Translations under genes and position numbers: made by a program
The notes under the pieces: generated by a model
Databases searched by the model: none
Told to the model about the DNA's origin: nothing
The model's input: only the letters and a program-made list of their open reading frames with translations
Assembly: GCA_913063375.1 (NCBI GenBank)
Contig: CAJXXR010000005.1
Location: forward strand, 62,001-126,000
Length of the DNA: 64,000 nucleotides
Reading direction: 5' to 3'
Source of the DNA: an uncultured Flavobacteriales bacterium
Lineage (GTDB): Bacteria; Bacteroidota; Bacteroidia; Flavobacteriales; CAJXXR01
Shown: piece after piece, positions 1-64,000 of the stretch
How positions within the stretch are numbered: the first letter of the stretch is position 1
How the letters are laid out: each line of letters begins with the position of its first letter

Positions 1-780
1 TATAGGGTGTACACCATCTAGTTTCACACCATATTGTAGTTTATCTCCAAAGATCAACGGTTGACCATGTTTTAAATACACAGTCTCCTTTTTCTTAGTC
101 TCTTTATCTGTAAAAGCAGAAAAAGCTCCATCGTTAAAGATTGGACAGTTTTGATAAATCTCCAACAAGGAACTACCTTTATGTTTGTGCGTTTCGATTA
201 TCAATTCTTTCAAGGCCTTAGGGTCACGATCCATGGCTCTCGCAATGAACGTCCCTCCCGCTCCTAAACAAACAGAAAGTGGATTGAATGGATGATCAAT
301 ACTACCAGAAGGTGTACTCTTAGTAACCTTTCCTAACTCTGAGGTTGGTGAATATTGCCCTTTCGTTAAACCGTAGATTTGATTATTGAATAGCATTATA
401 TTCACATCTGGATTTCTTCGAAGAATATGAATCAAGTGATTACCTCCAATTGAAAGTGCATCTCCATCTCCAGTTATAATCCATGTGCTCAACTCTGGTC
501 TAGCAGCCTTCAACCCGGCGGCTACAGCTGTAGCTCTACCGTGAATACTGTGCATTCCAAAAGTATTCATATAGTATGGAAACCTTGAAGAGCATCCAAT
601 TCCAGATACAAATACAATATCCTCCTTTTTCACACCTATTTCAGGCAAGGCAGATTGCATTTGTTTTAAAATGGCATAATCACCACATCCTGGACACCAT
701 TTTATATCTTGGTCTGAGACAAAATCCCTTGCTTTCAACTCAGGTTTTTTAGCCTTTTCCTCTTGTGACTTTACTTCCAT
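1..780 (-). CDS. korB: 2-oxoacid:ferredoxin oxidoreductase, beta (TPP) subunit, 3' end cut by window edge
   Basis: Thiamine-diphosphate subunit of a 2-oxoacid (probably 2-oxoglutarate):ferredoxin oxidoreductase, which decarboxylates the 2-oxoacid and passes electrons to Fe-S carriers in the cytoplasm. I translated 260 codons of open frame from the ATG at 780. They contain the WCPGCGD cluster ligands near residue 28, SGIGCSSR, the IHGRA turn, the TPP/Mg motif GDGD followed by the [16 protein letters not shown] stretch, all diagnostic of the family. The start overlaps the korA stop by one base (TGATG), so the two subunits are translationally coupled. The C-terminal part lies outside the window. 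Substrate (2-oxoglutarate versus pyruvate or branched-chain oxoacids) cannot be settled from sequence. Confidence 0.93.
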
Positions 781-2615
781 CATGAGTAATATGATTTGAT
801 CGCTTCAGTAATCTCTCCTGCCGCAAATGGATTTCCTTCAACTTTAGAAAGGCCTTTTGCATCTATTAAGAATTTCTCGCGAATCATTTTTATTAACTGT
901 CCATCGTTCAACTCTGGAATCAGTACATGATCATATGACTTTAATACCTCTTCCAAGTTCTTTGGCATAGGGTGAATATGTCTCAAATGAATATGAGCTA
1001 CATCCAAACCTTCCAATATCAATCCTTTTACAGCTGTTTTAATTGCTCCATAGGTAGACCCCCACCCAAGGACTGCCAATTTCCCATTTAACTCACCACT
1101 ATCTGGGCTTATTTTGGCGATTATATTTGCCATTTTATTCACCTTCTCAGAACGAATATTGATCATCGTCTGGTGATTTTTGGCATCATAAGAGACATTT
1201 CCAGATTCCAATTCCTTTTCTAGTCCACCAATTCGGTGTTCAAAGCCTTTCATTCCTGGAGTCGCCCATTGACGAACCAAGTTTTCATCTCTACCATAAG
1301 GCTTGAAATCTTCCGCATCCTTTTCGTCTACAAATTTCGTGCTGATTTCTTCTAAGCTTGAAGCTTCTGGAAATCTCCATGGTTCAGCCCCATTGGCAAT
1401 ATATCCATCAGAAAGAACCATCACTGGAGTCATATGCTCTATAGCAAGCTTACAAGCTTCATATACAGTCGCGAAACAATCTTTTGGTGAAGCTGCTGCC
1501 AAGATAGGCATAGGTGCTTCCCCATTTCTTCCATACATAGCCTGGAATAAATCAGATTGTTCTGTTTTCGTTGGTAATCCTGTTGATGGACCTCCACGTT
1601 GAACATTGATAATAACCAATGGTAATTCCAACATGATTGCCAATCCCATTGCTTCACCCTTCAATGCAATACCTGGTCCTGAAGAAGCTGTTACACCTAA
1701 AGAACCACCAAAAGCAGCTCCAATGGTTGTACAGATACCTGCAATTTCATCTTCTGCTTGGAATGTTTTTACATTGAAGTTTTTATGCTTTGCCAACTCA
1801 TGTAAAATATCTGATGCTGGCGTAATAGGGTAACCACCGAAAAATAAAGGTAAACCTGCTTTTTTACAAGCTGCAACTAACCCTATGGCCATTGCTTGGT
1901 TCCCCATTATATTTCTATAAGTTCCTCTCTGCATTTTGGCGGGACTTACTTCAAAGGTACTTGGAATTGCTTCCACCGTATCTCCATAATAGTACCCTGC
2001 CTTAAGAACCTTAATATTCGCCTCAGCGATCTCAGGTTTCCTTTTAAATTTATTATCTAGGAAGTCAACCGTCCCTTGCATAGGTCTACCGAATAACCAG
2101 TAGATAAATCCAAGAACGAACATATTTTTACATCTGTCTCGATCTTTTGGCCCCAATCCACTTTCGGATAGCGCATCTCTGGTCATTTTAGTGACATCAA
2201 TTTCTATCAATTGATAATTCTCCCTCAATTTATCATCCAGTAAAGGGTTTTCCTCATACTGTGCTAACCTTAGGTTTCGTTTATCAAATCCACTCGTATT
2301 ACAAATGATGATCCCTCTGTCTTTTAGCCTATCCAAATTCTTCTTTAAGGCTGCAGCATTAAATGCAACTAAAACATCGCTCAAATCACCAGGTGTATAA
2401 ATTTCAGAGCTTCCAAAATGAATTTGGAAACCAGAAACACCTGCTATTGTCCCCATAGGGGCCCTTATTTCTGCCGGAAAGTCTGGAAATGTACTCAAGT
2501 CATTTCCAAATAAGGCAGTTGTTTGAGTAAACTGACTACCCGTCAACTGTATACCATCACCAGAATCTCCGGCCAATAATATGGTAACCTGATCTAATTG
2601 TTCTTTTGTTGTCAT
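780..2615 (-). CDS. korA: 2-oxoacid:ferredoxin oxidoreductase, fused gamma-alpha subunit
   Basis: Partner of the beta subunit just downstream. The N-terminal third is the gamma domain (GDSGDG at about residues 16-21); the rest is the alpha domain with [25 protein letters not shown] and the [18 protein letters not shown] stretch. Such gamma-alpha fusions are usual for KorA in Bacteroidota. I chose the ATG at 2615 (611 residues, MTTKEQ...). The frame stays open to a TTG at 2633, directly against the stop of the NifU-like gene, but that extension adds only six unconserved residues. It sits in a probable operon mrp, nifU-like, korA, korB. Known family role: reductive or oxidative 2-oxoacid metabolism linked to ferredoxin. 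Substrate is inferred. Confidence 0.92.
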
Positions 2616-2633
2616 AGATATGGATCTATCCAA

Positions 2634-2882
2634 TTAGGCATTTATTTTCTCAACACGTAAAATTTCAGGTGCATACTTCTTTATAGTAGACTCTACACCC
2701 GCTTTTAACGTCATTTGATTAACATTACAATCAACGCATGAACCATGAAGCATAACCTTCACAACATTCTCCTCTGTAATTTCAATCAAAGTAATGTCTC
2801 CTCCGTCCGATTTCAAGTAAGGTCGAACTTCAGAAAGCGCCTTCTCTACTTTCTCCACTAATGCTTGTTCAGAAGCTATCAT
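2634..2882 (-). CDS. NifU C-terminal-domain Fe-S scaffold protein
   Basis: An 82-residue single-domain protein made of the NifU C-terminal (Nfu) fold only. The conserved segment HGSCVDCNVNQMTLKAG carries the CxxC pair that binds a bridging 4Fe-4S cluster between two subunits; SDGGDI precedes it, as in NfuA and NifU tails. The family delivers clusters to apo-proteins. It lies between Mrp (another Fe-S carrier) and the Fe-S enzyme KorAB, all on one strand with gaps of 12-18 bases, so a role in maturing KorAB is a fair inference. No N-terminal IscU or A-type domain is present. Confidence 0.92.
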   Translation of the reverse strand: MIASEQALVEKVEKALSEVRPYLKSDGGDITLIEITEENVVKVMLHGSCVDCNVNQMTLKAGVESTIKKYAPEILRVEKINA

Positions 2883-2894
2883 AGTAATTCAAAT

Positions 2895-4016
2895 TTACGA
2901 ACATCCATCCATATTGGTAATCTCCAATACTTTTGTAGGATCTAAGTTTTTGTTTCTGTCTTGGACTTGTTTAACCAATGCAGCTGATAAGGATAAATAC
3001 GAATCAGCAACAGAAGTTTCCTCTTGTAAAACAGCCGGTCTTCCTGCATCAGCAGCTTCACGAATACTTTGCACAATTGGAACCTCTCCTAAAAATGGAA
3101 CCTCTAAATCTTCTGCAAGATCTTTAATTCCATCTTTTCCAAAGATATAATATTTATTATCTGGAAGCTCATCTGGAGTGAAATATGCCATATTTTCTAC
3201 TAAACCTAAAATTGGCACTTTTATTTCATCCATTTGAAACATACTCACTCCTTTCTTCGCATCAGCAAGTGCAATTCTTTGAGGTGTACTTACAATTACA
3301 GCTCCAGTAACTGGCACGTTCTGCACTAAGGAAAGATGAATATCACTTGTTCCCGGAGGCAAGTCAATTAGGAGGAAATCTAACTCTCCCCAATTAGTAT
3401 CTCTCAATAATTGGTTTAAAGCTTTAGATGCCATAGGTCCTCTCCATACAACCGCCTTATTTGGCTCTGCGAAAAATCCTATCGACAACATCTTTACACC
3501 ATAACTCTCAATTGGTTTGATCATTCTTTTCCCATCAATATCAACCGCTAATGGTCGTTCCTGCTCTACGCCGAACATGATAGGTATTGATGGCCCATAG
3601 ATATCTGCATCTACTAACCCAACCTTGAATCCTTGTTTTGCAAGTCCACAAGCAAGGTTTGCACTTAAAGTAGATTTACCAACCCCTCCCTTACCGGAAG
3701 CGATCGCTACAATATTCTTTACGCCAGGAAGCATTTCTGCCTTTGGAGGCTCAACCGCCTCTTCTTTCTTCTCAATAATCAAATTCACCTTAACAACAGC
3801 TTTTTCATAAGCATGCTCGTGAATCGCTTTAAGAATATCTACTTCCAATTTCTTTTTAGCTTGCAAAGTTGGATTTGTAGTCACAACATCCAACATTACT
3901 TCTTTGCCAAAAATGACTATATTTCTAATCGCTCCTAACTTCACAAGATCCTCTTGTGATCCTTGAGCTTTTACACCTTTTAAGGCGTCTAGTATTTGTT
4001 CTTTGCTTATTTTCAT
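2895..4016 (-). CDS. Mrp/ApbC-family Fe-S cluster carrier ATPase
   Basis: A 373-residue cytoplasmic P-loop ATPase of the Mrp/NBP35 family, which holds and transfers Fe-S clusters. Residues 1-80 form the MIP18/DUF59 domain. The deviant Walker A motif GKGGVGKST is at residues 108-116, followed by DADIYGPSIP and the LLIDLPPGTSD switch. The stretch after VENMAYF, where many Mrp proteins carry a CPHC-type CxxC, reads TPDELPDNKYYIFG, so that motif is absent. First gene of the probable operon mrp, nifU-like, korA, korB, with a TAnnTTTG promoter element 23 bases upstream of the ATG. Confidence 0.93.
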   Translation of the reverse strand: MKISKEQILDALKGVKAQGSQEDLVKLGAIRNIVIFGKEVMLDVVTTNPTLQAKKKLEVDILKAIHEHAYEKAVVKVNLIIEKKEEAVEPPKAEMLPGVKNIVAIASGKGGVGKSTLSANLACGLAKQGFKVGLVDADIYGPSIPIMFGVEQERPLAVDIDGKRMIKPIESYGVKMLSIGFFAEPNKAVVWRGPMASKALNQLLRDTNWGELDFLLIDLPPGTSDIHLSLVQNVPVTGAVIVSTPQRIALADAKKGVSMFQMDEIKVPILGLVENMAYFTPDELPDNKYYIFGKDGIKDLAEDLEVPFLGEVPIVQSIREAADAGRPAVLQEETSVADSYLSLSAALVKQVQDRNKNLDPTKVLEITNMDGCS

Positions 4017-4038
4017 CGGACAAGTAGAATAATTCGGA

Positions 4039-4046
4039 CAAAGTTA
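4039..4046 (-). promoter_or_regulatory. Bacteroidota -7 promoter element for mrp operon
   Basis: On the minus strand this reads TAACTTTG, an exact match to the TAnnTTTG -7 consensus of Bacteroidota, 23 bases upstream of the mrp ATG. I see no TTG at the usual 19-21 base spacing, so only half of the consensus is present. Confidence 0.5.
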
Positions 4047-4153
4047 CTAATAATAGCTGTATCTACCATGTCAAAAATCATGTAAGAAGATTAAAAGATA
4101 AGTAGGTATTCCATAAGGCTATCCTTCTACAAACAAAGAACCTGAGTACTTCT

Positions 4154-4501
4154 TTAGTTCCTATCATCGGGAAGGTTGAGAGCCTCTTGAGGGTCCCAAA
4201 ACACCGCTTTAAAATTCAGCACCTTGTCGGACTCAATAATTTGGCCTTCACTCTCTAATAACTCCTGCATTAAATGCGTGCCTGGAAACTGATGCTTCCC
4301 AGTTAACATTCCCAGTCTATTTAACACCCTATGCGCTGGTATATCTATCCCTTGACTACTTTTCAATGCCCAACCTACCAATCTTGCAGATCTCCCTATG
4401 CCAATACATTTTGCAATTGCTCCATAGCTCGTAACTTTCCCGTAAGGGATTTGACGAACTATTTCGTAGATCAAAGCATAAATATTGCCATTTTTGGACA
4501 T
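4154..4501 (-). CDS. alkyltransferase-like (ATL) DNA-binding protein, active-site Cys replaced
   Basis: A 115-residue protein equal to the DNA-binding domain of O6-methylguanine-DNA methyltransferase: IPYGKVTSYGAIA, the helix-turn-helix RSARLVGWAL, and then IPAHRVLNR. In true methyltransferases the last segment is PCHRV, where Cys accepts the alkyl group. Here it is PAHRV, so the protein cannot transfer alkyl groups. Known ATL proteins (E. coli YbaZ/Atl1 type) bind and flip O6-alkylguanine and hand the lesion to nucleotide excision repair; that role is inferred. It follows trmB with a one-base gap (trmB stop at 4503, this ATG at 4501), so the two are co-transcribed. Confidence 0.88.
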   Translation of the reverse strand: MSKNGNIYALIYEIVRQIPYGKVTSYGAIAKCIGIGRSARLVGWALKSSQGIDIPAHRVLNRLGMLTGKHQFPGTHLMQELLESEGQIIESDKVLNFKAVFWDPQEALNLPDDRN

Positions 4502-4502
4502 A

Positions 4503-5174
4503 TTAATCTCTATTTAATTGAAACTGAATATAGGTAATTGGGAACCCTTTACTGTAGAATAAATTTTCATAGTAGGTCTTAATCTCCAACAATTCCCAAT
4601 CCTTTCTAGACTCATACAGGTTGTGCGTACAATCTAAGATAGGATGTTCCAATACCTCCAATACTCCTCTGGTATACCCATGAAGGAATGCGGAATCCGT
4701 TTTTAGATGAACAATCCCATTAGGTTTTAATATCTGTTTGTACTTCTCGAGAAAAACTGGATGAGTTAAACGTTTTTTTCTTCTTCTATATTTGATGTGT
4801 GGATCTGGAAAAGTAATCCAAATTTCATCCACTTCATTTTGGTCAAAATAAGAGATAATTTCCTCTATGTGAACACGTAAAAAAGCGGCATTATTCAACC
4901 CTCTTTCAAATACTTTTTTTGCACCATTCCACATTCGGGATCCTTTTACATCGATCCCAATAAAGTTCTTTCCTGGATACTTCTCAGCTAAAGCGACCGT
5001 ATATTCACCTTTCCCACAACCCAATTCCAAGACAATAGGAAGGTCGTTTTTGAAAAAATCCCTTTTCCAATTCCCTTTAAGATCGAAACCTTTATCTACC
5101 TCTTTCAAATTTGGCTGAACAGCATGGGCAAAGCCTTCCATTTCAGCAAATTTCTTTAACTTATTTTTACTCAC
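4503..5174 (-). CDS. trmB: tRNA (guanine-N7-)-methyltransferase
   Basis: SAM-dependent enzyme that methylates N7 of G46 in the tRNA variable loop. Visible motifs are the SAM loop LELGCGKGEY, FIGIDVKGSRMW, and the WITFPDPHIKYRRRKKRL segment at the FPDP motif. I chose the GTG at 5174 (VSKNKLKKF..., 223 residues), because homologues in the phylum begin with SKNKLK and a TAnnTTTG promoter element lies at 5192-5199, inside the longer frame that begins at 5237. That promoter placement would exclude the longer start. Forms a two-gene unit with the alkyltransferase-like gene. Confidence 0.92.
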   Translation of the reverse strand: MSKNKLKKFAEMEGFAHAVQPNLKEVDKGFDLKGNWKRDFFKNDLPIVLELGCGKGEYTVALAEKYPGKNFIGIDVKGSRMWNGAKKVFERGLNNAAFLRVHIEEIISYFDQNEVDEIWITFPDPHIKYRRRKKRLTHPVFLEKYKQILKPNGIVHLKTDSAFLHGYTRGVLEVLEHPILDCTHNLYESRKDWELLEIKTYYENLFYSKGFPITYIQFQLNRD

Positions 5175-5191
5175 CTCAGATATATTTTGGG

Positions 5192-5199
5192 CAAAAATA
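5192..5199 (-). promoter_or_regulatory. -7 promoter element for trmB-ATL unit
   Basis: Minus-strand TATTTTTG matches TAnnTTTG. It lies 18 bases upstream of the GTG at 5174 and inside the longer trmB frame, which supports the shorter start. No clear TTG at the -33 position. Confidence 0.45.
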
Positions 5200-5413
5200 C
5201 ACTTTATCCTTCTATATTGAAAAAGCTCAGAAAGCATCCTTAAAAATATCTATGCTCAATCATAGCTAATTCCGAGCATCAAGCATATAATTTCGAGACA
5301 TTTCACCAGGGAATGATTCACTTTTCCAAACTAGAGGGTTAACTCAATGTTAAGCTAATTATATCAAATTCAGAATTTTAATATTAATAAGGCCATATCT
5401 TAACTAAATCCAT

Positions 5414-5421
5414 TACTTTTG
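5414..5421 (+). promoter_or_regulatory. -7 promoter element for rnr
   Basis: TACTTTTG matches TAnnTTTG exactly, about 100 bases upstream of the rnr ATG. No TTG is seen at the usual -33 spacing. A 7-bp AT hairpin follows at 5431-5447 in the leader. Confidence 0.45.
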
Positions 5422-5523
5422 CAGTAATTATATAATAGTATATTATAAGGATTCATACTATAGCTAATCATTTGATATTACATTATATAACAGAATAAAT
5501 AGCCTAGCTATTAGAAACAAAAC

Positions 5524-7710
5524 ATGACGAAAAGAAAAAAGAACAAAAGTAAGCTACATAAAAGTAAACCTGACAGAGGTCTAAAAAACAAAATTCTCGC
5601 TTACCTATACAAGTACCCCAACCAATCATTTTCACACAAGCAAATTGCAAGAGGGATTAAAATCAAAGACGGAGCCGCTAAGGATCTGATCGGATTTCAC
5701 CTGCGTAATTTTGTCGTTTCAGGACTTATTGAAGAACGAGCAAACGGAAAATACAGAGTTCTAGACCAGGGAGAATCCATAGAGAAAGGAGAGAAAGGAT
5801 CTGGACTGATTGGAAAGATCGAATTAACAAAGTCAGGTTCGGGCTATTTCCTAAATGAAAATGGAGATGACATTTATATCTCATCCAAAAATCTAAATAG
5901 AGCTTTGAATGGAGATCGTGTTGAGATTTCTGTGTTTAGAAATGCTAGAAGTAGCAAAAAAGCAGAAGGAGAAGTCATCCAGATTATAGAAAGAGCACGT
6001 GCAGCATATTTGGGTATAATTGAAACCTTTAACGGAAATGCATTCCTTGCAACAGAGAAAGTCGGTAGAGATTTTTTCATTCATGGAAGTAAACTAAAGG
6101 GTGCCAAAAATGGTCAAAGAGCCATTGTTAAACTATTGGACTGGCCCAAAAATGCAAAAAACCCATTTGGAGAGGTTGTTGAAGTTCTAGGAGATGCAGG
6201 AGATCATGAAGTAGAAATCCATGCTATCCTTGCTGAATTTGGATTACCGGCCAATTTCGATAAAGAACTGGAAACTGAGGCTGAGAAATTCACCGAAGAA
6301 CTGAACGAAGAGGATTTATCAAGTAGAAGAGACTTTAGAGATATTTGCACCTTTACCATTGACCCTGATGACGCCAAAGATTTTGACGATGCATTATCCT
6401 TTCAAAAGTTGGACAATGGAAACTGGGAAATTGGTATTCACATTGCAGATGTATCTTACTACCTTGACCAAAGTGAAGTTCTAGAAGAAGAAGCTTTCAG
6501 AAGAGCAACTTCAGTATACCTTGTAGACAGAGTAGTTCCAATGTTACCTGAAAGTTTATCCAATAAACTATGCTCTCTAAGACCAAACGAAACAAAAAGA
6601 TGTTTCTCTGCTGTTTTTGAGATAAACGAAAAGGCCATCATCAAAAAACAATGGTTTGGGAGAACCCTTATCAATTCGGATCACCGCTTTACCTACATGG
6701 AAGCACAAAAGGTGATAGAAGATAAGGCTGGAGATTACGCAGAAGAATTGGAAGTCTTAGACAGACTTGCAAAGATTATGCGTGAAAAAAGAATGAAAAA
6801 TGGAGCCATATCCTTTGACAAGGCTGAGGTGAAATTTAAACTTGATGAGGAATCAAACCCAGTAAAGGTATTCTTCAAACATTCTTTGGATGCCCATAAA
6901 TTGATTGAAGAGTATATGCTACTTGCCAATAAACAAGTAGCTTCTTATATAGGTGCCAAGATGGACGGTGAACCAAGTGGGCAAACTTTTGTCTACCGTA
7001 TTCACGATAAGCCAGACCCAGAGAAGATAACATCCTTCTCCAATTTTGTAAACCAATTTGGATTCAGTCTTCAAACGGAGAGTAGCCAACTAAGCAATAG
7101 CATGAATAGTCTTTTGGCAGAAGTAAAAAACTCTCCTTTTGCACAGATGGTGGAAACGTTAGCAATGCGCTCTATGAGTAAGGCCAAATACAGCACAGCG
7201 AATATTGGGCATTACGGACTTGGATTTAGCTATTACAGTCACTTTACCTCTCCAATTAGAAGGTATCCTGATGTAATGGTTCATCGATTATTACAACACT
7301 ATCTAGAAGGAGGCACCTCACCAGGAGCTGATCAATATGAATTTGCTTGTAAGCATAGCTCAAGCATGGAAAAATTGGCTAGTGATGCAGAACGTAGCTC
7401 TACCAAATACATGCAGGTAAAATTCTTAGAAGACAAAAAAGATATTCCTTTTGAAGGGGTAGTCAGTGGTGTCACAGAATGGGGATTGTATGTGGAGATT
7501 GTTGAGAATAAATGTGAAGGGATGGTAGCTTTAAGAGCTATAAAGGACGATTACTATATAGCTGACACCAAAAACTATATGATTGAAGGGCAAACGTCTG
7601 GACATCAAATTAGACTTGGAGACAAGATTACTGTAAAGATCACCAACACCAACCTTTTCAAAAAAACAATCGACATGGATCTAATCCTAGATAAATCGCT
7701 TGTGAAGTAA
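5524..7710 (+). CDS. rnr: ribonuclease R
   Basis: A 728-residue 3'-5' exoribonuclease that degrades structured RNA. Domain order is: basic N-terminal tail (KRKKNKSKLHKSK); winged-helix region (about residues 20-80); two cold-shock RNA-binding domains (about 90-230); the RNB catalytic domain with DPDDAKDFDDA at residues 280-290, supplying the Mg-binding aspartates; and a C-terminal S1 domain (about 645-725). The YSHFTSPIRRYPDVMVHR segment is typical of RNase II/R. Full length for the family. Followed 49 bases later by the flavin reductase gene with no terminator between, so read-through is likely. Confidence 0.96.
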   Translation: MTKRKKNKSKLHKSKPDRGLKNKILAYLYKYPNQSFSHKQIARGIKIKDGAAKDLIGFHLRNFVVSGLIEERANGKYRVLDQGESIEKGEKGSGLIGKIELTKSGSGYFLNENGDDIYISSKNLNRALNGDRVEISVFRNARSSKKAEGEVIQIIERARAAYLGIIETFNGNAFLATEKVGRDFFIHGSKLKGAKNGQRAIVKLLDWPKNAKNPFGEVVEVLGDAGDHEVEIHAILAEFGLPANFDKELETEAEKFTEELNEEDLSSRRDFRDICTFTIDPDDAKDFDDALSFQKLDNGNWEIGIHIADVSYYLDQSEVLEEEAFRRATSVYLVDRVVPMLPESLSNKLCSLRPNETKRCFSAVFEINEKAIIKKQWFGRTLINSDHRFTYMEAQKVIEDKAGDYAEELEVLDRLAKIMREKRMKNGAISFDKAEVKFKLDEESNPVKVFFKHSLDAHKLIEEYMLLANKQVASYIGAKMDGEPSGQTFVYRIHDKPDPEKITSFSNFVNQFGFSLQTESSQLSNSMNSLLAEVKNSPFAQMVETLAMRSMSKAKYSTANIGHYGLGFSYYSHFTSPIRRYPDVMVHRLLQHYLEGGTSPGADQYEFACKHSSSMEKLASDAERSSTKYMQVKFLEDKKDIPFEGVVSGVTEWGLYVEIVENKCEGMVALRAIKDDYYIADTKNYMIEGQTSGHQIRLGDKITVKITNTNLFKKTIDMDLILDKSLVK

Positions 7711-7759
7711 TTCATATTATTGTATTTTCCCGAAAATCTTCTAGAAATAAACAACCATT

Positions 7760-8662
7760 ATGCTTAGCATCGATCCAAAAACTATTGCAACTAAAGAATT
7801 GCACCAATACCTATTAGGGGCTATTGGACCAAGACCTATTGCACTAGCTAGTACCGTAGACCTAGATGGGAATCCAAACCTAAGCCCATTTAGTTTCTTC
7901 AATGTTTTTAGCGCGAATCCTCCTATCCTAATTTTTTCACCAGCGAGGAGAGTACGAAACAACACCACAAAACACAGTTTGCAGAATGCTTTGGCAACTA
8001 AAGAAGTTGTAATCAATGTAGTCTCTTACGATATCGTTCAACAAACTTCTCTTTCTAGCACGGAGTATGATACAGGAGTGAACGAATTCAAGAAAGCCGG
8101 TTTGACACAACTAGCCTCAGAAAAGGTGAAGCCTTTTAGAGTTGCTGAATCACCAGCTCAATTTGAATGTGTGGTGAAAGAAGTGATTTCACTTGGAGAA
8201 GAAGGCGGAGCAGGAAACCTTGTAATTTGCGAGGTGGTACATGCACATATCAATGAAAATATATTGGACGATTTAGGGAAAATAGATCCAAACAAAATAG
8301 ATCTTGTAGGACGAATGGGGGGAGATACCTATTGTAGAGCATCAGACAATGCCCTTTTTGAAGTTGAAAAACCAATTTTTAATAAGGGAATTGGAATTGA
8401 CGCTATCCCAGCAAGAATACGGAATTCGTTTATTTTATCTGGTAACGACTTAGGTAAATTGGGTAATGTTGAAAGTGTACCTTCTGCCGAAGAAGTTGAT
8501 AATTGGAAAAAAAATTCGGAGATTTGTAGTCTTCTAGACAATTGTTCTGAAGATGAGGAAATGAGGGAGCAATTACATTATTTTGCTAAAGAACTACTAG
8601 AAGGCAATCGAATAAAAGAAGCTTGGATGAGCTTATTGATTGACAAGTTGAACAGAAATTAG
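7760..8662 (+). CDS. flavin reductase family protein (FMN-binding split barrel)
   Basis: A 300-residue protein with a flavin reductase-like FMN-binding split barrel in its first two thirds: GAIGPRPIALASTVD near the N-terminus, NLSPFSFFNVFSANPP, and the loop EFKKAGLT. The C-terminal extension (from about residue 210), containing IPARIRNSFILSGNDLGKLG, is a usual feature of the long Bacteroidota version and has no known role. The family reduces FMN or FAD with NAD(P)H or binds FMN for other redox reactions; the substrate is unknown. Ten bases separate it from the DUF3127 gene, so the two are probably co-transcribed, possibly with rnr. Confidence 0.85.
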   Translation: MLSIDPKTIATKELHQYLLGAIGPRPIALASTVDLDGNPNLSPFSFFNVFSANPPILIFSPARRVRNNTTKHSLQNALATKEVVINVVSYDIVQQTSLSSTEYDTGVNEFKKAGLTQLASEKVKPFRVAESPAQFECVVKEVISLGEEGGAGNLVICEVVHAHINENILDDLGKIDPNKIDLVGRMGGDTYCRASDNALFEVEKPIFNKGIGIDAIPARIRNSFILSGNDLGKLGNVESVPSAEEVDNWKKNSEICSLLDNCSEDEEMREQLHYFAKELLEGNRIKEAWMSLLIDKLNRN

Positions 8663-8672
8663 AGAGATAGAT

Positions 8673-9023
8673 ATGGAGCCATTTAAAGTTGAGGGAATTC
8701 TTAAGCGCGTAAGCGACGTACAAGAAATCAGCGAAAGATTCAAAAAGAGAGAATTCGTAATTGAAACACAAGAACAATACCCACAGGTAATTCAGTTTCA
8801 ATCAGTTCAAGACAGAGTAAATCTTATTGACGGATTCCAACCAGGAGATAAAATTGAAGTATTCTTTAACCTAAGAGGTAGAGAATGGCAAAAAGATCCA
8901 TCTTCAGAGGTTAGAGTATTCGTTACTTTAGACGCATGGAGAATTAGCAAGGTAGAAGATATGCCAGCTGGTTCAGGAGATGAAGCTCCAGCGGAACAAT
9001 ATGAGGATGATTTACCATTCTAG
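8673..9023 (+). CDS. DUF3127 protein with SSB-like acidic tail
   Basis: A 116-residue protein matching DUF3127, a small family common in Bacteroidota and their phages that looks like an OB-fold nucleic-acid binder: FKKREFVIET, QFQSVQDRVNLID, GDKIEVFFNLRGREW. After residue 95 the chain becomes acidic and disordered (AGSGDEAPAEQYEDDLPF). The last six residues, EDDLPF, strongly resemble the C-terminal tip of single-stranded DNA-binding protein (DDDIPF), which recruits replication and repair enzymes. Function is not established; binding of single-stranded DNA or RNA is inferred. A strong terminator follows. Confidence 0.88.
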   Translation: MEPFKVEGILKRVSDVQEISERFKKREFVIETQEQYPQVIQFQSVQDRVNLIDGFQPGDKIEVFFNLRGREWQKDPSSEVRVFVTLDAWRISKVEDMPAGSGDEAPAEQYEDDLPF

Positions 9024-9042
9024 TATTGGACTCAAAACATAT

Positions 9043-9080
9043 AAAAAAGCCACGTATTAATTTACGTGGCTTTTTTTTTT
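9043..9080 (+). terminator. intrinsic terminator after DUF3127 gene
   Basis: Stem AAAAAAGCCACGTA / TACGTGGCTTTTTT around a six-base loop, followed by more T to position 9080. Ends the plus-strand rnr, flavin reductase, DUF3127 run. The A-rich left arm lets it also act on transcripts arriving from the minus-strand side. Confidence 0.88.
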
Positions 9081-9115
9081 GATTATTCCTTCCCTGAAAT
9101 GCAACTTTATACGAT

Positions 9116-9370
9116 TTACAATTTCCTCACAGTCCAGTAGTACTTACTGTATCTATAAGCAGCTCTTGTGATAAAGAATAATACGAGTGTTACTACTATA
9201 TTAAATGCGAGTCCTCCCAAAGCAATTCCACTACTAGAATAAATCGTAAATAAACTTATGCCACCACTAATTAAGGTAAAGCTTCTGTTTATAGTTGCCA
9301 ACACCAACATAAGAGTAATGAAGCTTACGATTATACAAATGAGAGTATTGAAAATTAATCTAAAGCTCAT
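9116..9370 (-). CDS. small membrane protein, unknown
   Basis: An 84-residue frame with ATG start and about three hydrophobic segments (near residues 5-25, 33-47 and 52-72) and a basic C-terminal end (YRYSKYYWTVRKL). I do not recognise a family. It is the only sizeable frame in the gap between the DUF3127 terminator and the lipoprotein gene, and is on the same strand as the lipoprotein and YafY genes. It could be real or a chance AT-rich hydrophobic frame; conservation would decide. Confidence 0.45.
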   Translation of the reverse strand: MSFRLIFNTLICIIVSFITLMLVLATINRSFTLISGGISLFTIYSSSGIALGGLAFNIVVTLVLFFITRAAYRYSKYYWTVRKL

Positions 9371-9483
9371 ATTATAATTCTTTAAAACAATTCTAACAAT
9401 TAATTCTAATTATACCACATCTCTGAATACTAGGAGTTATCACATTCATACTAATTTTACTAGGGTAATTGATAATCTTCCAC

Positions 9484-10194
9484 TTAATTTTGTTCAGTAT
9501 CAATAACTATTTCCAAATGCATAAATTGCATAGATTCTCCGTTAATCATGGAGAAAAACTTTTGGCAAGTAGTATCTGCCATTAACGTTTTTGCCGCATT
9601 TTTCGCTTTGTCTAATGCTGTCCAATAAACCAAATCAATCCAAAGATCATCTTCCGTTCTTACCAATTTTCTAGAAACGAACCCTTCCATACTATTCAAT
9701 TTAGGGTTGATTGCAGCAGCGGCAGAAGATAATTCCTCTTCGCTATACTCGGATTTAAAAAATACCATTTCTACTATTCCTGGAGTTCCTTTTTGAGTTT
9801 CCGTAATAAAAATTGGATTCCCAATTAGAAATTGTTCAGACTCAGAATCCATTGTTTGAAAAAATCGCTGACAGGTTTCACTCTGCATTTCCTTTTTGGC
9901 AGCAGATTGAAATGCGTCCATATCTGTATAATATACAACATCTACCAAACTACTGGGCGAATCAACGGGAAAGCACATTTTACGACCTAAATAGCCCTCA
10001 AATGTATCCACCATCGGATCTATAGCCTTCGACAGTTGAATGATTTCATCTTTCGAATATGATTGCTTGAAATCTGCCATTACCACCACAACTGTACCAA
10101 CCTCTTCCTTTACTTCCATTTCCATCTTTGCTACTTTTTGATTACCACAACCGATAAAAAGGGCGATTGCAGATAGAATTATTACTTGCTTCAT
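9484..10194 (-). CDS. lipoprotein with two tandem similar domains
   Basis: A 236-residue exported lipoprotein: signal sequence and lipobox IALFIGC with Cys at residue 16. The mature part holds two homologous units of about 100 residues. Each has an opening strand with a hydroxyl/acidic loop (SYSKDEIIQLSKAIDP; EYSEEELSSAAAAINP), then EGYLGRK / EGFVSRK, then VDVVYYTD / IDLVYWTA, then TCQRFFQTMDSESEQF / TCQKFFSMINGESMQF. This is the layout of ferredoxin-like ABM (dimeric alpha-beta barrel) domains; ligand or enzyme activity is unknown. A TAnnTTTG element sits just upstream, and the next gene upstream is a YafY-type regulator on the same strand that may control it. Confidence 0.75.
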   Translation of the reverse strand: MKQVIILSAIALFIGCGNQKVAKMEMEVKEEVGTVVVVMADFKQSYSKDEIIQLSKAIDPMVDTFEGYLGRKMCFPVDSPSSLVDVVYYTDMDAFQSAAKKEMQSETCQRFFQTMDSESEQFLIGNPIFITETQKGTPGIVEMVFFKSEYSEEELSSAAAAINPKLNSMEGFVSRKLVRTEDDLWIDLVYWTALDKAKNAAKTLMADTTCQKFFSMINGESMQFMHLEIVIDTEQN

Positions 10195-10217
10195 TTTCTA
10201 CTTGAATACTTATAAAG

Positions 10218-10225
10218 CAAAGATA
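10218..10225 (-). promoter_or_regulatory. -7 promoter element for the duplicated-domain lipoprotein
   Basis: Minus-strand TATCTTTG matches TAnnTTTG, 24 bases upstream of the lipoprotein ATG and downstream of the YafY gene, so the lipoprotein probably has its own promoter. No TTG is seen at the usual spacing, so the promoter may need an activator or be weak. Confidence 0.45.
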
Positions 10226-10259
10226 GAAGGCACCAATGACAAGGGTATGTCAGGAGCCT

Positions 10260-10955
10260 TTAGGAATATTTTTGACGGATTGACTTGAAATAGTCTTCTA
10301 AGGAGAATTCTTTAGATCTTTCTGAGGTTTGTCCAATCCTTTTCAATTTTTTAATATGATCTAATCTGAATTCCCTATTAGATTTTCGTAGTAGGCAGTA
10401 GGCAATTAACACCCAATTAGACTGCTTAAAATATAAACCCAAGGGCTCTATTTCCCGATTGGTAAGTTCGTTCTTGTAAATTGAATGATACTGTATATCT
10501 AGTATTCCATAAGAAGTGATTGCTTCTTGAATAGAGGATAAGTAATTACTTTTTGAACTAACTTCTTCTCCAGTGGATGGGGCTATTCGTTCTTGCAACA
10601 ATTCCACCTTATCTTTCTGCCCTCCTCGCAATGCAGCTTTAATCTTTAATAGGGCTGAAGAATAGGCCTGAATTAAAGATCCTTCCGAGTTTCTAATAAC
10701 GAATTTTTCCGCTGTAGCTAAAGCATTTGCTTCTGACTCTGTAAATGATACCGGAGGCATATAATAACCATCGACTATAAAATATCCAATACCAGCTTCC
10801 GAACCAATGGGGACTCCGGCTTCTTGCAACGTTTTGATATCTCTATAAACCGTACGCAAACTTATTTCATAGTTATCCGCTACTTCTTTAGCTGTTACAA
10901 TTCGCTTTGATTGTAATTGAATCAATATAGAAGTTATTCGAGTAAGTCGATTCAT
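10260..10955 (-). CDS. YafY-family HTH/WYL transcriptional regulator
   Basis: A 231-residue regulator. The N-terminal HTH_11 winged helix (NRLTRITSILIQLQSKRIVTA..., with ISLRTVYRDIKTLQEAGVPI as recognition region, residues 28-50) is followed by GYFIVDGYYMPPVSFTESEA and a C-terminal WYL domain (YHSIYKNELTNREIEPLGLYFKQ...; EFRLDHIKKL). WYL domains bind nucleic acid or nucleotide ligands. Such one-component regulators often control a neighbouring enzyme; here the nearest same-strand gene is the two-domain lipoprotein. The ligand is unknown. Confidence 0.88.
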   Translation of the reverse strand: MNRLTRITSILIQLQSKRIVTAKEVADNYEISLRTVYRDIKTLQEAGVPIGSEAGIGYFIVDGYYMPPVSFTESEANALATAEKFVIRNSEGSLIQAYSSALLKIKAALRGGQKDKVELLQERIAPSTGEEVSSKSNYLSSIQEAITSYGILDIQYHSIYKNELTNREIEPLGLYFKQSNWVLIAYCLLRKSNREFRLDHIKKLKRIGQTSERSKEFSLEDYFKSIRQKYS

Positions 10956-11072
10956 AGAGAGAACAGTAGATTAAGATTCGAAGCTAAAGGATTAAAAGAA
11001 TCCAAAAAAATATTAAAACCAGTTTGTTAAACTAACGATCGGAAAATAACTTGAAATAAAATTTAATCCATA

Positions 11073-11108
11073 AAAAAAGTCCTATTGATTGCTCAATAGG
11101 ACTTTTTT
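11073..11108 (-). terminator. intrinsic terminator after the tRNA-Gln pair
   Basis: Perfect 16-bp stem AAAAAAGTCCTATTGA / TCAATAGGACTTTTTT with a TTGC loop, starting two bases past the 3' end of the distal tRNA-Gln on the minus strand. Confidence 0.85.
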
Positions 11109-11110
11109 GT

Positions 11111-11182
11111 TGACCCACCAGGGCTCGAACCTGGACTCTTCTGCACCAAAAACAGACGTGTTGCCAATTACACCATGGGTCA
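11111..11182 (-). tRNA. tRNA-Gln(TTG), distal copy
   Basis: 72-base cloverleaf on the minus strand. Acceptor arms TGACCCA / TGGGTCA pair perfectly; D arm GTGTAATTGGCAACAC; anticodon stem TCTGT / GCAGA around loop TTTTGGT, giving anticodon TTG (Gln); T arm CCAGG-TTCGAGC-CCTGG. CCA is not encoded. Separated from a near-identical copy by 14 bases and followed by a terminator. Confidence 0.96.
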
Positions 11183-11196
11183 TCGCATTGACTTGT

Positions 11197-11268
11197 TGGC
11201 CCACCAGGGCTCGAACCTGGACTCTTCTGCACCAAAAACAGACGTGTTGCCAATTACACCATGGGCCA
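11197..11268 (-). tRNA. tRNA-Gln(TTG), promoter-proximal copy
   Basis: 72-base tRNA identical to the distal copy except in the acceptor stem, where TGGCCCA / TGGGCCA replaces TGACCCA / TGGGTCA: a compensated base-pair change. Anticodon TTG (Gln). The two genes form one transcription unit with a consensus promoter at 11278-11308 and a terminator at 11073-11108. Confidence 0.96.
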
Positions 11269-11277
11269 ATGCGGTTG

Positions 11278-11308
11278 CAAAAATAGAATTTTATTTAAAT
11301 GTTCCCAA
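11278..11308 (-). promoter_or_regulatory. promoter of the tRNA-Gln pair
   Basis: On the minus strand: TTG (11306-11308), 20-base spacer, TATTTTTG (11278-11285), matching the Bacteroidota TTG / TAnnTTTG consensus in both halves. Transcription would begin only a few bases before the first tRNA base at 11268. The AT-rich stretch from here to the DUF2723 ATG at 11479 shows nothing else. Confidence 0.75.
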
Positions 11309-11478
11309 CAAATCAATTAAAAAAATTATTTTTTTATTCATCCTAATAATACTGGAAAACATATTCCCTATTATTATTTTACATTACAGCTGATTAATGT
11401 TTCTTAACAACTTTTATATGTTAAAATTTAATCGGATTTTTATTTTTTTTAAATTCGCAACAAACTTATAATTTCCGC

Positions 11479-14400
11479 ATGATGCAGAATACCTATAAAA
11501 AATTTAATAATTTGATCGGATGGCTAGTCTTTGCCATCGCTTCTGTGGTATATATTTCTACCATAGAACCAACTACAAGCTTCTGGGATTGTGGGGAATA
11601 TATTGCTACAGCGTTCAAATTAGAAGTTGGACACCCTCCGGGAGCTCCTCTTTTTCTATTGATTGCAAATATTTTCACAAATTTTGCAGCTGGAGATCTT
11701 GAAAATGTAGCCTATATGGTGAACCTAATGTCAGGTCTATGTAGTGCATTCACTATTCTTTTTCTTTTCTGGACAATTACTGCCTTAGCAAAAAAGCTAA
11801 TCAAAAAGCCAGTGGAAGAAATGAGCAAAGGCCAATTATGGGCTATTTTAGGTAGTGGTGCCGTTGGAGCACTGTGTTATACTTTTTCAGATTCCTTCTG
11901 GTTTTCTGCAGTTGAGGGAGAGGTTTACGCCATGTCGGCGTTATTTTCTGCCATTGTATTCTGGGCTATCTTGAAATGGGAGCAATCCTTTGGTGAACCT
12001 GGGAACAACAGATGGATCATCTTTATCTCTTTCATGATAGGTCTTTCAATAGGTGTACACATGCTTAACCTATTAGCAATCCCTGCTATTGTTTTCGTCT
12101 ACTTTTTCAAAAACAGAGAAGGCAAAAAAATTAGCCTATTTGACTTCATCAAAATCAATGCACTTTCAATCGGATTACTTGGATTGATATTTTATGTATT
12201 GATACCTCAAATTGTTAACCTAGCTGGAAAAATAGAATTGCTCTTCGTGAATGACTTTGGATTACCATTTAACACAGGTACCATTTTCTTCTTCGTATTA
12301 TTGATAGGGTTAATAGTATACGGTTTAAAGCACACTAGAAAAACAGGGCATTTCAATTATAATACGACCCTACTTTCTATGACTTTCTTATTAATCGGTT
12401 ATTCTATGTTCTTTGTATTGATCATCCGATCAAATGCAGATACGCCAATTGATGAGAACAACCCAGAGAATGCAGTAAGTTTATTGGCTTACTTAAACAG
12501 GGAGCAATATGGACAAACGCCATTAGTGAGTGGCCATTATTTCAACTCTCAAGTTACAAAGGTTGAAGATGGGAAGCCGGTTTATGAAAAGAGTGAGAAA
12601 AAAGGAAAATACGTAATCAAAGATGATAGGAAAGGGACCAAAAGAGTCTACTCTAAAAAATCTACTGGTCTTTTCCCAAGAATGCACAGTTCAAAATCCA
12701 ACCACGTAAAGGAATATAAACGTTGGTCTGGATTTGACGGACCAAAAGATAGAAAGCCTTCAGTTGGTGAAAATGTGAGATACTTGATTGACTATCAATT
12801 TAATTTCATGTATTTCCGATATTTTATGTGGAATTTTGTGGGTCGTCAGAACAATATGCAAGGTCACGGTAATGTTACAAACGGTAACTGGATCAGTGGT
12901 GTTCCATTTATCGATGAGGCTCGTCTTGGACCTCAAGATAATTTACCTAGAAAATACAAAGACAACCCTGCAAGAAACACTTACTTTTTCCTACCATTGA
13001 TTCTAGGTCTAATTGGCCTATTGTATCATTTCAAAAATAATGATCGAGATGCATGGGTAGTAACCTTACTATTCTTGCTTACTGGAGCTGCAATTGTAAT
13101 ATACTTGAACCAACATCCACTTCAACCAAGAGAGCGTGATTATGCGTATGCAGGATCGTTCTATGCTTTTGCCATATGGGTGGGATTGGGCGTATATGGT
13201 ATTTGGGATTTCTTTGCTAAAAAGACACAATCCCAACCAATGGCAATTCTTATAACAGCTACCTGTTTGGTTGCCGTTCCTGGATTGATGGCAGCACAAA
13301 ACTGGGATGATCACGATAGATCTGGAAGATATACTGGAAGAGATTTCGCTATGAACTACCTAGAGTCTTGTGATGAAAACGCAATTCTATTTACGATGGG
13401 AGATAATGATACCTTCCCATTGTGGTTTGTTCAGGAGGTTGAAGAACAGAGAACCGATGTGCGTATTGTAAATCTAAGTCTACTGAATACAGATTGGTAT
13501 ATTGACCAAATGAAGCGTGACGCTTATGATGGAAAAGGAGTGCCAATTTCAATGGGATACGATCTATACAAACAAGGAACTAGAGATTTTGCAATTCATG
13601 CAAAACCTATCGACAAGCGTGTAGACATCGACAAGATGAACGATTTCTTAAAGAGTGATAAAGAATTTACAAAGGTTCGTCTTCAAAGAGGAATGTCTGT
13701 AAACTATTACCCAAGTAAGAAAATAAGCATCCCGGTTGACAAACAAAAAGTGATTGCAAGTGGACTAGTAGAGCCAGAGGATTATGATCGAATTCTAGAT
13801 ACACTAGAATGGGATATCAATATGGATCAATTGGAAAAAAGACACTTAGCAATCCTAGATATGATAGCTACTAATAATTGGGAAAGACCAATTTACTTTG
13901 CTATCACAATTGGAAACTCACCTAAAGACTTTATGTTCTTGGATAAATACTTCCAATTAGATGGGCTAGTATATAAATTCGTCCCAATTAAAAATACCGA
14001 CGCCGAGACGCAATCTCAAATGGGACGCGTTAACTCGAATAAGCTTCAGGAGGTAGTTAGTAAATATAAATGGGGAGGTATGGAAAAAGAAGATGTAATG
14101 CTGGATGAAACCAATCTAAGGCTGATCATGAACTTTAGAAATATCTATGGTAGACTAGCTGCAAAGCTGATAGAAGAAGGAAAGAAGGAAAGGGCTATTG
14201 AGTTAATCGACGAGCTTATAGCTGTTATGCCATCTAATAAGATACCTCATTCACTATATTCCATTCCATTAGCTGAGAATTACTATATGGCCGGAGCTAC
14301 TGAAAAAGGTAGAGCATTGGCTTTCGAAATTCTCCAAGACTATGCGGATGAATTGGCCTACTATGAAAGTATGCCAATCAAAAAGAAATCAAGTCTTCGT

Positions 14401-14514
14401 TCAGAAACAAGAAGAGCTAACTACTTCTTACAATCTGTGGGAAGAATGATCAACAGGTATGACCCAGAGCAAAAATCTCGACTTACCGAGGTTTTATCAG
14501 GTATCAAACAATAA
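11479..14514 (+). CDS. DUF2723 (TMEM260-like) polytopic membrane protein, putative glycosyltransferase
   Basis: A 1011-residue inner-membrane protein. The N-terminal half is polytopic, about ten or more hydrophobic segments. It carries the DUF2723 signature near residue 30 (FWDCGEYIATAFKLEVGHPP, then GAPLFLL), which matches GT-C glycosyltransferase first loops (acidic residue before the second membrane span). The later QHPLQPRERDYAYAGSFYA loop and C-terminal soluble region are typical of the Bacteroidota versions. Human TMEM260, of the same family, is a protein O-mannosyltransferase; a role in O-glycosylation of exported proteins is inferred by homology only. Full length for the family, with its own terminator. 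Confidence 0.88.
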   Translation: MMQNTYKKFNNLIGWLVFAIASVVYISTIEPTTSFWDCGEYIATAFKLEVGHPPGAPLFLLIANIFTNFAAGDLENVAYMVNLMSGLCSAFTILFLFWTITALAKKLIKKPVEEMSKGQLWAILGSGAVGALCYTFSDSFWFSAVEGEVYAMSALFSAIVFWAILKWEQSFGEPGNNRWIIFISFMIGLSIGVHMLNLLAIPAIVFVYFFKNREGKKISLFDFIKINALSIGLLGLIFYVLIPQIVNLAGKIELLFVNDFGLPFNTGTIFFFVLLIGLIVYGLKHTRKTGHFNYNTTLLSMTFLLIGYSMFFVLIIRSNADTPIDENNPENAVSLLAYLNREQYGQTPLVSGHYFNSQVTKVEDGKPVYEKSEKKGKYVIKDDRKGTKRVYSKKSTGLFPRMHSSKSNHVKEYKRWSGFDGPKDRKPSVGENVRYLIDYQFNFMYFRYFMWNFVGRQNNMQGHGNVTNGNWISGVPFIDEARLGPQDNLPRKYKDNPARNTYFFLPLILGLIGLLYHFKNNDRDAWVVTLLFLLTGAAIVIYLNQHPLQPRERDYAYAGSFYAFAIWVGLGVYGIWDFFAKKTQSQPMAILITATCLVAVPGLMAAQNWDDHDRSGRYTGRDFAMNYLESCDENAILFTMGDNDTFPLWFVQEVEEQRTDVRIVNLSLLNTDWYIDQMKRDAYDGKGVPISMGYDLYKQGTRDFAIHAKPIDKRVDIDKMNDFLKSDKEFTKVRLQRGMSVNYYPSKKISIPVDKQKVIASGLVEPEDYDRILDTLEWDINMDQLEKRHLAILDMIATNNWERPIYFAITIGNSPKDFMFLDKYFQLDGLVYKFVPIKNTDAETQSQMGRVNSNKLQEVVSKYKWGGMEKEDVMLDETNLRLIMNFRNIYGRLAAKLIEEGKKERAIELIDELIAVMPSNKIPHSLYSIPLAENYYMAGATEKGRALAFEILQDYADELAYYESMPIKKKSSLRSETRRANYFLQSVGRMINRYDPEQKSRLTEVLSGIKQ

Positions 14515-14520
14515 CTAAAT

Positions 14521-14553
14521 AAAAAGCTTGCCCATTGTGGCAAGCTTTTTTTT
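14521..14553 (+). terminator. intrinsic terminator after DUF2723 gene
   Basis: 12-bp stem AAAAAGCTTGCC / GGCAAGCTTTTT with six-base loop and further T residues. It ends four bases before the ATG of the deacetylase gene, and the longer frame starting at a TTG at 14528 would run through it, so that longer start is unlikely. Confidence 0.82.
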
Positions 14554-14557
14554 CATC

Positions 14558-15166
14558 ATGATCTACCCTGTCAAAACACCAGCTATTTTAACTAAAATGT
14601 ACCCAAGCCTTACATGGTTTAAAAACAGGGGGGAAAAAACGATATATCTAACTTTCGATGACGGTCCTAGCCCTGGAATCACAAATTGGGTACTAGACAT
14701 GTTGAAAAAGCACAAGGCAAAGGCATGCTTTTTCCTCATTGGCGATAAGATTCAAAAATACCCAGATACTTTCGATCTAATTCTACAGCACGATCAGCAA
14801 ATTGGGAATCATACCTACAACCATTTAAATGGCTGGAGAACTGTCACCAAAGACTACATTACCAATTTCAACAAGTGCGCAGAACTTATGGACACGCCCC
14901 TTTTTAGGCCACCCTACGGACGGATTAAGGCTAGTCAGATTAAAGCATTAAAAGATCAAAAAATTATAATGTGGGATGTTCTGAGTGGAGATTTTGACCC
15001 AAAACTTAGTAAGGAAGACTGCTTGTTGAACCTAATAAATAATGTAGAAAATGGATCTATCATTGTAATGCATGATAGTGAAAAGGCGAAGGAAAAAGTG
15101 CTATATGTTTTACCAAGATTCTTAGCCTGGGCTGAGGAAAAGGGATTTTCATTCGGTTTGTTATAA
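14558..15166 (+). CDS. polysaccharide deacetylase family protein (NodB homology)
   Basis: A 202-residue NodB-domain hydrolase, which removes N-acetyl groups from polysaccharides such as peptidoglycan or chitin-like polymers. Motif 1 is YLTFDDGPSP (catalytic and metal-binding Asp); motif 2 is GNHTYNH (two metal-binding His); motif 3 is FRPPYGR; VIMWDVLSGDFDP-like and IIVMHDS complete the fold. There is no signal peptide, as in many short Bacteroidota homologues that start with a KTP...YPxxxW lead-in, matching the ATG at 14558. The start codon lies four bases after a terminator, so expression needs read-through or a promoter inside the DUF2723 gene. Confidence 0.9.
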   Translation: MIYPVKTPAILTKMYPSLTWFKNRGEKTIYLTFDDGPSPGITNWVLDMLKKHKAKACFFLIGDKIQKYPDTFDLILQHDQQIGNHTYNHLNGWRTVTKDYITNFNKCAELMDTPLFRPPYGRIKASQIKALKDQKIIMWDVLSGDFDPKLSKEDCLLNLINNVENGSIIVMHDSEKAKEKVLYVLPRFLAWAEEKGFSFGLL

Positions 15167-15203
15167 ATAAAAAAAGCTCCTGATATAGGAGCTTTTTTTA
15201 TTT
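15165..15203. terminator. bidirectional terminator between convergent genes
   Basis: Perfect 17-bp stem AAATAAAAAAAGCTCCT / AGGAGCTTTTTTTATTT with a five-base loop, overlapping the deacetylase stop codon and lying just past the stop of the convergent peptidase gene; symmetric, so it can serve both strands. Confidence 0.88.
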
Positions 15204-15208
15204 ATACT

Positions 15209-17245
15209 TTATAAGGTTTCAGAAAGCCACTTAAAGAACTCTCTTTGCCAAACCAATCCATTCTGAGGTTTTAGAATCCAATGCCCTTCGTTCGGAAAGT
15301 AAAGGAACCTACTATGTATCCCCTTTATTTGGGCAACCTGGAATGCTTCCATTCCTTGATTAATAGGAACCCTAAAATCGTTACCACCGTGGATAACTAA
15401 GATTGGAGTATCCCAATTGTCTACATATTTATGTGGGGAGAATTTCTCATAAGAATCTGATTTTTTATTTCCCCAATAAGGCCCACCGATATCGTAATTC
15501 GCAAAGAATAACTCTTCAGTTGTACCATACCATGATTCCAAGTTGAATAGACCACAGTGTGAAATAAAGGTCTTAAATCGCTTATTATGAATTCCAGCTA
15601 ACATATACACAGAATAGCCTCCGTACGAAGCTCCTATGGCCCCAATTCTTGTTTCATCAACAAATGGCTCCTTCGCTAATTCATCTATTGCAGATAAGTA
15701 GTCATCCATCGGTTGACCACCCCAATCTTTACTTATGTCTTTATTCCACTTCTCTCCAAAGCCTGGTAGCCCACGTCTATTTGGCGCAACTACTATATAT
15801 CCTTTAGCTGCCATTAACTGGAAGTTCCATCTATAAGAATAAAACTGAGATACTGGGGATTGAGGCCCACCTTGGCAATATAATAAGGTTGGGTATTTTT
15901 TGTTCTTATCGAAATTGGGAGGATAGATTACCCATGTTAACATTTTCTTTCCATCCGTAGTTTCAATCCAGCGCTTCTCTATATTACTCAATGAAATACT
16001 ATTATATATCTCGTCATTCTCATGACTGATAGCCTTCGATTCCCCATTTGAAATACGGGTTGAAAATATTTCAGATGCATGGTTCATGTCCTGACGAAGA
16101 CCTATCAATTCATTTCCATTAAGATGAAGCGTCCTATAATTGAAATCACCAGACGAAATTTGTTTAAAATCCGTTACACTCGGAGTCGTTTCACCATCTC
16201 CAACTGTCAATTCAAAATATTGGTAGGTTGCATTCAATGGAGCTACAAAATAGATCTTAGACTTATCTTTCCCCCAAATAAAACTACTTACTGTTTCCTC
16301 GAAATTTTCAGTCAGGTTCAAACTATTCCCAGATTTCATATCTCGGATATAGATATTATTCTTATCCGATTCATAACCTGCGGTAGCCATACTTGTCCAA
16401 GCTAAATACTTCCCCTTTGGAGAAAAAGCTGGCTGAGTATCGTAACCATACATTCCATCCGTAAGGTTTATGGTCTTTCCAGATCGAATATCGTATTGAT
16501 AAAGATCTGTATTAGTCGTCTCGGCATAATCTACGCCTGTGGTCTTTTTACAAACGTAAATTATACGCCTACTATCTGGACTCCAAATGGCATCTTCAGC
16601 ACCTCCGAATGGCATGGTAGGAACATCAAATTTCTCCCCTTCCATGATATCGGCCGTAAAACCATACATTCTACCCTCATTATATTGCCCAAAAAAGATA
16701 TGAGAATTCTTATTATCAGACCAGGTGTCCCAATGCCTATACATAAGATCATCCATTACCCTAGCTTCAGCCTTGGGGAGATCTTGATAAATTTCAGAAT
16801 TTGAAGGTCCCATGGTAACATCGCTCGCATATAACACATGCTTTCCATCTGGAGAATATTTTAGAAAATGTAGCCCTCCTTTCACATTACTCACCTGCTT
16901 TTCTTTCGTACCATCTAGGTTAGACTCATACCATTGTCCCTTGTAGAGGTACCCCATTTTTTCATTATCCGGACGGAACATCACTGAGTGCTCACTTCCC
17001 AGGGAAAAGGTAATTTGCTCTTTTTCACCATTCGAAAGCTTCAGTCTAAATAAATTTCTTTCCGACTTATTTTTACTTACACTGGGTTTTGAAACACCGT
17101 ATATAACATACTTTTTATCAGGTGATAACACTTCACCTCCTACCCGATTCAAATCCCACATCAAATCCGTTGTCATTATATCTTGAGCAGAAAGACTACC
17201 AATGGCAAATCCTAATACTACAAGCATTCCTATTTTTTTAAACAT
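15209..17245 (-). CDS. S9-family prolyl oligopeptidase, DPP5-like dipeptidyl peptidase
   Basis: A 678-residue exported serine peptidase. Signal peptide at residues 1-20 (ending SLSAQ); a seven-bladed WD/TolB-like beta-propeller to about residue 420; then an alpha/beta-hydrolase domain with catalytic Ser540 in GASYGGYS, Asp623 in GGNDFRVP and His655 in NEGHWIL. Length and architecture match periplasmic DPP5 of Porphyromonas gingivalis (684 residues), which removes dipeptides after hydrophobic residues or Ala. Specificity is inferred. Lies beside a DPP7-type gene on the same strand, together suggesting periplasmic breakdown of oligopeptides to dipeptides. Confidence 0.92.
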   Translation of the reverse strand: MFKKIGMLVVLGFAIGSLSAQDIMTTDLMWDLNRVGGEVLSPDKKYVIYGVSKPSVSKNKSERNLFRLKLSNGEKEQITFSLGSEHSVMFRPDNEKMGYLYKGQWYESNLDGTKEKQVSNVKGGLHFLKYSPDGKHVLYASDVTMGPSNSEIYQDLPKAEARVMDDLMYRHWDTWSDNKNSHIFFGQYNEGRMYGFTADIMEGEKFDVPTMPFGGAEDAIWSPDSRRIIYVCKKTTGVDYAETTNTDLYQYDIRSGKTINLTDGMYGYDTQPAFSPKGKYLAWTSMATAGYESDKNNIYIRDMKSGNSLNLTENFEETVSSFIWGKDKSKIYFVAPLNATYQYFELTVGDGETTPSVTDFKQISSGDFNYRTLHLNGNELIGLRQDMNHASEIFSTRISNGESKAISHENDEIYNSISLSNIEKRWIETTDGKKMLTWVIYPPNFDKNKKYPTLLYCQGGPQSPVSQFYSYRWNFQLMAAKGYIVVAPNRRGLPGFGEKWNKDISKDWGGQPMDDYLSAIDELAKEPFVDETRIGAIGASYGGYSVYMLAGIHNKRFKTFISHCGLFNLESWYGTTEELFFANYDIGGPYWGNKKSDSYEKFSPHKYVDNWDTPILVIHGGNDFRVPINQGMEAFQVAQIKGIHSRFLYFPNEGHWILKPQNGLVWQREFFKWLSETL

Positions 17246-17317
17246 CTTCCTAATTTTATTCTGCTTTATAATTGAAGCACCACGAAAAGATAACTAATAT
17301 TCTATAAATCAAAATCA

Positions 17318-17353
17318 AAAAAGGGAATGCAATTAAAATCGCATTCCCTTTTT
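17318..17353 (-). terminator. intrinsic terminator after the S46 peptidase gene
   Basis: 13-bp stem AAAAAGGGAATGC / GCATTCCCTTTTT with a ten-base loop, 25 bases past the stop of the S46 peptidase gene. It separates this gene from the DPP5-like gene downstream. Confidence 0.8.
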
Positions 17354-17377
17354 CAAAATATTCTTAAGGACAATTCC

Positions 17378-19573
17378 TTATTTAACGATAGTCATCTCGT
17401 CAATTAAATTTGTTGCTCCAGCATATTTATCGATGATAAACAATACATAACGGATATCAACAGATATTGTTCTTTGCAATTTGTGTTCAAATGCGATATC
17501 ACCACTCATTGCTTCCCAGTTACCATCAAATGCAGTACCTATCAACTCTCCATCACCATTGATTACAGGAGAACCTGAATTCCCACCAGTGATATCATTG
17601 TTTGAGATAAAACAAACGTGAAGCTTTCCATCTGCATCTACATACTGACCGTAGTCTTCATTTTCATATAGATCTACTAATTTTTGAGGCACTACAAATT
17701 CTGGATTGTTGTTATCCATTTTTTGCATCAACCCTTCCATAGTAGTGTAGTAGTCATAATGCACTGCATCTGCAGGGTAGTAATCACCCACTTTACCATA
17801 CGTACAACGCATTGTAAAGTTAGCATTTGGATAGTAAGATTTAGTAGGATTCATTTTTCTCAACCCATCTACAAACAAACGGTATCCTTTTGCCATTTTA
17901 GCTTCTGCCTCTGCATTAGCAGATCCTGAAGCAAAATACTGCTCGAAAATTGACGTAGCTGCTTGATTCACCAAGTCATTCTCCATTATTTTAGCATTCG
18001 ACTTTCTTAAGAATTTGAACAATCCACCATTATCTTTTCTTCCAAGGTATTCCATGAAACGATCTTTACTTACAAATACTGAAGAGCTATACATAGCATC
18101 CGCATATTTGTTAAAGTCACCATCGTATTTTTTTGTTACCTCAGCAAAGAAAGATGGATGTTGTGCAGCATCAATATCGTTAAAATATTTAGCCATCAAC
18201 TCAGCAAATAATTGCTTGTCCAATGCCATATCGAAATCTTTGAAGTGAGACTCAACCTCTGCTTCAATTTGAGCACGGATTCCTTTCTTTCCTTCTTCTG
18301 GAATATCTGGATTACTCAAAGCCCCCATCATTCTTCCCATTTTAAATGCGAACAACATTGATTCAGATCCACTGATACCAGCTTCTCTTAGGTAAGTATT
18401 TCCTTTAACATTTTTATCTGTAGCAGCATATCCTTCTTTCAATAGTTGGATTGCATTTCCATATTTAGCTTTACGAGCTGGTTCTGCATCTGCCCAATTT
18501 TGGAATTCATTTTCCAATTCTTGCTTATCACCGAATACATTCAAACGCTTAAGACCCTTTGTCTGACCGATGAAATACTTCCAGTAGTTTGCAGTTTGTG
18601 CATGTTTTGCAGCATACTTAATACGCGTAGCTGGATCTGCATCCATGTGCTGATCCATGATGTCTAATTTTAGATCTCTAACCTCAACAACTGAAGGGTT
18701 AGAAACTTCAATAGCTTGCTCAACCCCATAAGAAGACAAATATCTATCTGTACCTCCTGGGTAACCCCAGATCATAGCATAATCACCATCCTTAACACCT
18801 TTCAAAGAGATTGGTAAGTGATGACGAGGTTGCATTGGAACATTTCCTTCAGCATAGTCAGCTGGAGAACCATCCGGTGCAGCATATACTCTAAACATAG
18901 AGAAGTCACCAGTGTGTCTTGGCCACATCCAGTTATCTGTATCTCCACCGTATTTTCCAACTGATGAAGGAGGAGCTCCTACCAATCTAACATCGGTGTA
19001 TTTTTCATACATGAACATGTAGAACTCATTTCCTTCAAAGAAATCTTTGATTTCACATACATAGTTATTCCCCTTTGTAGCGGAAGCTTTAAGTTCTTTG
19101 ATCTTAGCGTGAACAGCCTGAGATCTTTCATCTTCAGACATATCGTCATTTACCACTGAAAGGACATCAGTAGAAACATCGCTCATATTAACCAAGTACT
19201 GAACAAACAAATCTTCATTTGCCAATTCTTGACTTTTATCCATCGCCCAGAAACCATCTTCTAGATAGTTATTCTCTGTTGTACTATGTGATTGAATAGC
19301 TCCAAATCCACAGTGATGATTAGTTAAAACCAAACCTTGATCAGAGATCATTTCACCAGTACAGAAACCACCAAAGTTTACAATTGCATCTTTTAAACTT
19401 GAGTTGTTAATACTGTATAATTCCTCTGCAGTAAGGTTTAATCCTTCCTTTTGCATGTCAACATGATTCAATCTTGACAAAAACATTGGAAGCCACATTC
19501 CTTCATCTGCCTTTACTGACATAGGTAAAGCAAACGCAGCAACAAGTGCCATGCTTATCCACTTTCTCAACAT
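17378..19573 (-). CDS. S46-family dipeptidyl peptidase, DPP7 type
   Basis: A 731-residue exported serine peptidase of family S46 (chymotrypsin fold with a helical domain). Signal peptide residues 1-22 (ending SVKAD). TNHHCGF (84-90) holds the catalytic His and TGGNSGSP the catalytic Ser666. Eighteen residues later is Gly684 (FDGNWEAM). In P. gingivalis the equivalent position decides specificity: Gly in DPP7 (hydrophobic P1) and Arg in DPP11 (acidic P1). Here Gly indicates DPP7. Removes dipeptides from peptides in the periplasm. Own terminator downstream; no recognisable promoter element seen upstream. Confidence 0.95.
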   Translation of the reverse strand: MLRKWISMALVAAFALPMSVKADEGMWLPMFLSRLNHVDMQKEGLNLTAEELYSINNSSLKDAIVNFGGFCTGEMISDQGLVLTNHHCGFGAIQSHSTTENNYLEDGFWAMDKSQELANEDLFVQYLVNMSDVSTDVLSVVNDDMSEDERSQAVHAKIKELKASATKGNNYVCEIKDFFEGNEFYMFMYEKYTDVRLVGAPPSSVGKYGGDTDNWMWPRHTGDFSMFRVYAAPDGSPADYAEGNVPMQPRHHLPISLKGVKDGDYAMIWGYPGGTDRYLSSYGVEQAIEVSNPSVVEVRDLKLDIMDQHMDADPATRIKYAAKHAQTANYWKYFIGQTKGLKRLNVFGDKQELENEFQNWADAEPARKAKYGNAIQLLKEGYAATDKNVKGNTYLREAGISGSESMLFAFKMGRMMGALSNPDIPEEGKKGIRAQIEAEVESHFKDFDMALDKQLFAELMAKYFNDIDAAQHPSFFAEVTKKYDGDFNKYADAMYSSSVFVSKDRFMEYLGRKDNGGLFKFLRKSNAKIMENDLVNQAATSIFEQYFASGSANAEAEAKMAKGYRLFVDGLRKMNPTKSYYPNANFTMRCTYGKVGDYYPADAVHYDYYTTMEGLMQKMDNNNPEFVVPQKLVDLYENEDYGQYVDADGKLHVCFISNNDITGGNSGSPVINGDGELIGTAFDGNWEAMSGDIAFEHKLQRTISVDIRYVLFIIDKYAGATNLIDEMTIVK

Positions 19574-19743
19574 AATTCTAATTTAAATGGGTTAAAAACA
19601 AGTTTTCTTGCTTTTACTTTATGTGTGTTATTAGTAGATCGCTAAGGTATTAAAATTTTCTACAACCTAAACGCTTATTAACACTGTTTTACATGGTCTT
19701 TCACATGTAATTATTCTAAATAAGGATGGTCTATTATACCATA

Positions 19744-19772
19744 AAAAAGCCCCAAATAAATTGGGGCTTTTT
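19744..19772 (-). terminator. intrinsic terminator of the sufE operon
   Basis: 12-bp stem AAAAAGCCCCAA / TTGGGGCTTTTT with a five-base loop, just past the stop of the DUF2480 gene on the minus strand. The remaining gap up to the S46 peptidase start holds nothing recognisable. Confidence 0.85.
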
Positions 19773-19786
19773 AGTATATAATTTGA

Positions 19787-20281
19787 CTATAATGGGACCT
19801 GCGAACAGGCTTCTCCATAACTCAACCTCTTCACTATTCCAGAAAGCAATCTAGTAGCTTCCACATACGCTTGTTCCGGAACGGGAACATTAGAGCATCC
19901 TTTGATGATGACCCTCTCCCCGTTATACATCTCTAGATCCAATTCATTCAATAGTTTTTGGTAGTATAAGGACAAAAAGGATTGCTTAGAACCTATCGTT
20001 ACCGATTTGGCATATACTCCAGCATATTTCGTAATCAATAGATTTGCCCAAGCTGGTAAGATTGCATCTGTAGAGCAACAGATACAAAGGTGATGATCTT
20101 GAAATATTGACCAATCAAAAGCCTTACAATGCCCTCTGAAATCCTTTTCCCTTAAAAGCAACCCCTCCACCAAGAACTGGCTAATATCGAAGCTGGCAAT
20201 CTTACTTTTGGGAAAGTATTCAGAAAGATCGAATACTAGTAAATTCTTTTGATCAACTTTATTTATTATTTCGTCCATCAT
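19787..20281 (-). CDS. DUF2480 family protein
   Basis: A 164-residue cytoplasmic protein of DUF2480, restricted to Bacteroidota. Conserved features seen: LREKDFRGHCKAFDWS, a cysteine-rich LCICCSTDAI segment, PAWANLLIT, and the C-terminal IKGCSNVPVPEQAYVEATRL followed by GEACSQVPL. The conserved KGCS and GEACS cysteines could bind metal or an Fe-S cluster, but this is not shown. Its first ATG overlaps the stop of the DUF59 gene by one base (TAATG), so it is translated as part of the sufE-DUF59 operon; a role in SUF Fe-S assembly is inferred from this context. Confidence 0.9.
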   Translation of the reverse strand: MMDEIINKVDQKNLLVFDLSEYFPKSKIASFDISQFLVEGLLLREKDFRGHCKAFDWSIFQDHHLCICCSTDAILPAWANLLITKYAGVYAKSVTIGSKQSFLSLYYQKLLNELDLEMYNGERVIIKGCSNVPVPEQAYVEATRLLSGIVKRLSYGEACSQVPL

Positions 20282-20604
20282 TACATAAAACCTAGTTCCA
20301 GACGAGCTTCTTCACTCATCATATCTTTGTCCCAAGCTGGATCGAATACGATTTCTACCTTAGCGTCGTTTACTTGCTCCAAAGTTTTCACCTTCTCTTC
20401 CACCTCAACAGGTAAAGTTTCGGCAACCGGACAGTTAGGTGATGTCAATGTCATTTCAATCAATACATCTCCCTCCTCCGACACTTGAACATCATAAATT
20501 AATCCTAACTCATAGATATCAACAGGAATCTCAGGATCGTAAATGGTATGCAAAATACCTATCACTTCCTCTCCCAAATCGGTCATTTGTTGTTCTGTCA
20601 TCAT
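20281..20604 (-). CDS. SUF system DUF59/MIP18-domain Fe-S assembly protein (SufT-like)
   Basis: A 107-residue MIP18-domain protein. Conserved segments are IYDPEIPVDIYELGLIYDV and TSPNCPVAETLPVEVE, the latter with the family's conserved Cys. Related proteins (SufT, PaaD, CIA2) help mature Fe-S proteins. It overlaps the sufE stop by four bases (ATGA) and the DUF2480 start by one, so the three are one tightly coupled operon. A second ATG one codon in is an equally good start. Confidence 0.92.
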   Translation of the reverse strand: MMTEQQMTDLGEEVIGILHTIYDPEIPVDIYELGLIYDVQVSEEGDVLIEMTLTSPNCPVAETLPVEVEEKVKTLEQVNDAKVEIVFDPAWDKDMMSEEARLELGFM

Positions 20605-21038
20605 AAGTTCGCCACATTTTTTTGACTTTCAAAAGCCAAAGCATACATTTTCATTTGTTTAATCATTGACAATAATCCGTTAGATCTTGTCATAGATAAA
20701 TGTTCTTTCAGATCAATTGAATTGATAAATGAAAGTTCACTTTTTAAGATATCCGCTGGTAACTGATCATCCCAAACACGGATTAATAATGCTATAATTC
20801 CTTTAGTAATTATAGCATCACTATCTGCAGTAAATCGAACCTTATCGGCATTCATTTCCGCTTGTAGCCAAACCTTAGATTGACAACCGCTTATCAAGTG
20901 GTCATCGTTCTTAAATTTATCATCCAAAGCAGGAAGTTCTTTCCCTAGCTCAATGATATAATCATACTTCTCAACCCAGTCTGAGAACATCTCAAACTCT
21001 TCGATTATTTCGTGCTGATTTTCAGTAATCAAATCCAT
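20601..21038 (-). CDS. sufE: SufE-family sulfur acceptor
   Basis: A 145-residue SufE protein, which accepts persulfide sulfur from cysteine desulfurase SufS and passes it to the SufBCD scaffold. The active-site loop SGCQSKVWLQ with the acceptor Cys is present, as are ELGKELPALD and TRSNGLLSMIKQMK. I chose ATG 21038 (MDLITENQHEII): the open frame extends to a TTG at 21074, but a TAnnTTTG promoter element at 21056-21063 lies within that extension. First gene of the sufE, DUF59, DUF2480 operon; sufB, sufC, sufD and sufS are not in this window. Confidence 0.92.
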   Translation of the reverse strand: MDLITENQHEIIEEFEMFSDWVEKYDYIIELGKELPALDDKFKNDDHLISGCQSKVWLQAEMNADKVRFTADSDAIITKGIIALLIRVWDDQLPADILKSELSFINSIDLKEHLSMTRSNGLLSMIKQMKMYALAFESQKNVANL

Positions 21039-21055
21039 ATATCCTAGAATTTGTG

Positions 21056-21063
21056 CAAAGTTA
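21056..21063 (-). promoter_or_regulatory. -7 promoter element for the sufE operon
   Basis: Minus-strand TAACTTTG matches TAnnTTTG 18 bases before the sufE ATG. It lies downstream of a strong terminator, as expected for the first gene of an operon. Confidence 0.5.
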
Positions 21064-21112
21064 AACTTTATCAAAGAATTATAGAATCATTCTAAAGAAG
21101 AAGTTGGTTAAA

Positions 21113-21151
21113 AAAAAACCATCAAGACTTTGAAAGTCTTGATGGTTTTTT
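21113..21151 (-). terminator. intrinsic terminator after the M43 metalloprotease gene
   Basis: 18-bp perfect stem AAAAAACCATCAAGACTT / AAGTCTTGATGGTTTTTT with a three-base loop, just past the metalloprotease stop codon. Confidence 0.88.
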
Positions 21152-21173
21152 ACCTACTAAAAATCAAGTATAC

Positions 21174-23294
21174 TTATAGTACCACAATCTTCTTAGTTAT
21201 ATTTCCAAGCTCGTTAGATAAACGAACATAATACAATCCACTCTTTAAATCTGACTTAATATCAGACAACTGTACTGTCGCCTCTAAAGTCTCACCCATT
21301 TGGTATCTTGCCACCTCTTTTCCTAATGCATCTACTAGGAAAATGGTACTGTTGGTAGTCTGGATATTTTCTATATGAATGATCGTTTCATCAGTCGTTG
21401 GATTTGGAGCAATATCAAATACTGTTTTTTCCTCCATTTCCTCAACACTTAGCCCACCATTGTGAATTTCAATTTGATCTATGTAAAGGAAGTTTCCATT
21501 CTGCCCTTCAAGATTAAATTTGAACATCACACTAGATTCTCCAAGTAAAACATTTGGTATATCAACTGTAACAACTACCCAATCCTCTGCAGCTGGCGTC
21601 CATGATGTAGCTTTATTTCCTTGAACTGTAGCTAAACCATCGGCAAAGAATGATTTTCTTGATTTCCATAATCTACCACAATTGGTACTAGACATTACTC
21701 TAAATCGATCTTCAATTCCACTATTCCTCATGCTATAAGCCATTCTGAAATAAAGTGTCGCTTGTCCATCATCATCTGTAAAGTCAGTGAAATCAAATAC
21801 TGGGCTATAGAAGTTCGTTTCCTCTTCTTCTAAATCATTATCGAAGTCATTTGAACGTGCTCTTATACATTTCCCTCCTTGTGCAGTGGGAATAGTAACT
21901 ACTTCCCAACCTTCTCCATTTGAACTAGGCTCTATATCCCAAGATTCCGCATTGTCAAATTGATCAACGATAAAGTTATCATCAAAACCTTGATTTACAT
22001 AAGGAGCACCGCCAAATTCTACCGTTTCCTTAACTATAATATAGTCTGTAATTGTTTTTACGTTTTGACCTGATGCATTACTAACTGTCAAACTAACATC
22101 ATAGGCTCCTCCTTCACTATACGTAATTGAAGGATTCTTTAGAGTAGAAGTCGTAGGAAATGCACCTGTGAAGCTCCATGAATAATTAACATTTTCAGCA
22201 TTATAACCAAAGCCTTCCAATTCCAATTCAGCACCTACACATACTCTTTTTCTCTTGATATAGAAATCAGAAACTGGCGTACATTCATTCCCAGCATATT
22301 CATCATTCGTTCCAGTAGCTAATAGATTAGACGATTGCCATAGAAGGTCTCTTGAAGCATTTCCCCAATTCCCATTTTCTATAACATAACGCATTCTATT
22401 TTTCTGACCTTCCGTAAACATTCTTGGGCAACCAGTATAAGACATAAAGTTCTGTACATTATCCAGTGAACCACAAGAAATATTAGCAAGGTCACAAGAA
22501 GTAGCTCCAATACACTCAGGAGTATCGGATACACCATCATCAGATTGACAATTGGTTGAAACACCCGGTGTGTTTGTTCCTCCCCAGGTATGTCTCAAGT
22601 TGAAAAAGTGCCCTATTTCATGAGAAAGTGTATGCCTTGCAGAAGCTGATCCACTTGAAGAACCAATCCCTCCAAATTGTGAATTTAGGACCAATATACC
22701 AGCGTCAGAATCATTTCCAGGAGCAGATCCAGGAATATAAGTATATCCGCCAGCTCCACTAGCTATAGATTCTACTACCCAAACATTTATGTATTTATTT
22801 ACAGGCCATTTAATAAGATCCTTAACATTCTCACCGGCTGTATTTGTCAATGAAGAAAAGGTTCTGGTGATCCCATTGGTACAATTCCCATCAGGATCTT
22901 TTTTTGCCAATCTAAACTCCAGATCTACATCCCCTGTTATTCCACTAAAAGAAGAAACAACATCCACTAAATCATCATTTTCTTTATTGAAGTCCTCATT
23001 CAAAATCTCCATAGCATTGAATACTTGGCTATCTAGAATGTTGCTTCCCCCCTCATAGTCATGGATAATATGAATTACCACTGGGATAACTTTAGTTCCA
23101 ACTATAGCGGATTTCGCATTATTCGCCATGTTTTCATAGGCCATACTCTTTGAATCTAATAGATCATGAGCTTGCTTAAGGGCTGGATTTGCCTCTATAG
23201 CGGCATTGGATAAACTATGGGTTGAACAATGAAAATCATCCTGGGCAAAAGCGAAGGATGATATAAAAAAGGCAAGAAATATTTTCTTCAACAT
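21174..23294 (-). CDS. T9SS-secreted M43-family zinc metalloprotease with PKD domain
   Basis: A 706-residue secreted protease. Signal peptide MLKKIFLAFFISSFAFAQ; I take this ATG at 23294 although the frame opens to a GTG at 23327. The catalytic domain has HEIGHFFNLRH, the extended metzincin zinc site, preceded by VIHIIHDYEG and followed by SCGSLDNVQNFMSYTGCPR with the Met-turn, as in pappalysin/M43 enzymes. Then comes a PKD/Ig-like domain (VSLTVSNASGQNVKTITDY), a jelly-roll-like segment with SVMFKFNLEGQNGNFLYIDQIEI, and a T9SS type A sorting domain (DIAPNPTTDETIIHI ... SGLYYVRLSN ... KKIVVL). Secreted across the outer membrane to digest extracellular protein; exact substrate unknown. Confidence 0.92.
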   Translation of the reverse strand: MLKKIFLAFFISSFAFAQDDFHCSTHSLSNAAIEANPALKQAHDLLDSKSMAYENMANNAKSAIVGTKVIPVVIHIIHDYEGGSNILDSQVFNAMEILNEDFNKENDDLVDVVSSFSGITGDVDLEFRLAKKDPDGNCTNGITRTFSSLTNTAGENVKDLIKWPVNKYINVWVVESIASGAGGYTYIPGSAPGNDSDAGILVLNSQFGGIGSSSGSASARHTLSHEIGHFFNLRHTWGGTNTPGVSTNCQSDDGVSDTPECIGATSCDLANISCGSLDNVQNFMSYTGCPRMFTEGQKNRMRYVIENGNWGNASRDLLWQSSNLLATGTNDEYAGNECTPVSDFYIKRKRVCVGAELELEGFGYNAENVNYSWSFTGAFPTTSTLKNPSITYSEGGAYDVSLTVSNASGQNVKTITDYIIVKETVEFGGAPYVNQGFDDNFIVDQFDNAESWDIEPSSNGEGWEVVTIPTAQGGKCIRARSNDFDNDLEEEETNFYSPVFDFTDFTDDDGQATLYFRMAYSMRNSGIEDRFRVMSSTNCGRLWKSRKSFFADGLATVQGNKATSWTPAAEDWVVVTVDIPNVLLGESSVMFKFNLEGQNGNFLYIDQIEIHNGGLSVEEMEEKTVFDIAPNPTTDETIIHIENIQTTNSTIFLVDALGKEVARYQMGETLEATVQLSDIKSDLKSGLYYVRLSNELGNITKKIVVL

Positions 23295-23595
23295 AAATTC
23301 AATATTCTGGTTTGATAATTTAATCACAGCAAATATCTAACCCAAAAGGGTAAAGTACAATACCTAATTTCGCTAAATTAACATAAATTAACTGAAATTC
23401 CACACTATTTCGTCAAGCTAAGTGATTAATTAATAGTCACTAAACTTTAAAAGATTATAGACTACAGATTAATTATTAAAAAATTTAAATTAACAGGCCA
23501 TTTTTAGAGACATGAAGTCTTAATGAGCCTCCTATTTTCTTATCTTTCGGGATTCACGAATAGAGAAAAAACTAGCCAATTTCAAAATATAACTT
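23295..23595. other. divergent intergenic region, M43 protease / polA
   Basis: About 300 AT-rich bases between divergent genes. No coding frame of note. A near-match to the promoter -7 element (TATCTTTC, near 23540-23550) lies in front of polA, and AGTGA ... TCACT forms a short inverted repeat near 23420-23445. Nothing stronger is visible. Confidence 0.3.
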
Positions 23596-26385
23596 ATGTC
23601 TGAGAACAAACAGAAACTCTTTCTTTTTGACGCTTTTGCACTAATATATAGGTCCTTTTTTGCCTTTAGTAAGAACCCACGACTAACTAGTCAAGGCTTT
23701 GATACATCAGCCATCTATGGATTTCTACTGACTATCCTAGATGTAATAGACAAAGAGAAGCCAACCCACCTAGCGGTTGTCTTTGATTCCGCAAAACCAA
23801 CTTTCCGCCACGAGAAATTTGAAGAATATAAAGCCCATAGAGAAGCAATGCCGGAAGGTATTCAAGGTGCAATTCCTTTTATTTTCAAATTGCTTAAAGC
23901 AATGAATATAGAAACAGTGGCCCTAGAAGGATATGAGGCGGATGATATAATTGGAACACTAGCCTTAAAAGCTGCAGAAGGAGATTTGGACGTCTATATG
24001 ATGACGCCTGATAAAGATTATGCTCAATTGGTTCGTGATAATGTATTCATGTACCGACCATCAAGAATGGGGAAAGGCGTAGAAATTTGGGGAATTCCAG
24101 AAGTTTGTGAAAAGTTTGAAGTCAAGGATCCTTCTCAGGTTATTGACTATTTAGCCATGATGGGAGATGCTTCTGATAACATTCCTGGGATTCCAGGTGT
24201 TGGAGATAAAACTGCAAAAAAACTGATAGGCCTTTACGAAAACCTTGAGGGACTTTATGAACATACTGAAGAACTGAAAGGTAAACAGAAAGAAAAAGTC
24301 ATAGAGAATAAAGAGCAAGCCTTCATGTCTAAATGGCTAGCAACAATCGCTATTGATGTACCTGTAGAATTGGACATGAGCAAATTAGCGCATCAACAAT
24401 TCAACAAAAAAGAGCTTGAGAAATTATTTGTAGAATTGGAATTCAGCTCGCTAGGAAGAAAAGTAATTGGGATGGATTACCAATCCAATCATGCTGCTCC
24501 AAAAGGGAACAAACAGCAACCACAGTTAGACCTGTTTGCCCCAGAACCTAGTATTGATGAGTCTATTCAACCAACTATTCTTGATGACAAGAGTAATGCA
24601 TACAAGCTTGTTCAGACAGAAAAAGAGATAAACAAGCTAATAGAATACCTATTCAAGCAAAAAAGCTTCTGTTTCGATACTGAAACTACAGGACTGAATA
24701 TTCAAGAAGCCTCACTAATTGGAATTTCCTTTTCTTGCAAAAACAATGAAGCATTCTATGTTCCAATCCCAGAGGACATGGAAAAAGCGACGGCTATTCT
24801 AGCTAGATTTAGAGCCATTTTTGGATATCCATGGATAGAAAAGATTGCACACAATTTAAAGTTTGACCTAAATGTACTAGCCAAATACAAGGTAAAATTA
24901 GCAGGTCCTCTTTTTGATAGCATGTTGGCGCATTATCTTCTTGAACCAGATATGCGTCATAATATGGATTATCTGAGTGAGGTCTACCTTGCATATAAAC
25001 CTGTTTCTATTGAATCATTGATTGGCCCAAAAGGCAAAAACCAAAAATCGATGAAAGATGTTCCAATGGAACAACTAGTGGACTACGCATGCGAAGATGC
25101 AGATATAACTTGGCAACTTGCTACTATTTTCAAGGAGAAGCTAAAGGAAAGTGAACTAGAAGATATTTTCAACAATATAGAAATGCCACTGCTCCCTGTT
25201 TTAGCCAAAATGGAACGTAATGGAATTTGCCTGGATTCTGAGGCACTTCATAAACTAGAGAAAACACTAGAGGAAGAGGTTATTCAAATTACCAAAGACA
25301 TATATGCACTAAGTGAGACAGAATTTAATATCGCTTCTCCAAAACAGTTAGGAGAAATTCTTTTTGATCAGCTTGCATTAGACCCTAAAGCAAAGAAAAC
25401 AAAGACTGGACAATATTCTACTTCCGAGGCAGTACTTTCCAAAATGAAAGACAAACACCCTATTATTGAAAAGGTTTTAGAATTTAGGTCTATCCAGAAA
25501 TTAAGATCAACCTATGTAGAAGCCTTACCAAAAATGGTTTCTCCAGTCACTCAAAGGATTCATACTTCCTATAATCAGGCCGTGGCAGCAACAGGTAGAT
25601 TAAGCTCAAATAATCCTAACTTACAAAATATCCCAATCAGAACTGATAGAGGTAAATTGGTTAGACAGGCCTTCATCGCTCCAAATGATGAAACTGTTTT
25701 ACTAGCGGCCGATTATTCTCAAATTGAATTAAGATTAATCGCAGAGCTTAGTGAAGACAAACATATGGTGGAAGCCTTTATGAATGGTGAAGATATTCAT
25801 AGATCTACTGCAGCCAAGGTATTCAATGTTCCGCTGGAAGAAGTAGACGCTAGCCAAAGATCTAATGCCAAAACAGTCAACTTTGGAATTATCTATGGGG
25901 TATCTGCATTTGGATTGAGTCAGCAAACGGACCTAAGCAGATCAGAAGCTAAAGAAATCATCGAGACCTATTTTGAAAACTATAGTGAATTGAAATCCTA
26001 TATGGATCGTCAAGTAGCATTTGCACGAGACAATGGCTATGTAAGCACATTACTTGGACGTAGAAGATGGCTAAGGGATATCAATTCAAGAAATGGTATG
26101 GTAAGGCAGCATGCTGAACGAAATGCCATCAATGCACCAATTCAGGGTACCGCTGCAGATATTATCAAATTGGCCATGATTGATATTCATGAAAAACTTG
26201 AAAAAGGAAACTTCAAAAGTAAAATGCTATTGCAAGTACATGATGAATTGGTATTTGAAGTTCCAAAAAATGAGATTGAAAGATTAAGCGCTATGGTAAA
26301 GGAATCCATGGAAACCATTCACAAAACGAAGGTTCCGCTCATTGTAGAAGTAGGTTTGGGCCAAAATTGGCTAGAAGCACATTAA
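23596..26385 (+). CDS. polA: DNA polymerase I
   Basis: A 929-residue full-length Pol I for Okazaki-fragment processing and repair. N-terminal 5'-3' exonuclease (residues 1-300: LFDAFALIYRSFFAF, YEADDIIGTLA, MGDASDNIPGIPGVGDKTA). The 3'-5' proofreading domain carries the active DTETTG at 361-366, so it should be functional. Polymerase domain: motif A DYSQIELR from Asp706, the O-helix RSNAKTVNFGIIYG, and motif C VHDE with Asp883. Single gene with a terminator just after it. Confidence 0.97.
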   Translation: MSENKQKLFLFDAFALIYRSFFAFSKNPRLTSQGFDTSAIYGFLLTILDVIDKEKPTHLAVVFDSAKPTFRHEKFEEYKAHREAMPEGIQGAIPFIFKLLKAMNIETVALEGYEADDIIGTLALKAAEGDLDVYMMTPDKDYAQLVRDNVFMYRPSRMGKGVEIWGIPEVCEKFEVKDPSQVIDYLAMMGDASDNIPGIPGVGDKTAKKLIGLYENLEGLYEHTEELKGKQKEKVIENKEQAFMSKWLATIAIDVPVELDMSKLAHQQFNKKELEKLFVELEFSSLGRKVIGMDYQSNHAAPKGNKQQPQLDLFAPEPSIDESIQPTILDDKSNAYKLVQTEKEINKLIEYLFKQKSFCFDTETTGLNIQEASLIGISFSCKNNEAFYVPIPEDMEKATAILARFRAIFGYPWIEKIAHNLKFDLNVLAKYKVKLAGPLFDSMLAHYLLEPDMRHNMDYLSEVYLAYKPVSIESLIGPKGKNQKSMKDVPMEQLVDYACEDADITWQLATIFKEKLKESELEDIFNNIEMPLLPVLAKMERNGICLDSEALHKLEKTLEEEVIQITKDIYALSETEFNIASPKQLGEILFDQLALDPKAKKTKTGQYSTSEAVLSKMKDKHPIIEKVLEFRSIQKLRSTYVEALPKMVSPVTQRIHTSYNQAVAATGRLSSNNPNLQNIPIRTDRGKLVRQAFIAPNDETVLLAADYSQIELRLIAELSEDKHMVEAFMNGEDIHRSTAAKVFNVPLEEVDASQRSNAKTVNFGIIYGVSAFGLSQQTDLSRSEAKEIIETYFENYSELKSYMDRQVAFARDNGYVSTLLGRRRWLRDINSRNGMVRQHAERNAINAPIQGTAADIIKLAMIDIHEKLEKGNFKSKMLLQVHDELVFEVPKNEIERLSAMVKESMETIHKTKVPLIVEVGLGQNWLEAH

Positions 26386-26390
26386 ACAAA

Positions 26391-26419
26391 AAAGGGATGC
26401 AGCCCCCCTGCATCCCTTT
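26391..26419 (+). terminator. intrinsic terminator after polA
   Basis: 12-bp stem AAAGGGATGCAG / CTGCATCCCTTT with a loop of five C. The T-tract is short (TTTA), so it may be less efficient than others here. The following gap to 26647 holds no other signal I can name. Confidence 0.7.
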
Positions 26420-26647
26420 ACCTTTAATTAATTGCGTAATAATCTTAAATTCCCTTCATATTAGATTGACATAAATGTAGCCTTATAATCACCTACTAGT
26501 AAATACATTGGATCAAGCCATATTTTTCCTTGTTTAACTGATTATTCTGCTCGTTAAGCAATTCCTTTCTTTCTGCAAAAGTCAATTTTGTAAACAAAAG
26601 CCTATATTAAGGCTTCAAAATTCATCACTAACTACTGTCTTACAAGC

Positions 26648-28033
26648 ATGTCTCTAAGTCAACGCATAGAAATTCTATTCAGAAAATTGCTACCAAGCCC
26701 CTTTAGTATTGCGTGGGGATTAACCTTTCTAACTATTCTCTTAGCTCTATTTTTTGGAGATTTTAATACTGAAACGAATAGAACACTTTATGTATTTGAA
26801 CAATGGGAAAAAGGGCTTTGGAAGGTTCCATTAATGAATTTTCTTGTTCAAATGATGTTAATGCTTGTGCTAGGCCATATCCTTGCACTAAGCAAAACGA
26901 TTGACATATTACTCAATAGGTCTTTATCCTTCCTTCAGAACGGCGCTCAAGCTGCAGGATTCGTAACCGTTGTAGCGGTAGTAGTTAGTTTATTCAATTG
27001 GGGATTAGGCCTTATTGTTGGAGCTGTACTAGCTCGGAAAATTGGAGAATATGCACAAAAGAAAAACATCCCAATAAACTACCCTCTTATTGCTGCTGGA
27101 GCCTATTCAGGATTAATGGTTTGGCATGGAGGAATCTCAGGATCGGCTCCTGTAAAAGCTGCAGAAGATGCGCATCTAAAAGAGTTAATGACTGGGATCA
27201 TTCCTCAAGAAAAATTATCCATTTTACCAGATAGTATAGATTATTCGCAGACCATATTTTCTAATATGAATATTGCAGTATCTATTACAGTCATCATTTG
27301 CTTACCCCTATTAATGTATTTTGTAAGTAAACGTACCAAACTAAGTGTTCCCAATCTTACCGTAGCAATTGATCAACCCGTTGAAAAAGAAAATGATCTT
27401 TATTTGGCAGAAAGATTGGACCAATCTCCCATTTTCATTAAAATTATAGGGAGTGGTGTGTTATTATTCTGGTTATACAAAAGCATTGCGCTAAGCCCAA
27501 GCTTTGTAAAATCCATCAATCCAAACCACATTAACCTATTCTTATTGGGCGCATCTCTATTGCTTCATAAGAATATCCAATCCTTTCTCAACGCTTTAAA
27601 TACCGCTATTGGAGGTGCTTCGGGTATACTGATACAGTTCCCATTATACTTCGGTATTATGGGGATCATGAATGGATGCGGGCTTGTTCAGCAAATCTCT
27701 GAAGCCTTTGTTAGCATTTCTACAGATTTCAGTTTTCCTCTTTACACCTTCATGAGTGCCGGATTGGTAAATATCTTTGTCCCTAGTGGAGGAGGGCAAT
27801 GGGCGGTACAAGGACCTATAATAGTACAGGCAGTAGAACAACTCCAAGGAGACCTTTCTAAAGCCATTATGGCACTTTCCTATGGTGATCAACTGACAAA
27901 TATGCTACAACCGTTTTGGGCATTACCTTTGCTAGGAATCACTAAACTGAAAGCAAATCAAATCTTACCCTATACCCTAATCCTATTTTTAGCCGGTGTT
28001 GTAATATTTGGAACTGCTCTAATATTATTTTAG
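26648..28033 (+). CDS. short-chain fatty acid transporter, AtoE family
   Basis: A 461-residue polytopic inner-membrane protein, about eleven hydrophobic segments, of the AtoE/TIGR00366 family, whose E. coli member takes up short-chain fatty acids such as acetoacetate or butyrate. Family features: SPFSIAWGLTFLTILLA at the N-terminus, NWGLGLIVGAVLAR, GAYSGLMVWHGGISGSAP and the signature VPSGGGQWAVQGPI, then YGDQLTNMLQPFWALP. The actual substrate is not known. Its stop is two bases from the thioredoxin start, so the two are co-transcribed. Confidence 0.9.
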   Translation: MSLSQRIEILFRKLLPSPFSIAWGLTFLTILLALFFGDFNTETNRTLYVFEQWEKGLWKVPLMNFLVQMMLMLVLGHILALSKTIDILLNRSLSFLQNGAQAAGFVTVVAVVVSLFNWGLGLIVGAVLARKIGEYAQKKNIPINYPLIAAGAYSGLMVWHGGISGSAPVKAAEDAHLKELMTGIIPQEKLSILPDSIDYSQTIFSNMNIAVSITVIICLPLLMYFVSKRTKLSVPNLTVAIDQPVEKENDLYLAERLDQSPIFIKIIGSGVLLFWLYKSIALSPSFVKSINPNHINLFLLGASLLLHKNIQSFLNALNTAIGGASGILIQFPLYFGIMGIMNGCGLVQQISEAFVSISTDFSFPLYTFMSAGLVNIFVPSGGGQWAVQGPIIVQAVEQLQGDLSKAIMALSYGDQLTNMLQPFWALPLLGITKLKANQILPYTLILFLAGVVIFGTALILF

Positions 28034-28035
28034 TT

Positions 28036-28344
28036 ATGGATTTTAACGAGATTATTAAATCACACCCATTTGTGCTTGTGGATTTCTACGCCGATTGGTG
28101 TGAACCCTGCAAATGGCTAGACACAATACTTCAAGAGGTTGCTGACCATTTTGGAGAGAGACTTAAAATTGTAAAGATCGACATTGAGCAAAATGAAGCT
28201 TTAGCGGAGGCCTTTACAATTAAGAGTGTACCAACCCTTCTTCTGTTTAAAGAAGGAACGCAGATATGGAGATATAAAGGTTTCATGAATACACAAGAAA
28301 CTATAAAGCTATTGGAAGCCTACCATTTTAGCAAAGAGAATTAA
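28036..28344 (+). CDS. thioredoxin family protein
   Basis: A 102-residue thioredoxin-fold protein with active site WCEPCK (residues 18-23) in VDFYADWCEPCKWLD, cis-Pro at VPTLLLF, and no signal peptide, so cytoplasmic. The active site is WCEPC rather than the canonical WCGPC; the Glu will change the redox potential. It follows the AtoE-type transporter with a two-base gap; whether the two cooperate is unknown. Confidence 0.92.
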   Translation: MDFNEIIKSHPFVLVDFYADWCEPCKWLDTILQEVADHFGERLKIVKIDIEQNEALAEAFTIKSVPTLLLFKEGTQIWRYKGFMNTQETIKLLEAYHFSKEN

Positions 28345-28433
28345 ATCCTCTATAAAATCACCAATACCAAACACCTGCCTTATTTCTTGATTTCCAATGC
28401 TTTAATCACTATCTTAAAGCTAAAATCAATATT

Positions 28434-28805
28434 ATGAAAGATATAGGAACCATTGCAAATAGATTAGTGGAATTATGCCGAGCTTGTGAATTTGATACTG
28501 CTATAGATGAACTATATTCAGATGAAATCGTAAGTGATGAACCTACAGGAACACCACTACAGCATATTGAAGGTATTTCTGGCGTTAGAGGAAAAACAGC
28601 ACACTTCAATCAGAATTTTAAAGTCGATTCAATTATTGTATCAGACCCTCTAGTTACAGAGAATGCTTTCTCAATAAAAATGACTTTAGATTGCACTCAC
28701 AAAGAGGCTGGCAAGGTACATATGGAGGAGATTTGTGTATACGAGGTACTAAACGGTAAGATTGCGCATGAACACTTTTTTTATACCCCTCACGCAACTG
28801 CTTAA
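28434..28805 (+). CDS. NTF2-like / SnoaL-fold protein
   Basis: A 123-residue protein with the pattern of the SnoaL/NTF2-like fold: an N-terminal helix RLVELCRACEFDTAIDELYSDEIV, then IEGISGVRGKTAHFNQNF and three or four C-terminal strands ending HEHFFYTPHATA. Members include small isomerases, hydrolases and ligand-binding proteins, so no activity can be given. Preceded by a 90-base gap and followed by a terminator, so probably a single-gene unit. Confidence 0.78.
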   Translation: MKDIGTIANRLVELCRACEFDTAIDELYSDEIVSDEPTGTPLQHIEGISGVRGKTAHFNQNFKVDSIIVSDPLVTENAFSIKMTLDCTHKEAGKVHMEEICVYEVLNGKIAHEHFFYTPHATA

Positions 28806-28852
28806 GATTATTTGCAATCAAAAAGGAAAGGCTCAGAAAAGTCAGACACAAG

Positions 28853-28880
28853 AAAGCCGAGATATACATCTCAGCTTTTT
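28853..28880 (+). terminator. intrinsic terminator after NTF2-like gene
   Basis: 11-bp stem AAAGCCGAGAT / ATCTCAGCTTT with one mismatch and a four-base loop, followed by TT. About 50 bases past the stop codon. Confidence 0.7.
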
Positions 28881-29048
28881 CGTTTGAGAAATTCCTTGTT
28901 TTTACTTTTTAACTTACAACATAGATTATACGGTTCAATAAACTTGCTAAAATACCTGTATTTAATAGCTTTAAATCAATCTAATAAGCCAAAAAGATAG
29001 GAGTGTTTTAACATACATTAACAAAGCCTAACTCATCAAACGTCTTGA

Positions 29049-29064
29049 TATGATCTAGATCATA
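29049..29064. promoter_or_regulatory. Crp/Fnr-type palindromic operator candidate
   Basis: Perfect 16-bp palindrome TATGATCTAGATCATA. Its core TGAT-CTAG-ATCA fits the TTGATnnnnATCAA box of Fnr/Dnr-family regulators except at the outermost bases. It lies 13 bases upstream of the -7 element of the HYC_CC_PP gene, in the place of the missing -33 TTG, which is where a class II activator would bind. Regulator identity is inferred. Confidence 0.55.
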
Positions 29065-29077
29065 AAAATATTTATTA

Positions 29078-29085
29078 TATTTTTG
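29078..29085 (+). promoter_or_regulatory. -7 promoter element for HYC_CC_PP gene
   Basis: TATTTTTG matches TAnnTTTG, 22 bases before the TTG start codon. No TTG at the -33 position; the Fnr-like palindrome occupies that place. Confidence 0.5.
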
Positions 29086-29107
29086 AACTAATTCATTACT
29101 AAGGACA

Positions 29108-29533
29108 TTGAAAAAACTTTACCCCTTATTGCTCGCCATAATGCTACTCTCAAGCAATATGGGATTATCCATCTTCACACACTACTGTGGGGGTAGAGCT
29201 GTAAGTTCAATAATCTCCTTTTCGCATCAACAGTCGTGTTGTAAACAAATCCCAGTAAGTCCCACACAAGCATTCACCACATGCTCCAAAGAAGGAGTAT
29301 CCTCCTGCGCAAATACTTGTTGTCAAGATGAATTACTATATTCTCAAAATACGGACGATTATAGGACCGTAAATACAATTTGTATAGATTACTCTACAGC
29401 TTTCACTAATTCAGCCAGTCCTCAATTCAATTTTCTTTTTGAACAAGACGACCCCGAAATTATTGAAATCAAAAAAATTCCTCCCCTTCTGAAACAGAAA
29501 GATTATATTCTGTTTCAGTCCTTCCTGATATAA
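29108..29533 (+). CDS. HYC_CC_PP family exported protein
   Basis: A 141-residue exported protein of the small Bacteroidota family named after its motifs: HYC at FTHYCGG (about residues 24-30), CC at SCCK and TCCQ, PP at KIPPLL near the C-terminus. The signal peptide MKKLYPLLLAIMLLSSNMG requires the TTG start at 29108; no ATG gives a full signal. The nine or so cysteines suggest metal binding or disulfides in the periplasm. Family members often sit beside TonB-dependent receptors or heavy-metal genes, but no such neighbour is seen here. Function unknown. The stop region contains a perfect 11-bp inverted repeat. Confidence 0.82.
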   Translation: MKKLYPLLLAIMLLSSNMGLSIFTHYCGGRAVSSIISFSHQQSCCKQIPVSPTQAFTTCSKEGVSSCANTCCQDELLYSQNTDDYRTVNTICIDYSTAFTNSASPQFNFLFEQDDPEIIEIKKIPPLLKQKDYILFQSFLI

Positions 29534-29804
29534 AACAACAGCATTCCAAATACAGATCCTGATCTAAACCTTGTCTAGAGTCTTAAGCTAATCACTTTAG
29601 CCTTTTGATTGAGAAAGGGAACTGAACTGGATCTTCATTTCTTTTATTAAAGTTTGGCAGAGTACACATGATGCATTTATCGCCTATCCCCTCTTTTGGA
29701 CGATAGCCTTTATACTGCTTCCATGTAACCAGTATAATTGCCCTACAAGTTTGAATCTCAATTAGAGCATTTACAGTAAATCTGATTGTACAAAAAATAA
29801 TTAA

Positions 29805-31859
29805 ATGAGAAAACAAATACAATTCTTAGGCCTTGCGATGAGCGCTATGTTAGGGATACAATCTTCCAATGCTCAATGTGCAGCTGGAGAGGTAGAATTA
29901 GAATTAACGATTGAAACAGACCAGTATGGATCTGAAGGATATTGGGAAATAGTCCCATCTGGAAATAGTTGTGGCATTGGAACCATTGCATCCGGAGGAA
30001 ATACCGCGGTAGGATGTAACGGAGGAGGCGCTCAAGCCCAATTACCCGGAGGATATGGCAACAACGATGACTTTACTTCAGGTCCACATTGTCTAATTCA
30101 AGGAGCTTCATACGATTTGATCTATGTGGATGATTGGGGTGATGGAGGGTTTGAATTTGAAGTTGAAATCAATGGTTACCAAATTGAAACATTTGAACCA
30201 ATGGCTGGTGGTAATTTCACGCTAACATTCACGGCAGACGAACCACCACTTTACGATATCGAACTTTATAGTATTACCTCTCCTCAACTGTACGATGAAG
30301 AAGGTATAAAACCAATAGAAGGAATTATTTTCAATCATGGAACTGCCACTATTGATTCAGTAGACATCAGCTATCAAGTGGACAACGGTGCAATTTTCAC
30401 AACAACCTTTACTGGTTTAGATCTTGAAAATTATGACGTCCACAACTTCTCTCACCCAGATCTTTGGACAGCAACTAGTGGTGTTCACACCATTAAAACG
30501 TGGGTTTCAAACCTGAACGGGAATACCGATCTAAACAATGATAACGATACTATCATTACTACTTTAGAATTGGGTCTTGGGATTCCAAATACGATTGATG
30601 ATTACCTTTCTATCACACCAATAATAGTTCAAATTGGAAATTCGTCTGATCAGATTGACAAACCGACTGATCTCGATTTTCACCCTTTATTATCTAAAAA
30701 GGAATTATGGGTAATTAACAAAAGAACAGAGTCAACAGGAGGTTCAACTGTTATTTTTAATAATGCCGGAGAGGTAGACCAATCGGATCAACAAAAAGTA
30801 GATGGGAACGCCTGGCATTTTATGTCTCTACCAACAGGTATTGCATTCAGTAAAAACGGGAATTTCGCTAATTCTGCTGGGGTATATGATGCCAATCACA
30901 ATGGAGGAGACCCTTTCACTGGGCCTGCACTTTGGTCTGGAGATTTATCTATTTATGCTGAGCCTTCTGGAGGAAATGGTAGTCATCTGGACATGCTGCA
31001 CGTATCACCATATTCTCAAGGTATAGCCAGTGAAAAAGACAATGTATTCTGGGTTTTTGATGGCTATAGTAATGACATTGTACGTTATGATTTTGTAGAC
31101 GATCATGGACCGGGAAATTCATTTCATGGTGATGCTATCATACACAGATACAACGACTTCTCAGTAACTAGAGACCCAAGCCATAAAGTAGTTAGTCATT
31201 TGGTAGTTTCTGGGGAATGGGTATATGTAGTGAATTATGGAGATCAAAATATCTTTAGAATTCAAATGAATACTGGAAATTTTGGAACTACGCCAACTTT
31301 CGGTCCATTTGAAAGTATTGTGGAATACAAATACATCACAGACTACACGTGGGAAAATGTTGTTGACTCAGGACTAATAGAACCGGCAGGAATTGATATC
31401 ATAGACGATCGTATGATTGTAAGTGATTACGCCACTGGAGAAGTCATCATCTATGACATAGCCAGTATGCCAGCAACAGAATTAGGTCGTATATCAACGG
31501 ATGCACTAGGTATTATGGGTATCAAAATAGGACCTGAAGGTAGAATTTGGTACGTAGATTACGATGCCAATACTGTAAACATGATCACAAAATGGAACTT
31601 AGACCTTGTAGAAAATACATTTGAAAATTCCATTGACATTTCTCCAAACCCAGCCAACCAAAGCTTAATAATAGATTTAGATGGCTTTACGGAAGAAGTA
31701 TTCAACGTTAAAGTTACCGATATAACTGGTAAGGTGATCCTAGATGAAATGCTAAGTAGCAATAAAATCAATACTTCATCTTGGACAAATGGTGCTTACC
31801 TTATGCATATTTCAAATGCCAATCATTCATTTACTGAAAGAGTTATAATAGCGCATTAA
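29805..31859 (+). CDS. T9SS-secreted protein with beta-propeller-like region
   Basis: A 684-residue secreted protein. Signal peptide residues 1-23 (ending SSNAQ); a Cys-containing domain (residues 25-145, with DWGDGGFEFEVEINGYQ) as often seen at the start of Bacteroidota adhesins; a CARDB/Ig-like unit (about 150-260, ITSPQLYDEEGIKPIEGIIF-type); a long region of NHL/YVTN-like blades (DLDFHPLLSKKELWVINK, GIASEKDNVFWVFDGYSND, GEWVYVVNYGDQNIFR, GIDIIDDRMIVSDYATGEV); and a T9SS type A sorting domain (ISPNPANQSLIIDL ... VIIAH). Ligand or enzyme activity is unknown. A terminator follows. Confidence 0.85.
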   Translation: MRKQIQFLGLAMSAMLGIQSSNAQCAAGEVELELTIETDQYGSEGYWEIVPSGNSCGIGTIASGGNTAVGCNGGGAQAQLPGGYGNNDDFTSGPHCLIQGASYDLIYVDDWGDGGFEFEVEINGYQIETFEPMAGGNFTLTFTADEPPLYDIELYSITSPQLYDEEGIKPIEGIIFNHGTATIDSVDISYQVDNGAIFTTTFTGLDLENYDVHNFSHPDLWTATSGVHTIKTWVSNLNGNTDLNNDNDTIITTLELGLGIPNTIDDYLSITPIIVQIGNSSDQIDKPTDLDFHPLLSKKELWVINKRTESTGGSTVIFNNAGEVDQSDQQKVDGNAWHFMSLPTGIAFSKNGNFANSAGVYDANHNGGDPFTGPALWSGDLSIYAEPSGGNGSHLDMLHVSPYSQGIASEKDNVFWVFDGYSNDIVRYDFVDDHGPGNSFHGDAIIHRYNDFSVTRDPSHKVVSHLVVSGEWVYVVNYGDQNIFRIQMNTGNFGTTPTFGPFESIVEYKYITDYTWENVVDSGLIEPAGIDIIDDRMIVSDYATGEVIIYDIASMPATELGRISTDALGIMGIKIGPEGRIWYVDYDANTVNMITKWNLDLVENTFENSIDISPNPANQSLIIDLDGFTEEVFNVKVTDITGKVILDEMLSSNKINTSSWTNGAYLMHISNANHSFTERVIIAH

Positions 31860-31909
31860 TTACAATTTGTTACTAAGGGTTTTTTAAGGTTAAGAATAGT
31901 ACAAATTGC

Positions 31910-31948
31910 AAATAGCCTTCTCATTTAATGGGAAGGCTATTTTTTTTT
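31910..31948 (+). terminator. intrinsic terminator after the propeller protein gene
   Basis: Stem AAATAGCCTTC / GAAGGCTATTT, extendable into the loop with one G-T pair, followed by a run of T to 31948. Confidence 0.85.
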
Positions 31949-32018
31949 GGTAAAAAAAAGAAACGATAAGACGGAATAATTTCCTTTCCAAAAAGTTTCC
32001 AGCAATACCTAAAACGAA

Positions 32019-32058
32019 AAAAGCTTAAACAGTTCTTATGAACTATTTAAGCTTTTTC
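32019..32058 (-). terminator. intrinsic terminator after tRNA-Leu
   Basis: Long stem: AAAAAGCTTAAA / TTTAAGCTTTTT, one mismatch, then AGTTC / GAACT and a TTAT loop. It begins seven bases past the 3' end of tRNA-Leu on the minus strand; its outer arms end in A/T runs on both strands. Confidence 0.82.
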
Positions 32059-32065
32059 TTGTGTG

Positions 32066-32145
32066 CGGGTGAAAGGACTCGAACCTTCACACCTTGCGGC
32101 ACTAGATCCTAAATCTAGCGTGTCTACCAATTCCACCACACCCGC
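32066..32145 (-). tRNA. tRNA-Leu(TAG)
   Basis: 80-base class II tRNA on the minus strand. Acceptor GCGGGTG / CACCCGC; D arm with GGTAGAC; anticodon stem CTAGA / TCTAG around loop TTTAGGA, giving anticodon TAG (Leu); a variable arm of about ten bases (GCCGCAAGGT); T loop TTCGAGT. CCA not encoded. Own promoter and terminator. Confidence 0.96.
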
Positions 32146-32161
32146 TTGTGTTATGTGATGG

Positions 32162-32191
32162 CAAATGTAATACATTTCTATATACTGACAA
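32162..32191 (-). promoter_or_regulatory. promoter of tRNA-Leu
   Basis: On the minus strand: TTG (32189-32191), 19-base spacer, TACATTTG (32162-32169), a full match to the Bacteroidota TTG / TAnnTTTG promoter, with the -7 element 17 bases before the first tRNA base. The best promoter in the window. Confidence 0.78.
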
Positions 32192-32267
32192 GCGATCAGA
32201 AAAAAATATTTTTAACTTTTTCACAAGTATCAGAAAATGAAGGAGAAGTAAATTAAATTTCTTTCTT

Positions 32268-33038
32268 TTAATAGTCTATCTCCACTAAAATAGGGCAATG
32301 ATCTGAGTGTATAGCATCTTTTAAAATGGCTGATCTTGTGATTTTTTCTTTGATTTCAGATGAAACCATATTATAATCTATTCTCCAACCTTTATTTCTT
32401 GTTCTAGAGGCTGCTCTATAACTCCACCAACTATAGCAGTCTGGCTCTTCATGAAAAGTTCTAAAGGAATCTTCAAATCCACCATCTTCCATAAAATGAC
32501 TTAGCCATTCTCTTTCCTCTGGTAAGAATCCTGAAGTTTTCTTGTTGGAAACCGGATTGTGAATATCAATGGCTTTATGGCAAATATTATAATCACCAGA
32601 GATCACAAGATTTGGAATCTCTTTTTTCAATTCAGTTATATATTCAAAGAAGTCCGTTAAGAATTTCATTTTAAACCCTTGACGTAGCTCTCCACTACTT
32701 CCAGAAGGAAAATATACCGAGATTACAGAATAACCTTCATAATCCGCTCTTATCACCCTCCCTTCATAGTCATAGGCTTCTAATCCACAACCGTATTCTA
32801 CGTGCTTAGGTTTTTCCTTCGTAAGAATGGCAACTCCACTGTATCCTTTCTTTTGGGCCGGATACCAATAGTAATGATAACCTAGCTCTGTGAAAATATC
32901 CAAGTTAACCTGGTCCAGGTTTGCCTTCACTTCTTGCAAACAAATAATGTCTGCGTTAGCAGCCTTCGCCCATTCTGACCAGCCTTTCTTTTCAGCGGCT
33001 CTTATTCCATTTACATTGTAACTGATAATACGTTTCAT
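32268..33038 (-). CDS. xth: exodeoxyribonuclease III
   Basis: A 256-residue ExoIII/APE1-type enzyme that cleaves abasic sites and trims 3' ends in base-excision repair. Motifs: SYNVNGIRAA at the N-terminus, ICLQEVKA (catalytic Glu), SGDYNICH (Asp/Asn pair), and the C-terminal SDHCPILVEI with the general-base His. Full length for the family. It follows murI with a 14-base gap and is probably the last gene of the envelope operon. Confidence 0.95.
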   Translation of the reverse strand: MKRIISYNVNGIRAAEKKGWSEWAKAANADIICLQEVKANLDQVNLDIFTELGYHYYWYPAQKKGYSGVAILTKEKPKHVEYGCGLEAYDYEGRVIRADYEGYSVISVYFPSGSSGELRQGFKMKFLTDFFEYITELKKEIPNLVISGDYNICHKAIDIHNPVSNKKTSGFLPEEREWLSHFMEDGGFEDSFRTFHEEPDCYSWWSYRAASRTRNKGWRIDYNMVSSEIKEKITRSAILKDAIHSDHCPILVEIDY

Positions 33039-33052
33039 TCTTAACCTCTATT

Positions 33053-33862
33053 TTAATTACTCCAAAGATCCATCTCTTCAAAAATCAACTCATTCCCAAA
33101 AAAGTGCTCTGTACTTCTAGCAAAAGAGTTGGTATACACCGACATATAAAATTTACTAGCTCCTCTACTGACTTTACAAAGTAGGTCTTCCTTCTGCAAC
33201 ACTACCTTCACCCTTTGAGCAACTAATACAGATGCATCTATTATTTCAACTTTATGATTGAAAAATTCAGCTATTTCATCCTTTATAAGTGGGTAATGCG
33301 TGCAGGCCAATACCATACCTTCAATATGCACCAGTTTTTCATCCTTCAAATATCCTTCAATAATGGAATGGGAGATATCGTTGTGAATAAAACCCTCTTC
33401 AATCATACTGGCAAATAATGGTGTAGCCAACTCTACTACATCCACCTTTGGAAATACAGCATTTATCTTTGTTGAATATACTTTAGATTGAATAGTTCCT
33501 CTCGTTCCTATCACTCCCAGCTTATCAAACATCTGCTCACCAATATAATCCACCAATGGATCTATAACATTGATAACCTCTGCTCTACCCTTTGCAGCCT
33601 TTACAACTTCCTTAAATGCTAGCGAAGAGGCAGTATTGCATGCTATAACAATCACTTTACACCCCTTCTTCTCAATCAGGAATTGCGTAATGGCACTCGC
33701 ATACTGCTGTACAGCCTCTGCAGATTTTTCACCGTAGGGCAGATGAGCAGTATCTCCAAAATAAATGATATCCTCATTAGGAAGCAATTCACGAATGGCC
33801 TTTGCCACTGTTAATCCCCCAATTCCAGAATCAAATACTCCTATTGGACCTTTTTTTGTCAT
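33053..33862 (-). CDS. murI: glutamate racemase
   Basis: A 269-residue cofactor-independent racemase making D-glutamate for peptidoglycan. Both catalytic cysteines are visible: ACNTASS and ACTHYP, with FDSGIGGLTV at the N-terminus and IYFGDTAHLPYG. I chose ATG 33862 (MTKKGPIGVFDSG); the frame opens to a TTG at 33910, but a TAnnTTTG element at 33868-33875 lies in that extension and homologues start here. A terminator separates it from the skp/ompH genes upstream. Confidence 0.95.
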   Translation of the reverse strand: MTKKGPIGVFDSGIGGLTVAKAIRELLPNEDIIYFGDTAHLPYGEKSAEAVQQYASAITQFLIEKKGCKVIVIACNTASSLAFKEVVKAAKGRAEVINVIDPLVDYIGEQMFDKLGVIGTRGTIQSKVYSTKINAVFPKVDVVELATPLFASMIEEGFIHNDISHSIIEGYLKDEKLVHIEGMVLACTHYPLIKDEIAEFFNHKVEIIDASVLVAQRVKVVLQKEDLLCKVSRGASKFYMSVYTNSFARSTEHFFGNELIFEEMDLWSN

Positions 33863-33867
33863 AAGAA

Positions 33868-33875
33868 CAAATATA
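33868..33875 (-). promoter_or_regulatory. -7 promoter element directly before murI
   Basis: Minus-strand TATATTTG matches TAnnTTTG and ends six bases before the murI ATG, so a transcript from here would be almost or fully leaderless. No TTG at the -33 spacing. Confidence 0.4.
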
Positions 33876-33923
33876 CTTTTTTGAATTTTAGTAAAAAGCG
33901 CACCAAACAATTTAGAGCAAAAA

Positions 33924-33956
33924 AAAGCCGCTTCTAATTGTAGAAGCGGCTTTATA
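33924..33956 (-). terminator. intrinsic terminator after skp/ompH gene
   Basis: 13-bp stem AAAGCCGCTTCTA / TAGAAGCGGCTTT with a four-base loop; on the minus strand the right-hand side is followed by a T run. It splits the envelope cluster between the second ompH gene and murI. Confidence 0.8.
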
Positions 33957-33972
33957 TCATTTAAAATTAAGA

Positions 33973-34494
33973 CTATTGCAATCCTAATTTAGCTTTTACT
34001 AAACCCATAACGCTCTTAGAGTCGTCAGCATATACTAAAACACCTGTTTGTCCTGCTGCGTCATAATCTAAGATATAAGCATATCCATTCTCTTTAGCAA
34101 CCGCTGTAATAGCATCATTTACCAATTTCAACAATGGCTTTAGCTTTGCATTTCTATCATTTAATATATCCTGCTGAGATTTTTCGTAGTAAGCCTCAAC
34201 TCTCATTTTCAAATCTTGAATACCTTGAATTCTTGACTCTCTAACGATATCAGTCATTATAGCTTCGTCTGCCTGGTATTTTTGAACCATGGTAGTATAC
34301 TCCATCTCAAGACTTTTAATTTGTGCTTGGGCTAAGTCGCTCTTTTGATTGATCTCTGTCTCTATAGCTTTAAATTGAGGCATTGCCGTAAGCAACTCAG
34401 AAGACCTTACAAATCCGATCTTTTCTTGAGCATTCACAACTGTTGAACTTAGAATAGTAACTGCAACAGTAAGTATGAATAATATTTTTTTCAT
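33973..34494 (-). CDS. Skp/OmpH-family periplasmic chaperone, second copy
   Basis: A 173-residue periplasmic chaperone that carries unfolded outer-membrane proteins to the BAM complex. Signal peptide MKKILFILTVAVTILSSTVVNAQ (ATG at 34494; a longer frame exists but starts far upstream of the signal). The middle is a long coiled coil (about residues 55-125: IETEINQKSDLAQAQIKSLE..., QQDILNDRNAKLKPL). The C-terminal YILDYDAAGQTGVLVYADDS strand pair is typical. Lies directly after another ompH gene and the bamA gene; 85 bases separate the copies. Confidence 0.9.
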   Translation of the reverse strand: MKKILFILTVAVTILSSTVVNAQEKIGFVRSSELLTAMPQFKAIETEINQKSDLAQAQIKSLEMEYTTMVQKYQADEAIMTDIVRESRIQGIQDLKMRVEAYYEKSQQDILNDRNAKLKPLLKLVNDAITAVAKENGYAYILDYDAAGQTGVLVYADDSKSVMGLVKAKLGLQ

Positions 34495-34579
34495 CTTGTC
34501 TTTTTTGTTTATACCAGCGAAAATACTTCTTTTTCGCAAATTTCTTAAAAATTAATCGATCGATTCTAAAGAAATAACA

Positions 34580-35083
34580 TTAATACCCCATAGATTGGAG
34601 TATAGCATCACTTTTATCGTATTTAGCATCAGAGAATACCATTACCAAATCACCGGATTTATCAAAAATAACCGCATAATTATGGATCTCTGCATACTCT
34701 GTAATATTGGCTTGAATTTGTTCTTGCAATGGACGTATGAGGGCTTCTTGTTTATTAAACAATTCTCCCTTAGGACCGAAATAGTGCTTTTTAAGTTGCT
34801 TAAGTGACTTTTCCTTTTGGATTATCTCCTCTTCTCTAGCCTCTTTCATTTTGGCAGATAAAATCACTTTCTCCGCCTGGTAACTTTTAAACAAATCATC
34901 CAACGTTAACCTTTCGTTTTCTATTTCCTTTTGCCATTGAACAGACAGCTCATTTATCTGGTCCATTGCTACTCCATATTCTGGAATCTCTTCCAAGATA
35001 TATTTTGTATCAACATAACAAAACTTCTGAGCCTGCGCAGCCAAACCAACTAATAATAAAAATACAAATGCTAACTTTTTCAT
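34580..35083 (-). CDS. Skp/OmpH-family periplasmic chaperone, first copy
   Basis: A 167-residue Skp-like chaperone. Signal peptide MKKLAFVFLLLVGLAAQAQ from ATG 35083 (the frame opens to a TTG at 35110, which is not needed). Coiled-coil arms about residues 45-120 (QWQKEIENERLTLDDLF, KMKEAREEEIIQKEKSLKQL), then IRPLQEQIQANITEYAEIHN and YAVIFDKSGDLVMVFSD. It begins 27 bases after the bamA stop, so BamA and its chaperone are made together. It differs clearly from the next copy, so the pair is an old duplication. Confidence 0.9.
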   Translation of the reverse strand: MKKLAFVFLLLVGLAAQAQKFCYVDTKYILEEIPEYGVAMDQINELSVQWQKEIENERLTLDDLFKSYQAEKVILSAKMKEAREEEIIQKEKSLKQLKKHYFGPKGELFNKQEALIRPLQEQIQANITEYAEIHNYAVIFDKSGDLVMVFSDAKYDKSDAILQSMGY

Positions 35084-35110
35084 AGTCCTAATTTTTAAAT
35101 AGAATTCCAA

Positions 35111-37570
35111 TTAGAATTGTTGCCCAATAATGAAATGCGTTTGCCAACCACTCTTGGTATTGGACTCAGGAACATTATCGAATCCGTGTCCGAAATCGAC
35201 TCCTAAAATCCCTAGCATTGGCATTATAATTCTAAATCCTAATCCCATTGATCTCTTTAATTCAAAGGCATTGAAATTTTCAAAACCTTCCCATGTATTA
35301 CCTGCTTCTGCAAAAGCCAGACCATAAATAGTTGAAGAAGGATTCAAAGTCAATGGATAACGTGCTTCCACGGTATATTTCACATAAGAAGAACCACCTT
35401 TATCTGGACTCAATGATTGGTTAGGATAACCTCTCAATGCAATAATCTCTCTACCATCTAATGAGAACCCTGAAAGGCCATCACCACCTAGGTGGAAACG
35501 TTCAAACTCAGGAAGACCTACATCCTTATCATAGTAATTCAAGAATCCGAACTCACTATGCGTACGCAGAACGAAATCAGAGAATAAGTTGGTATACCAG
35601 TCTGAAGAGAATTTCATCTTATAGTATTCCAAGAACTCGTATCTATCTTCAGGGCTTAATTGGTCATTGTACTCCTTACCATCAAACAAAGAATAAGGTG
35701 GTGTAAACTCACCTGAAACTTTAAATGTAGCTCCTCTTTTTGGGTAGAATTGGTTGAAAACTGAATTTCTAACTAATTCAATTCTATAATTAATATTGTT
35801 TGAATGACCATCTCTAAAGTTAGACAATAGGCTATAGTTAGACAGATCGTATCTCTGTATACTTACATTTTGAACCAACGTAAAGTAATCATCTGGCACT
35901 TTTAACCTCTTCGCTAAAGAAACGTGAAGCCCAGTACTCTTTAAAGTCCCTGAAGAATTAAATACAGAATGTGATAGCGTCACAGATAAAGCATTCGCTT
36001 TTTTACCTCCTAGCCATGGTTCTGTAAAAGACATATTATAGGATTGGTAATAATCCCCATTTGAAGTAGCCTGTACAGACAACCTTTGACCATCTCCTGA
36101 TGGGATTGGATCCCATTTTTCCTTATTCCAAATATTCCCTAAAGAGAAATTATTCAAAGACAACCCTAAGGTCCCTACAAATGAATTTGCTCCCCATCCA
36201 CCTTGTAATTGAATCTGATCAGTAGATTGCTCTTCCAATGTATATTCAATATCTACCATTCCTGTAGCAGGATCTGGCTTTGGATTAACACCTAATTTCT
36301 GTGGATTGAAATAACCAAGTCGCATTAGCTCCTCTTGAGACCTCATTACATCCGACTTTCTAAATAAGCTACCAGGTGTTGTTCTTAATTCTCTATAGAT
36401 AACGTGATCCTTCGTTTTAGTGTTCCCTGCTACCGTAACATTTCTAATGATTGCAGGATTACCTTCATGAATTCTAATTTCGAAATCAATAGAATCATTT
36501 TCAACTAAAACCTCAACTGGATTAATATTGAAGAACAGATACCCTTCGTCCATATATAATGACTTGACATCATCACCTGCAAAACTTTGTTGAAGTCTTT
36601 CTTGTAATAATTTGGCATCAAAAATATCACCTGATTTAATCCCCAATATTCCAGACAGCTTCTCAGAGCTATACTTTGAATTACCGATCCAATTGATATC
36701 TCTAAAGAAATATTGTCTTCCTTCCTCTATTACCAGATCAATATTGATAGTGCTATTGCTGTGATTATAAAGTGTGTCTGAAATAATTCTTGCATCCCTA
36801 AAACCTTTCTCATTGTACAGCAGAATAAGAGCCGTTTTATCATCCTTATAATTTGATTCTAAATACCTTGAAGCTTTGAATATTCTAAAGAAATTCTTCT
36901 CTTTAGTTTCTTTCATCACTTTCAGTAATCTCTTCTCACTAAAATGATTTATCCCTTTAAACGTAATGTTGTTGATTTTTACACGATCGTTCTTCTCAAT
37001 ATAAATATCTGCTACTTGCCCATTTCTTAAAGAAGTATCTGGACGCAATTTAATATCAACATCCGTGTTTAAGAATCCTTTATCAATGAAGTAACGCTTA
37101 ACAACTATCTTAGAGTTGTAAACAAGATCTTGGGTAATGATTTTACCACGGTAAAGATTCAATTCATCTTTAATCTTTTCTACTTCATGCTTAGCCAGTC
37201 CTTTGAATGAAAACATAGATAGCCTCGGTAATTCATCAAGATAAATTTCCAAAAACACTTTCTTTCCTTCAATTTTTACAATGTTCAGCTTTACATCTGA
37301 AAACAAGCCTTGATCCCAAAATTTGTGTACCAATTTTTGAGTCTCATCTCCAGGTATATTTAAAGTATCCCCAACTGATACTCCAGAAATAACCAAAATA
37401 GCCTCTACATCGAGTTTATTATTACCTGCTACAGAAATCCCACCAACAACATATTCCTTGGGGTTACTATAACTAATATCTGCACTGGAGGTATTTCCTA
37501 ATTGAATTTGAGCATTTGCTTGTAATACAAATAATCCGAACCCAAGTATCGTCAATATTTTCTTAAACAT
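35111..37570 (-). CDS. bamA: outer-membrane assembly protein BamA
   Basis: An 819-residue Omp85 protein, core of the machine that inserts beta-barrels in the outer membrane. Signal peptide MFKKILTILGFGLFVLQANAQ; five POTRA domains (about residues 30-430; for example VKINNITFKGINHFSEKRLL, INWIGNSKYSSEKLSGILGI, NVTVAGNTKTKDHVIYRELR); then a C-terminal barrel with the Omp85 lid motif region FHLGGDGLSGF and terminal strand ending IIGQQF with aromatic last residue. ATG at 37570 is preferred over longer starts inside uppS; it still overlaps the uppS stop by eight bases. Upstream uppS and downstream ompH form a conserved cluster. Confidence 0.95.
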   Translation of the reverse strand: MFKKILTILGFGLFVLQANAQIQLGNTSSADISYSNPKEYVVGGISVAGNNKLDVEAILVISGVSVGDTLNIPGDETQKLVHKFWDQGLFSDVKLNIVKIEGKKVFLEIYLDELPRLSMFSFKGLAKHEVEKIKDELNLYRGKIITQDLVYNSKIVVKRYFIDKGFLNTDVDIKLRPDTSLRNGQVADIYIEKNDRVKINNITFKGINHFSEKRLLKVMKETKEKNFFRIFKASRYLESNYKDDKTALILLYNEKGFRDARIISDTLYNHSNSTINIDLVIEEGRQYFFRDINWIGNSKYSSEKLSGILGIKSGDIFDAKLLQERLQQSFAGDDVKSLYMDEGYLFFNINPVEVLVENDSIDFEIRIHEGNPAIIRNVTVAGNTKTKDHVIYRELRTTPGSLFRKSDVMRSQEELMRLGYFNPQKLGVNPKPDPATGMVDIEYTLEEQSTDQIQLQGGWGANSFVGTLGLSLNNFSLGNIWNKEKWDPIPSGDGQRLSVQATSNGDYYQSYNMSFTEPWLGGKKANALSVTLSHSVFNSSGTLKSTGLHVSLAKRLKVPDDYFTLVQNVSIQRYDLSNYSLLSNFRDGHSNNINYRIELVRNSVFNQFYPKRGATFKVSGEFTPPYSLFDGKEYNDQLSPEDRYEFLEYYKMKFSSDWYTNLFSDFVLRTHSEFGFLNYYDKDVGLPEFERFHLGGDGLSGFSLDGREIIALRGYPNQSLSPDKGGSSYVKYTVEARYPLTLNPSSTIYGLAFAEAGNTWEGFENFNAFELKRSMGLGFRIIMPMLGILGVDFGHGFDNVPESNTKSGWQTHFIIGQQF

Positions 37571-38318
37571 CCGAACTTTTTTTAAGCTGCTCACTAGTTT
37601 TTCCAAATCTTCTCTCTCTATTTTGATAATCATAAATGGCTTGATAGAAATCATCCATTCTAAAGTCTGGCCAATACTTATCTAGGAATAATAATTCCGC
37701 ATAAGACAATTGCCACATCAAAAAGTTACTTATTCGTTTTTCACCACTTGTCCGAATCATCAGTTCTGGATCTGGATAATCTGCAGTTTGTAAATAAGAC
37801 CTAAAAGTCTCTTCATTCACATCTTTTGCTGATATTTTCCCTTCTTGAACGTCCAAAGCAAAGCTTTTCAAAGCTTCTGCAGTCTCCCATTTAGAACTAT
37901 AACTAAGTGCCAAAATAAGTGTTAAACGAGTATTATCTTTTGTTTTCTCTTTTACTTCTTTTAACCTTTGAGCTGCTGAACCAGGAAGTATTTCAATATC
38001 TCCAATAGTTTCTAAGCGAACCCCATTTTTCATCAAGGTTGGCAATTCTTTCTCCAGAGACTTAACCAACAAATCCATCAAAGCTTTGATTTCAAATTTT
38101 GGCCTATTCCAGTTTTCCGTTGAGAAAGCATATAAGGTAAGATAAGGTACACCGATGGTTGTAGCTGCTTCTACAACTTCTTGAACTGCTTTTACACCAT
38201 TCTTGTGCCCAAACACTCTAAGTTTACCTTTTTCTTTTGCCCACCGACCATTACCGTCCATAATAACGGCAACATGCTTAGGAATATTATTCTTATCTAT
38301 ACTATTCTTATAATCCAT
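37563..38318 (-). CDS. uppS: undecaprenyl diphosphate synthase
   Basis: A 251-residue cis-prenyltransferase making the C55 lipid carrier for peptidoglycan and polysaccharide export. Motifs: VAVIMDGNGRWAKEKGKLR (diphosphate-binding Asp-Gly-Asn-Gly-Arg-Trp), GVPYLTLYAFSTENW, and the C-terminal DPELMIRTSGEKRISNFLMW plus YAELLFLDKYWPDF. Full length. Overlaps bamA by eight bases and follows the DUF6089 gene by two bases, so it is in the middle of a tightly packed operon. Confidence 0.96.
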   Translation of the reverse strand: MDYKNSIDKNNIPKHVAVIMDGNGRWAKEKGKLRVFGHKNGVKAVQEVVEAATTIGVPYLTLYAFSTENWNRPKFEIKALMDLLVKSLEKELPTLMKNGVRLETIGDIEILPGSAAQRLKEVKEKTKDNTRLTLILALSYSSKWETAEALKSFALDVQEGKISAKDVNEETFRSYLQTADYPDPELMIRTSGEKRISNFLMWQLSYAELLFLDKYWPDFRMDDFYQAIYDYQNRERRFGKTSEQLKKSSDV

Positions 38319-38320
38319 TC

Positions 38321-39148
38321 TTACCTAAGTGGTTTTGGGCATTTATTAATCTTTTCCTTGATTTTGTAGGTAAAAGTTAAGGCCCCAACGAAATAAAAAT
38401 CATTATTCGTTGAATTGGCTCTTTGCCCTCCAATAACTGCAGCTCCTCCAGGATCTTTGAAGAAATCTGACTGTATATTTCCTGATGTCTTTGGTACATA
38501 AATAGTACTAGCATCATCCAAATAATCTGTAAAGGTATATCTCCATCCACCTTCAAAACCTAATAAATATTTCTCTCCTAAGTTAAATTTATAGCCCATT
38601 CCAAAAGGCATAGCCCATTCATTCAATGAATAATCTACTCCTTCAGTCATCATTGGCTGCAACTCATACCAAGTACCAGCATGCTCTGCTTCTGGTTTAA
38701 ATTTAAAATAACTTATACCTAAGAATATATAGGGTGTTTTATGGAATAGCTTATTATTTCTTCTAGGTCTGAAAAAATTAAATTCACCTATTAAACTAAA
38801 TTCGGAAATACTTGACTTAAAAGATAGGTTTCTACTTTGTTGGTGTGGATTATCTGATTTTGAATCATCTCCTGTAACCTCGGTATTTGTATACGAAAAT
38901 CTTAAACCAAAATATGGATTGGGATTGAATCTATACAATACCCCAACTGCAGGTCTAACATAGGACAAACTGTTTAAGTCGCTATTATCCCCTACATCAC
39001 CTAAAAACGTAGCTGCACCAACTAAAATACCCATCTCATGTTTTTGAGCCTGAGCATTGAAGCTACCTACTAAACATACAGCGGCTATAAACCCTCCGAG
39101 TAGACGATTCATTAGTAGTGCCTTATAATTTGATTGCTGGTTTTCCAT
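38321..39148 (-). CDS. DUF6089 family outer-membrane beta-barrel protein
   Basis: A 275-residue predicted small beta-barrel, usual between nadK and uppS in Flavobacteriia. After the signal sequence (MNRLLGGFIAAVCLVGSFNAQAQ) come HEMGILVGAATFLGDVGD, RPAVGVLYRFNPNPYFGLRF and alternating amphipathic strands to the C-terminus (YFVGALTFTYKIKE). The first ATG (39148) gives a 12-residue lead before the signal; the ATG at 39112 gives a cleaner signal peptide and may be the true start. Function not known; position in a bamA-ompH operon suggests envelope assembly or structure. Confidence 0.85.
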   Translation of the reverse strand: MENQQSNYKALLMNRLLGGFIAAVCLVGSFNAQAQKHEMGILVGAATFLGDVGDNSDLNSLSYVRPAVGVLYRFNPNPYFGLRFSYTNTEVTGDDSKSDNPHQQSRNLSFKSSISEFSLIGEFNFFRPRRNNKLFHKTPYIFLGISYFKFKPEAEHAGTWYELQPMMTEGVDYSLNEWAMPFGMGYKFNLGEKYLLGFEGGWRYTFTDYLDDASTIYVPKTSGNIQSDFFKDPGGAAVIGGQRANSTNNDFYFVGALTFTYKIKEKINKCPKPLR

Positions 39149-39245
39149 GCATCTTATCGTTCCTATGGTTTATCTTTTACCTATATGAGTAACGTCCAAA
39201 ATCCAAAACTGGCACAAATATAGGCATTCGTTACGTAAAATTTAG

Positions 39246-40124
39246 TTAATTTCTACGATCTAATCCCCAAAGTAGTTTGTTACGAAGAGTAGAAGCAAAA
39301 TCATGGTTGTCAGGGATCAACATATTAATTGTAAAATCCGCTTTTTTTATGATTAGTTCTGAACCTGTGTCCAAGGTGTAAATTCTTGAATCCATTCCCA
39401 CTAAAAAGTTATCTGTTCTTCCATCCACCTTGATTCGGATTTCATTGTGATCACCAATTACAAGCGGTCGAACATTTAAATTATGGGGGGCAATTGGAGT
39501 AATCACAAAATTTTGTGAGCCGGGCATTACAATTGGCCCTCCACAACTAAGTGAATATCCTGTAGAACCAGTAGGAGTAGCAACAATAAGCCCATCCGCC
39601 CAGTAGGTATTCAAATAGCTACCATCCACCATAGTCATTACACTGATCATAGAAGTGGTATCCTTTCTATTGATCGTCACTTCATTGATAGCGAAATTTT
39701 GATCTTTGAAAATTTTGGATTGGTTGGTAATAGAAATAAGAGTTCTTTCTTCAAGTCGGTATTTACCATTCACCAATTGATATAAGGTCTTTTGAATTTG
39801 AGTTTTAGAAATCGTAGCCATGAAACCTAACCTCCCTGTATTAATACCTAAAATGGGAATTCCAGAATCTTTTACATAGGTCACTGCATTCAGTATCGTA
39901 CCATCTCCTCCAATACAAAAAACATAGTCAAAATTACCTACCAATTCCTCATGATGAGAATAGGTAGTAAAAGGTAAACCAATGTTAATATTTTTGAGCA
40001 GGAAATGACTATAAGACTCCAAAATGGAAACCTTAGCACCCAGCTTTCTTAATTCGTCAAAAAGTAATTGGATATAATCTCTAGCATCTTCTTCAAAACT
40101 CCTTCCAAATATCGCTATATTCAT
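39246..40124 (-). CDS. nadK: NAD kinase
   Basis: A 292-residue NAD kinase, making NADP from NAD. Signature FCIGGDGTILNAV with the catalytic GGDGT, NTGRLGFMA, the DGLIVATPTGSTGYSLSCGGP block and ITPIAPHNLNVRPLV. ATG 40124 (MNIAIFGRSF) is preferred to a TTG seven codons upstream because homologues begin with this strand. Third from the start of the envelope run (CBS, nadK, DUF6089, uppS, bamA). Confidence 0.95.
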   Translation of the reverse strand: MNIAIFGRSFEEDARDYIQLLFDELRKLGAKVSILESYSHFLLKNINIGLPFTTYSHHEELVGNFDYVFCIGGDGTILNAVTYVKDSGIPILGINTGRLGFMATISKTQIQKTLYQLVNGKYRLEERTLISITNQSKIFKDQNFAINEVTINRKDTTSMISVMTMVDGSYLNTYWADGLIVATPTGSTGYSLSCGGPIVMPGSQNFVITPIAPHNLNVRPLVIGDHNEIRIKVDGRTDNFLVGMDSRIYTLDTGSELIIKKADFTINMLIPDNHDFASTLRNKLLWGLDRRN

Positions 40125-40192
40125 TGCTAAATCATTTATGATCAAATAAATGCACTATTTCATACAAGTAAATTCAATCGCTCTAATCAAAT

Positions 40193-40858
40193 TTACCAGC
40201 TAATATAACGAATAAATGAATCTAGCCTACTTTTCATGTCCTCTTCGTAAATACTTTCTTGATAGGTATAGGTTACTTTATACCCGTATCTGGTTAAATT
40301 TTGGATAACAGCAGACAATTCAACCTTATTAAACTTTAGATATACAAATAGCATCTCAGAATCTGGTAGACTCTGTACATGAGACTGGACAATCTTAGCG
40401 TCATTGGTCTCTACAATTCTTGCAATTTCGGCCAACGAATAGTCGCTTTTATTCATTTCTAAGGTCAGCACCCCTCCTGGAGCAACTAGTGGGGTATTTT
40501 CAACAAAAGACCATAACAACTCTTCAGTAAGTATATATCCTTTGTAATTATCATCTTCATCAACAATAGGGATAATACTTAATTTAAATTTTTCCGCGGT
40601 ATGTAGAACATCGTAAATATGGGACTTCATTGTCAATATGGGACGAATGAATGGTACATTATTCTCCTTTATCGATTTCTGAGCATCGTATAAATCGAAG
40701 ATTTGTTTTTCGGATACCAACCCAAGATATTTCCCATTTTCTACAACAGGGAGATGGTAGACACGATGTTCATCAAACCTACCTAGCGCCTTAAAACCAG
40801 TATCCGAAGGTGATAACGGCTTAATATCGTCCATGATATATTTAGTATCTAGTTCCAT
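40193..40858 (-). CDS. CBS-domain pair protein
   Basis: A 221-residue cytoplasmic protein. Two CBS motifs occupy residues 1-125 (YHLPVVENGKYLGLVSEKQI; LSIIPIVDEDDNYKGYILTEEL), normally binding adenine nucleotides. The remaining part (TLEMNKSDYSLAEIARIVET, EMLFVYLKFNKVELSAVIQN) looks like an ACT-type regulatory domain. The combination is commonly found just upstream of nadK in Bacteroidota, so sensing of energy or NAD(P) state is a fair but unproven guess. Probable first gene of the envelope cluster; no clear promoter element seen before it. Confidence 0.85.
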   Translation of the reverse strand: MELDTKYIMDDIKPLSPSDTGFKALGRFDEHRVYHLPVVENGKYLGLVSEKQIFDLYDAQKSIKENNVPFIRPILTMKSHIYDVLHTAEKFKLSIIPIVDEDDNYKGYILTEELLWSFVENTPLVAPGGVLTLEMNKSDYSLAEIARIVETNDAKIVQSHVQSLPDSEMLFVYLKFNKVELSAVIQNLTRYGYKVTYTYQESIYEEDMKSRLDSFIRYISW

Positions 40859-41013
40859 GACTTTCTTCTTTTTTCTAGGACCCTCCTGCCAATTTATACT
40901 TTAATTATTTCCTATTACTTGCTTTCAAGTAATTCCCCCACAATATAACCTATTGAAAAAAGCGTACCAAAAAAATTTAAATGGGAATACAAATGCCTAC
41001 AACTAGTATTTTT

Positions 41014-41021
41014 TACCTTTG
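41014..41021 (+). promoter_or_regulatory. -7 promoter element for pdxJ
   Basis: TACCTTTG matches TAnnTTTG, 20 bases before the pdxJ ATG. No TTG at the -33 spacing. Confidence 0.5.
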
Positions 41022-41041
41022 CCAAAGACAAATTCAAGGCA

Positions 41042-41761
41042 ATGACTAAACTTAGTGTAAACATCAATAAAGTGGCAACTCTACGGAACGCCAGAGGAAC
41101 CAATACTCCTGACTTATTAAAAGTCGCAAAAGACTGTGAAGAATTTGGGGCTCAAGGAATAACTGTTCATCCAAGACCAGATGAGAGACATATAAAATAT
41201 GCTGATGTATATGCATTGAGTCAACATGTCAGTACTGAGTTTAATATTGAAGGATATCCAAATCCAAAATTCATGGACCTTGTACTTGATGTAAAACCAG
41301 AACAGGTAACGCTAGTCCCGGATAGTCCAGAAGTATTAACTTCTAATGCAGGTTGGGATGCCAAAGCAAATTTCGACCAACTAAAAGACGTCGTATCTAC
41401 TTTCAATAAGGCTGGAATTCGTACTTCCCTATTCATGGATTGTAATGAGGAACAAATAGAATGGGCTGCAAAAACTGGAGCGAATCGTATTGAATTATAT
41501 ACGGAGGCTTACGCGTCGAATTTTTCTCTGGGAAATGAAGCGGCCATAGCGCCTTATACTAAAGCAGCATTCGTTGCTCAGAAATATGATCTAGGCTTAA
41601 ATGCAGGACATGATCTAAGCCTTGATAATCTCGCCTACCTTCAGCAAAATTTAGTAGGATTACAAGAAGTTTCAATAGGACATGCACTTATTTGTGATGC
41701 TTTATACTTTGGCCTTCAGAATACTATACAAATGTACCTCAACTGCCTAAAAACAAATTAA
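41042..41761 (+). CDS. pdxJ: pyridoxine 5'-phosphate synthase
   Basis: A 239-residue TIM-barrel enzyme condensing 1-deoxyxylulose 5-phosphate and 3-amino-2-oxopropyl phosphate in vitamin B6 synthesis. Clear signatures: [16 protein letters not shown] at the N-terminus, [38 protein letters not shown] and the final phosphate-binding loop [12 protein letters not shown] ... [11 protein letters not shown]. Full length. Its stop overlaps the next ATG by one base (TAATG). Confidence 0.96.
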
Positions 41762-42528
41762 TGCTTTTAAACGCCAAAATTTTCGGAGAAGCTAAAGAAA
41801 AGCTCGTTATTCTGCATGGCCTATTTGGAATGTTAGACAACTGGCAAAGTTTAGCAAGGCAATTTTCTGAACACTATCAGGTACACATCTTAGACCAAAG
41901 AAATCATGGGCATTCCTTCCATGATGATGCACATAGTTACGAATTGATGGCTAAAGACCTCAAGGCATACTTAGATCATCATGGGATCGACAAGATTCAT
42001 TTAATGGGACATTCTATGGGGGGTAAAACAGCCATGTTGTTTGCTTGCCTATATCCTCAAATGGTGGAAAAGCTCATCATAATAGATATTTCGCCAAAGT
42101 ATTACGCTCCCCATCACCAAGCCATTATTAGTGGTTTAATGGATGTTCATACTAGTAACGTTTCCTCTAGAAAAGAAGCCGATGCCATCTTACAAAATCA
42201 CTTTTCGAATACTGGAATTCGTCAATTCCTTCTCAAGAATCTATTCTGGGAAACGAAAGAAAATTTGACCTTTAGATTTAACTTGGAAGGATTAGCTCTA
42301 AATATCGAAAACGTAGGTGTTCCTTTACCAGGGGGGTACACTTTCAAAAATCCAACGCTGTTTATTGATGGCGGAAATTCCGATTATATAACGGATGAAG
42401 ATGAGGATTTAATAGCTGATCATTTTCCCGATTATGAAATTATGGAAGTAGCTGACGCGGGGCACTGGGTACATGCAGAAAAACCTAAAGAACTATTGAA
42501 TATAGTTTTACAATTCTTGATTTTTTAG
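41761..42528 (+). CDS. alpha/beta hydrolase, YbfF-like esterase
   Basis: A 255-residue alpha/beta-hydrolase. Oxyanion region LHGLFGMLDNW, then DQRNHGHSFHD, nucleophile elbow MGHSMGGKTA (catalytic Ser), later Asp in LFIDGGNSDYI and His in DAGHWVHAEKP. The pattern matches E. coli YbfF and eukaryotic ABHD11 esterases; the natural substrate is unknown, short acyl-CoA or acyl esters being usual for YbfF. Translationally coupled to pdxJ, a common pairing in Bacteroidota with no known functional link. Confidence 0.9.
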   Translation: MLLNAKIFGEAKEKLVILHGLFGMLDNWQSLARQFSEHYQVHILDQRNHGHSFHDDAHSYELMAKDLKAYLDHHGIDKIHLMGHSMGGKTAMLFACLYPQMVEKLIIIDISPKYYAPHHQAIISGLMDVHTSNVSSRKEADAILQNHFSNTGIRQFLLKNLFWETKENLTFRFNLEGLALNIENVGVPLPGGYTFKNPTLFIDGGNSDYITDEDEDLIADHFPDYEIMEVADAGHWVHAEKPKELLNIVLQFLIF

Positions 42529-42546
42529 AATATACCTATATTGATC

Positions 42547-42554
42547 TAAATTTG
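42547..42554 (+). promoter_or_regulatory. -7 promoter element directly before hemJ
   Basis: TAAATTTG matches TAnnTTTG and ends six bases before the hemJ ATG, so the transcript would be nearly leaderless. No TTG at the -33 spacing. Same geometry as murI. Confidence 0.38.
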
Positions 42555-42559
42555 ATTTT

Positions 42560-43093
42560 ATGCCACAATTATACGTAAAAGCATTGCACATTATTTTCGT
42601 TGTAACCTGGTTTGCTGGCCTTTTTTATATAGTCCGCCTCTTTATTTATCATAGAGAAGCAATGGATAAGCAAGAGCCAGAAAAAACCATCCTTAGTGAT
42701 CAATTAAAAATAATGTCAAAAAGACTCTGGTATATTATCACTTGGCCTTCTATGGTTCTTACCTTAATTTTTGGCCCCTGGTTGATTTTATTAACTCCAG
42801 GATTTTTAAGTCAAGGCTGGATGCATTTGAAACTAGGGTTTATTGCACTATTGGTTGTCTACCACTTAGCTTGCCACAGAATATTCAAAAAATTACAGAA
42901 TGATATTCCAGTAATGAACAGCTTCAAATTGAGAATGTTCAATGAGGCTTCAACCATTATTTTATTTGCAGTAGTTTTCCTTGTAGTGCTAAAAAATAGC
43001 CTAGGTTGGATTTATGGAACTTTAGGCATTCTAGCAATCTCTATTCTTTTGATGATTGCAATAAAATTATACAAACGATTAAGATCGAAATAA
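42560..43093 (+). CDS. hemJ: HemJ/CopD-like membrane protein, probable protoporphyrinogen IX oxidase
   Basis: A 177-residue inner-membrane protein with about four or five hydrophobic helices. KALHIIFVVTWFAGLFYIVR at the N-terminus includes the conserved His of HemJ; MSKRLWYIITWPSMVLTLIFG and GWMHLKLGFI with conserved His and Lys follow. HemJ oxidises protoporphyrinogen IX to protoporphyrin IX, the penultimate step of heme synthesis, where HemG and HemY are absent. The HemJ assignment rests on these conserved residues; the general name CopD family would also be used. hemB and hemL are 5 kb away on the same strand. Confidence 0.86.
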   Translation: MPQLYVKALHIIFVVTWFAGLFYIVRLFIYHREAMDKQEPEKTILSDQLKIMSKRLWYIITWPSMVLTLIFGPWLILLTPGFLSQGWMHLKLGFIALLVVYHLACHRIFKKLQNDIPVMNSFKLRMFNEASTIILFAVVFLVVLKNSLGWIYGTLGILAISILLMIAIKLYKRLRSK

Positions 43094-43128
43094 AAAAAGC
43101 CTTCAGATTGATTCTGAAGGCTTTTTTT
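43092..43128. terminator. bidirectional terminator between hemJ and M1 peptidase gene
   Basis: 16-bp stem AAAAAAAGCCTTCAGA / TCTGAAGGCTTTTTTT with a five-base loop between convergent genes; symmetric A/T flanks let it work in both directions. Confidence 0.88.
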
Positions 43129-43133
43129 ATGTG

Positions 43134-45011
43134 TTATTTCTTCAATAACTCATCTATACTTTCCTGCGATACAGCGTGATAATTTGCTCTTGCTTTCGCA
43201 TAAATTTCATTTGCTTTACCTCCTGTTGGATCCGCCTTCAATAAAGACTTGTACAAAGGCATTAAGAATTTCCTTCTTCCTACACGAATCAGAAACTCCT
43301 CTACGGCTTCATCCGCATTAGTGTATCCTTTTTCAATGGTATGCTCAAACCATGCTGCCTGGATTTCTGCATTACCTGAATGAGTAAAGTTGAATTGATT
43401 ATCTAGCTTGGTCATTTTTTCCAAATTAATTTCAGCATCTATATGTCTAATGAAATGTAACCACTCATGACTTGTCCAATTGGTAGACGAAATGGCTTTT
43501 GCATTACCTGAACTTTTAAAGTCGTTCAATGCTGACTCTACAATTTCAAATTTATCAGAGACTACTTTTGGACAGTTATCGGGAATACCCGCTCCATATA
43601 CCCATTCATCTATCCTTAATACTTCATAATCCTCACTAGAAATAAGTTTAGATTTCAACAAGGTTAGGAATGACTCTGTAGTCATTGTTTTAAAAGAATT
43701 ATCCTTAAAATAAGCTTTCAGAAAGGCATCAAATGGTTCTCTACCTACATGTTCTTCAATTAGCCTTAATAAGAAGTACCCTTTCTCATAAGCGATATCT
43801 GTCATCCCATCATCAGGATTTCTTCCTTCCAAATGAAGTTTCAAGTGCGTATCTTCAGAATCTTTCCCTAAATCATGAACTTCAGATTCCAAATCTTGAT
43901 GTCCTAATAAAGCCAGCATATTTGCATAGGATTCATCACTGATTTCCTCCATGATTCTCCGCTCAAAATACACTGTAAACCCTTCATTCAACCAGAAGTC
44001 ATTCCACGTTGCATTGGTTACAAGGTTACCAGACCAAGAATGGGCAAGTTCATGAGCAATTAGGGCTGTCAGAGATCTATCTCCAGCCAGAATAGTAGGC
44101 GTCACAAAAGTCAACCTTGGATTCTCCATTCCTCCGAAAGGAAAGCTTGGTGGTAAGACAATCATATCATACCTATCCCATGCGTATGGTCCATAGATTT
44201 TTTCTGCTGCCTCTAACATTGTTTCCGTTTCAGCAAATTCATACGCCGCTTTATCAATCAACTCAGCTTCTGCATAAATCCCTGTTCTTTCCCCTAGCGG
44301 TCTAAATTCTAATTTACCCACTGACATCGCCATTAAATAAGCGGGGACGGCCTGCTTCATTTCAAAACGATACAATCCACTCTCTACTGTAGAAGTAGGA
44401 TTGGATGCAGACATTAAGGCCATCATCCCTCTCGGCACCTCTACAATTGCAGTATAACTAAATCTGAATCCAGGACCATCTTGAATTGGAATCCAGGTTC
44501 TAGCTAAAATGGCTTGAGATTGTGTAAACAGAAATGGATATTTCTTTCCAGCCGTTTGCTGAGCATCCAACCACTGAAGAGCTTTAGCTCCTTCCGTTGT
44601 TTCATACTTAACATACACTTTATCTGACCCCTTTGGTAGATCAATGATCAGTGCCTGCCCTAGAAAAGTTTCTTTCTCTGAAAGCGAAAAGGCTAAGGCC
44701 TTTTCTCCATCTGGAGACTCCCACCAAACTTTGTCAATTTTCACTTCATCAATGTCTAGGTACAATTTATCAGCTCCATTCGCAGCGACCGTATATTCGG
44801 CTGTACCTGCAATCTTCTTATTATCGAAATCAACTTTCAGATTTAGCCCCATATGATTCACTCTGGCTTCTTGAGTAAAACTATGTGGATCTGGACGATT
44901 GGAAGTATTCATAACAATTGAATCTTTTTCAGTTTTCGAACCATTCCCTGGTTCATTTTGACATGCACCGAATAACAATCCAGTGATCAAAATTAGTAAG
45001 CTTGCTTTCAT
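43134..45011 (-). CDS. M1-family aminopeptidase, lipoprotein
   Basis: A 625-residue zinc aminopeptidase of the leukotriene-A4-hydrolase branch of M1. Lipoprotein signal with lipobox LLFGAC (Cys at about residue 16). Substrate-anchoring GGMENP, zinc site HELAHSW ... NEGFTVYFE (HExxH + 18 + E), and the Tyr in AYEKGYFLLRLIE. The C-terminal armadillo-like domain (LRIGRRKFLMPLYKSLL-type) matches LTA4 hydrolase proteins. It removes N-terminal residues from peptides in the periplasm or at the outer membrane. Follows ispG with 23 bases, likely co-transcribed. Confidence 0.93.
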   Translation of the reverse strand: MKASLLILITGLLFGACQNEPGNGSKTEKDSIVMNTSNRPDPHSFTQEARVNHMGLNLKVDFDNKKIAGTAEYTVAANGADKLYLDIDEVKIDKVWWESPDGEKALAFSLSEKETFLGQALIIDLPKGSDKVYVKYETTEGAKALQWLDAQQTAGKKYPFLFTQSQAILARTWIPIQDGPGFRFSYTAIVEVPRGMMALMSASNPTSTVESGLYRFEMKQAVPAYLMAMSVGKLEFRPLGERTGIYAEAELIDKAAYEFAETETMLEAAEKIYGPYAWDRYDMIVLPPSFPFGGMENPRLTFVTPTILAGDRSLTALIAHELAHSWSGNLVTNATWNDFWLNEGFTVYFERRIMEEISDESYANMLALLGHQDLESEVHDLGKDSEDTHLKLHLEGRNPDDGMTDIAYEKGYFLLRLIEEHVGREPFDAFLKAYFKDNSFKTMTTESFLTLLKSKLISSEDYEVLRIDEWVYGAGIPDNCPKVVSDKFEIVESALNDFKSSGNAKAISSTNWTSHEWLHFIRHIDAEINLEKMTKLDNQFNFTHSGNAEIQAAWFEHTIEKGYTNADEAVEEFLIRVGRRKFLMPLYKSLLKADPTGGKANEIYAKARANYHAVSQESIDELLKK

Positions 45012-45034
45012 TCCCTATATTATTAAATACTAAA

Positions 45035-46972
45035 CTATGATATCAACTCTTTTGGCTCTGACCAATCACCATACTCTTTAATCAAATCAATTAGATCTTC
45101 TACTGCTCGCTCAGAAGCTATATTTCTTTTTACTACCTCTTGCCCTTTATAAAGGGTTATTTTCCCTATCCCCGTACCGACATAACCATAATCTGCATCT
45201 GCCATTTCTCCTGGTCCATTGACGATGCAACCCATGATCCCGATCTTTACTCCTTTAAGATGTGATGTCGCCGCTTTAATTTTTGCAGTAGTTTCCTGCA
45301 AATCGAATAGCGTTCTACCACATGAAGGGCAAGAAATATATTCCGTCTTTGAGACCCTAGACCTAGAAGCCTGCAGAATTCCAAACACTATCTTATTCAA
45401 TTTTTCTTTTTCAGCCCCTTTTTCTTCCTTTACCCAGATTCCGTCTATTAAACCATCCACTAATAGGGATCCGAATTGAGCGGATAATTCTACTTGAGCT
45501 GAAAGTTCATCTGTATAAGTAGTTTTTTTATAGGCTATAACTGGCTGCTTTGACCCTGAATTCATCAAAGCAATCAACCATCTTCTCATATCCAGTAACT
45601 CATGGTCATTGTTTGAAGACAATACCCAAACTACAGATTCCACATCTTTTAAAGTTTCAATAGCGTCCAATTGATCTGCCATGACATGCACGAAATTCAT
45701 TTTTTCCGATTGAGCCTTTGAACCTGAAAATGAATTAACATCAGTAAAAATAGGAATGCAAGACTCCATCTCAAAATTCCAATCATCTGCTTTCACGATA
45801 CAATTTACCAAGCCTGGTAATTTGAAACTTGGAGTAAGTGAACCAGTATATACAAAATCACAAGCGAAATCACCTATATTCCATTTATCCAACGGAACAC
45901 TATATTTAAGGTCAAATGGAAAAAACGAGGATTGTCTTAACGCTTTGACATCACCAAAATCACCAATAACTACAGGCACTTGACCACCACCAATGACTCC
46001 CACTTTATTCGTGGATCTTCTTTTAAAATGGAAAGGATCATAACCTACTTCATTCTCTATCGGCTCAATACTTGGAGACTCCTTTTTACCTACAGTATGT
46101 TCCACAATTGATATTGCTACCGGCATCTCAGCAACTGGAGATTCCGTTAAGGATACTCTAACAGTATCTCCAATACCATCCAACAACATTGTACCTATTC
46201 CAACAGCAGACTTAATTCTCCCATCTTCACCATCTCCCGCTTCTGTAACACCAAGGTGTAATGGGTAATTCATACCCTCCTCTTGCATTTTAACAATTAG
46301 GTGCCTATAAGCCTGAACCATCACCAAAGTATTACTGGCCTTCATCGACAATATAACATCGTGGTAATTCATTTCTTTACATATACGTAGAAACTCCATG
46401 GCGCTTTCAACCATTCCTTCTGGAGTATCTCCATATTTACTCAAAATTCTATCCGATAATGAACCATGATTGGTTCCTATCCGCATTGCTGTCCCTTCTT
46501 CCTTACAGATTTCAATCAAAGGAGTAAAGCGCTTTCTTATTCTATCGATTTCAGCTTGGTAAGTTTCAGGTGTGTATTCTATTACCTTAAACTTCTTTTT
46601 GTCGGTATAGTTCCCTGGGTTTACCCTGACTTTTGCCACTATCCTTGCTGCAACCTCTGCCGCAACAGGCGTAAAATGAATATCAGCCACCAATGGAACG
46701 TCATATCCCTTAGCCAATAATCCCTCTTTGATGTTCTTTAAGTTTTCTGCCTCCCTTTTTCCAGGAGCCGTAATACGAACTAATTCACAACCCGCCTCAA
46801 TCATAGCAATACTTTCAGCAATAGTTGCCGCTGTATCCATGGTATCTGTAGTGGTCATAGATTGAATACGAATTGGATTATTACCACCAATCCCTATATT
46901 TCCAACCTTAACTTCACGACTTTCATACCTATTGTAGGCATTCAAAAAGGGTATATAACTCATTTTATTCAT
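45035..46972 (-). CDS. ispG: 4-hydroxy-3-methylbut-2-enyl-diphosphate synthase, long form
   Basis: A 645-residue IspG (GcpE), the 4Fe-4S enzyme of the MEP isoprenoid pathway. N-terminal TIM barrel with GGNNPIRIQSMTTTDTMD and VADIHFTPVAA. A central insertion of about 250 residues (roughly 290-530) is the mark of the long form found in Bacteroidota, Chlamydiae and plants. The C-terminal cluster domain holds CPSCGRT and MGCIVNGPGEM, three cluster cysteines. I take ATG 46972; the ATG three codons later (MSYIPF) is also possible, while the TTG at 46984 is not needed. Confidence 0.95.
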   Translation of the reverse strand: MNKMSYIPFLNAYNRYESREVKVGNIGIGGNNPIRIQSMTTTDTMDTAATIAESIAMIEAGCELVRITAPGKREAENLKNIKEGLLAKGYDVPLVADIHFTPVAAEVAARIVAKVRVNPGNYTDKKKFKVIEYTPETYQAEIDRIRKRFTPLIEICKEEGTAMRIGTNHGSLSDRILSKYGDTPEGMVESAMEFLRICKEMNYHDVILSMKASNTLVMVQAYRHLIVKMQEEGMNYPLHLGVTEAGDGEDGRIKSAVGIGTMLLDGIGDTVRVSLTESPVAEMPVAISIVEHTVGKKESPSIEPIENEVGYDPFHFKRRSTNKVGVIGGGQVPVVIGDFGDVKALRQSSFFPFDLKYSVPLDKWNIGDFACDFVYTGSLTPSFKLPGLVNCIVKADDWNFEMESCIPIFTDVNSFSGSKAQSEKMNFVHVMADQLDAIETLKDVESVVWVLSSNNDHELLDMRRWLIALMNSGSKQPVIAYKKTTYTDELSAQVELSAQFGSLLVDGLIDGIWVKEEKGAEKEKLNKIVFGILQASRSRVSKTEYISCPSCGRTLFDLQETTAKIKAATSHLKGVKIGIMGCIVNGPGEMADADYGYVGTGIGKITLYKGQEVVKRNIASERAVEDLIDLIKEYGDWSEPKELIS

Positions 46973-47071
46973 TTGCTTTAGCAATAATTCCCAAAGTTCG
47001 ACAATTCAAACTTCAAGTGCAACGCTTTTTTTTTGAAATCTTTTTTCTAAAACTGTTTACCTTTTTCTTTA

Positions 47072-47216
47072 TTGCTGCAATAAGAGACGAAATACAGAAT
47101 TGAGATGTGTTACACATCGATAATTTCAATAAGTCAATCTTTTTTAGATTTTCGTTTACATATTAAGTGGGGACTTAATATTAAAAGCTTTCTTGTTCAA
47201 CAAGAAAGCTTTTTTT
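47072..47216 (+). ncRNA. candidate small RNA or attenuating leader, ends in a terminator
   Basis: Between divergent ispG and the unknown gene at 47238 there is a run of three inverted repeats in order: GATGTG-TTA-CACATC (47104-47118); ATATTAAGT-GGGG-ACTTAATAT (47160-47181), a perfect 9-bp stem with an all-G loop; and the terminator at 47183-47216. No coding frame fits. A near-consensus promoter (TTTG at 47032-47035, spacer 22, TACCTTTT at 47058-47065) would start a transcript of about 145 bases. I do not recognise a known RNA family. It could instead be a leader that controls the 47238 gene. Confidence 0.4.
47183..47216 (+). terminator. orphan intrinsic terminator
   Basis: 13-bp stem AAAAGCTTTCTTG / CAAGAAAGCTTTT with a TTCAA loop and more T. 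No plus-strand gene precedes it: ispG upstream is divergent. So it ends some unannotated plus-strand transcript or attenuates transcription into the 47238 gene. Confidence 0.8.
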
Positions 47217-47219
47217 GAT

Positions 47220-47227
47220 TATTTTTG
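47220..47227 (+). promoter_or_regulatory. -7-like element before the 47238 gene
   Basis: TATTTTTG matches TAnnTTTG and ends 11 bases before the ATG at 47238, just past the orphan terminator. If used, the gene has its own promoter and the upstream hairpins belong to a separate RNA. No TTG at normal spacing. Confidence 0.35.
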
Positions 47228-47237
47228 AATCAAAAAA

Positions 47238-48775
<1,538 letters not shown>

Positions 48776-48784
48776 ATCGATAGT

Positions 48785-50074
48785 ATGTACGATAAAAGTA
48801 AAGAGATGTTCCAACGAGCGCAATTATTTATCCCTGGAGGGGTAAATTCACCTGTGCGAGCATTTAATTCTGTTGGAGGTACACCCGTATTTTTCCAAAA
48901 GGCGAAAGGATCCATCATGACAGATGTTGATGGAAAAGATTATATCGATTATATCGGATCTTGGGGACCTATGATTCTAGGTCATGCTTGGGAACCCGTA
49001 GTTAAAGCAGTACAAGCAGTCACTGCTAACAGTAGTTCATTTGGTGCGCCAACTGAGATAGAAACAGATATCGCAGAATTGATTTGTGATATGATGCCAG
49101 CTGTTGAAAAAGTACGTATGGTTAATTCAGGTACTGAAGCCTGCATGAGTGCCATTCGTCTTGCTAGGGCATATACAAAAAGAGAGAAATTTATAAAGTT
49201 TGAAGGTTGCTACCACGGCCATGCCGACCAATTTCTGATTAAAGCAGGAAGTGGTGCGATTACTTTAGGAGTTCCTAATTCACCTGGAGTAACTGAAGGA
49301 ACTGCTAAGGACACTCTTTTAGCTAAATACAACAATCTAGAAAGTGTTCGTGCTCTATTTGAGACAAACCCAACTGAAATTTCTGCAATTATTATTGAAC
49401 CAGTGGCTGGAAATATGGGATGTATCCCCCCAGCAAAAGGATTCTTGGAAGGGCTTAGAAGTTTGTGTGATGAATTTGGTGCATTATTAATTTTCGATGA
49501 GGTAATGACTGGATTTAGACTGTCATCTGGTGGAGCACACAAATACTTCAACATTAATCCAGACCTAGTTACAATGGGTAAAATCATTGGTGGAGGAATG
49601 CCCGTTGGAGCCTTTGGTGGTAAAAGAGAAATTATGTCCATGATTGCACCTGAAGGACCCGTTTATCAAGCCGGTACACTTTCAGGAAACCCTATGGCCA
49701 TGACTGCCGGTTTAACCCTATTAAAAGAATTGCATTCTAATCCTTCAATCTTTGAAGATCTAGAAGAAAAAGGAGCATACCTTGAAAAAGGATTCCGACA
49801 AGTTTTTGAAAAGCATGCAGTACCTATATGTATCAATAGAGTTGGATCTATGATTAGCTTTCACTTTACCAGTGGTAAAATGGAAAACTTTGACGATGCT
49901 TGTAACGCAGATGCAGATTTATTCAAACAACTATTCCATGAAGTATTAAAAAGAGGTATCTACTTTGCCCCATCAGCATTTGAGACATTATTTATACCTC
50001 ATACTCATACCATGGCAATGCTGGACCAAACCGTGGAAGCAATTGATGCTGGATTAACTTCAATGCTACAATAG
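48785..50074 (+). CDS. hemL: glutamate-1-semialdehyde 2,1-aminomutase
   Basis: A 429-residue PLP enzyme making 5-aminolevulinate in the tRNA-dependent C5 pathway; its product feeds HemB encoded just upstream. Family marks: IPGGVNSPVRAFNSVGG near the N-terminus, VNSGTEACMSAIRLAR, FEGCYHGHADQFLIKAGSGA, IFDEVMTGFR and the PLP-lysine in TMGKIIGGGMPVGAFGG. Full length. The next ATG is one base after its stop, so the GAF protein is co-expressed. Confidence 0.97.
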   Translation: MYDKSKEMFQRAQLFIPGGVNSPVRAFNSVGGTPVFFQKAKGSIMTDVDGKDYIDYIGSWGPMILGHAWEPVVKAVQAVTANSSSFGAPTEIETDIAELICDMMPAVEKVRMVNSGTEACMSAIRLARAYTKREKFIKFEGCYHGHADQFLIKAGSGAITLGVPNSPGVTEGTAKDTLLAKYNNLESVRALFETNPTEISAIIIEPVAGNMGCIPPAKGFLEGLRSLCDEFGALLIFDEVMTGFRLSSGGAHKYFNINPDLVTMGKIIGGGMPVGAFGGKREIMSMIAPEGPVYQAGTLSGNPMAMTAGLTLLKELHSNPSIFEDLEEKGAYLEKGFRQVFEKHAVPICINRVGSMISFHFTSGKMENFDDACNADADLFKQLFHEVLKRGIYFAPSAFETLFIPHTHTMAMLDQTVEAIDAGLTSMLQ

Positions 50075-50075
50075 A

Positions 50076-50549
50076 ATGGCAAATACGTTAGCTACTTTCG
50101 AAAAAATAGTGAAAGAAACCATTGGGTTTTGTGCCTTAGAGAGTTCTTCAGCACAGGATGCAATGGAATTTGTTTGCAAGCAGATTCACCATAATTGTGA
50201 AAATTACGAGTGGGTAGGGTTTTATCTTTGTAGTACACAGGAAAAAGACATGCTAATCTTGGGCCCTTACGAAGGGGAAGTTACAGATCATGTAAAAATC
50301 CCCTTTGGAAAAGGGATCTGTGGCCAAGCAGCAGTAAACCAAGAAACCTTCTTGATAGATGATGTCACCAAAGAGGATAACTATATTGCTTGTAGTATTC
50401 ATGTTAAGTCCGAAATTGTAGTTCCGATGTTCAAAAACCAAACTATGATTGGGCAAATTGATATTGATTCTAGTGTGATAAATGCATTTTCGTCCTATGA
50501 CCAAATTTTTCTAGAGAAAATCTGCCAAATTATTGCTGAAAAGTTTTAA
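50076..50549 (+). CDS. GAF-domain protein, free methionine-(R)-sulfoxide reductase-like
   Basis: A 157-residue single GAF domain. It aligns by eye with free methionine-R-sulfoxide reductase (E. coli YebR): NYEWVGFYL, MLILGPYEGEV, VKIPFGKGICGQAA, NYIACSIHVKSEIVVPM and GQIDIDSS. Of the three cysteines in that enzyme, two are seen (GICG and IACS); the first, in a segment reading VTDHVKIP here, is missing. The IACS cysteine corresponds to the catalytic one, so activity is possible with a changed recycling path. Coupled to hemL by a one-base gap. Confidence 0.82.
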   Translation: MANTLATFEKIVKETIGFCALESSSAQDAMEFVCKQIHHNCENYEWVGFYLCSTQEKDMLILGPYEGEVTDHVKIPFGKGICGQAAVNQETFLIDDVTKEDNYIACSIHVKSEIVVPMFKNQTMIGQIDIDSSVINAFSSYDQIFLEKICQIIAEKF

Positions 50550-50576
50550 TTTTCAGGATTAAACAAATCAAATCTT

Positions 50577-51038
50577 ATGAAGTCTTTATATATAAAACTT
50601 ACCAGCCTGATATGCTTACTATCTATTATTAGCTTAAATTCTTGTAAACTATTCGAACCACAACCGTTTGAGTATACGTATACAGAAGCACAATACAGTA
50701 ACTGGTTTGAAGTAAGAAAGGTTGAAAAAAGAGGTTATAAATATCAAATCTTCTTAAAAGGTGAAAGACTTCACTTCTTCGATGCTAAATCATTGATAAT
50801 TGGATCACACAAACTGAAGGTTGAATCTGAAATTATAGAATCTAGTCAACGAGACCTTTCTTCTACAATGATTATCACTGCTTTCTATACAGAATCAAAA
50901 GCAAAAGATGAGAAAGAATTTAAGGAAGTTGAAAATTCCCTCTTCGGTCAAGAACCATTTGAGAATGCAGTTCTAGAATATGAAGTGAATGGTAAAATTC
51001 AGACACTCGTTATAGAACAGTTTATAAAAGGCAACTAG
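50577..51038 (+). CDS. uncharacterised lipoprotein
   Basis: A 153-residue lipoprotein: hydrophobic signal SLICLLSIISLNSC with the acylated Cys at residue 23, then KLFEPQPFEYTYTEAQYSNW and a compact mixed alpha/beta body without recognised motifs (KRGYKYQIFLKGERLHF; EVNGKIQTLVIEQF). No family known to me. It ends the hemB, hemL, GAF run and has a terminator; a link to heme synthesis is not supported by sequence. Confidence 0.75.
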   Translation: MKSLYIKLTSLICLLSIISLNSCKLFEPQPFEYTYTEAQYSNWFEVRKVEKRGYKYQIFLKGERLHFFDAKSLIIGSHKLKVESEIIESSQRDLSSTMIITAFYTESKAKDEKEFKEVENSLFGQEPFENAVLEYEVNGKIQTLVIEQFIKGN

Positions 51039-51046
51039 TATATTTT

Positions 51047-51074
51047 AAAAAGCTCCAATAGGAGCTTTTTTTTT
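51047..51074 (+). terminator. intrinsic terminator of the hemB-hemL run
   Basis: 10-bp stem AAAAAGCTCC / GGAGCTTTTT with an AATA loop and a further T run; nine bases past the lipoprotein stop. Confidence 0.85.
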
Positions 51075-51214
51075 GTGACTGAAATAAATGAATAAATAAT
51101 TAATCGGCTAATTATTTTAGCATGTCTAATTTTTTTAGCATATTTGTACTGTAGAATTTTATTCACATCAATAAACAAAAAAAGGCCTCCTCAGAGACCT
51201 TCTAAAATACTATC

Positions 51215-51373
51215 ATGTTTTTACTGAAACTATTTCTAGCACTTGTATTTATAACCGTATTAAGCATCCTATTTTTTAAAATGCTATTCGGAACTGTTGG
51301 TATATTAATTCTTATTTTCTTGGGTTATCTACTAGGAAAATCTAGTCAAAGAAATAAGTATCCTAGATTCTAA
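51215..51373 (+). CDS. 52-residue small membrane protein
   Basis: Short frame I translated by hand: MFLLKLFLALVFITVLSILF at the start, then a second hydrophobic stretch (FGTVGILILIFLGYLLG) and a basic tail GKSSQRNKYPRF. Two transmembrane helices joined by FKML. It fills the otherwise empty gap between the lipoprotein terminator and the convergent asd gene, ending three bases before the asd stop. The GYLLGKSSQRNK end resembles other small flavobacterial membrane proteins, but I name no family. Confidence 0.5.
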   Translation: MFLLKLFLALVFITVLSILFFKMLFGTVGILILIFLGYLLGKSSQRNKYPRF

Positions 51374-51376
51374 ATA

Positions 51377-52375
51377 TTATTGCTTTACGGATCCAAATTT
51401 TGAAATCCAGTATTGAGCTATTTGAACGGCATTTGTTGCGGCACCTTTTCTCAGGTTATCAGCAACAATCCACATATTCAAAGTATTCACGTCAGAATCA
51501 TCTCTTCTTAATCTACCTACAAATACCTCATCTTTTCCATGCGCATAAAGGGGCATAGGGTAGGTATTGGTATCTGTATTATCCTGAAGTACCAAACCTT
51601 CTGTATTGTGCAATAATTGACGGACTTCAGTTAGTGTATAATCTTCATTAAAACGAACATTTACACTTTCGGAATGACCTCCTTTCACAGGTACACGAAC
51701 CGCTGTAGCTGTAATACCGATAGTACCATCCCTTAAAATTTTACGTGTTTCATTAACCAATTTCATTTCCTCCTTGGTGTATCCATTTTCTAGAAATGCA
51801 TCACAATGTGGAAGACAATTTTGATCAATCGCGTATGGATAAGCCATCTCACCTGTTTTCCCGTTACGCTCATTTTCCATTTGGCGTACAGCTTTTACTC
51901 CGGTTCCGCTAATTGATTGGTAAGTAGAAACTACTACCCTATTTAATCCGTATGCGGTATGAAGTGGAGAAAGTGCAAGTACCAATTGAATAGTAGAACA
52001 ATTTGGATTAGCGATAATTTTATCCTCCAATGTAATTACATCAGCATTTATTTCTGGAACTACTAAAGGAATGTTTTCATCCATTCTCCAAGCTGAAGAA
52101 TTATCTATCACAACTGTTCCCACCTTTGCGAACTCAGGAGCCCACTTTTTAGATGTATCACCACCTGCTGAAAATAAAGCAATATTTGGCTTCATTGCAA
52201 TAGCGTCCTCCATAGACACCACCTTAAACGGTTTACCATTAAATTCAATGGCTTTTCCAACTGACCTTTCCGAAGCTACCGGAATCAATTCACTAATTTC
52301 AACTTGTCTTTCTTCCAGAACTTTCAGGATCTCCCTCCCAACCATTCCAGTTGCACCTACTACAGCGATTTTCAT
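51377..52375 (-). CDS. asd: aspartate-semialdehyde dehydrogenase
   Basis: A 332-residue NADPH enzyme reducing aspartyl phosphate on the route to lysine, threonine, methionine and diaminopimelate. MKIAVVGATGMVGREIL is the nucleotide-binding start; NPNCSTIQLV carries the active-site Cys; SISGTGVKAVRQ and RVPVKGGHSESVNVRF (catalytic His) follow. ATG 52375 fits homologues; a TTG seven codons upstream is not needed. Stands alone on its strand, 85 bases beyond the radA stop. Confidence 0.96.
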   Translation of the reverse strand: MKIAVVGATGMVGREILKVLEERQVEISELIPVASERSVGKAIEFNGKPFKVVSMEDAIAMKPNIALFSAGGDTSKKWAPEFAKVGTVVIDNSSAWRMDENIPLVVPEINADVITLEDKIIANPNCSTIQLVLALSPLHTAYGLNRVVVSTYQSISGTGVKAVRQMENERNGKTGEMAYPYAIDQNCLPHCDAFLENGYTKEEMKLVNETRKILRDGTIGITATAVRVPVKGGHSESVNVRFNEDYTLTEVRQLLHNTEGLVLQDNTDTNTYPMPLYAHGKDEVFVGRLRRDDSDVNTLNMWIVADNLRKGAATNAVQIAQYWISKFGSVKQ

Positions 52376-52460
52376 TGTTAAGTTATTTTTTGACAAAGAT
52401 CGTTAAATTTTTACACACCTTGTTAAATTATTAATAATTCAACAAGGTAATTCCACTCTG

Positions 52461-53828
52461 TTAAAATAGAGCTTCATACAATTCGTTCACGCTAGAGACC
52501 ATTTGAACTTTGATTCCATACTTCTTGATATCCACCTTATTGAATGATGAGATGTATATTTGATCAAATCCCATTTTCTCAGCTTCAGAAATCCTTTGTT
52601 CTACCCGTGATGACGGCCTTATTTCTCCGGTTAATCCAATTTCGCCACTAAATGCGACTTTAGAACTAACTACTTGATCTTCATTAGAGGATAAAATAGA
52701 AACTAATACCGCTAAGTCAATACTAGGATCACCTACTTTTAACCCTCCTGTAATATTCAAGAATACATCTTTTGCACCCAATTTAAACCCGCATCGTTTT
52801 TCAAGAACAGCAAGTAGCATATTTAATCTTTTACTGTCAAATCCTGTAGCTGTCCGTTGAGGAGTACCATAAACAGCTGTGCTAACCAAAGCTTGAATTT
52901 CGATGAGCATTGGTCTCATCCCTTCAATAGTCGCAGAAATAGCTGTTCCACTTAGGAGACCATTACGTTTCCCTAAAAGAAGATCTGCAGGGTTATTAAC
53001 TACTGTTAATCCCGTTTCTCGCATTTCATACAGTCCCAGTTCTGATGTTGGGCCAAATCGATTTTTACGTGCTCTTAAAATTCGATATACATGTTTGTTG
53101 TCGCCTTCAAAATAAAGAACCACATCAACCATGTGTTCCAAAATTTTTGGCCCAGCTATCATACCGTCTTTGGTAAGATGACCAATAAGAATTATGGCCG
53201 TTCCCGTCTCCTTCGCATATCTCAACAATTCAGCTGCAGTTTCCCGAATCTGACTTATACTCCCTGGGGAAGCATCAATAACGGGTGTTTGAAGGGTTTG
53301 AATTGAATCTATGACTAAAATTTGAGGTTTTAACCGCTGACAATGCTTAAGTATGTTTTGCGTATTTATATCCGTATAGATCATACAGCTATCCTGCATT
53401 CCTTCAACTCTTTCAGCACGCATTTTTATTTGCTTCTCGCTTTCCTCACCAGAAACATATAGGCAAGACAAGTTTTCAATTTGCAAAGCCAATTGAAGCA
53501 TTAGGGTAGATTTCCCGATCCCAGGTTCTCCCCCAAGTAATATTAAAGCTCCAGGCACCAATCCACCTCCAAGAACTCTATTCAACTCGACATCGGGTAA
53601 CATCCATCGCCGCTCACTATCCATGTCGATTTCTGAGATGGGTTTCGGCTTAGCTTTTAAACCTTCCTTGTCAGTTTTTACCCATTGAGGAACAGTTCCT
53701 TTGTTTTCAACTACCTCTTCAACAATGGTATTCCATTCCTGGCAATGCGTACACTGACCTTGCCATTTTTGAAATACATTACCACAACTTTGACAATAGA
53801 AAGCTGTTTTAACCTTTAGTTTAGCCAT
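52461..53828 (-). CDS. radA: DNA repair protein RadA
   Basis: A 455-residue RecA-like helicase for recombination intermediates. N-terminal zinc finger FYCQSCGNVFQKWQGQC plus THC (residues 11-31); Walker A GGEPGIGKST; the RadA-specific KNRFG in ARKNRFGPTSELG; C-terminal Lon-protease-like domain (LNITGGLKVGDPSIDLAVL, GEIGLTGEIRPSSRVEQRI). Full length. Twenty-four bases after hflX on the same strand. Confidence 0.96.
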   Translation of the reverse strand: MAKLKVKTAFYCQSCGNVFQKWQGQCTHCQEWNTIVEEVVENKGTVPQWVKTDKEGLKAKPKPISEIDMDSERRWMLPDVELNRVLGGGLVPGALILLGGEPGIGKSTLMLQLALQIENLSCLYVSGEESEKQIKMRAERVEGMQDSCMIYTDINTQNILKHCQRLKPQILVIDSIQTLQTPVIDASPGSISQIRETAAELLRYAKETGTAIILIGHLTKDGMIAGPKILEHMVDVVLYFEGDNKHVYRILRARKNRFGPTSELGLYEMRETGLTVVNNPADLLLGKRNGLLSGTAISATIEGMRPMLIEIQALVSTAVYGTPQRTATGFDSKRLNMLLAVLEKRCGFKLGAKDVFLNITGGLKVGDPSIDLAVLVSILSSNEDQVVSSKVAFSGEIGLTGEIRPSSRVEQRISEAEKMGFDQIYISSFNKVDIKKYGIKVQMVSSVNELYEALF

Positions 53829-53852
53829 AGAGATAGTTACTATTTAATCAAT

Positions 53853-55043
53853 TTAGTACAGGAAATGATTGAAGGGGTATCTAATTTTGTGGATATCAGC
53901 AATTATGGTATATAAATCAGCCCTCAAAGATTGCATATCCTCTTTATCTGTAGCAGAGATAAATATGCTCCTCTGATTCTCCTTACTCATCCAAGTTTGC
54001 TTCCAATGATCCAAAGACAGGTTTTCTCGCGTCACAGGGGTCAAATCATCTTCCTCCTTTGGTATGTACGTATACTTATCCACCTTATTAAAGATCATTA
54101 CACAAGGTTTATCCGAAGCATCAATTTCTTCAAGGATCTTGTTTACTGAATCGATATGATCTTCAAAGCTTTCATGGGAAATATCCACTATATGAAGTAA
54201 TAAATCAGCCTCTCTTACCTCATCCAAAGTAGACTTGAATGATTCCACCAATTGAGTCGGTAGTTTTCTGATGAAACCAACTGTATCAGATAGCAAAAAT
54301 GGTAAATTCTCCACCACTACTTTACGAACCGTTGTATCTAATGTCGCAAAGAGCTTATTTTCAGCTAAAACATCAGATTTACTTAGGGCATTCATAATGG
54401 TTGACTTACCTACATTAGTATATCCTACCAATGCAACGCGCACCATCTTACCACGGTTTTTACGTTGAGTAGCCATTTGCTTATCAATCGTCTTAAGCTT
54501 CTCTTTAAGCAACGATATCTTTTCTCTAATTATTCTCCTATCCGTTTCAATTTCGGTCTCACCAGGCCCTTTCATACCAATCCCTCCTTTCTGCTTCTGC
54601 AGGTGGGTCCACATTCTGGTAAGTCTAGGCAATAAATATTGATATTGCGCTAGTTCAACCTGTGTTACGGCGTATGAAGTTTTCGCTCTTCCCGCGAAAA
54701 TATCAAGAATAAGATTTGTCCGATCTAAGATTTTACAATCCAGTAGACCTTCGATATTTCTCAATTGAGAAGGCGACAGTTCATCATCAAAAATAATCGT
54801 ATCTACATCATTTGCTTTAGCAAACAACTGCACCTCTTCCAACTTTCCCTTTCCAATAAAGGTTTTTGGATTTGGCTTTTCGAGTTTTTGAGTAAACCGC
54901 TTTAAGGTTTGGGCACCTGCAGTCAGAGCCAAGAATTCAAGCTCATCTAGATATTCCGTAACCTTTTGTTCTGTTTGTATTTGGGTAACAACCCCAACCA
55001 AAACAACTTTTTCCTTTATGTGTTGCTCAAATTCAAAGCCCAT
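53853..55043 (-). CDS. hflX: GTPase HflX
   Basis: A 396-residue translational GTPase that rescues stalled 70S and 100S ribosomes. N-terminal HflX domain with PKTFIGKGKLEEV and FDDELSPSQLRNIE; the glycine-rich GGIGMKGPGETEIETDRR linker; the G domain with G1 GYTNVGKST, G2/G3 DTTVRK and SDTVGFIRKLP, G4 NKVD and G5 ISATD. Sits between a small membrane protein gene (17-base gap) and radA (24-base gap), probably one operon. Confidence 0.96.
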   Translation of the reverse strand: MGFEFEQHIKEKVVLVGVVTQIQTEQKVTEYLDELEFLALTAGAQTLKRFTQKLEKPNPKTFIGKGKLEEVQLFAKANDVDTIIFDDELSPSQLRNIEGLLDCKILDRTNLILDIFAGRAKTSYAVTQVELAQYQYLLPRLTRMWTHLQKQKGGIGMKGPGETEIETDRRIIREKISLLKEKLKTIDKQMATQRKNRGKMVRVALVGYTNVGKSTIMNALSKSDVLAENKLFATLDTTVRKVVVENLPFLLSDTVGFIRKLPTQLVESFKSTLDEVREADLLLHIVDISHESFEDHIDSVNKILEEIDASDKPCVMIFNKVDKYTYIPKEEDDLTPVTRENLSLDHWKQTWMSKENQRSIFISATDKEDMQSLRADLYTIIADIHKIRYPFNHFLY

Positions 55044-55060
55044 ACGATCAATTTATTTCT

Positions 55061-55447
55061 TTAGAACCACGGGATTCTTGACATCACCAAAACAACGGCA
55101 ATACCGTAAAGAATAGTTTTTAACTTTTGCTTTTGCTTAGGATCCTCCATTCTTTTTGTTTTTGAAAAAGCAACGGTGATCAATGCAATACTAATTATCA
55201 TTAAAGCAGGGTGTTCAAACTTGAACCTTGTAAGTCCTGCCTCAACTTTATCACTCATAAAATACATTCCAAAACCTACTAACAATTGGATATGGGCAAA
55301 AATCAAGGTGAATAATCCCAATTTGTGATCGAGCGCCTTGTGTTCCCCTTTTTGTAATCCAATGATAGCGGCGATAAATGATAGTACCAATAGTCCAACT
55401 ACTAGATAGGACATCATACTATGCAGATGTAAAAATCCTGTTTGCAT
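55061..55447 (-). CDS. small four-helix membrane protein, unknown
   Basis: A 128-residue polytopic protein with four hydrophobic helices (about residues 12-30, 44-62, 78-96, 110-125) and conserved-looking histidines: LHLHSMMSYL, LDHKLGLFTLIFAHIQLLVGFGMYFMS, EHPALMIISIALI. The paired His in helices suggests heme or metal binding, reminiscent of small cytochrome-b-like proteins, but no family is certain. It leads the hflX-radA unit with 17 bases between. Confidence 0.8.
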   Translation of the reverse strand: MQTGFLHLHSMMSYLVVGLLVLSFIAAIIGLQKGEHKALDHKLGLFTLIFAHIQLLVGFGMYFMSDKVEAGLTRFKFEHPALMIISIALITVAFSKTKRMEDPKQKQKLKTILYGIAVVLVMSRIPWF

Positions 55448-55530
55448 GGTGTAATATTTTGAAACGTTATTTAAGCCAACAATTTACTAAATTTTGTCGG
55501 TAACCTATACCTTGAAAAAATAATAAAAAA

Positions 55531-55562
55531 AAAGAAGGCTGCCCTTTCGGACAGCCTTCTTT
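55531..55562 (-). terminator. intrinsic terminator after ompA-family gene
   Basis: 11-bp stem AAAGAAGGCTG / CAGCCTTCTTT with a TTTC-like loop closed by further GC pairs, 20 bases past the OmpA-family stop codon; A-rich left flank gives the T run on the minus strand. Confidence 0.85.
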
Positions 55563-55581
55563 AACCAAAAACTATGTGAAA

Positions 55582-56805
55582 TTATTGAGCTACTACGATC
55601 TCAACTTTTCTATTCAAGTGTTGATTGTCATTACCTTGAACCATATCCATATTTGTATCAGTAGAAATTCTGTCTTCTTTGACACCAAATGAATTTACTA
55701 AGTAATCTCTTACCGCGTTAGCTCTGTTTGCTCTAAGCTCACTATTGAAAGTCTCAGAACCAAACTTATCAGCATAACCAGTTAAAGTTACATTTAACTT
55801 CTTGTTAGCTTTTAAGTATGCAGCAACCTCTGCAAGTACGATTTGATCTTCAGGAGAAAGTACCGTTGATGCTGTTCTAAAGTAAACAGTCTTAGCGATA
55901 TTGATGTCAGCGACATCATTCTTTCTTTTCTTAAGATCTTCAATCAAAGAATTATGAGCTTTTAATCTAGCTTCCAAATCTTTAATCTTATCATCCTGAT
56001 CAGCGTTAATTTTCTTAACGTTAGCAATTGCTTCCTCTACAGATTGAGCAATATATGCAGAATCAGGCTTCATGTTCTCTTTAGTACTTTCTGCAGCCCA
56101 GAAGTAATTTTTAGAGAATTTAGGCGTGTTATGCATCGCTTTGTCGTTCTTACCTAAAGTAATTCCAACACCGAATGAAGTATATAGATAGATGTCACTA
56201 CGAGCTCCATCATACTCCCATCCGTCAAGACCATCCTCAAACATATAGTTGAATTTAGATGTCAATTCAAGACGAACTCTTCTAGATACATTATAACGAA
56301 CACCAGCTCCAGCATTCATAACGAAAGCTTTTTCGTCAATCGAACCAGTTTGAGCACCATCCAATTTCAGATGTCTCGTTGCTTCATGCTCACTCCATGA
56401 TCCACCTACTGTACCGAAGAAACTCCATTCCGTTTCATCTTTATCAAGTAGAAGGTTTGTGAAATTATAAGTAACACCTAAATCAAAATTAGCGATGCTT
56501 CCTTCATAATATTCATTAGAATTAGCTCCAGTCATGTCTCCCATCATAAAACCAGCTTGAATACCCCATATTGGAGTAATCTGCTTTTCTACATAGATAC
56601 CATAACCAAGGTCAAATTCTGTGAAATCTCCATTCAAACCACTCATATCATCTGCTCCTAGAGCGTCTTGATCAGCAGCCTCAAATGGAAGATCGTATAG
56701 ATGACCGACGTGTACGCCGATCGTCCAGGTATTTAATTTCTCTTGGGCTTGAAGACCGGAAAGCATCAAGGCAGAGAGACTAAGTAATCCTATTGTTTTT
56801 TTCAT
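55582..56805 (-). CDS. OmpA-family outer-membrane protein with N-terminal barrel
   Basis: A 407-residue outer-membrane protein. Signal peptide MKKTIGLLSLSALMLSGLQAQ from ATG 56805. Residues 25-215 show alternating strands of an eight-stranded barrel (NTWTIGVHVGHLY, GIYVEKQITPIWGIQAGFMM, TFGVGITLGKND-type). Then a coiled-coil linker (about 235-290: AQSVEEAIANVKKIN, KDLEARLKAHNSLIEDLKKR) and a C-terminal OmpA/Pal peptidoglycan-binding domain (VTLTGYADKFGSETFNSELR, ANRANAVRDYLVNSFG, DNQHLNRKVEIVV). Anchors the outer membrane to the cell wall. Lies directly after the giant secreted protein but across a terminator. Confidence 0.92.
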   Translation of the reverse strand: MKKTIGLLSLSALMLSGLQAQEKLNTWTIGVHVGHLYDLPFEAADQDALGADDMSGLNGDFTEFDLGYGIYVEKQITPIWGIQAGFMMGDMTGANSNEYYEGSIANFDLGVTYNFTNLLLDKDETEWSFFGTVGGSWSEHEATRHLKLDGAQTGSIDEKAFVMNAGAGVRYNVSRRVRLELTSKFNYMFEDGLDGWEYDGARSDIYLYTSFGVGITLGKNDKAMHNTPKFSKNYFWAAESTKENMKPDSAYIAQSVEEAIANVKKINADQDDKIKDLEARLKAHNSLIEDLKKRKNDVADINIAKTVYFRTASTVLSPEDQIVLAEVAAYLKANKKLNVTLTGYADKFGSETFNSELRANRANAVRDYLVNSFGVKEDRISTDTNMDMVQGNDNQHLNRKVEIVVAQ

Positions 56806-56844
56806 ATCCAATATTTTATAAATCCAACTAAACGAATAATAAAT

Positions 56845-56870
56845 TCTGGGAAGGAATTAACCTTCCCAGA
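56845..56870 (-). terminator. intrinsic terminator after the giant repeat gene
   Basis: Perfect 10-bp stem TCTGGGAAGG / CCTTCCCAGA with an AATTAA loop, nine bases past the stop codon, followed on the minus strand by ATTTATTATT. The T run is interrupted, so termination may be partial and allow read-through into the OmpA-family gene. Confidence 0.65.
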
Positions 56871-56878
56871 TTTATAAA

Positions 56879-59800
56879 TTATTTAGTGATTACGATTTTA
56901 GCTCTTGTGATAAACTCTTCGTGTCTAATAACCAATTGATACATTGCAGCAGAAAGATCAGTCAAGTCCATGTCTACTTTAGAAGCAGCTACATCCTCGA
57001 AGTTGATTGTTCTGATACGAGCACCACGTAGGTCATATACATCAACACTTACATTTCCAGTAAACTGGTTAGAAAGGTTAATAGAGAATTGACCGTTATT
57101 TGGATTAGGAAGGATTGATACTTCACCTAACTCAAGTTCCTCAACGTCTAGTGTTGGCTCATTAGAATACTCATCCCCGATAAGGATAGTATTAGATAAT
57201 CCATTACATCCGTATGCGTTTGTAACAACACATTCGTATTTACCACCTAAAGTCAAGTTCAATTGAGCTGATGTTTCACCACCCATCATTACACTATTTC
57301 TGTACCATTGGTAAGAATCATAAGATCCAACAACCTCTAGTAAATCAGAACCTACTTGTACGATTTCAGCGTTAGCAGGACCAGCCTCAACAGTTACATC
57401 AATAGTACCGATGCTTACACATCCAGTAACTAGATCAGTATACGTATACGTAAGTGTATGTACACCAACACCAGCAACAGTTGGGTTGAACTCATTTACA
57501 TTGTAAACAGACCAGTAATCATATGTTACTGCACCACCTTCAGTAGGAAGTGGATATACTCCGCTTTCAACACACAATACAGGAACTGCAGCTAATGTAG
57601 GAGCAGTAGACTCAGTAAAGTTAACTGTTACAGTGAATGAACTAGATGTTGTGTTTCCAGCAGCATCAGTTGCTTCAAATGTATTGATAGTTAAACCTTC
57701 TGGGAATACACTTCCACTTGGAAGACCAGCAGTTTGAACTACAGTATAAGAACAGTTATCGTTGAATGTAGGCGCGTCATACTCAACAGCAGCATTTACA
57801 TCACAATCCGTGTACTCAACAACCATGTTTTGAGTTGTAGAAACTAATGTAGGAGCTGTTTGATCATTTACAGTTACTGTAAACGAAGTTGTAGCAACGT
57901 TACCTGCATCATCAGTAGCTGTAGCAGTAACAACTGTCACACCTAATGGGAATACATCACCTGAAGTATAATCAGTAGATACTGTAAATGCACCACAGTT
58001 ATCACTTACCAATGGTAGTGGAGAGAACCAACTAGCAGTTGCCTCACAATTAGCATTAGCGTTAACTACAAGATCATTCATAGCTGCAGAGAATACTGGA
58101 GCAACAGGGTCTACTACTATAACATCGAATGTGAAAGTAGCAACATTACCTGCATCATCAGTAGCAGTATAAGTAACAGTTGTTGAACCTACAGGGAACA
58201 TATCACCTGAATTGTAATCAGACGTATAAGTAACACCTGAACAGTTATCAACAGCTACTGGCGCTTGCCATGAAACGTTAGCTTGACAGTTTGGAGTATC
58301 GAATACTTCACTGAATACAGTTGGAACAGATACTACAAAAGGAGCAACGTTGTCCATTACTGTTACAGTAAAGGTTTCAGATGTACTGTTTCCAGAACCA
58401 TCAGTACCAGTTGCAGTAACTACAGTAGCACCAAGACCAAATACAGATCCATTTCCTAAAGAATAAGTAACAACTACACCAGCATCACCAGCATTATCAG
58501 TAAATGTTGCTTCGTCGAATGTTACAACAGAAGAACAAGAACCTGAATCCGTGTATGCGATGATATCGTTTGTAGTTCCAAGAGATTCTGGAGCAACATT
58601 ATCTTCAACGATAACGATAGCATTGATAGTTGTAGTGTTTCCTTCAATATCAGTTACTGTGAAGTCTACATTGTTTACACCTAGGTTTGAATCATCAAAT
58701 AACATTTGAGAAACAGCAAACGTAAGGTTTGAAGCATCCGTACAGTTGTCAGAAGAACCACCGTCTAAGTCAGAAGCAGCAGCGATAGAAGCATCACCGT
58801 TAGCATCCAATTGGATAGTTAGTGTTTGAGCAACAGCAACTGGAGCAACATTATCAACTACAGTTACTGTAGCAGTAGCAGTAGATGCATTATTGTCAGC
58901 GTCATTTACAACTAAGATTACGATGTGGTTTCCTAGGTCTGCACATGTATATGTAGTTGTAAACTGAGTAATAACAAGAGAACAGTTATCGTAAGATCCG
59001 TTATCGATCATATCAGCAGTAACTACTGCTTGACCGTTAGCGTCTAATTCAACAATGATGTTTTGAGCCAATGCAACTGGAGCAACATTATCTTCAACAG
59101 TTACAGTTGCAGTTGCAGAAGTCATGTTTCCACTTCCATCAACACCTGTAAGTGTTACAACGTTATCACCAAGATTAGCACAGTTGAATGCAGTAACATC
59201 TAATGAAAGTGTTAAACTACACTCATCAGAAGAACCGTTATCAATCATAGCTGAAGTAATAGTAGCTTCACCAGCAGCATCCAATTGAACAGTAATATCT
59301 TGTGTCATTACGATAGGAGCAACAACATCAACAACAGTTACGATAGCAACAGCAGAGTGTGCATTACCTTCTGCATCTTCAGCAGTTAAGTAAATAGCAT
59401 TATCACCTACGTTAGCACATGTAAAGTCATATACGTCAAGATATAGAGTATCGATACCACAGTTATCAGTAGAACCGTTATCTAGCATAGCAGCAGTAAT
59501 TGATGCATTACCTAGAGAATCAAGATCTATTGAAATACTTTGAGTAACAACAACTGGTACAACGTTATCTTCAACAGTTACAGTAACAGTTGTAGAAGAA
59601 GACTGACCATTTTCATCAAATGCAGTAATCATTACATCGTTATCACCAAGATTAGAACAATCGAAAGTAGCAATATCAATTACTAAGTTCAATTGGTCAT
59701 CACAGTTATCCGTTGAATTAACATCGATTTGATCAGCTGTAATTACAACTACACCGTTTGCATCAAGTTCAACAGTAATATCTTGAACATCCAATGTTGG

Positions 59801-62596
59801 AGCGATTGTATCGTAAACATAGATAAATGCGTCAGCAGAATCTACATTACCAGCGATATCAGTAACATATAGTCTAATTAGGTTAAGACCTTCTTCATCA
59901 CAGTAGAAAGTATCTCTATCTGTAGTATAAGTAATATCACAGTTATCATAAGATCCGTTATCAACAGCCATAACATCAACTACAGCGATACCACTAGCAT
60001 CAAGATAGATAGTTGAATTTTGAGCGAAAACAACAGGAACTAAAGTATCAATTACTTCAACGTTTACAGTATCATAAGAAGTGTTTCCGTAGATATCCAT
60101 GAATGAGAAGCTAACTGTATTAAATCCTAGGTCATCACAATCAAATGATGTAGGATCGATATTGATTACAGTTGGGAAAGGATCACAGTTATCAACCATA
60201 CTTGTAACTAGATAGTCAACAATGTATGTAGAATCAACAACTGCCATTCCTGAAGCATCAAGACCAATTGTATTATCATTAGCAACAACAAATGGTGCTA
60301 AAGTATCAACGATCTCTACTACAGTATAAGAAGTATCAGCATTTCCAGCTGCATCAAATAATATCATAGAAACAGTAGTGTAAACACCAATTGAATCACA
60401 ATCAATCACAGAAGGACTAATTATAGAATCGAAATTACAGTTATCCCAACTTCCATTATCTAGATCAGAGAATCCAAAAGTAAACATTCCAATACTATCA
60501 GCATATACAGTAATTGTATCATGAGCAATAGCCATAGGTACAATTGTATCCATTACATAAACAGTAACGTTTGCATCAGCAGAAATATTTCCACTATTAT
60601 CAACAGAGTTAACAACCATGTTAACTGAATCATAATCGTTACAGTTTACTGAATCCATAGAGAACATGAATGAATCAACTGAACAGTTGTCCCATGAACC
60701 TGAAATGATTCCAGTAGTATCGATTGGGCTAACACCCATTGAATCTAGATAAACAGTAACAGAAGGAATAGTTGCAATAGTAGGTTTGATAGAATCAACT
60801 ACATTAAGCGCAAAACTATCAACAGTTACGTTTGCATAAATATCATCTGCAGTTACAACGATAGTATCCCATCCTAGGTCATCACAGTCAACCATGATTA
60901 AGTTAGGGAACATGCTGTTTACACCACAAGAATCTGTTACACTAACATATTCAGAATCCATAACAGTGTAAACACCTAATGAATCTAAATAAACTGTAAG
61001 TGAATCAACAATATTCAAGTCTGGACCAATTGTATCAAGAACAGTAACTGTTAATGAAACAGTATCAGCATTACCTGAAGCATCAGTAGCGATCAACCAA
61101 GCAGTAATTGGAGAAACAGCAGCTGAATCACAGTTAACAAGATCGTTAATGAATGTGTAACCAATGCTATCACAGTTATCCGTAGAACCACCGTTAGCGT
61201 CGTCACCATTCATGTTAAGTTCTCCGTTTGCATTTAGATATACAGTGATATCTTGAGAAACTGCAACAGGAGCAATAGTATCCATAATAGAAACAATCGC
61301 TTGACAAGAATCAACATTTCCACCCATATCTGTAGCATACATCCAAACAGTATCTGTACCTAAGTCAGCACAATTGAATGACGTATCACTAGAAGTAAAA
61401 GTAATTGTTGAATCTCCAGCGTTATCTGTAGAACCATTATTTAAGCTATCTGGAACCAATGTAGCCAATCCAGCAGTATCAAGATACACTGTGAATGATT
61501 GACAGTTAGCTACAGGAGCAATTGTATCCAATACTGTTACAGTAGCGATACAAAAATCAGTATTCCCAGATGGGTCTTCTGCAGTTACTGTAATAGCGTT
61601 AGCACCCATTTCAGCAATTGTGAATGTATCTGTTGAAAGTTCAACAGAAGGTGCAGCTGTACAGTTATCAATAATTAGAGCCAATACAGCATCATTATTG
61701 ATATACGCATAACCAGATCCATCTAGATAAACAGTAGCATCCTTACAAATCATTGTAGGTTTGATAGTATCTAGAACAGTTACAGTAGCAATACAGTTAT
61801 CAGTATTACCAGCTGAATCAGTCACAGTCAAAGTAAGACTATGAATACCTTCTTCATCACAATCGAATGAAGTAGTATCCAAAGTAATTGACGCTACACC
61901 GCTATGAAGATCATAACTACCAGCACCAACAACAAGAGGATCAACCTGAGCCATTCCGAATTCATCAAGGTAAACCGTGTCAGCATTACAAATGGCAACA
62001 GGATCCAAGATGTCAAAGTAGCTAAACTGAACTGTCATAGTCTGACTTGGAGACGCACAAACAGATTCAGATCCCACAGCAGATACGCCACCCCAGTTAG
62101 GGTTACCGATCTCAGGACGAACAGCCGCGCTAGCGAAACAGTCACAACCTACAGCAGCATCAGCAGCTGGATAAATCTCAAGAGACATACCCATTGTATC
62201 AGCACCGATACATGTAGACGTACCTGAATCGAAACATTCAGACTTAACAACCCATTTATAGGTTCCGTCATTAATTAATGTGTCGACTCCAGTATTCAAT
62301 GCTTCAACAATAGCATTAACAAAAGACGAACCTTCTAGGGTATAACCTGTAGAATTCGAATCACTGGAAACAACAACTTTCACGAAATCCATGGCATTTA
62401 CATCCATAGAATCTCTTAAGGCTGTCCATTCATCCCATTGAGTAGTACCAGGACAGTAAGTCGTAGCATTATCAAAACTTTGTGAATAGGAAATTTGGAG
62501 TGTGTCGGCAGCTCTTGCGCTCACTGTAATTAAAAGCAGCAATAAGAGCTTTCGAAAACCACTCACACCTTTTAGTGAGTGTCGATAATTTCTCAT
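56879..62596 (-). CDS. giant T9SS-secreted repeat protein (HYR/Ig-like repeats)
   Basis: A 1905-residue secreted surface protein. Signal peptide residues 1-30 (RKLLLLLLITVSARAAD); a unique N-terminal domain to about residue 197 with several Cys; 18 tandem repeats; an Ig-like unit (VQVGSDLLEVVGSYDSYQWY, CVVTNAYGCNG); and a T9SS type A sorting domain (ILPNPNNGQFSINLSNQFTG ... KIVITK). Each repeat has the cadence APVA..(Q/N)..TVYLDANG, DNGSTDNC, TFDCADLG, VTD.AGN, VTVLDT. Repeats are very acidic and almost free of Lys. Family-level role is adhesion or surface matrix; no enzyme domain is seen. Probably calcium-stabilised (inference). Confidence 0.9.
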   Translation of the reverse strand: MRNYRHSLKGVSGFRKLLLLLLITVSARAADTLQISYSQSFDNATTYCPGTTQWDEWTALRDSMDVNAMDFVKVVVSSDSNSTGYTLEGSSFVNAIVEALNTGVDTLINDGTYKWVVKSECFDSGTSTCIGADTMGMSLEIYPAADAAVGCDCFASAAVRPEIGNPNWGGVSAVGSESVCASPSQTMTVQFSYFDILDPVAICNADTVYLDEFGMAQVDPLVVGAGSYDLHSGVASITLDTTSFDCDEEGIHSLTLTVTDSAGNTDNCIATVTVLDTIKPTMICKDATVYLDGSGYAYINNDAVLALIIDNCTAAPSVELSTDTFTIAEMGANAITVTAEDPSGNTDFCIATVTVLDTIAPVANCQSFTVYLDTAGLATLVPDSLNNGSTDNAGDSTITFTSSDTSFNCADLGTDTVWMYATDMGGNVDSCQAIVSIMDTIAPVAVSQDITVYLNANGELNMNGDDANGGSTDNCDSIGYTFINDLVNCDSAAVSPITAWLIATDASGNADTVSLTVTVLDTIGPDLNIVDSLTVYLDSLGVYTVMDSEYVSVTDSCGVNSMFPNLIMVDCDDLGWDTIVVTADDIYANVTVDSFALNVVDSIKPTIATIPSVTVYLDSMGVSPIDTTGIISGSWDNCSVDSFMFSMDSVNCNDYDSVNMVVNSVDNSGNISADANVTVYVMDTIVPMAIAHDTITVYADSIGMFTFGFSDLDNGSWDNCNFDSIISPSVIDCDSIGVYTTVSMILFDAAGNADTSYTVVEIVDTLAPFVVANDNTIGLDASGMAVVDSTYIVDYLVTSMVDNCDPFPTVINIDPTSFDCDDLGFNTVSFSFMDIYGNTSYDTVNVEVIDTLVPVVFAQNSTIYLDASGIAVVDVMAVDNGSYDNCDITYTTDRDTFYCDEEGLNLIRLYVTDIAGNVDSADAFIYVYDTIAPTLDVQDITVELDANGVVVITADQIDVNSTDNCDDQLNLVIDIATFDCSNLGDNDVMITAFDENGQSSSTTVTVTVEDNVVPVVVTQSISIDLDSLGNASITAAMLDNGSTDNCGIDTLYLDVYDFTCANVGDNAIYLTAEDAEGNAHSAVAIVTVVDVVAPIVMTQDITVQLDAAGEATITSAMIDNGSSDECSLTLSLDVTAFNCANLGDNVVTLTGVDGSGNMTSATATVTVEDNVAPVALAQNIIVELDANGQAVVTADMIDNGSYDNCSLVITQFTTTYTCADLGNHIVILVVNDADNNASTATATVTVVDNVAPVAVAQTLTIQLDANGDASIAAASDLDGGSSDNCTDASNLTFAVSQMLFDDSNLGVNNVDFTVTDIEGNTTTINAIVIVEDNVAPESLGTTNDIIAYTDSGSCSSVVTFDEATFTDNAGDAGVVVTYSLGNGSVFGLGATVVTATGTDGSGNSTSETFTVTVMDNVAPFVVSVPTVFSEVFDTPNCQANVSWQAPVAVDNCSGVTYTSDYNSGDMFPVGSTTVTYTATDDAGNVATFTFDVIVVDPVAPVFSAAMNDLVVNANANCEATASWFSPLPLVSDNCGAFTVSTDYTSGDVFPLGVTVVTATATDDAGNVATTSFTVTVNDQTAPTLVSTTQNMVVEYTDCDVNAAVEYDAPTFNDNCSYTVVQTAGLPSGSVFPEGLTINTFEATDAAGNTTSSSFTVTVNFTESTAPTLAAVPVLCVESGVYPLPTEGGAVTYDYWSVYNVNEFNPTVAGVGVHTLTYTYTDLVTGCVSIGTIDVTVEAGPANAEIVQVGSDLLEVVGSYDSYQWYRNSVMMGGETSAQLNLTLGGKYECVVTNAYGCNGLSNTILIGDEYSNEPTLDVEELELGEVSILPNPNNGQFSINLSNQFTGNVSVDVYDLRGARIRTINFEDVAASKVDMDLTDLSAAMYQLVIRHEEFITRAKIVITK
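57608..62005 (-). repeat. 18 tandem coding repeats of about 81 residues
   Basis: Counted by hand from the translation: 14 units of the YLD-type (each with one pair of Cys in DNC and F(D/N)C) followed by four HYR-type units ending at 57608. The average unit is about 244 bases. Units diverge at the DNA level, so the array is old rather than freshly amplified; the late YLD units (10-14) resemble each other most. Confidence 0.88.
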
Positions 62597-62976
62597 AGTT
62601 TAGTTAGTTGGTTAGTATTTATTATTCTTGTTTTTAATGTTTTAACCGCTGTATCCCCCCTATAAATCACGACAAAACACAGCGTTTGCAATGACAAATA
62701 TAAAGATATTTTTATACCAATGAAATGAACGAGCTATAAAGTGCAAAAATATATTACTCACCTCTGGTTATCTTGTGTCATGATAATCAATCAAATGAAT
62801 GCAGATATTTGACATCCTCGGTTCTTATTTATTTTTTCATTTTTTTTTCCATGAAAAAAAATCGTTTTTTTCCCATTTCATCATTTTATCATTCGTTTTA
62901 CCTTATAATCTGCTTCAATACAATCTATTAAGGTTGATATTTGAAATTATCACCTACATTTTACCCAAAAAAACAA
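62597..62976. other. AT-rich intergenic region
   Basis: 380 bases between the ABC permease stop and the giant gene start, both on the minus strand. It holds the promoter candidate at 62695-62702 and an A/T hairpin (nine T, CCATG, eight A) near 62840-62862 that could be a weak terminator for the permease gene. A short plus-strand frame here (from 62799) is low-complexity and runs into the permease gene, so it is not believed. Confidence 0.45.
62695..62702 (-). promoter_or_regulatory. -7 promoter element for the giant repeat gene
   Basis: Minus-strand TATATTTG matches TAnnTTTG, about 100 bases upstream of the start codon; a TTG lies 15 bases further upstream, closer than the usual 19-21. Confidence 0.35.
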
Positions 62977-64000
62977 TTAGGCTCTCCTTATAGCATCAAC
63001 TGGATTCAATCTTGCAGCAGATCGCGCTGGCAAAAAGCCTGAAGCCACACCCACCGTAACTGACAATCCAAGGCCAAAAATAATATTATTCCACCCTAGA
63101 ACAAACACTATAGGTAAGTCCATCCAGTTATTTAGTCCATAAAAGATGGCAAAAATCAATAATAGCGATGCCGAACCTCCAATTATACATAATACTATAG
63201 ACTCAAAAAGAAATTGAAAAAGGATAAATATCTTTTTAGCACCTAAGGCTTTTTGTATCCCTATTTCACTAATCCGCTCTTTTACGGAGACAATCATAAT
63301 ATTGGAAATCCCAAAAGCTCCAACTAGTAGAGAAAATAAACCTATTATAATTCCTACAATATCTATTTGGACAAAAACTGGTCCAAGGAAATTATTAATT
63401 AAATTCAAATCATTAATTGCGAAGTTGTTTTCAGAAATAGGCTTCAATCGTCTTAACCCTCGCATTACTCCAACTAATTCATCACTTAATTCTTCCAAAG
63501 AAACACTTTCCTTTGCTTTAATTACTAAAGTAGGATTTGTAAAGTCTGAACGAATATTGACAAAGGATTTAAGTTTAGTAATGGGAATTAAAACAGTATC
63601 ATCCTCTTCACTGAACAGACTTTTCCCGGTCTTCTCCAATAAACCGATCACCTTAAACCTTTGCCCGTTCAAGATCACTGACTGTCCTAAAGGATCAATT
63701 ATATCAAAAAGTGATTCCGCAACAGCTGCACCGAGGATAATTACTCCCGAATTTCTTTCAACTTCCTCTTCCGTGAAATACCGTCCTCGATCAATATTGA
63801 CCGTATTTGTTCTATCGTATTCGAAACTAGCTCCTATTAATGAAACATTTTCTACACTACGATTTCTAAACTTAATTAATTTCCCATTCGTAATCGAAAA
63901 GAAAGAGATTGCCTCAGCTCCATTGATTTCGGCTTGCAAATATTTTAATTCATTGAAGGTAGCAGAAGGTCTACTCATATATTTTCTCCAGCTATTCCCA
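62977..64000 (-). CDS. MacB-like ABC transporter permease, 5' part outside window
   Basis: At least 341 residues of an inner-membrane permease; the frame stays open to the window edge and upstream residues (GNSWRKYMSRPSATFNEL) continue the MacB periplasmic core, so the N-terminus and first transmembrane helix are missing. Visible: a periplasmic MacB_PCD domain (RYFTEEEVERNSGVIILGAAVAESLF-type) and the C-terminal FtsX domain of three helices (IVGIIIGLFSLLVGAFGISN, SVKERISEIGIQKALGAKK, and ARSAARLNPVDAIRRA at the end). MacB-type systems move lipoproteins, peptides or drugs; substrate unknown. ATPase and membrane-fusion partners, if any, lie upstream. Confidence 0.92.
   Translation of the reverse strand, partial: GNSWRKYMSRPSATFNELKYLQAEINGAEAISFFSITNGKLIKFRNRSVENVSLIGASFEYDRTNTVNIDRGRYFTEEEVERNSGVIILGAAVAESLFDIIDPLGQSVILNGQRFKVIGLLEKTGKSLFSEEDDTVLIPITKLKSFVNIRSDFTNPTLVIKAKESVSLEELSDELVGVMRGLRRLKPISENNFAINDLNLINNFLGPVFVQIDIVGIIIGLFSLLVGAFGISNIMIVSVKERISEIGIQKALGAKKIFILFQFLFESIVLCIIGGSASLLLIFAIFYGLNNWMDLPIVFVLGWNNIIFGLGLSVTVGVASGFLPARSAARLNPVDAIRRA

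Follow-up and report, generated by a model that had tools for sequence, protein, structure and literature searches.

A predicted Fnr-type operator at the -33 position of an HYC_CC_PP gene promoter in an uncultured Flavobacteriales bacterium

Introduction

The window examined in our study is a 64-kb stretch of DNA of an uncultured Flavobacteriales bacterium. A perfect 16-bp palindrome in this window covers the -33 region in the promoter of an HYC_CC_PP gene. This placement raises two questions: which kind of regulator recognizes the palindrome, and would that regulator activate or repress the gene from such a position?

The palindrome, the promoter and the gene

The palindrome TATGATCTAGATCATA, hereafter the HYC box, was located at 29049..29064, with no strand assigned. 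Its core TGAT-CTAG-ATCA occupies 29051-29062 and its centre lies at about -33.5; the sequence and the exact copies found elsewhere are the basis for annotating it as an Fnr-type operator. The TAnnTTTG (-7) promoter element TATTTTTG was recognized by sequence at 29078..29085 on the plus strand and starts 13 bases past the palindrome. With the TA of this element set to -12, the predicted transcription start falls at 29090 on the plus strand. A TTG was sought 17-23 bases upstream of the TA in TATTTTTG and none was present; the trinucleotide 19 bases upstream is TAG, contributed by the centre of the palindrome. The first-pass annotation had described the 16-bp palindrome with its TGAT-nnnn-ATCA core, its distance of 13 bases from TAnnTTTG and the missing -33 TTG, all of which were confirmed in the sequence.

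The gene (29108..29533, plus strand) has a TTG start and encodes an HYC_CC_PP family protein of 141 aa, which scored 58.4 bits against NF047658 (cut-off 28). The protein contained a signal- or TM-like N-terminus, followed by the HYC, CC and PP motifs, and eight Cys residues in all. The HYC box is intergenic, about 45 bp upstream of the start codon. A terminator-like hairpin at 28853..28878 (no strand assigned; listed on the minus strand, with the same stem followed by TTTTTCG on the plus strand) separates the upstream SnoaL-like gene from the HYC_CC_PP promoter, and the HYC_CC_PP gene is therefore probably a transcription unit of its own. A role of the palindrome as an RNA hairpin was rejected because it lies upstream of the -7 element and thus outside the predicted transcript. 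Although the box is symmetric, control of a leftward promoter was also rejected: a suitably spaced TAnnTTTG was absent on that side, and no leftward gene was convincing.

Consensus and spacing of the box

By chance, 64 kb should contain 1.6 perfect 16-bp palindromes; two were found, the other one within an ORF, and the symmetry by itself therefore proves nothing. The pattern TGAT-N4-ATCA followed by TAnnTTTG was searched in 60 genomes of the order Flavobacteriales. Among the 150 matches listed, the gap between core and TAnnTTTG was 23 in 51 and 24 in 20 (71/150 together), and the background gaps held a mean of 4.5 matches each. In Flavobacterium psychrophilum, TAnnTTTG is the sigma-A box and has been mapped to -12 to -5 (PMC9723704); on this scale, a gap of 23 or 24 places the box centre at -41.5 or -42.5, which is where class II Crp/Fnr activators bind. 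Of the 18 peak-gap matches sampled, nearly all were intergenic, and the genes that they preceded were hemN-, ccoS- and Mrp-type ATPase-like, among others. The flanking letters gave the Bacteroidota consensus ATGAT-N4-ATCAT. The HYC box matches this consensus fully and carries the inverted repeat TGAT-N4-ATCA of an Fnr-type operator at 29051-29062; by this prediction it is very probably a genuine Fnr-family operator.

The exact 16-mer TATGATCTAGATCATA has one further copy in the 2.46-Mb assembly (C19:54054, L043), where 0.0024 copies are expected. This copy stands in the activator (class II) position, 22 bases before the TAnnTTTG element TACCTTTG and upstream of a gene for a 104-aa membrane protein. 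This membrane protein (L043:1501-1883) had no Pfam or NCBIfam match; in Aquimarina (L102) the gene of a 28%-identical homologue likewise follows the exact 16-mer at class II spacing. The site TGATCTAGATCA at C1:161860 was set aside as it lies within an ORF.

The exact HYC box (ATGATCTAGATCAT) with TAnnTTTG was also sought across the contig collection. All seven matches labelled Bacteroidota were at gap 23 or 24. The box was found at recognized Fnr targets, namely between the fnr gene and hemN in Fluviicola (L109), adjoining fixI in Portibacter (L098), and at Crp/Fnr genes in Epilithonimonas (L101/G095) and Chryseobacterium (L104). In L061 (G095) and L101 (Epilithonimonas), the exact palindrome separates a short gene for a Crp/Fnr protein of 198 aa from a divergently oriented pair of genes for small proteins of 65-66 aa, and it takes the class II position relative to this pair. 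The matches with labels other than Bacteroidota probably arose by chance or within coding sequence and were not considered further; in the Sulfurovum-type records the match was always before the same ribosomal-protein gene. One near-identical locus, with CATGATCTAGATCATG next to an HMA-like protein, was common to three MAG records that carry the labels Ca. Methylopumilus, Gammaproteobacteria and Bordetella parapertussis (L094, L097 and L103); this points to mislabelled bins or to a mobile element that the three share.

Crp/Fnr regulators and the predicted regulon

Four Crp/Fnr regulators (HTH_Crp_2 proteins) were found in the genome: one divergent from fixI on contig C9, one beside norC/norB on contig C1, and two others. 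Gene names such as fixI, norC, norB and moeA were assigned from the translations. Solved Fnr structures were matched by both the C9 and the C1 protein. The C1 regulator contained CX2CX8C and a further Cys that aligns with the central Fe-S Cys in the solved structures, and so keeps all four Fe-S positions, whereas the C9 regulator contained CX2C and the central Fe-S Cys with a Ser at the third position, and so keeps three of the four. The recognition helix of the C9 protein, VGTATESVIRLL, is nearly identical to that of the Fluviicola Fnr, VGTATETLIRLL, which is encoded beside the same box (TESVIR versus TETLIR), as for a cognate regulator. The palindrome TTGTACGAATGTACAA directly upstream of the fourth Crp/Fnr gene (L040:7401-7416, contig C28) is possibly an autoregulatory site of a different type.

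The gap-23 search of this genome, with one mismatch allowed, gave 15 matches, against 2 for the reversed control pattern. The matches included ccoN and the gene of the Fe-S repair protein RIC, both NCBIfam-confirmed, as well as genes for a moeA-like product, a TauE-like permease, a DUF2892-like protein and two paralogous small Cys proteins. A predicted Fnr-like regulon is thus clear in this genome. The first-pass annotation had proposed a Crp/Fnr-type box and suggested a search for a regulator of this family and for similar sites near denitrification, cytochrome or hemerythrin genes; the full match to ATGAT-N4-ATCAT, the four regulators and the ccoN box at gap 23 agree with it.

In the same window, hemB (porphobilinogen synthase, 47795-48775) is preceded by a further class II Fnr candidate (47733-47776), in which the Fnr box TGATTAATATCT, with one mismatch, is spaced 24 bp upstream of TATCTTTG. 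Class II Fnr boxes also precede the genes of paralogous small proteins of this genome (L154 on C20 and L155 on C24) that combine a CEN...L-x-C-x-G-x-C motif with a C-terminal PPP, and a similar protein with such a box was present in another genus (L183, G008). The L154 and L155 proteins had no match in NCBIfam; their architecture recalls HYC_CC_PP.

Off-register position of the HYC box

A class II box is centred near -41.5 and 23-24 bp before TAnnTTTG, whereas the HYC box, at gap 15, is eight bases too close to the promoter for this arrangement, and its centre at -33.5 coincides with the -33 element. Gap 15 was at background among the 150 matches listed (4 matches versus 4.5 per background gap), and the other three gap-15 matches listed, from related genomes, were all within ORFs. 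A second productive geometry at gap 15 was rejected, as only the HYC match was intergenic among the gap-15 matches listed. No TAnnTTTG-like element was found 22-25 bp downstream of the HYC box, where the best sequence had 2/6 letters. Of the 23 sites in Escherichia coli that Fnr activates and for which the start is known, 19 are found at -41.5 +/- 4, while the Fnr-repressed sites range from -125.5 to +1 (PMC3688515). The background level of gap 15, the absence of an alternative -7 element and the E. coli positions together make activation unlikely, and repression through occupation of the -33 element is the simplest reading. The first-pass annotation had taken the geometry for that of an activator-dependent promoter; this did not hold, as the boxes in the order sit 23-24 bp before TAnnTTTG and the HYC box 15 bp.

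We tentatively propose, at a confidence just short of probable, that the HYC box is an Fnr operator which would block the promoter when Fnr is active. The regulator would be of the Crp/Fnr family, and the Fnr ortholog beside fixI on C9 appears the most likely of the four. When activated by low oxygen or by an NO/redox signal, it would bind from -41 to -26, centred at -33.5, and would cover the site at which sigma would contact the -33 element. RNA polymerase would then be kept off the promoter, and HYC_CC_PP expression would be repressed or stay low; the strong TATTTTTG element would drive transcription whenever the regulator is inactive. Two points speak against repression. Without a -33 TTG the promoter may have little strength of its own, a trait commoner among activated promoters, and the class II boxes at HYC_CC_PP genes of some other genera, described below, predict activation.

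HYC_CC_PP genes in other genomes

Across the class Bacteroidia, 132 distinct regions upstream of HYC_CC_PP genes were scanned over their final 130 bp. A perfect TGAT-N4-ATCA core was present in 6 of the 132, the gene of this window included; 23 other spaced palindromes of the same composition gave a mean of 0.22 and a maximum of 2 per 132 regions. The large majority of the upstream regions were devoid of the box. Cores of at least 7/8 letters at gap 23/24 from a -7 element (up to one mismatch) were found at six genes (L016, L201, L208, L210, L212 and L261), against about 0.9 expected from other spacings. The predicted Fnr link thus recurs in a small minority of the family, where outside this lineage it looks like activation. 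The expectation in the first-pass annotation that homologous genes would carry the box was borne out for these 6/132 (0.2 expected) and failed for most of the family; its reading as a whole is partly supported. For footprinting among close relatives, no HYC_CC_PP homologue was detected in the one other genome of this bacterial family, and none from a close relative was found in a protein scan of the contig collection.

The 84 neighbouring ORFs of HYC_CC_PP genes included 14 RND efflux pumps, 8 HMA domains and 8 TonB plugs, and MbnP and multicopper oxidase genes were also present. On contig C7, the interval L036:841-6306 contained the second HYC_CC_PP gene of this genome (L010/L036), followed by genes for a CusA-like RND pump and a TolC-like protein; no Fnr box was found at this paralogue. 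A role of HYC_CC_PP proteins in the envelope handling of copper or other metals is plausible from this gene content. The family name was not found in the literature searched, which thus gave no described regulation for comparison. A broader picture, which we consider doubtful, is that these small envelope proteins handle copper and are tied to oxygen via Fnr, with activation from -41.5 in several genera and repression in this lineage, the box having shifted by 8-9 bp onto the -33 element. The Fnr link and the metal-efflux neighbourhood are two testable leads for a widespread, uncharacterised Bacteroidota family.

Alternative explanations

An activator-dependent promoter, at which Fnr/Dnr bound to the palindrome recruits RNA polymerase to TATTTTTG, would account for the strong box and the absent -33 TTG, and it has a parallel in the six class II-spaced boxes at HYC_CC_PP genes of other genera. 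It is nevertheless unlikely here, as the spacing is 15 and not 23-24, no TAnnTTTG-like sequence follows 22-25 bp downstream, and the centre at -33.5 falls outside the E. coli activation range and overlaps the sigma site. The box may also be bound without regulatory effect, or be a relic of a former promoter layout (for example after a deletion of 8-9 bp), which would fit the lack of a box at most HYC_CC_PP genes and the background level of gap 15. A perfect 16-bp consensus box which is intergenic and so close to the start codon would be expected to decay if unselected, and we hold this explanation to be improbable.

MerR-type sites occupy the promoter spacer. The operator of another kind of regulator, such as a sensor of the MerR or metal type that works from within this spacer, would thus suit both the position of the box and the RND efflux, HMA and TonB-plug genes around HYC_CC_PP genes. 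The exact copies at fnr/hemN and Crp/Fnr loci argue against it, as do the agreement of the core with an Fnr consensus obtained independently from spacing and the CusA-adjacent paralogue without a box, which makes it very unlikely. Chance, for which the 1.6 palindromes expected per 64 kb leave room, is more remote still in view of the second exact genomic copy and the regulon consensus match. Repression by a Crp/Fnr regulator remains our preferred, tentative reading.

Comparison with known systems

The target gene is a clear member of NCBIfam HYC_CC_PP (NF047658). The type of box is already known; what is new is its off-register placement and the Fnr link to the HYC_CC_PP family. The HYC box has the TGAT-N4-ATCA core in common with the proteobacterial Fnr/Dnr/Anr box TTGAT-N4-ATCAA, and the Bacteroidota boxes, like the proteobacterial ones, take the class II position (-41.5/-42.5) upstream of genes for respiration, haem and Fe-S repair. 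They differ in the outer letters, which are A and T at the HYC box and across the order (ATGAT-N4-ATCAT). The occurrence of ATGAT-N4-ATCAT 23-24 bp before TAnnTTTG provides a quantitative rule for Fnr-type regulons in Bacteroidota genomes, and its spacing tells activating boxes from off-register ones such as the HYC box, which lies at -33.5 unlike the class II Fnr/Dnr/Anr boxes. The Fnr-repressed promoters of E. coli, such as ndh, likewise have an operator where class II activation is not possible; they differ from the HYC_CC_PP promoter in that repression of the latter is predicted and its sigma elements are those at -33/-7.
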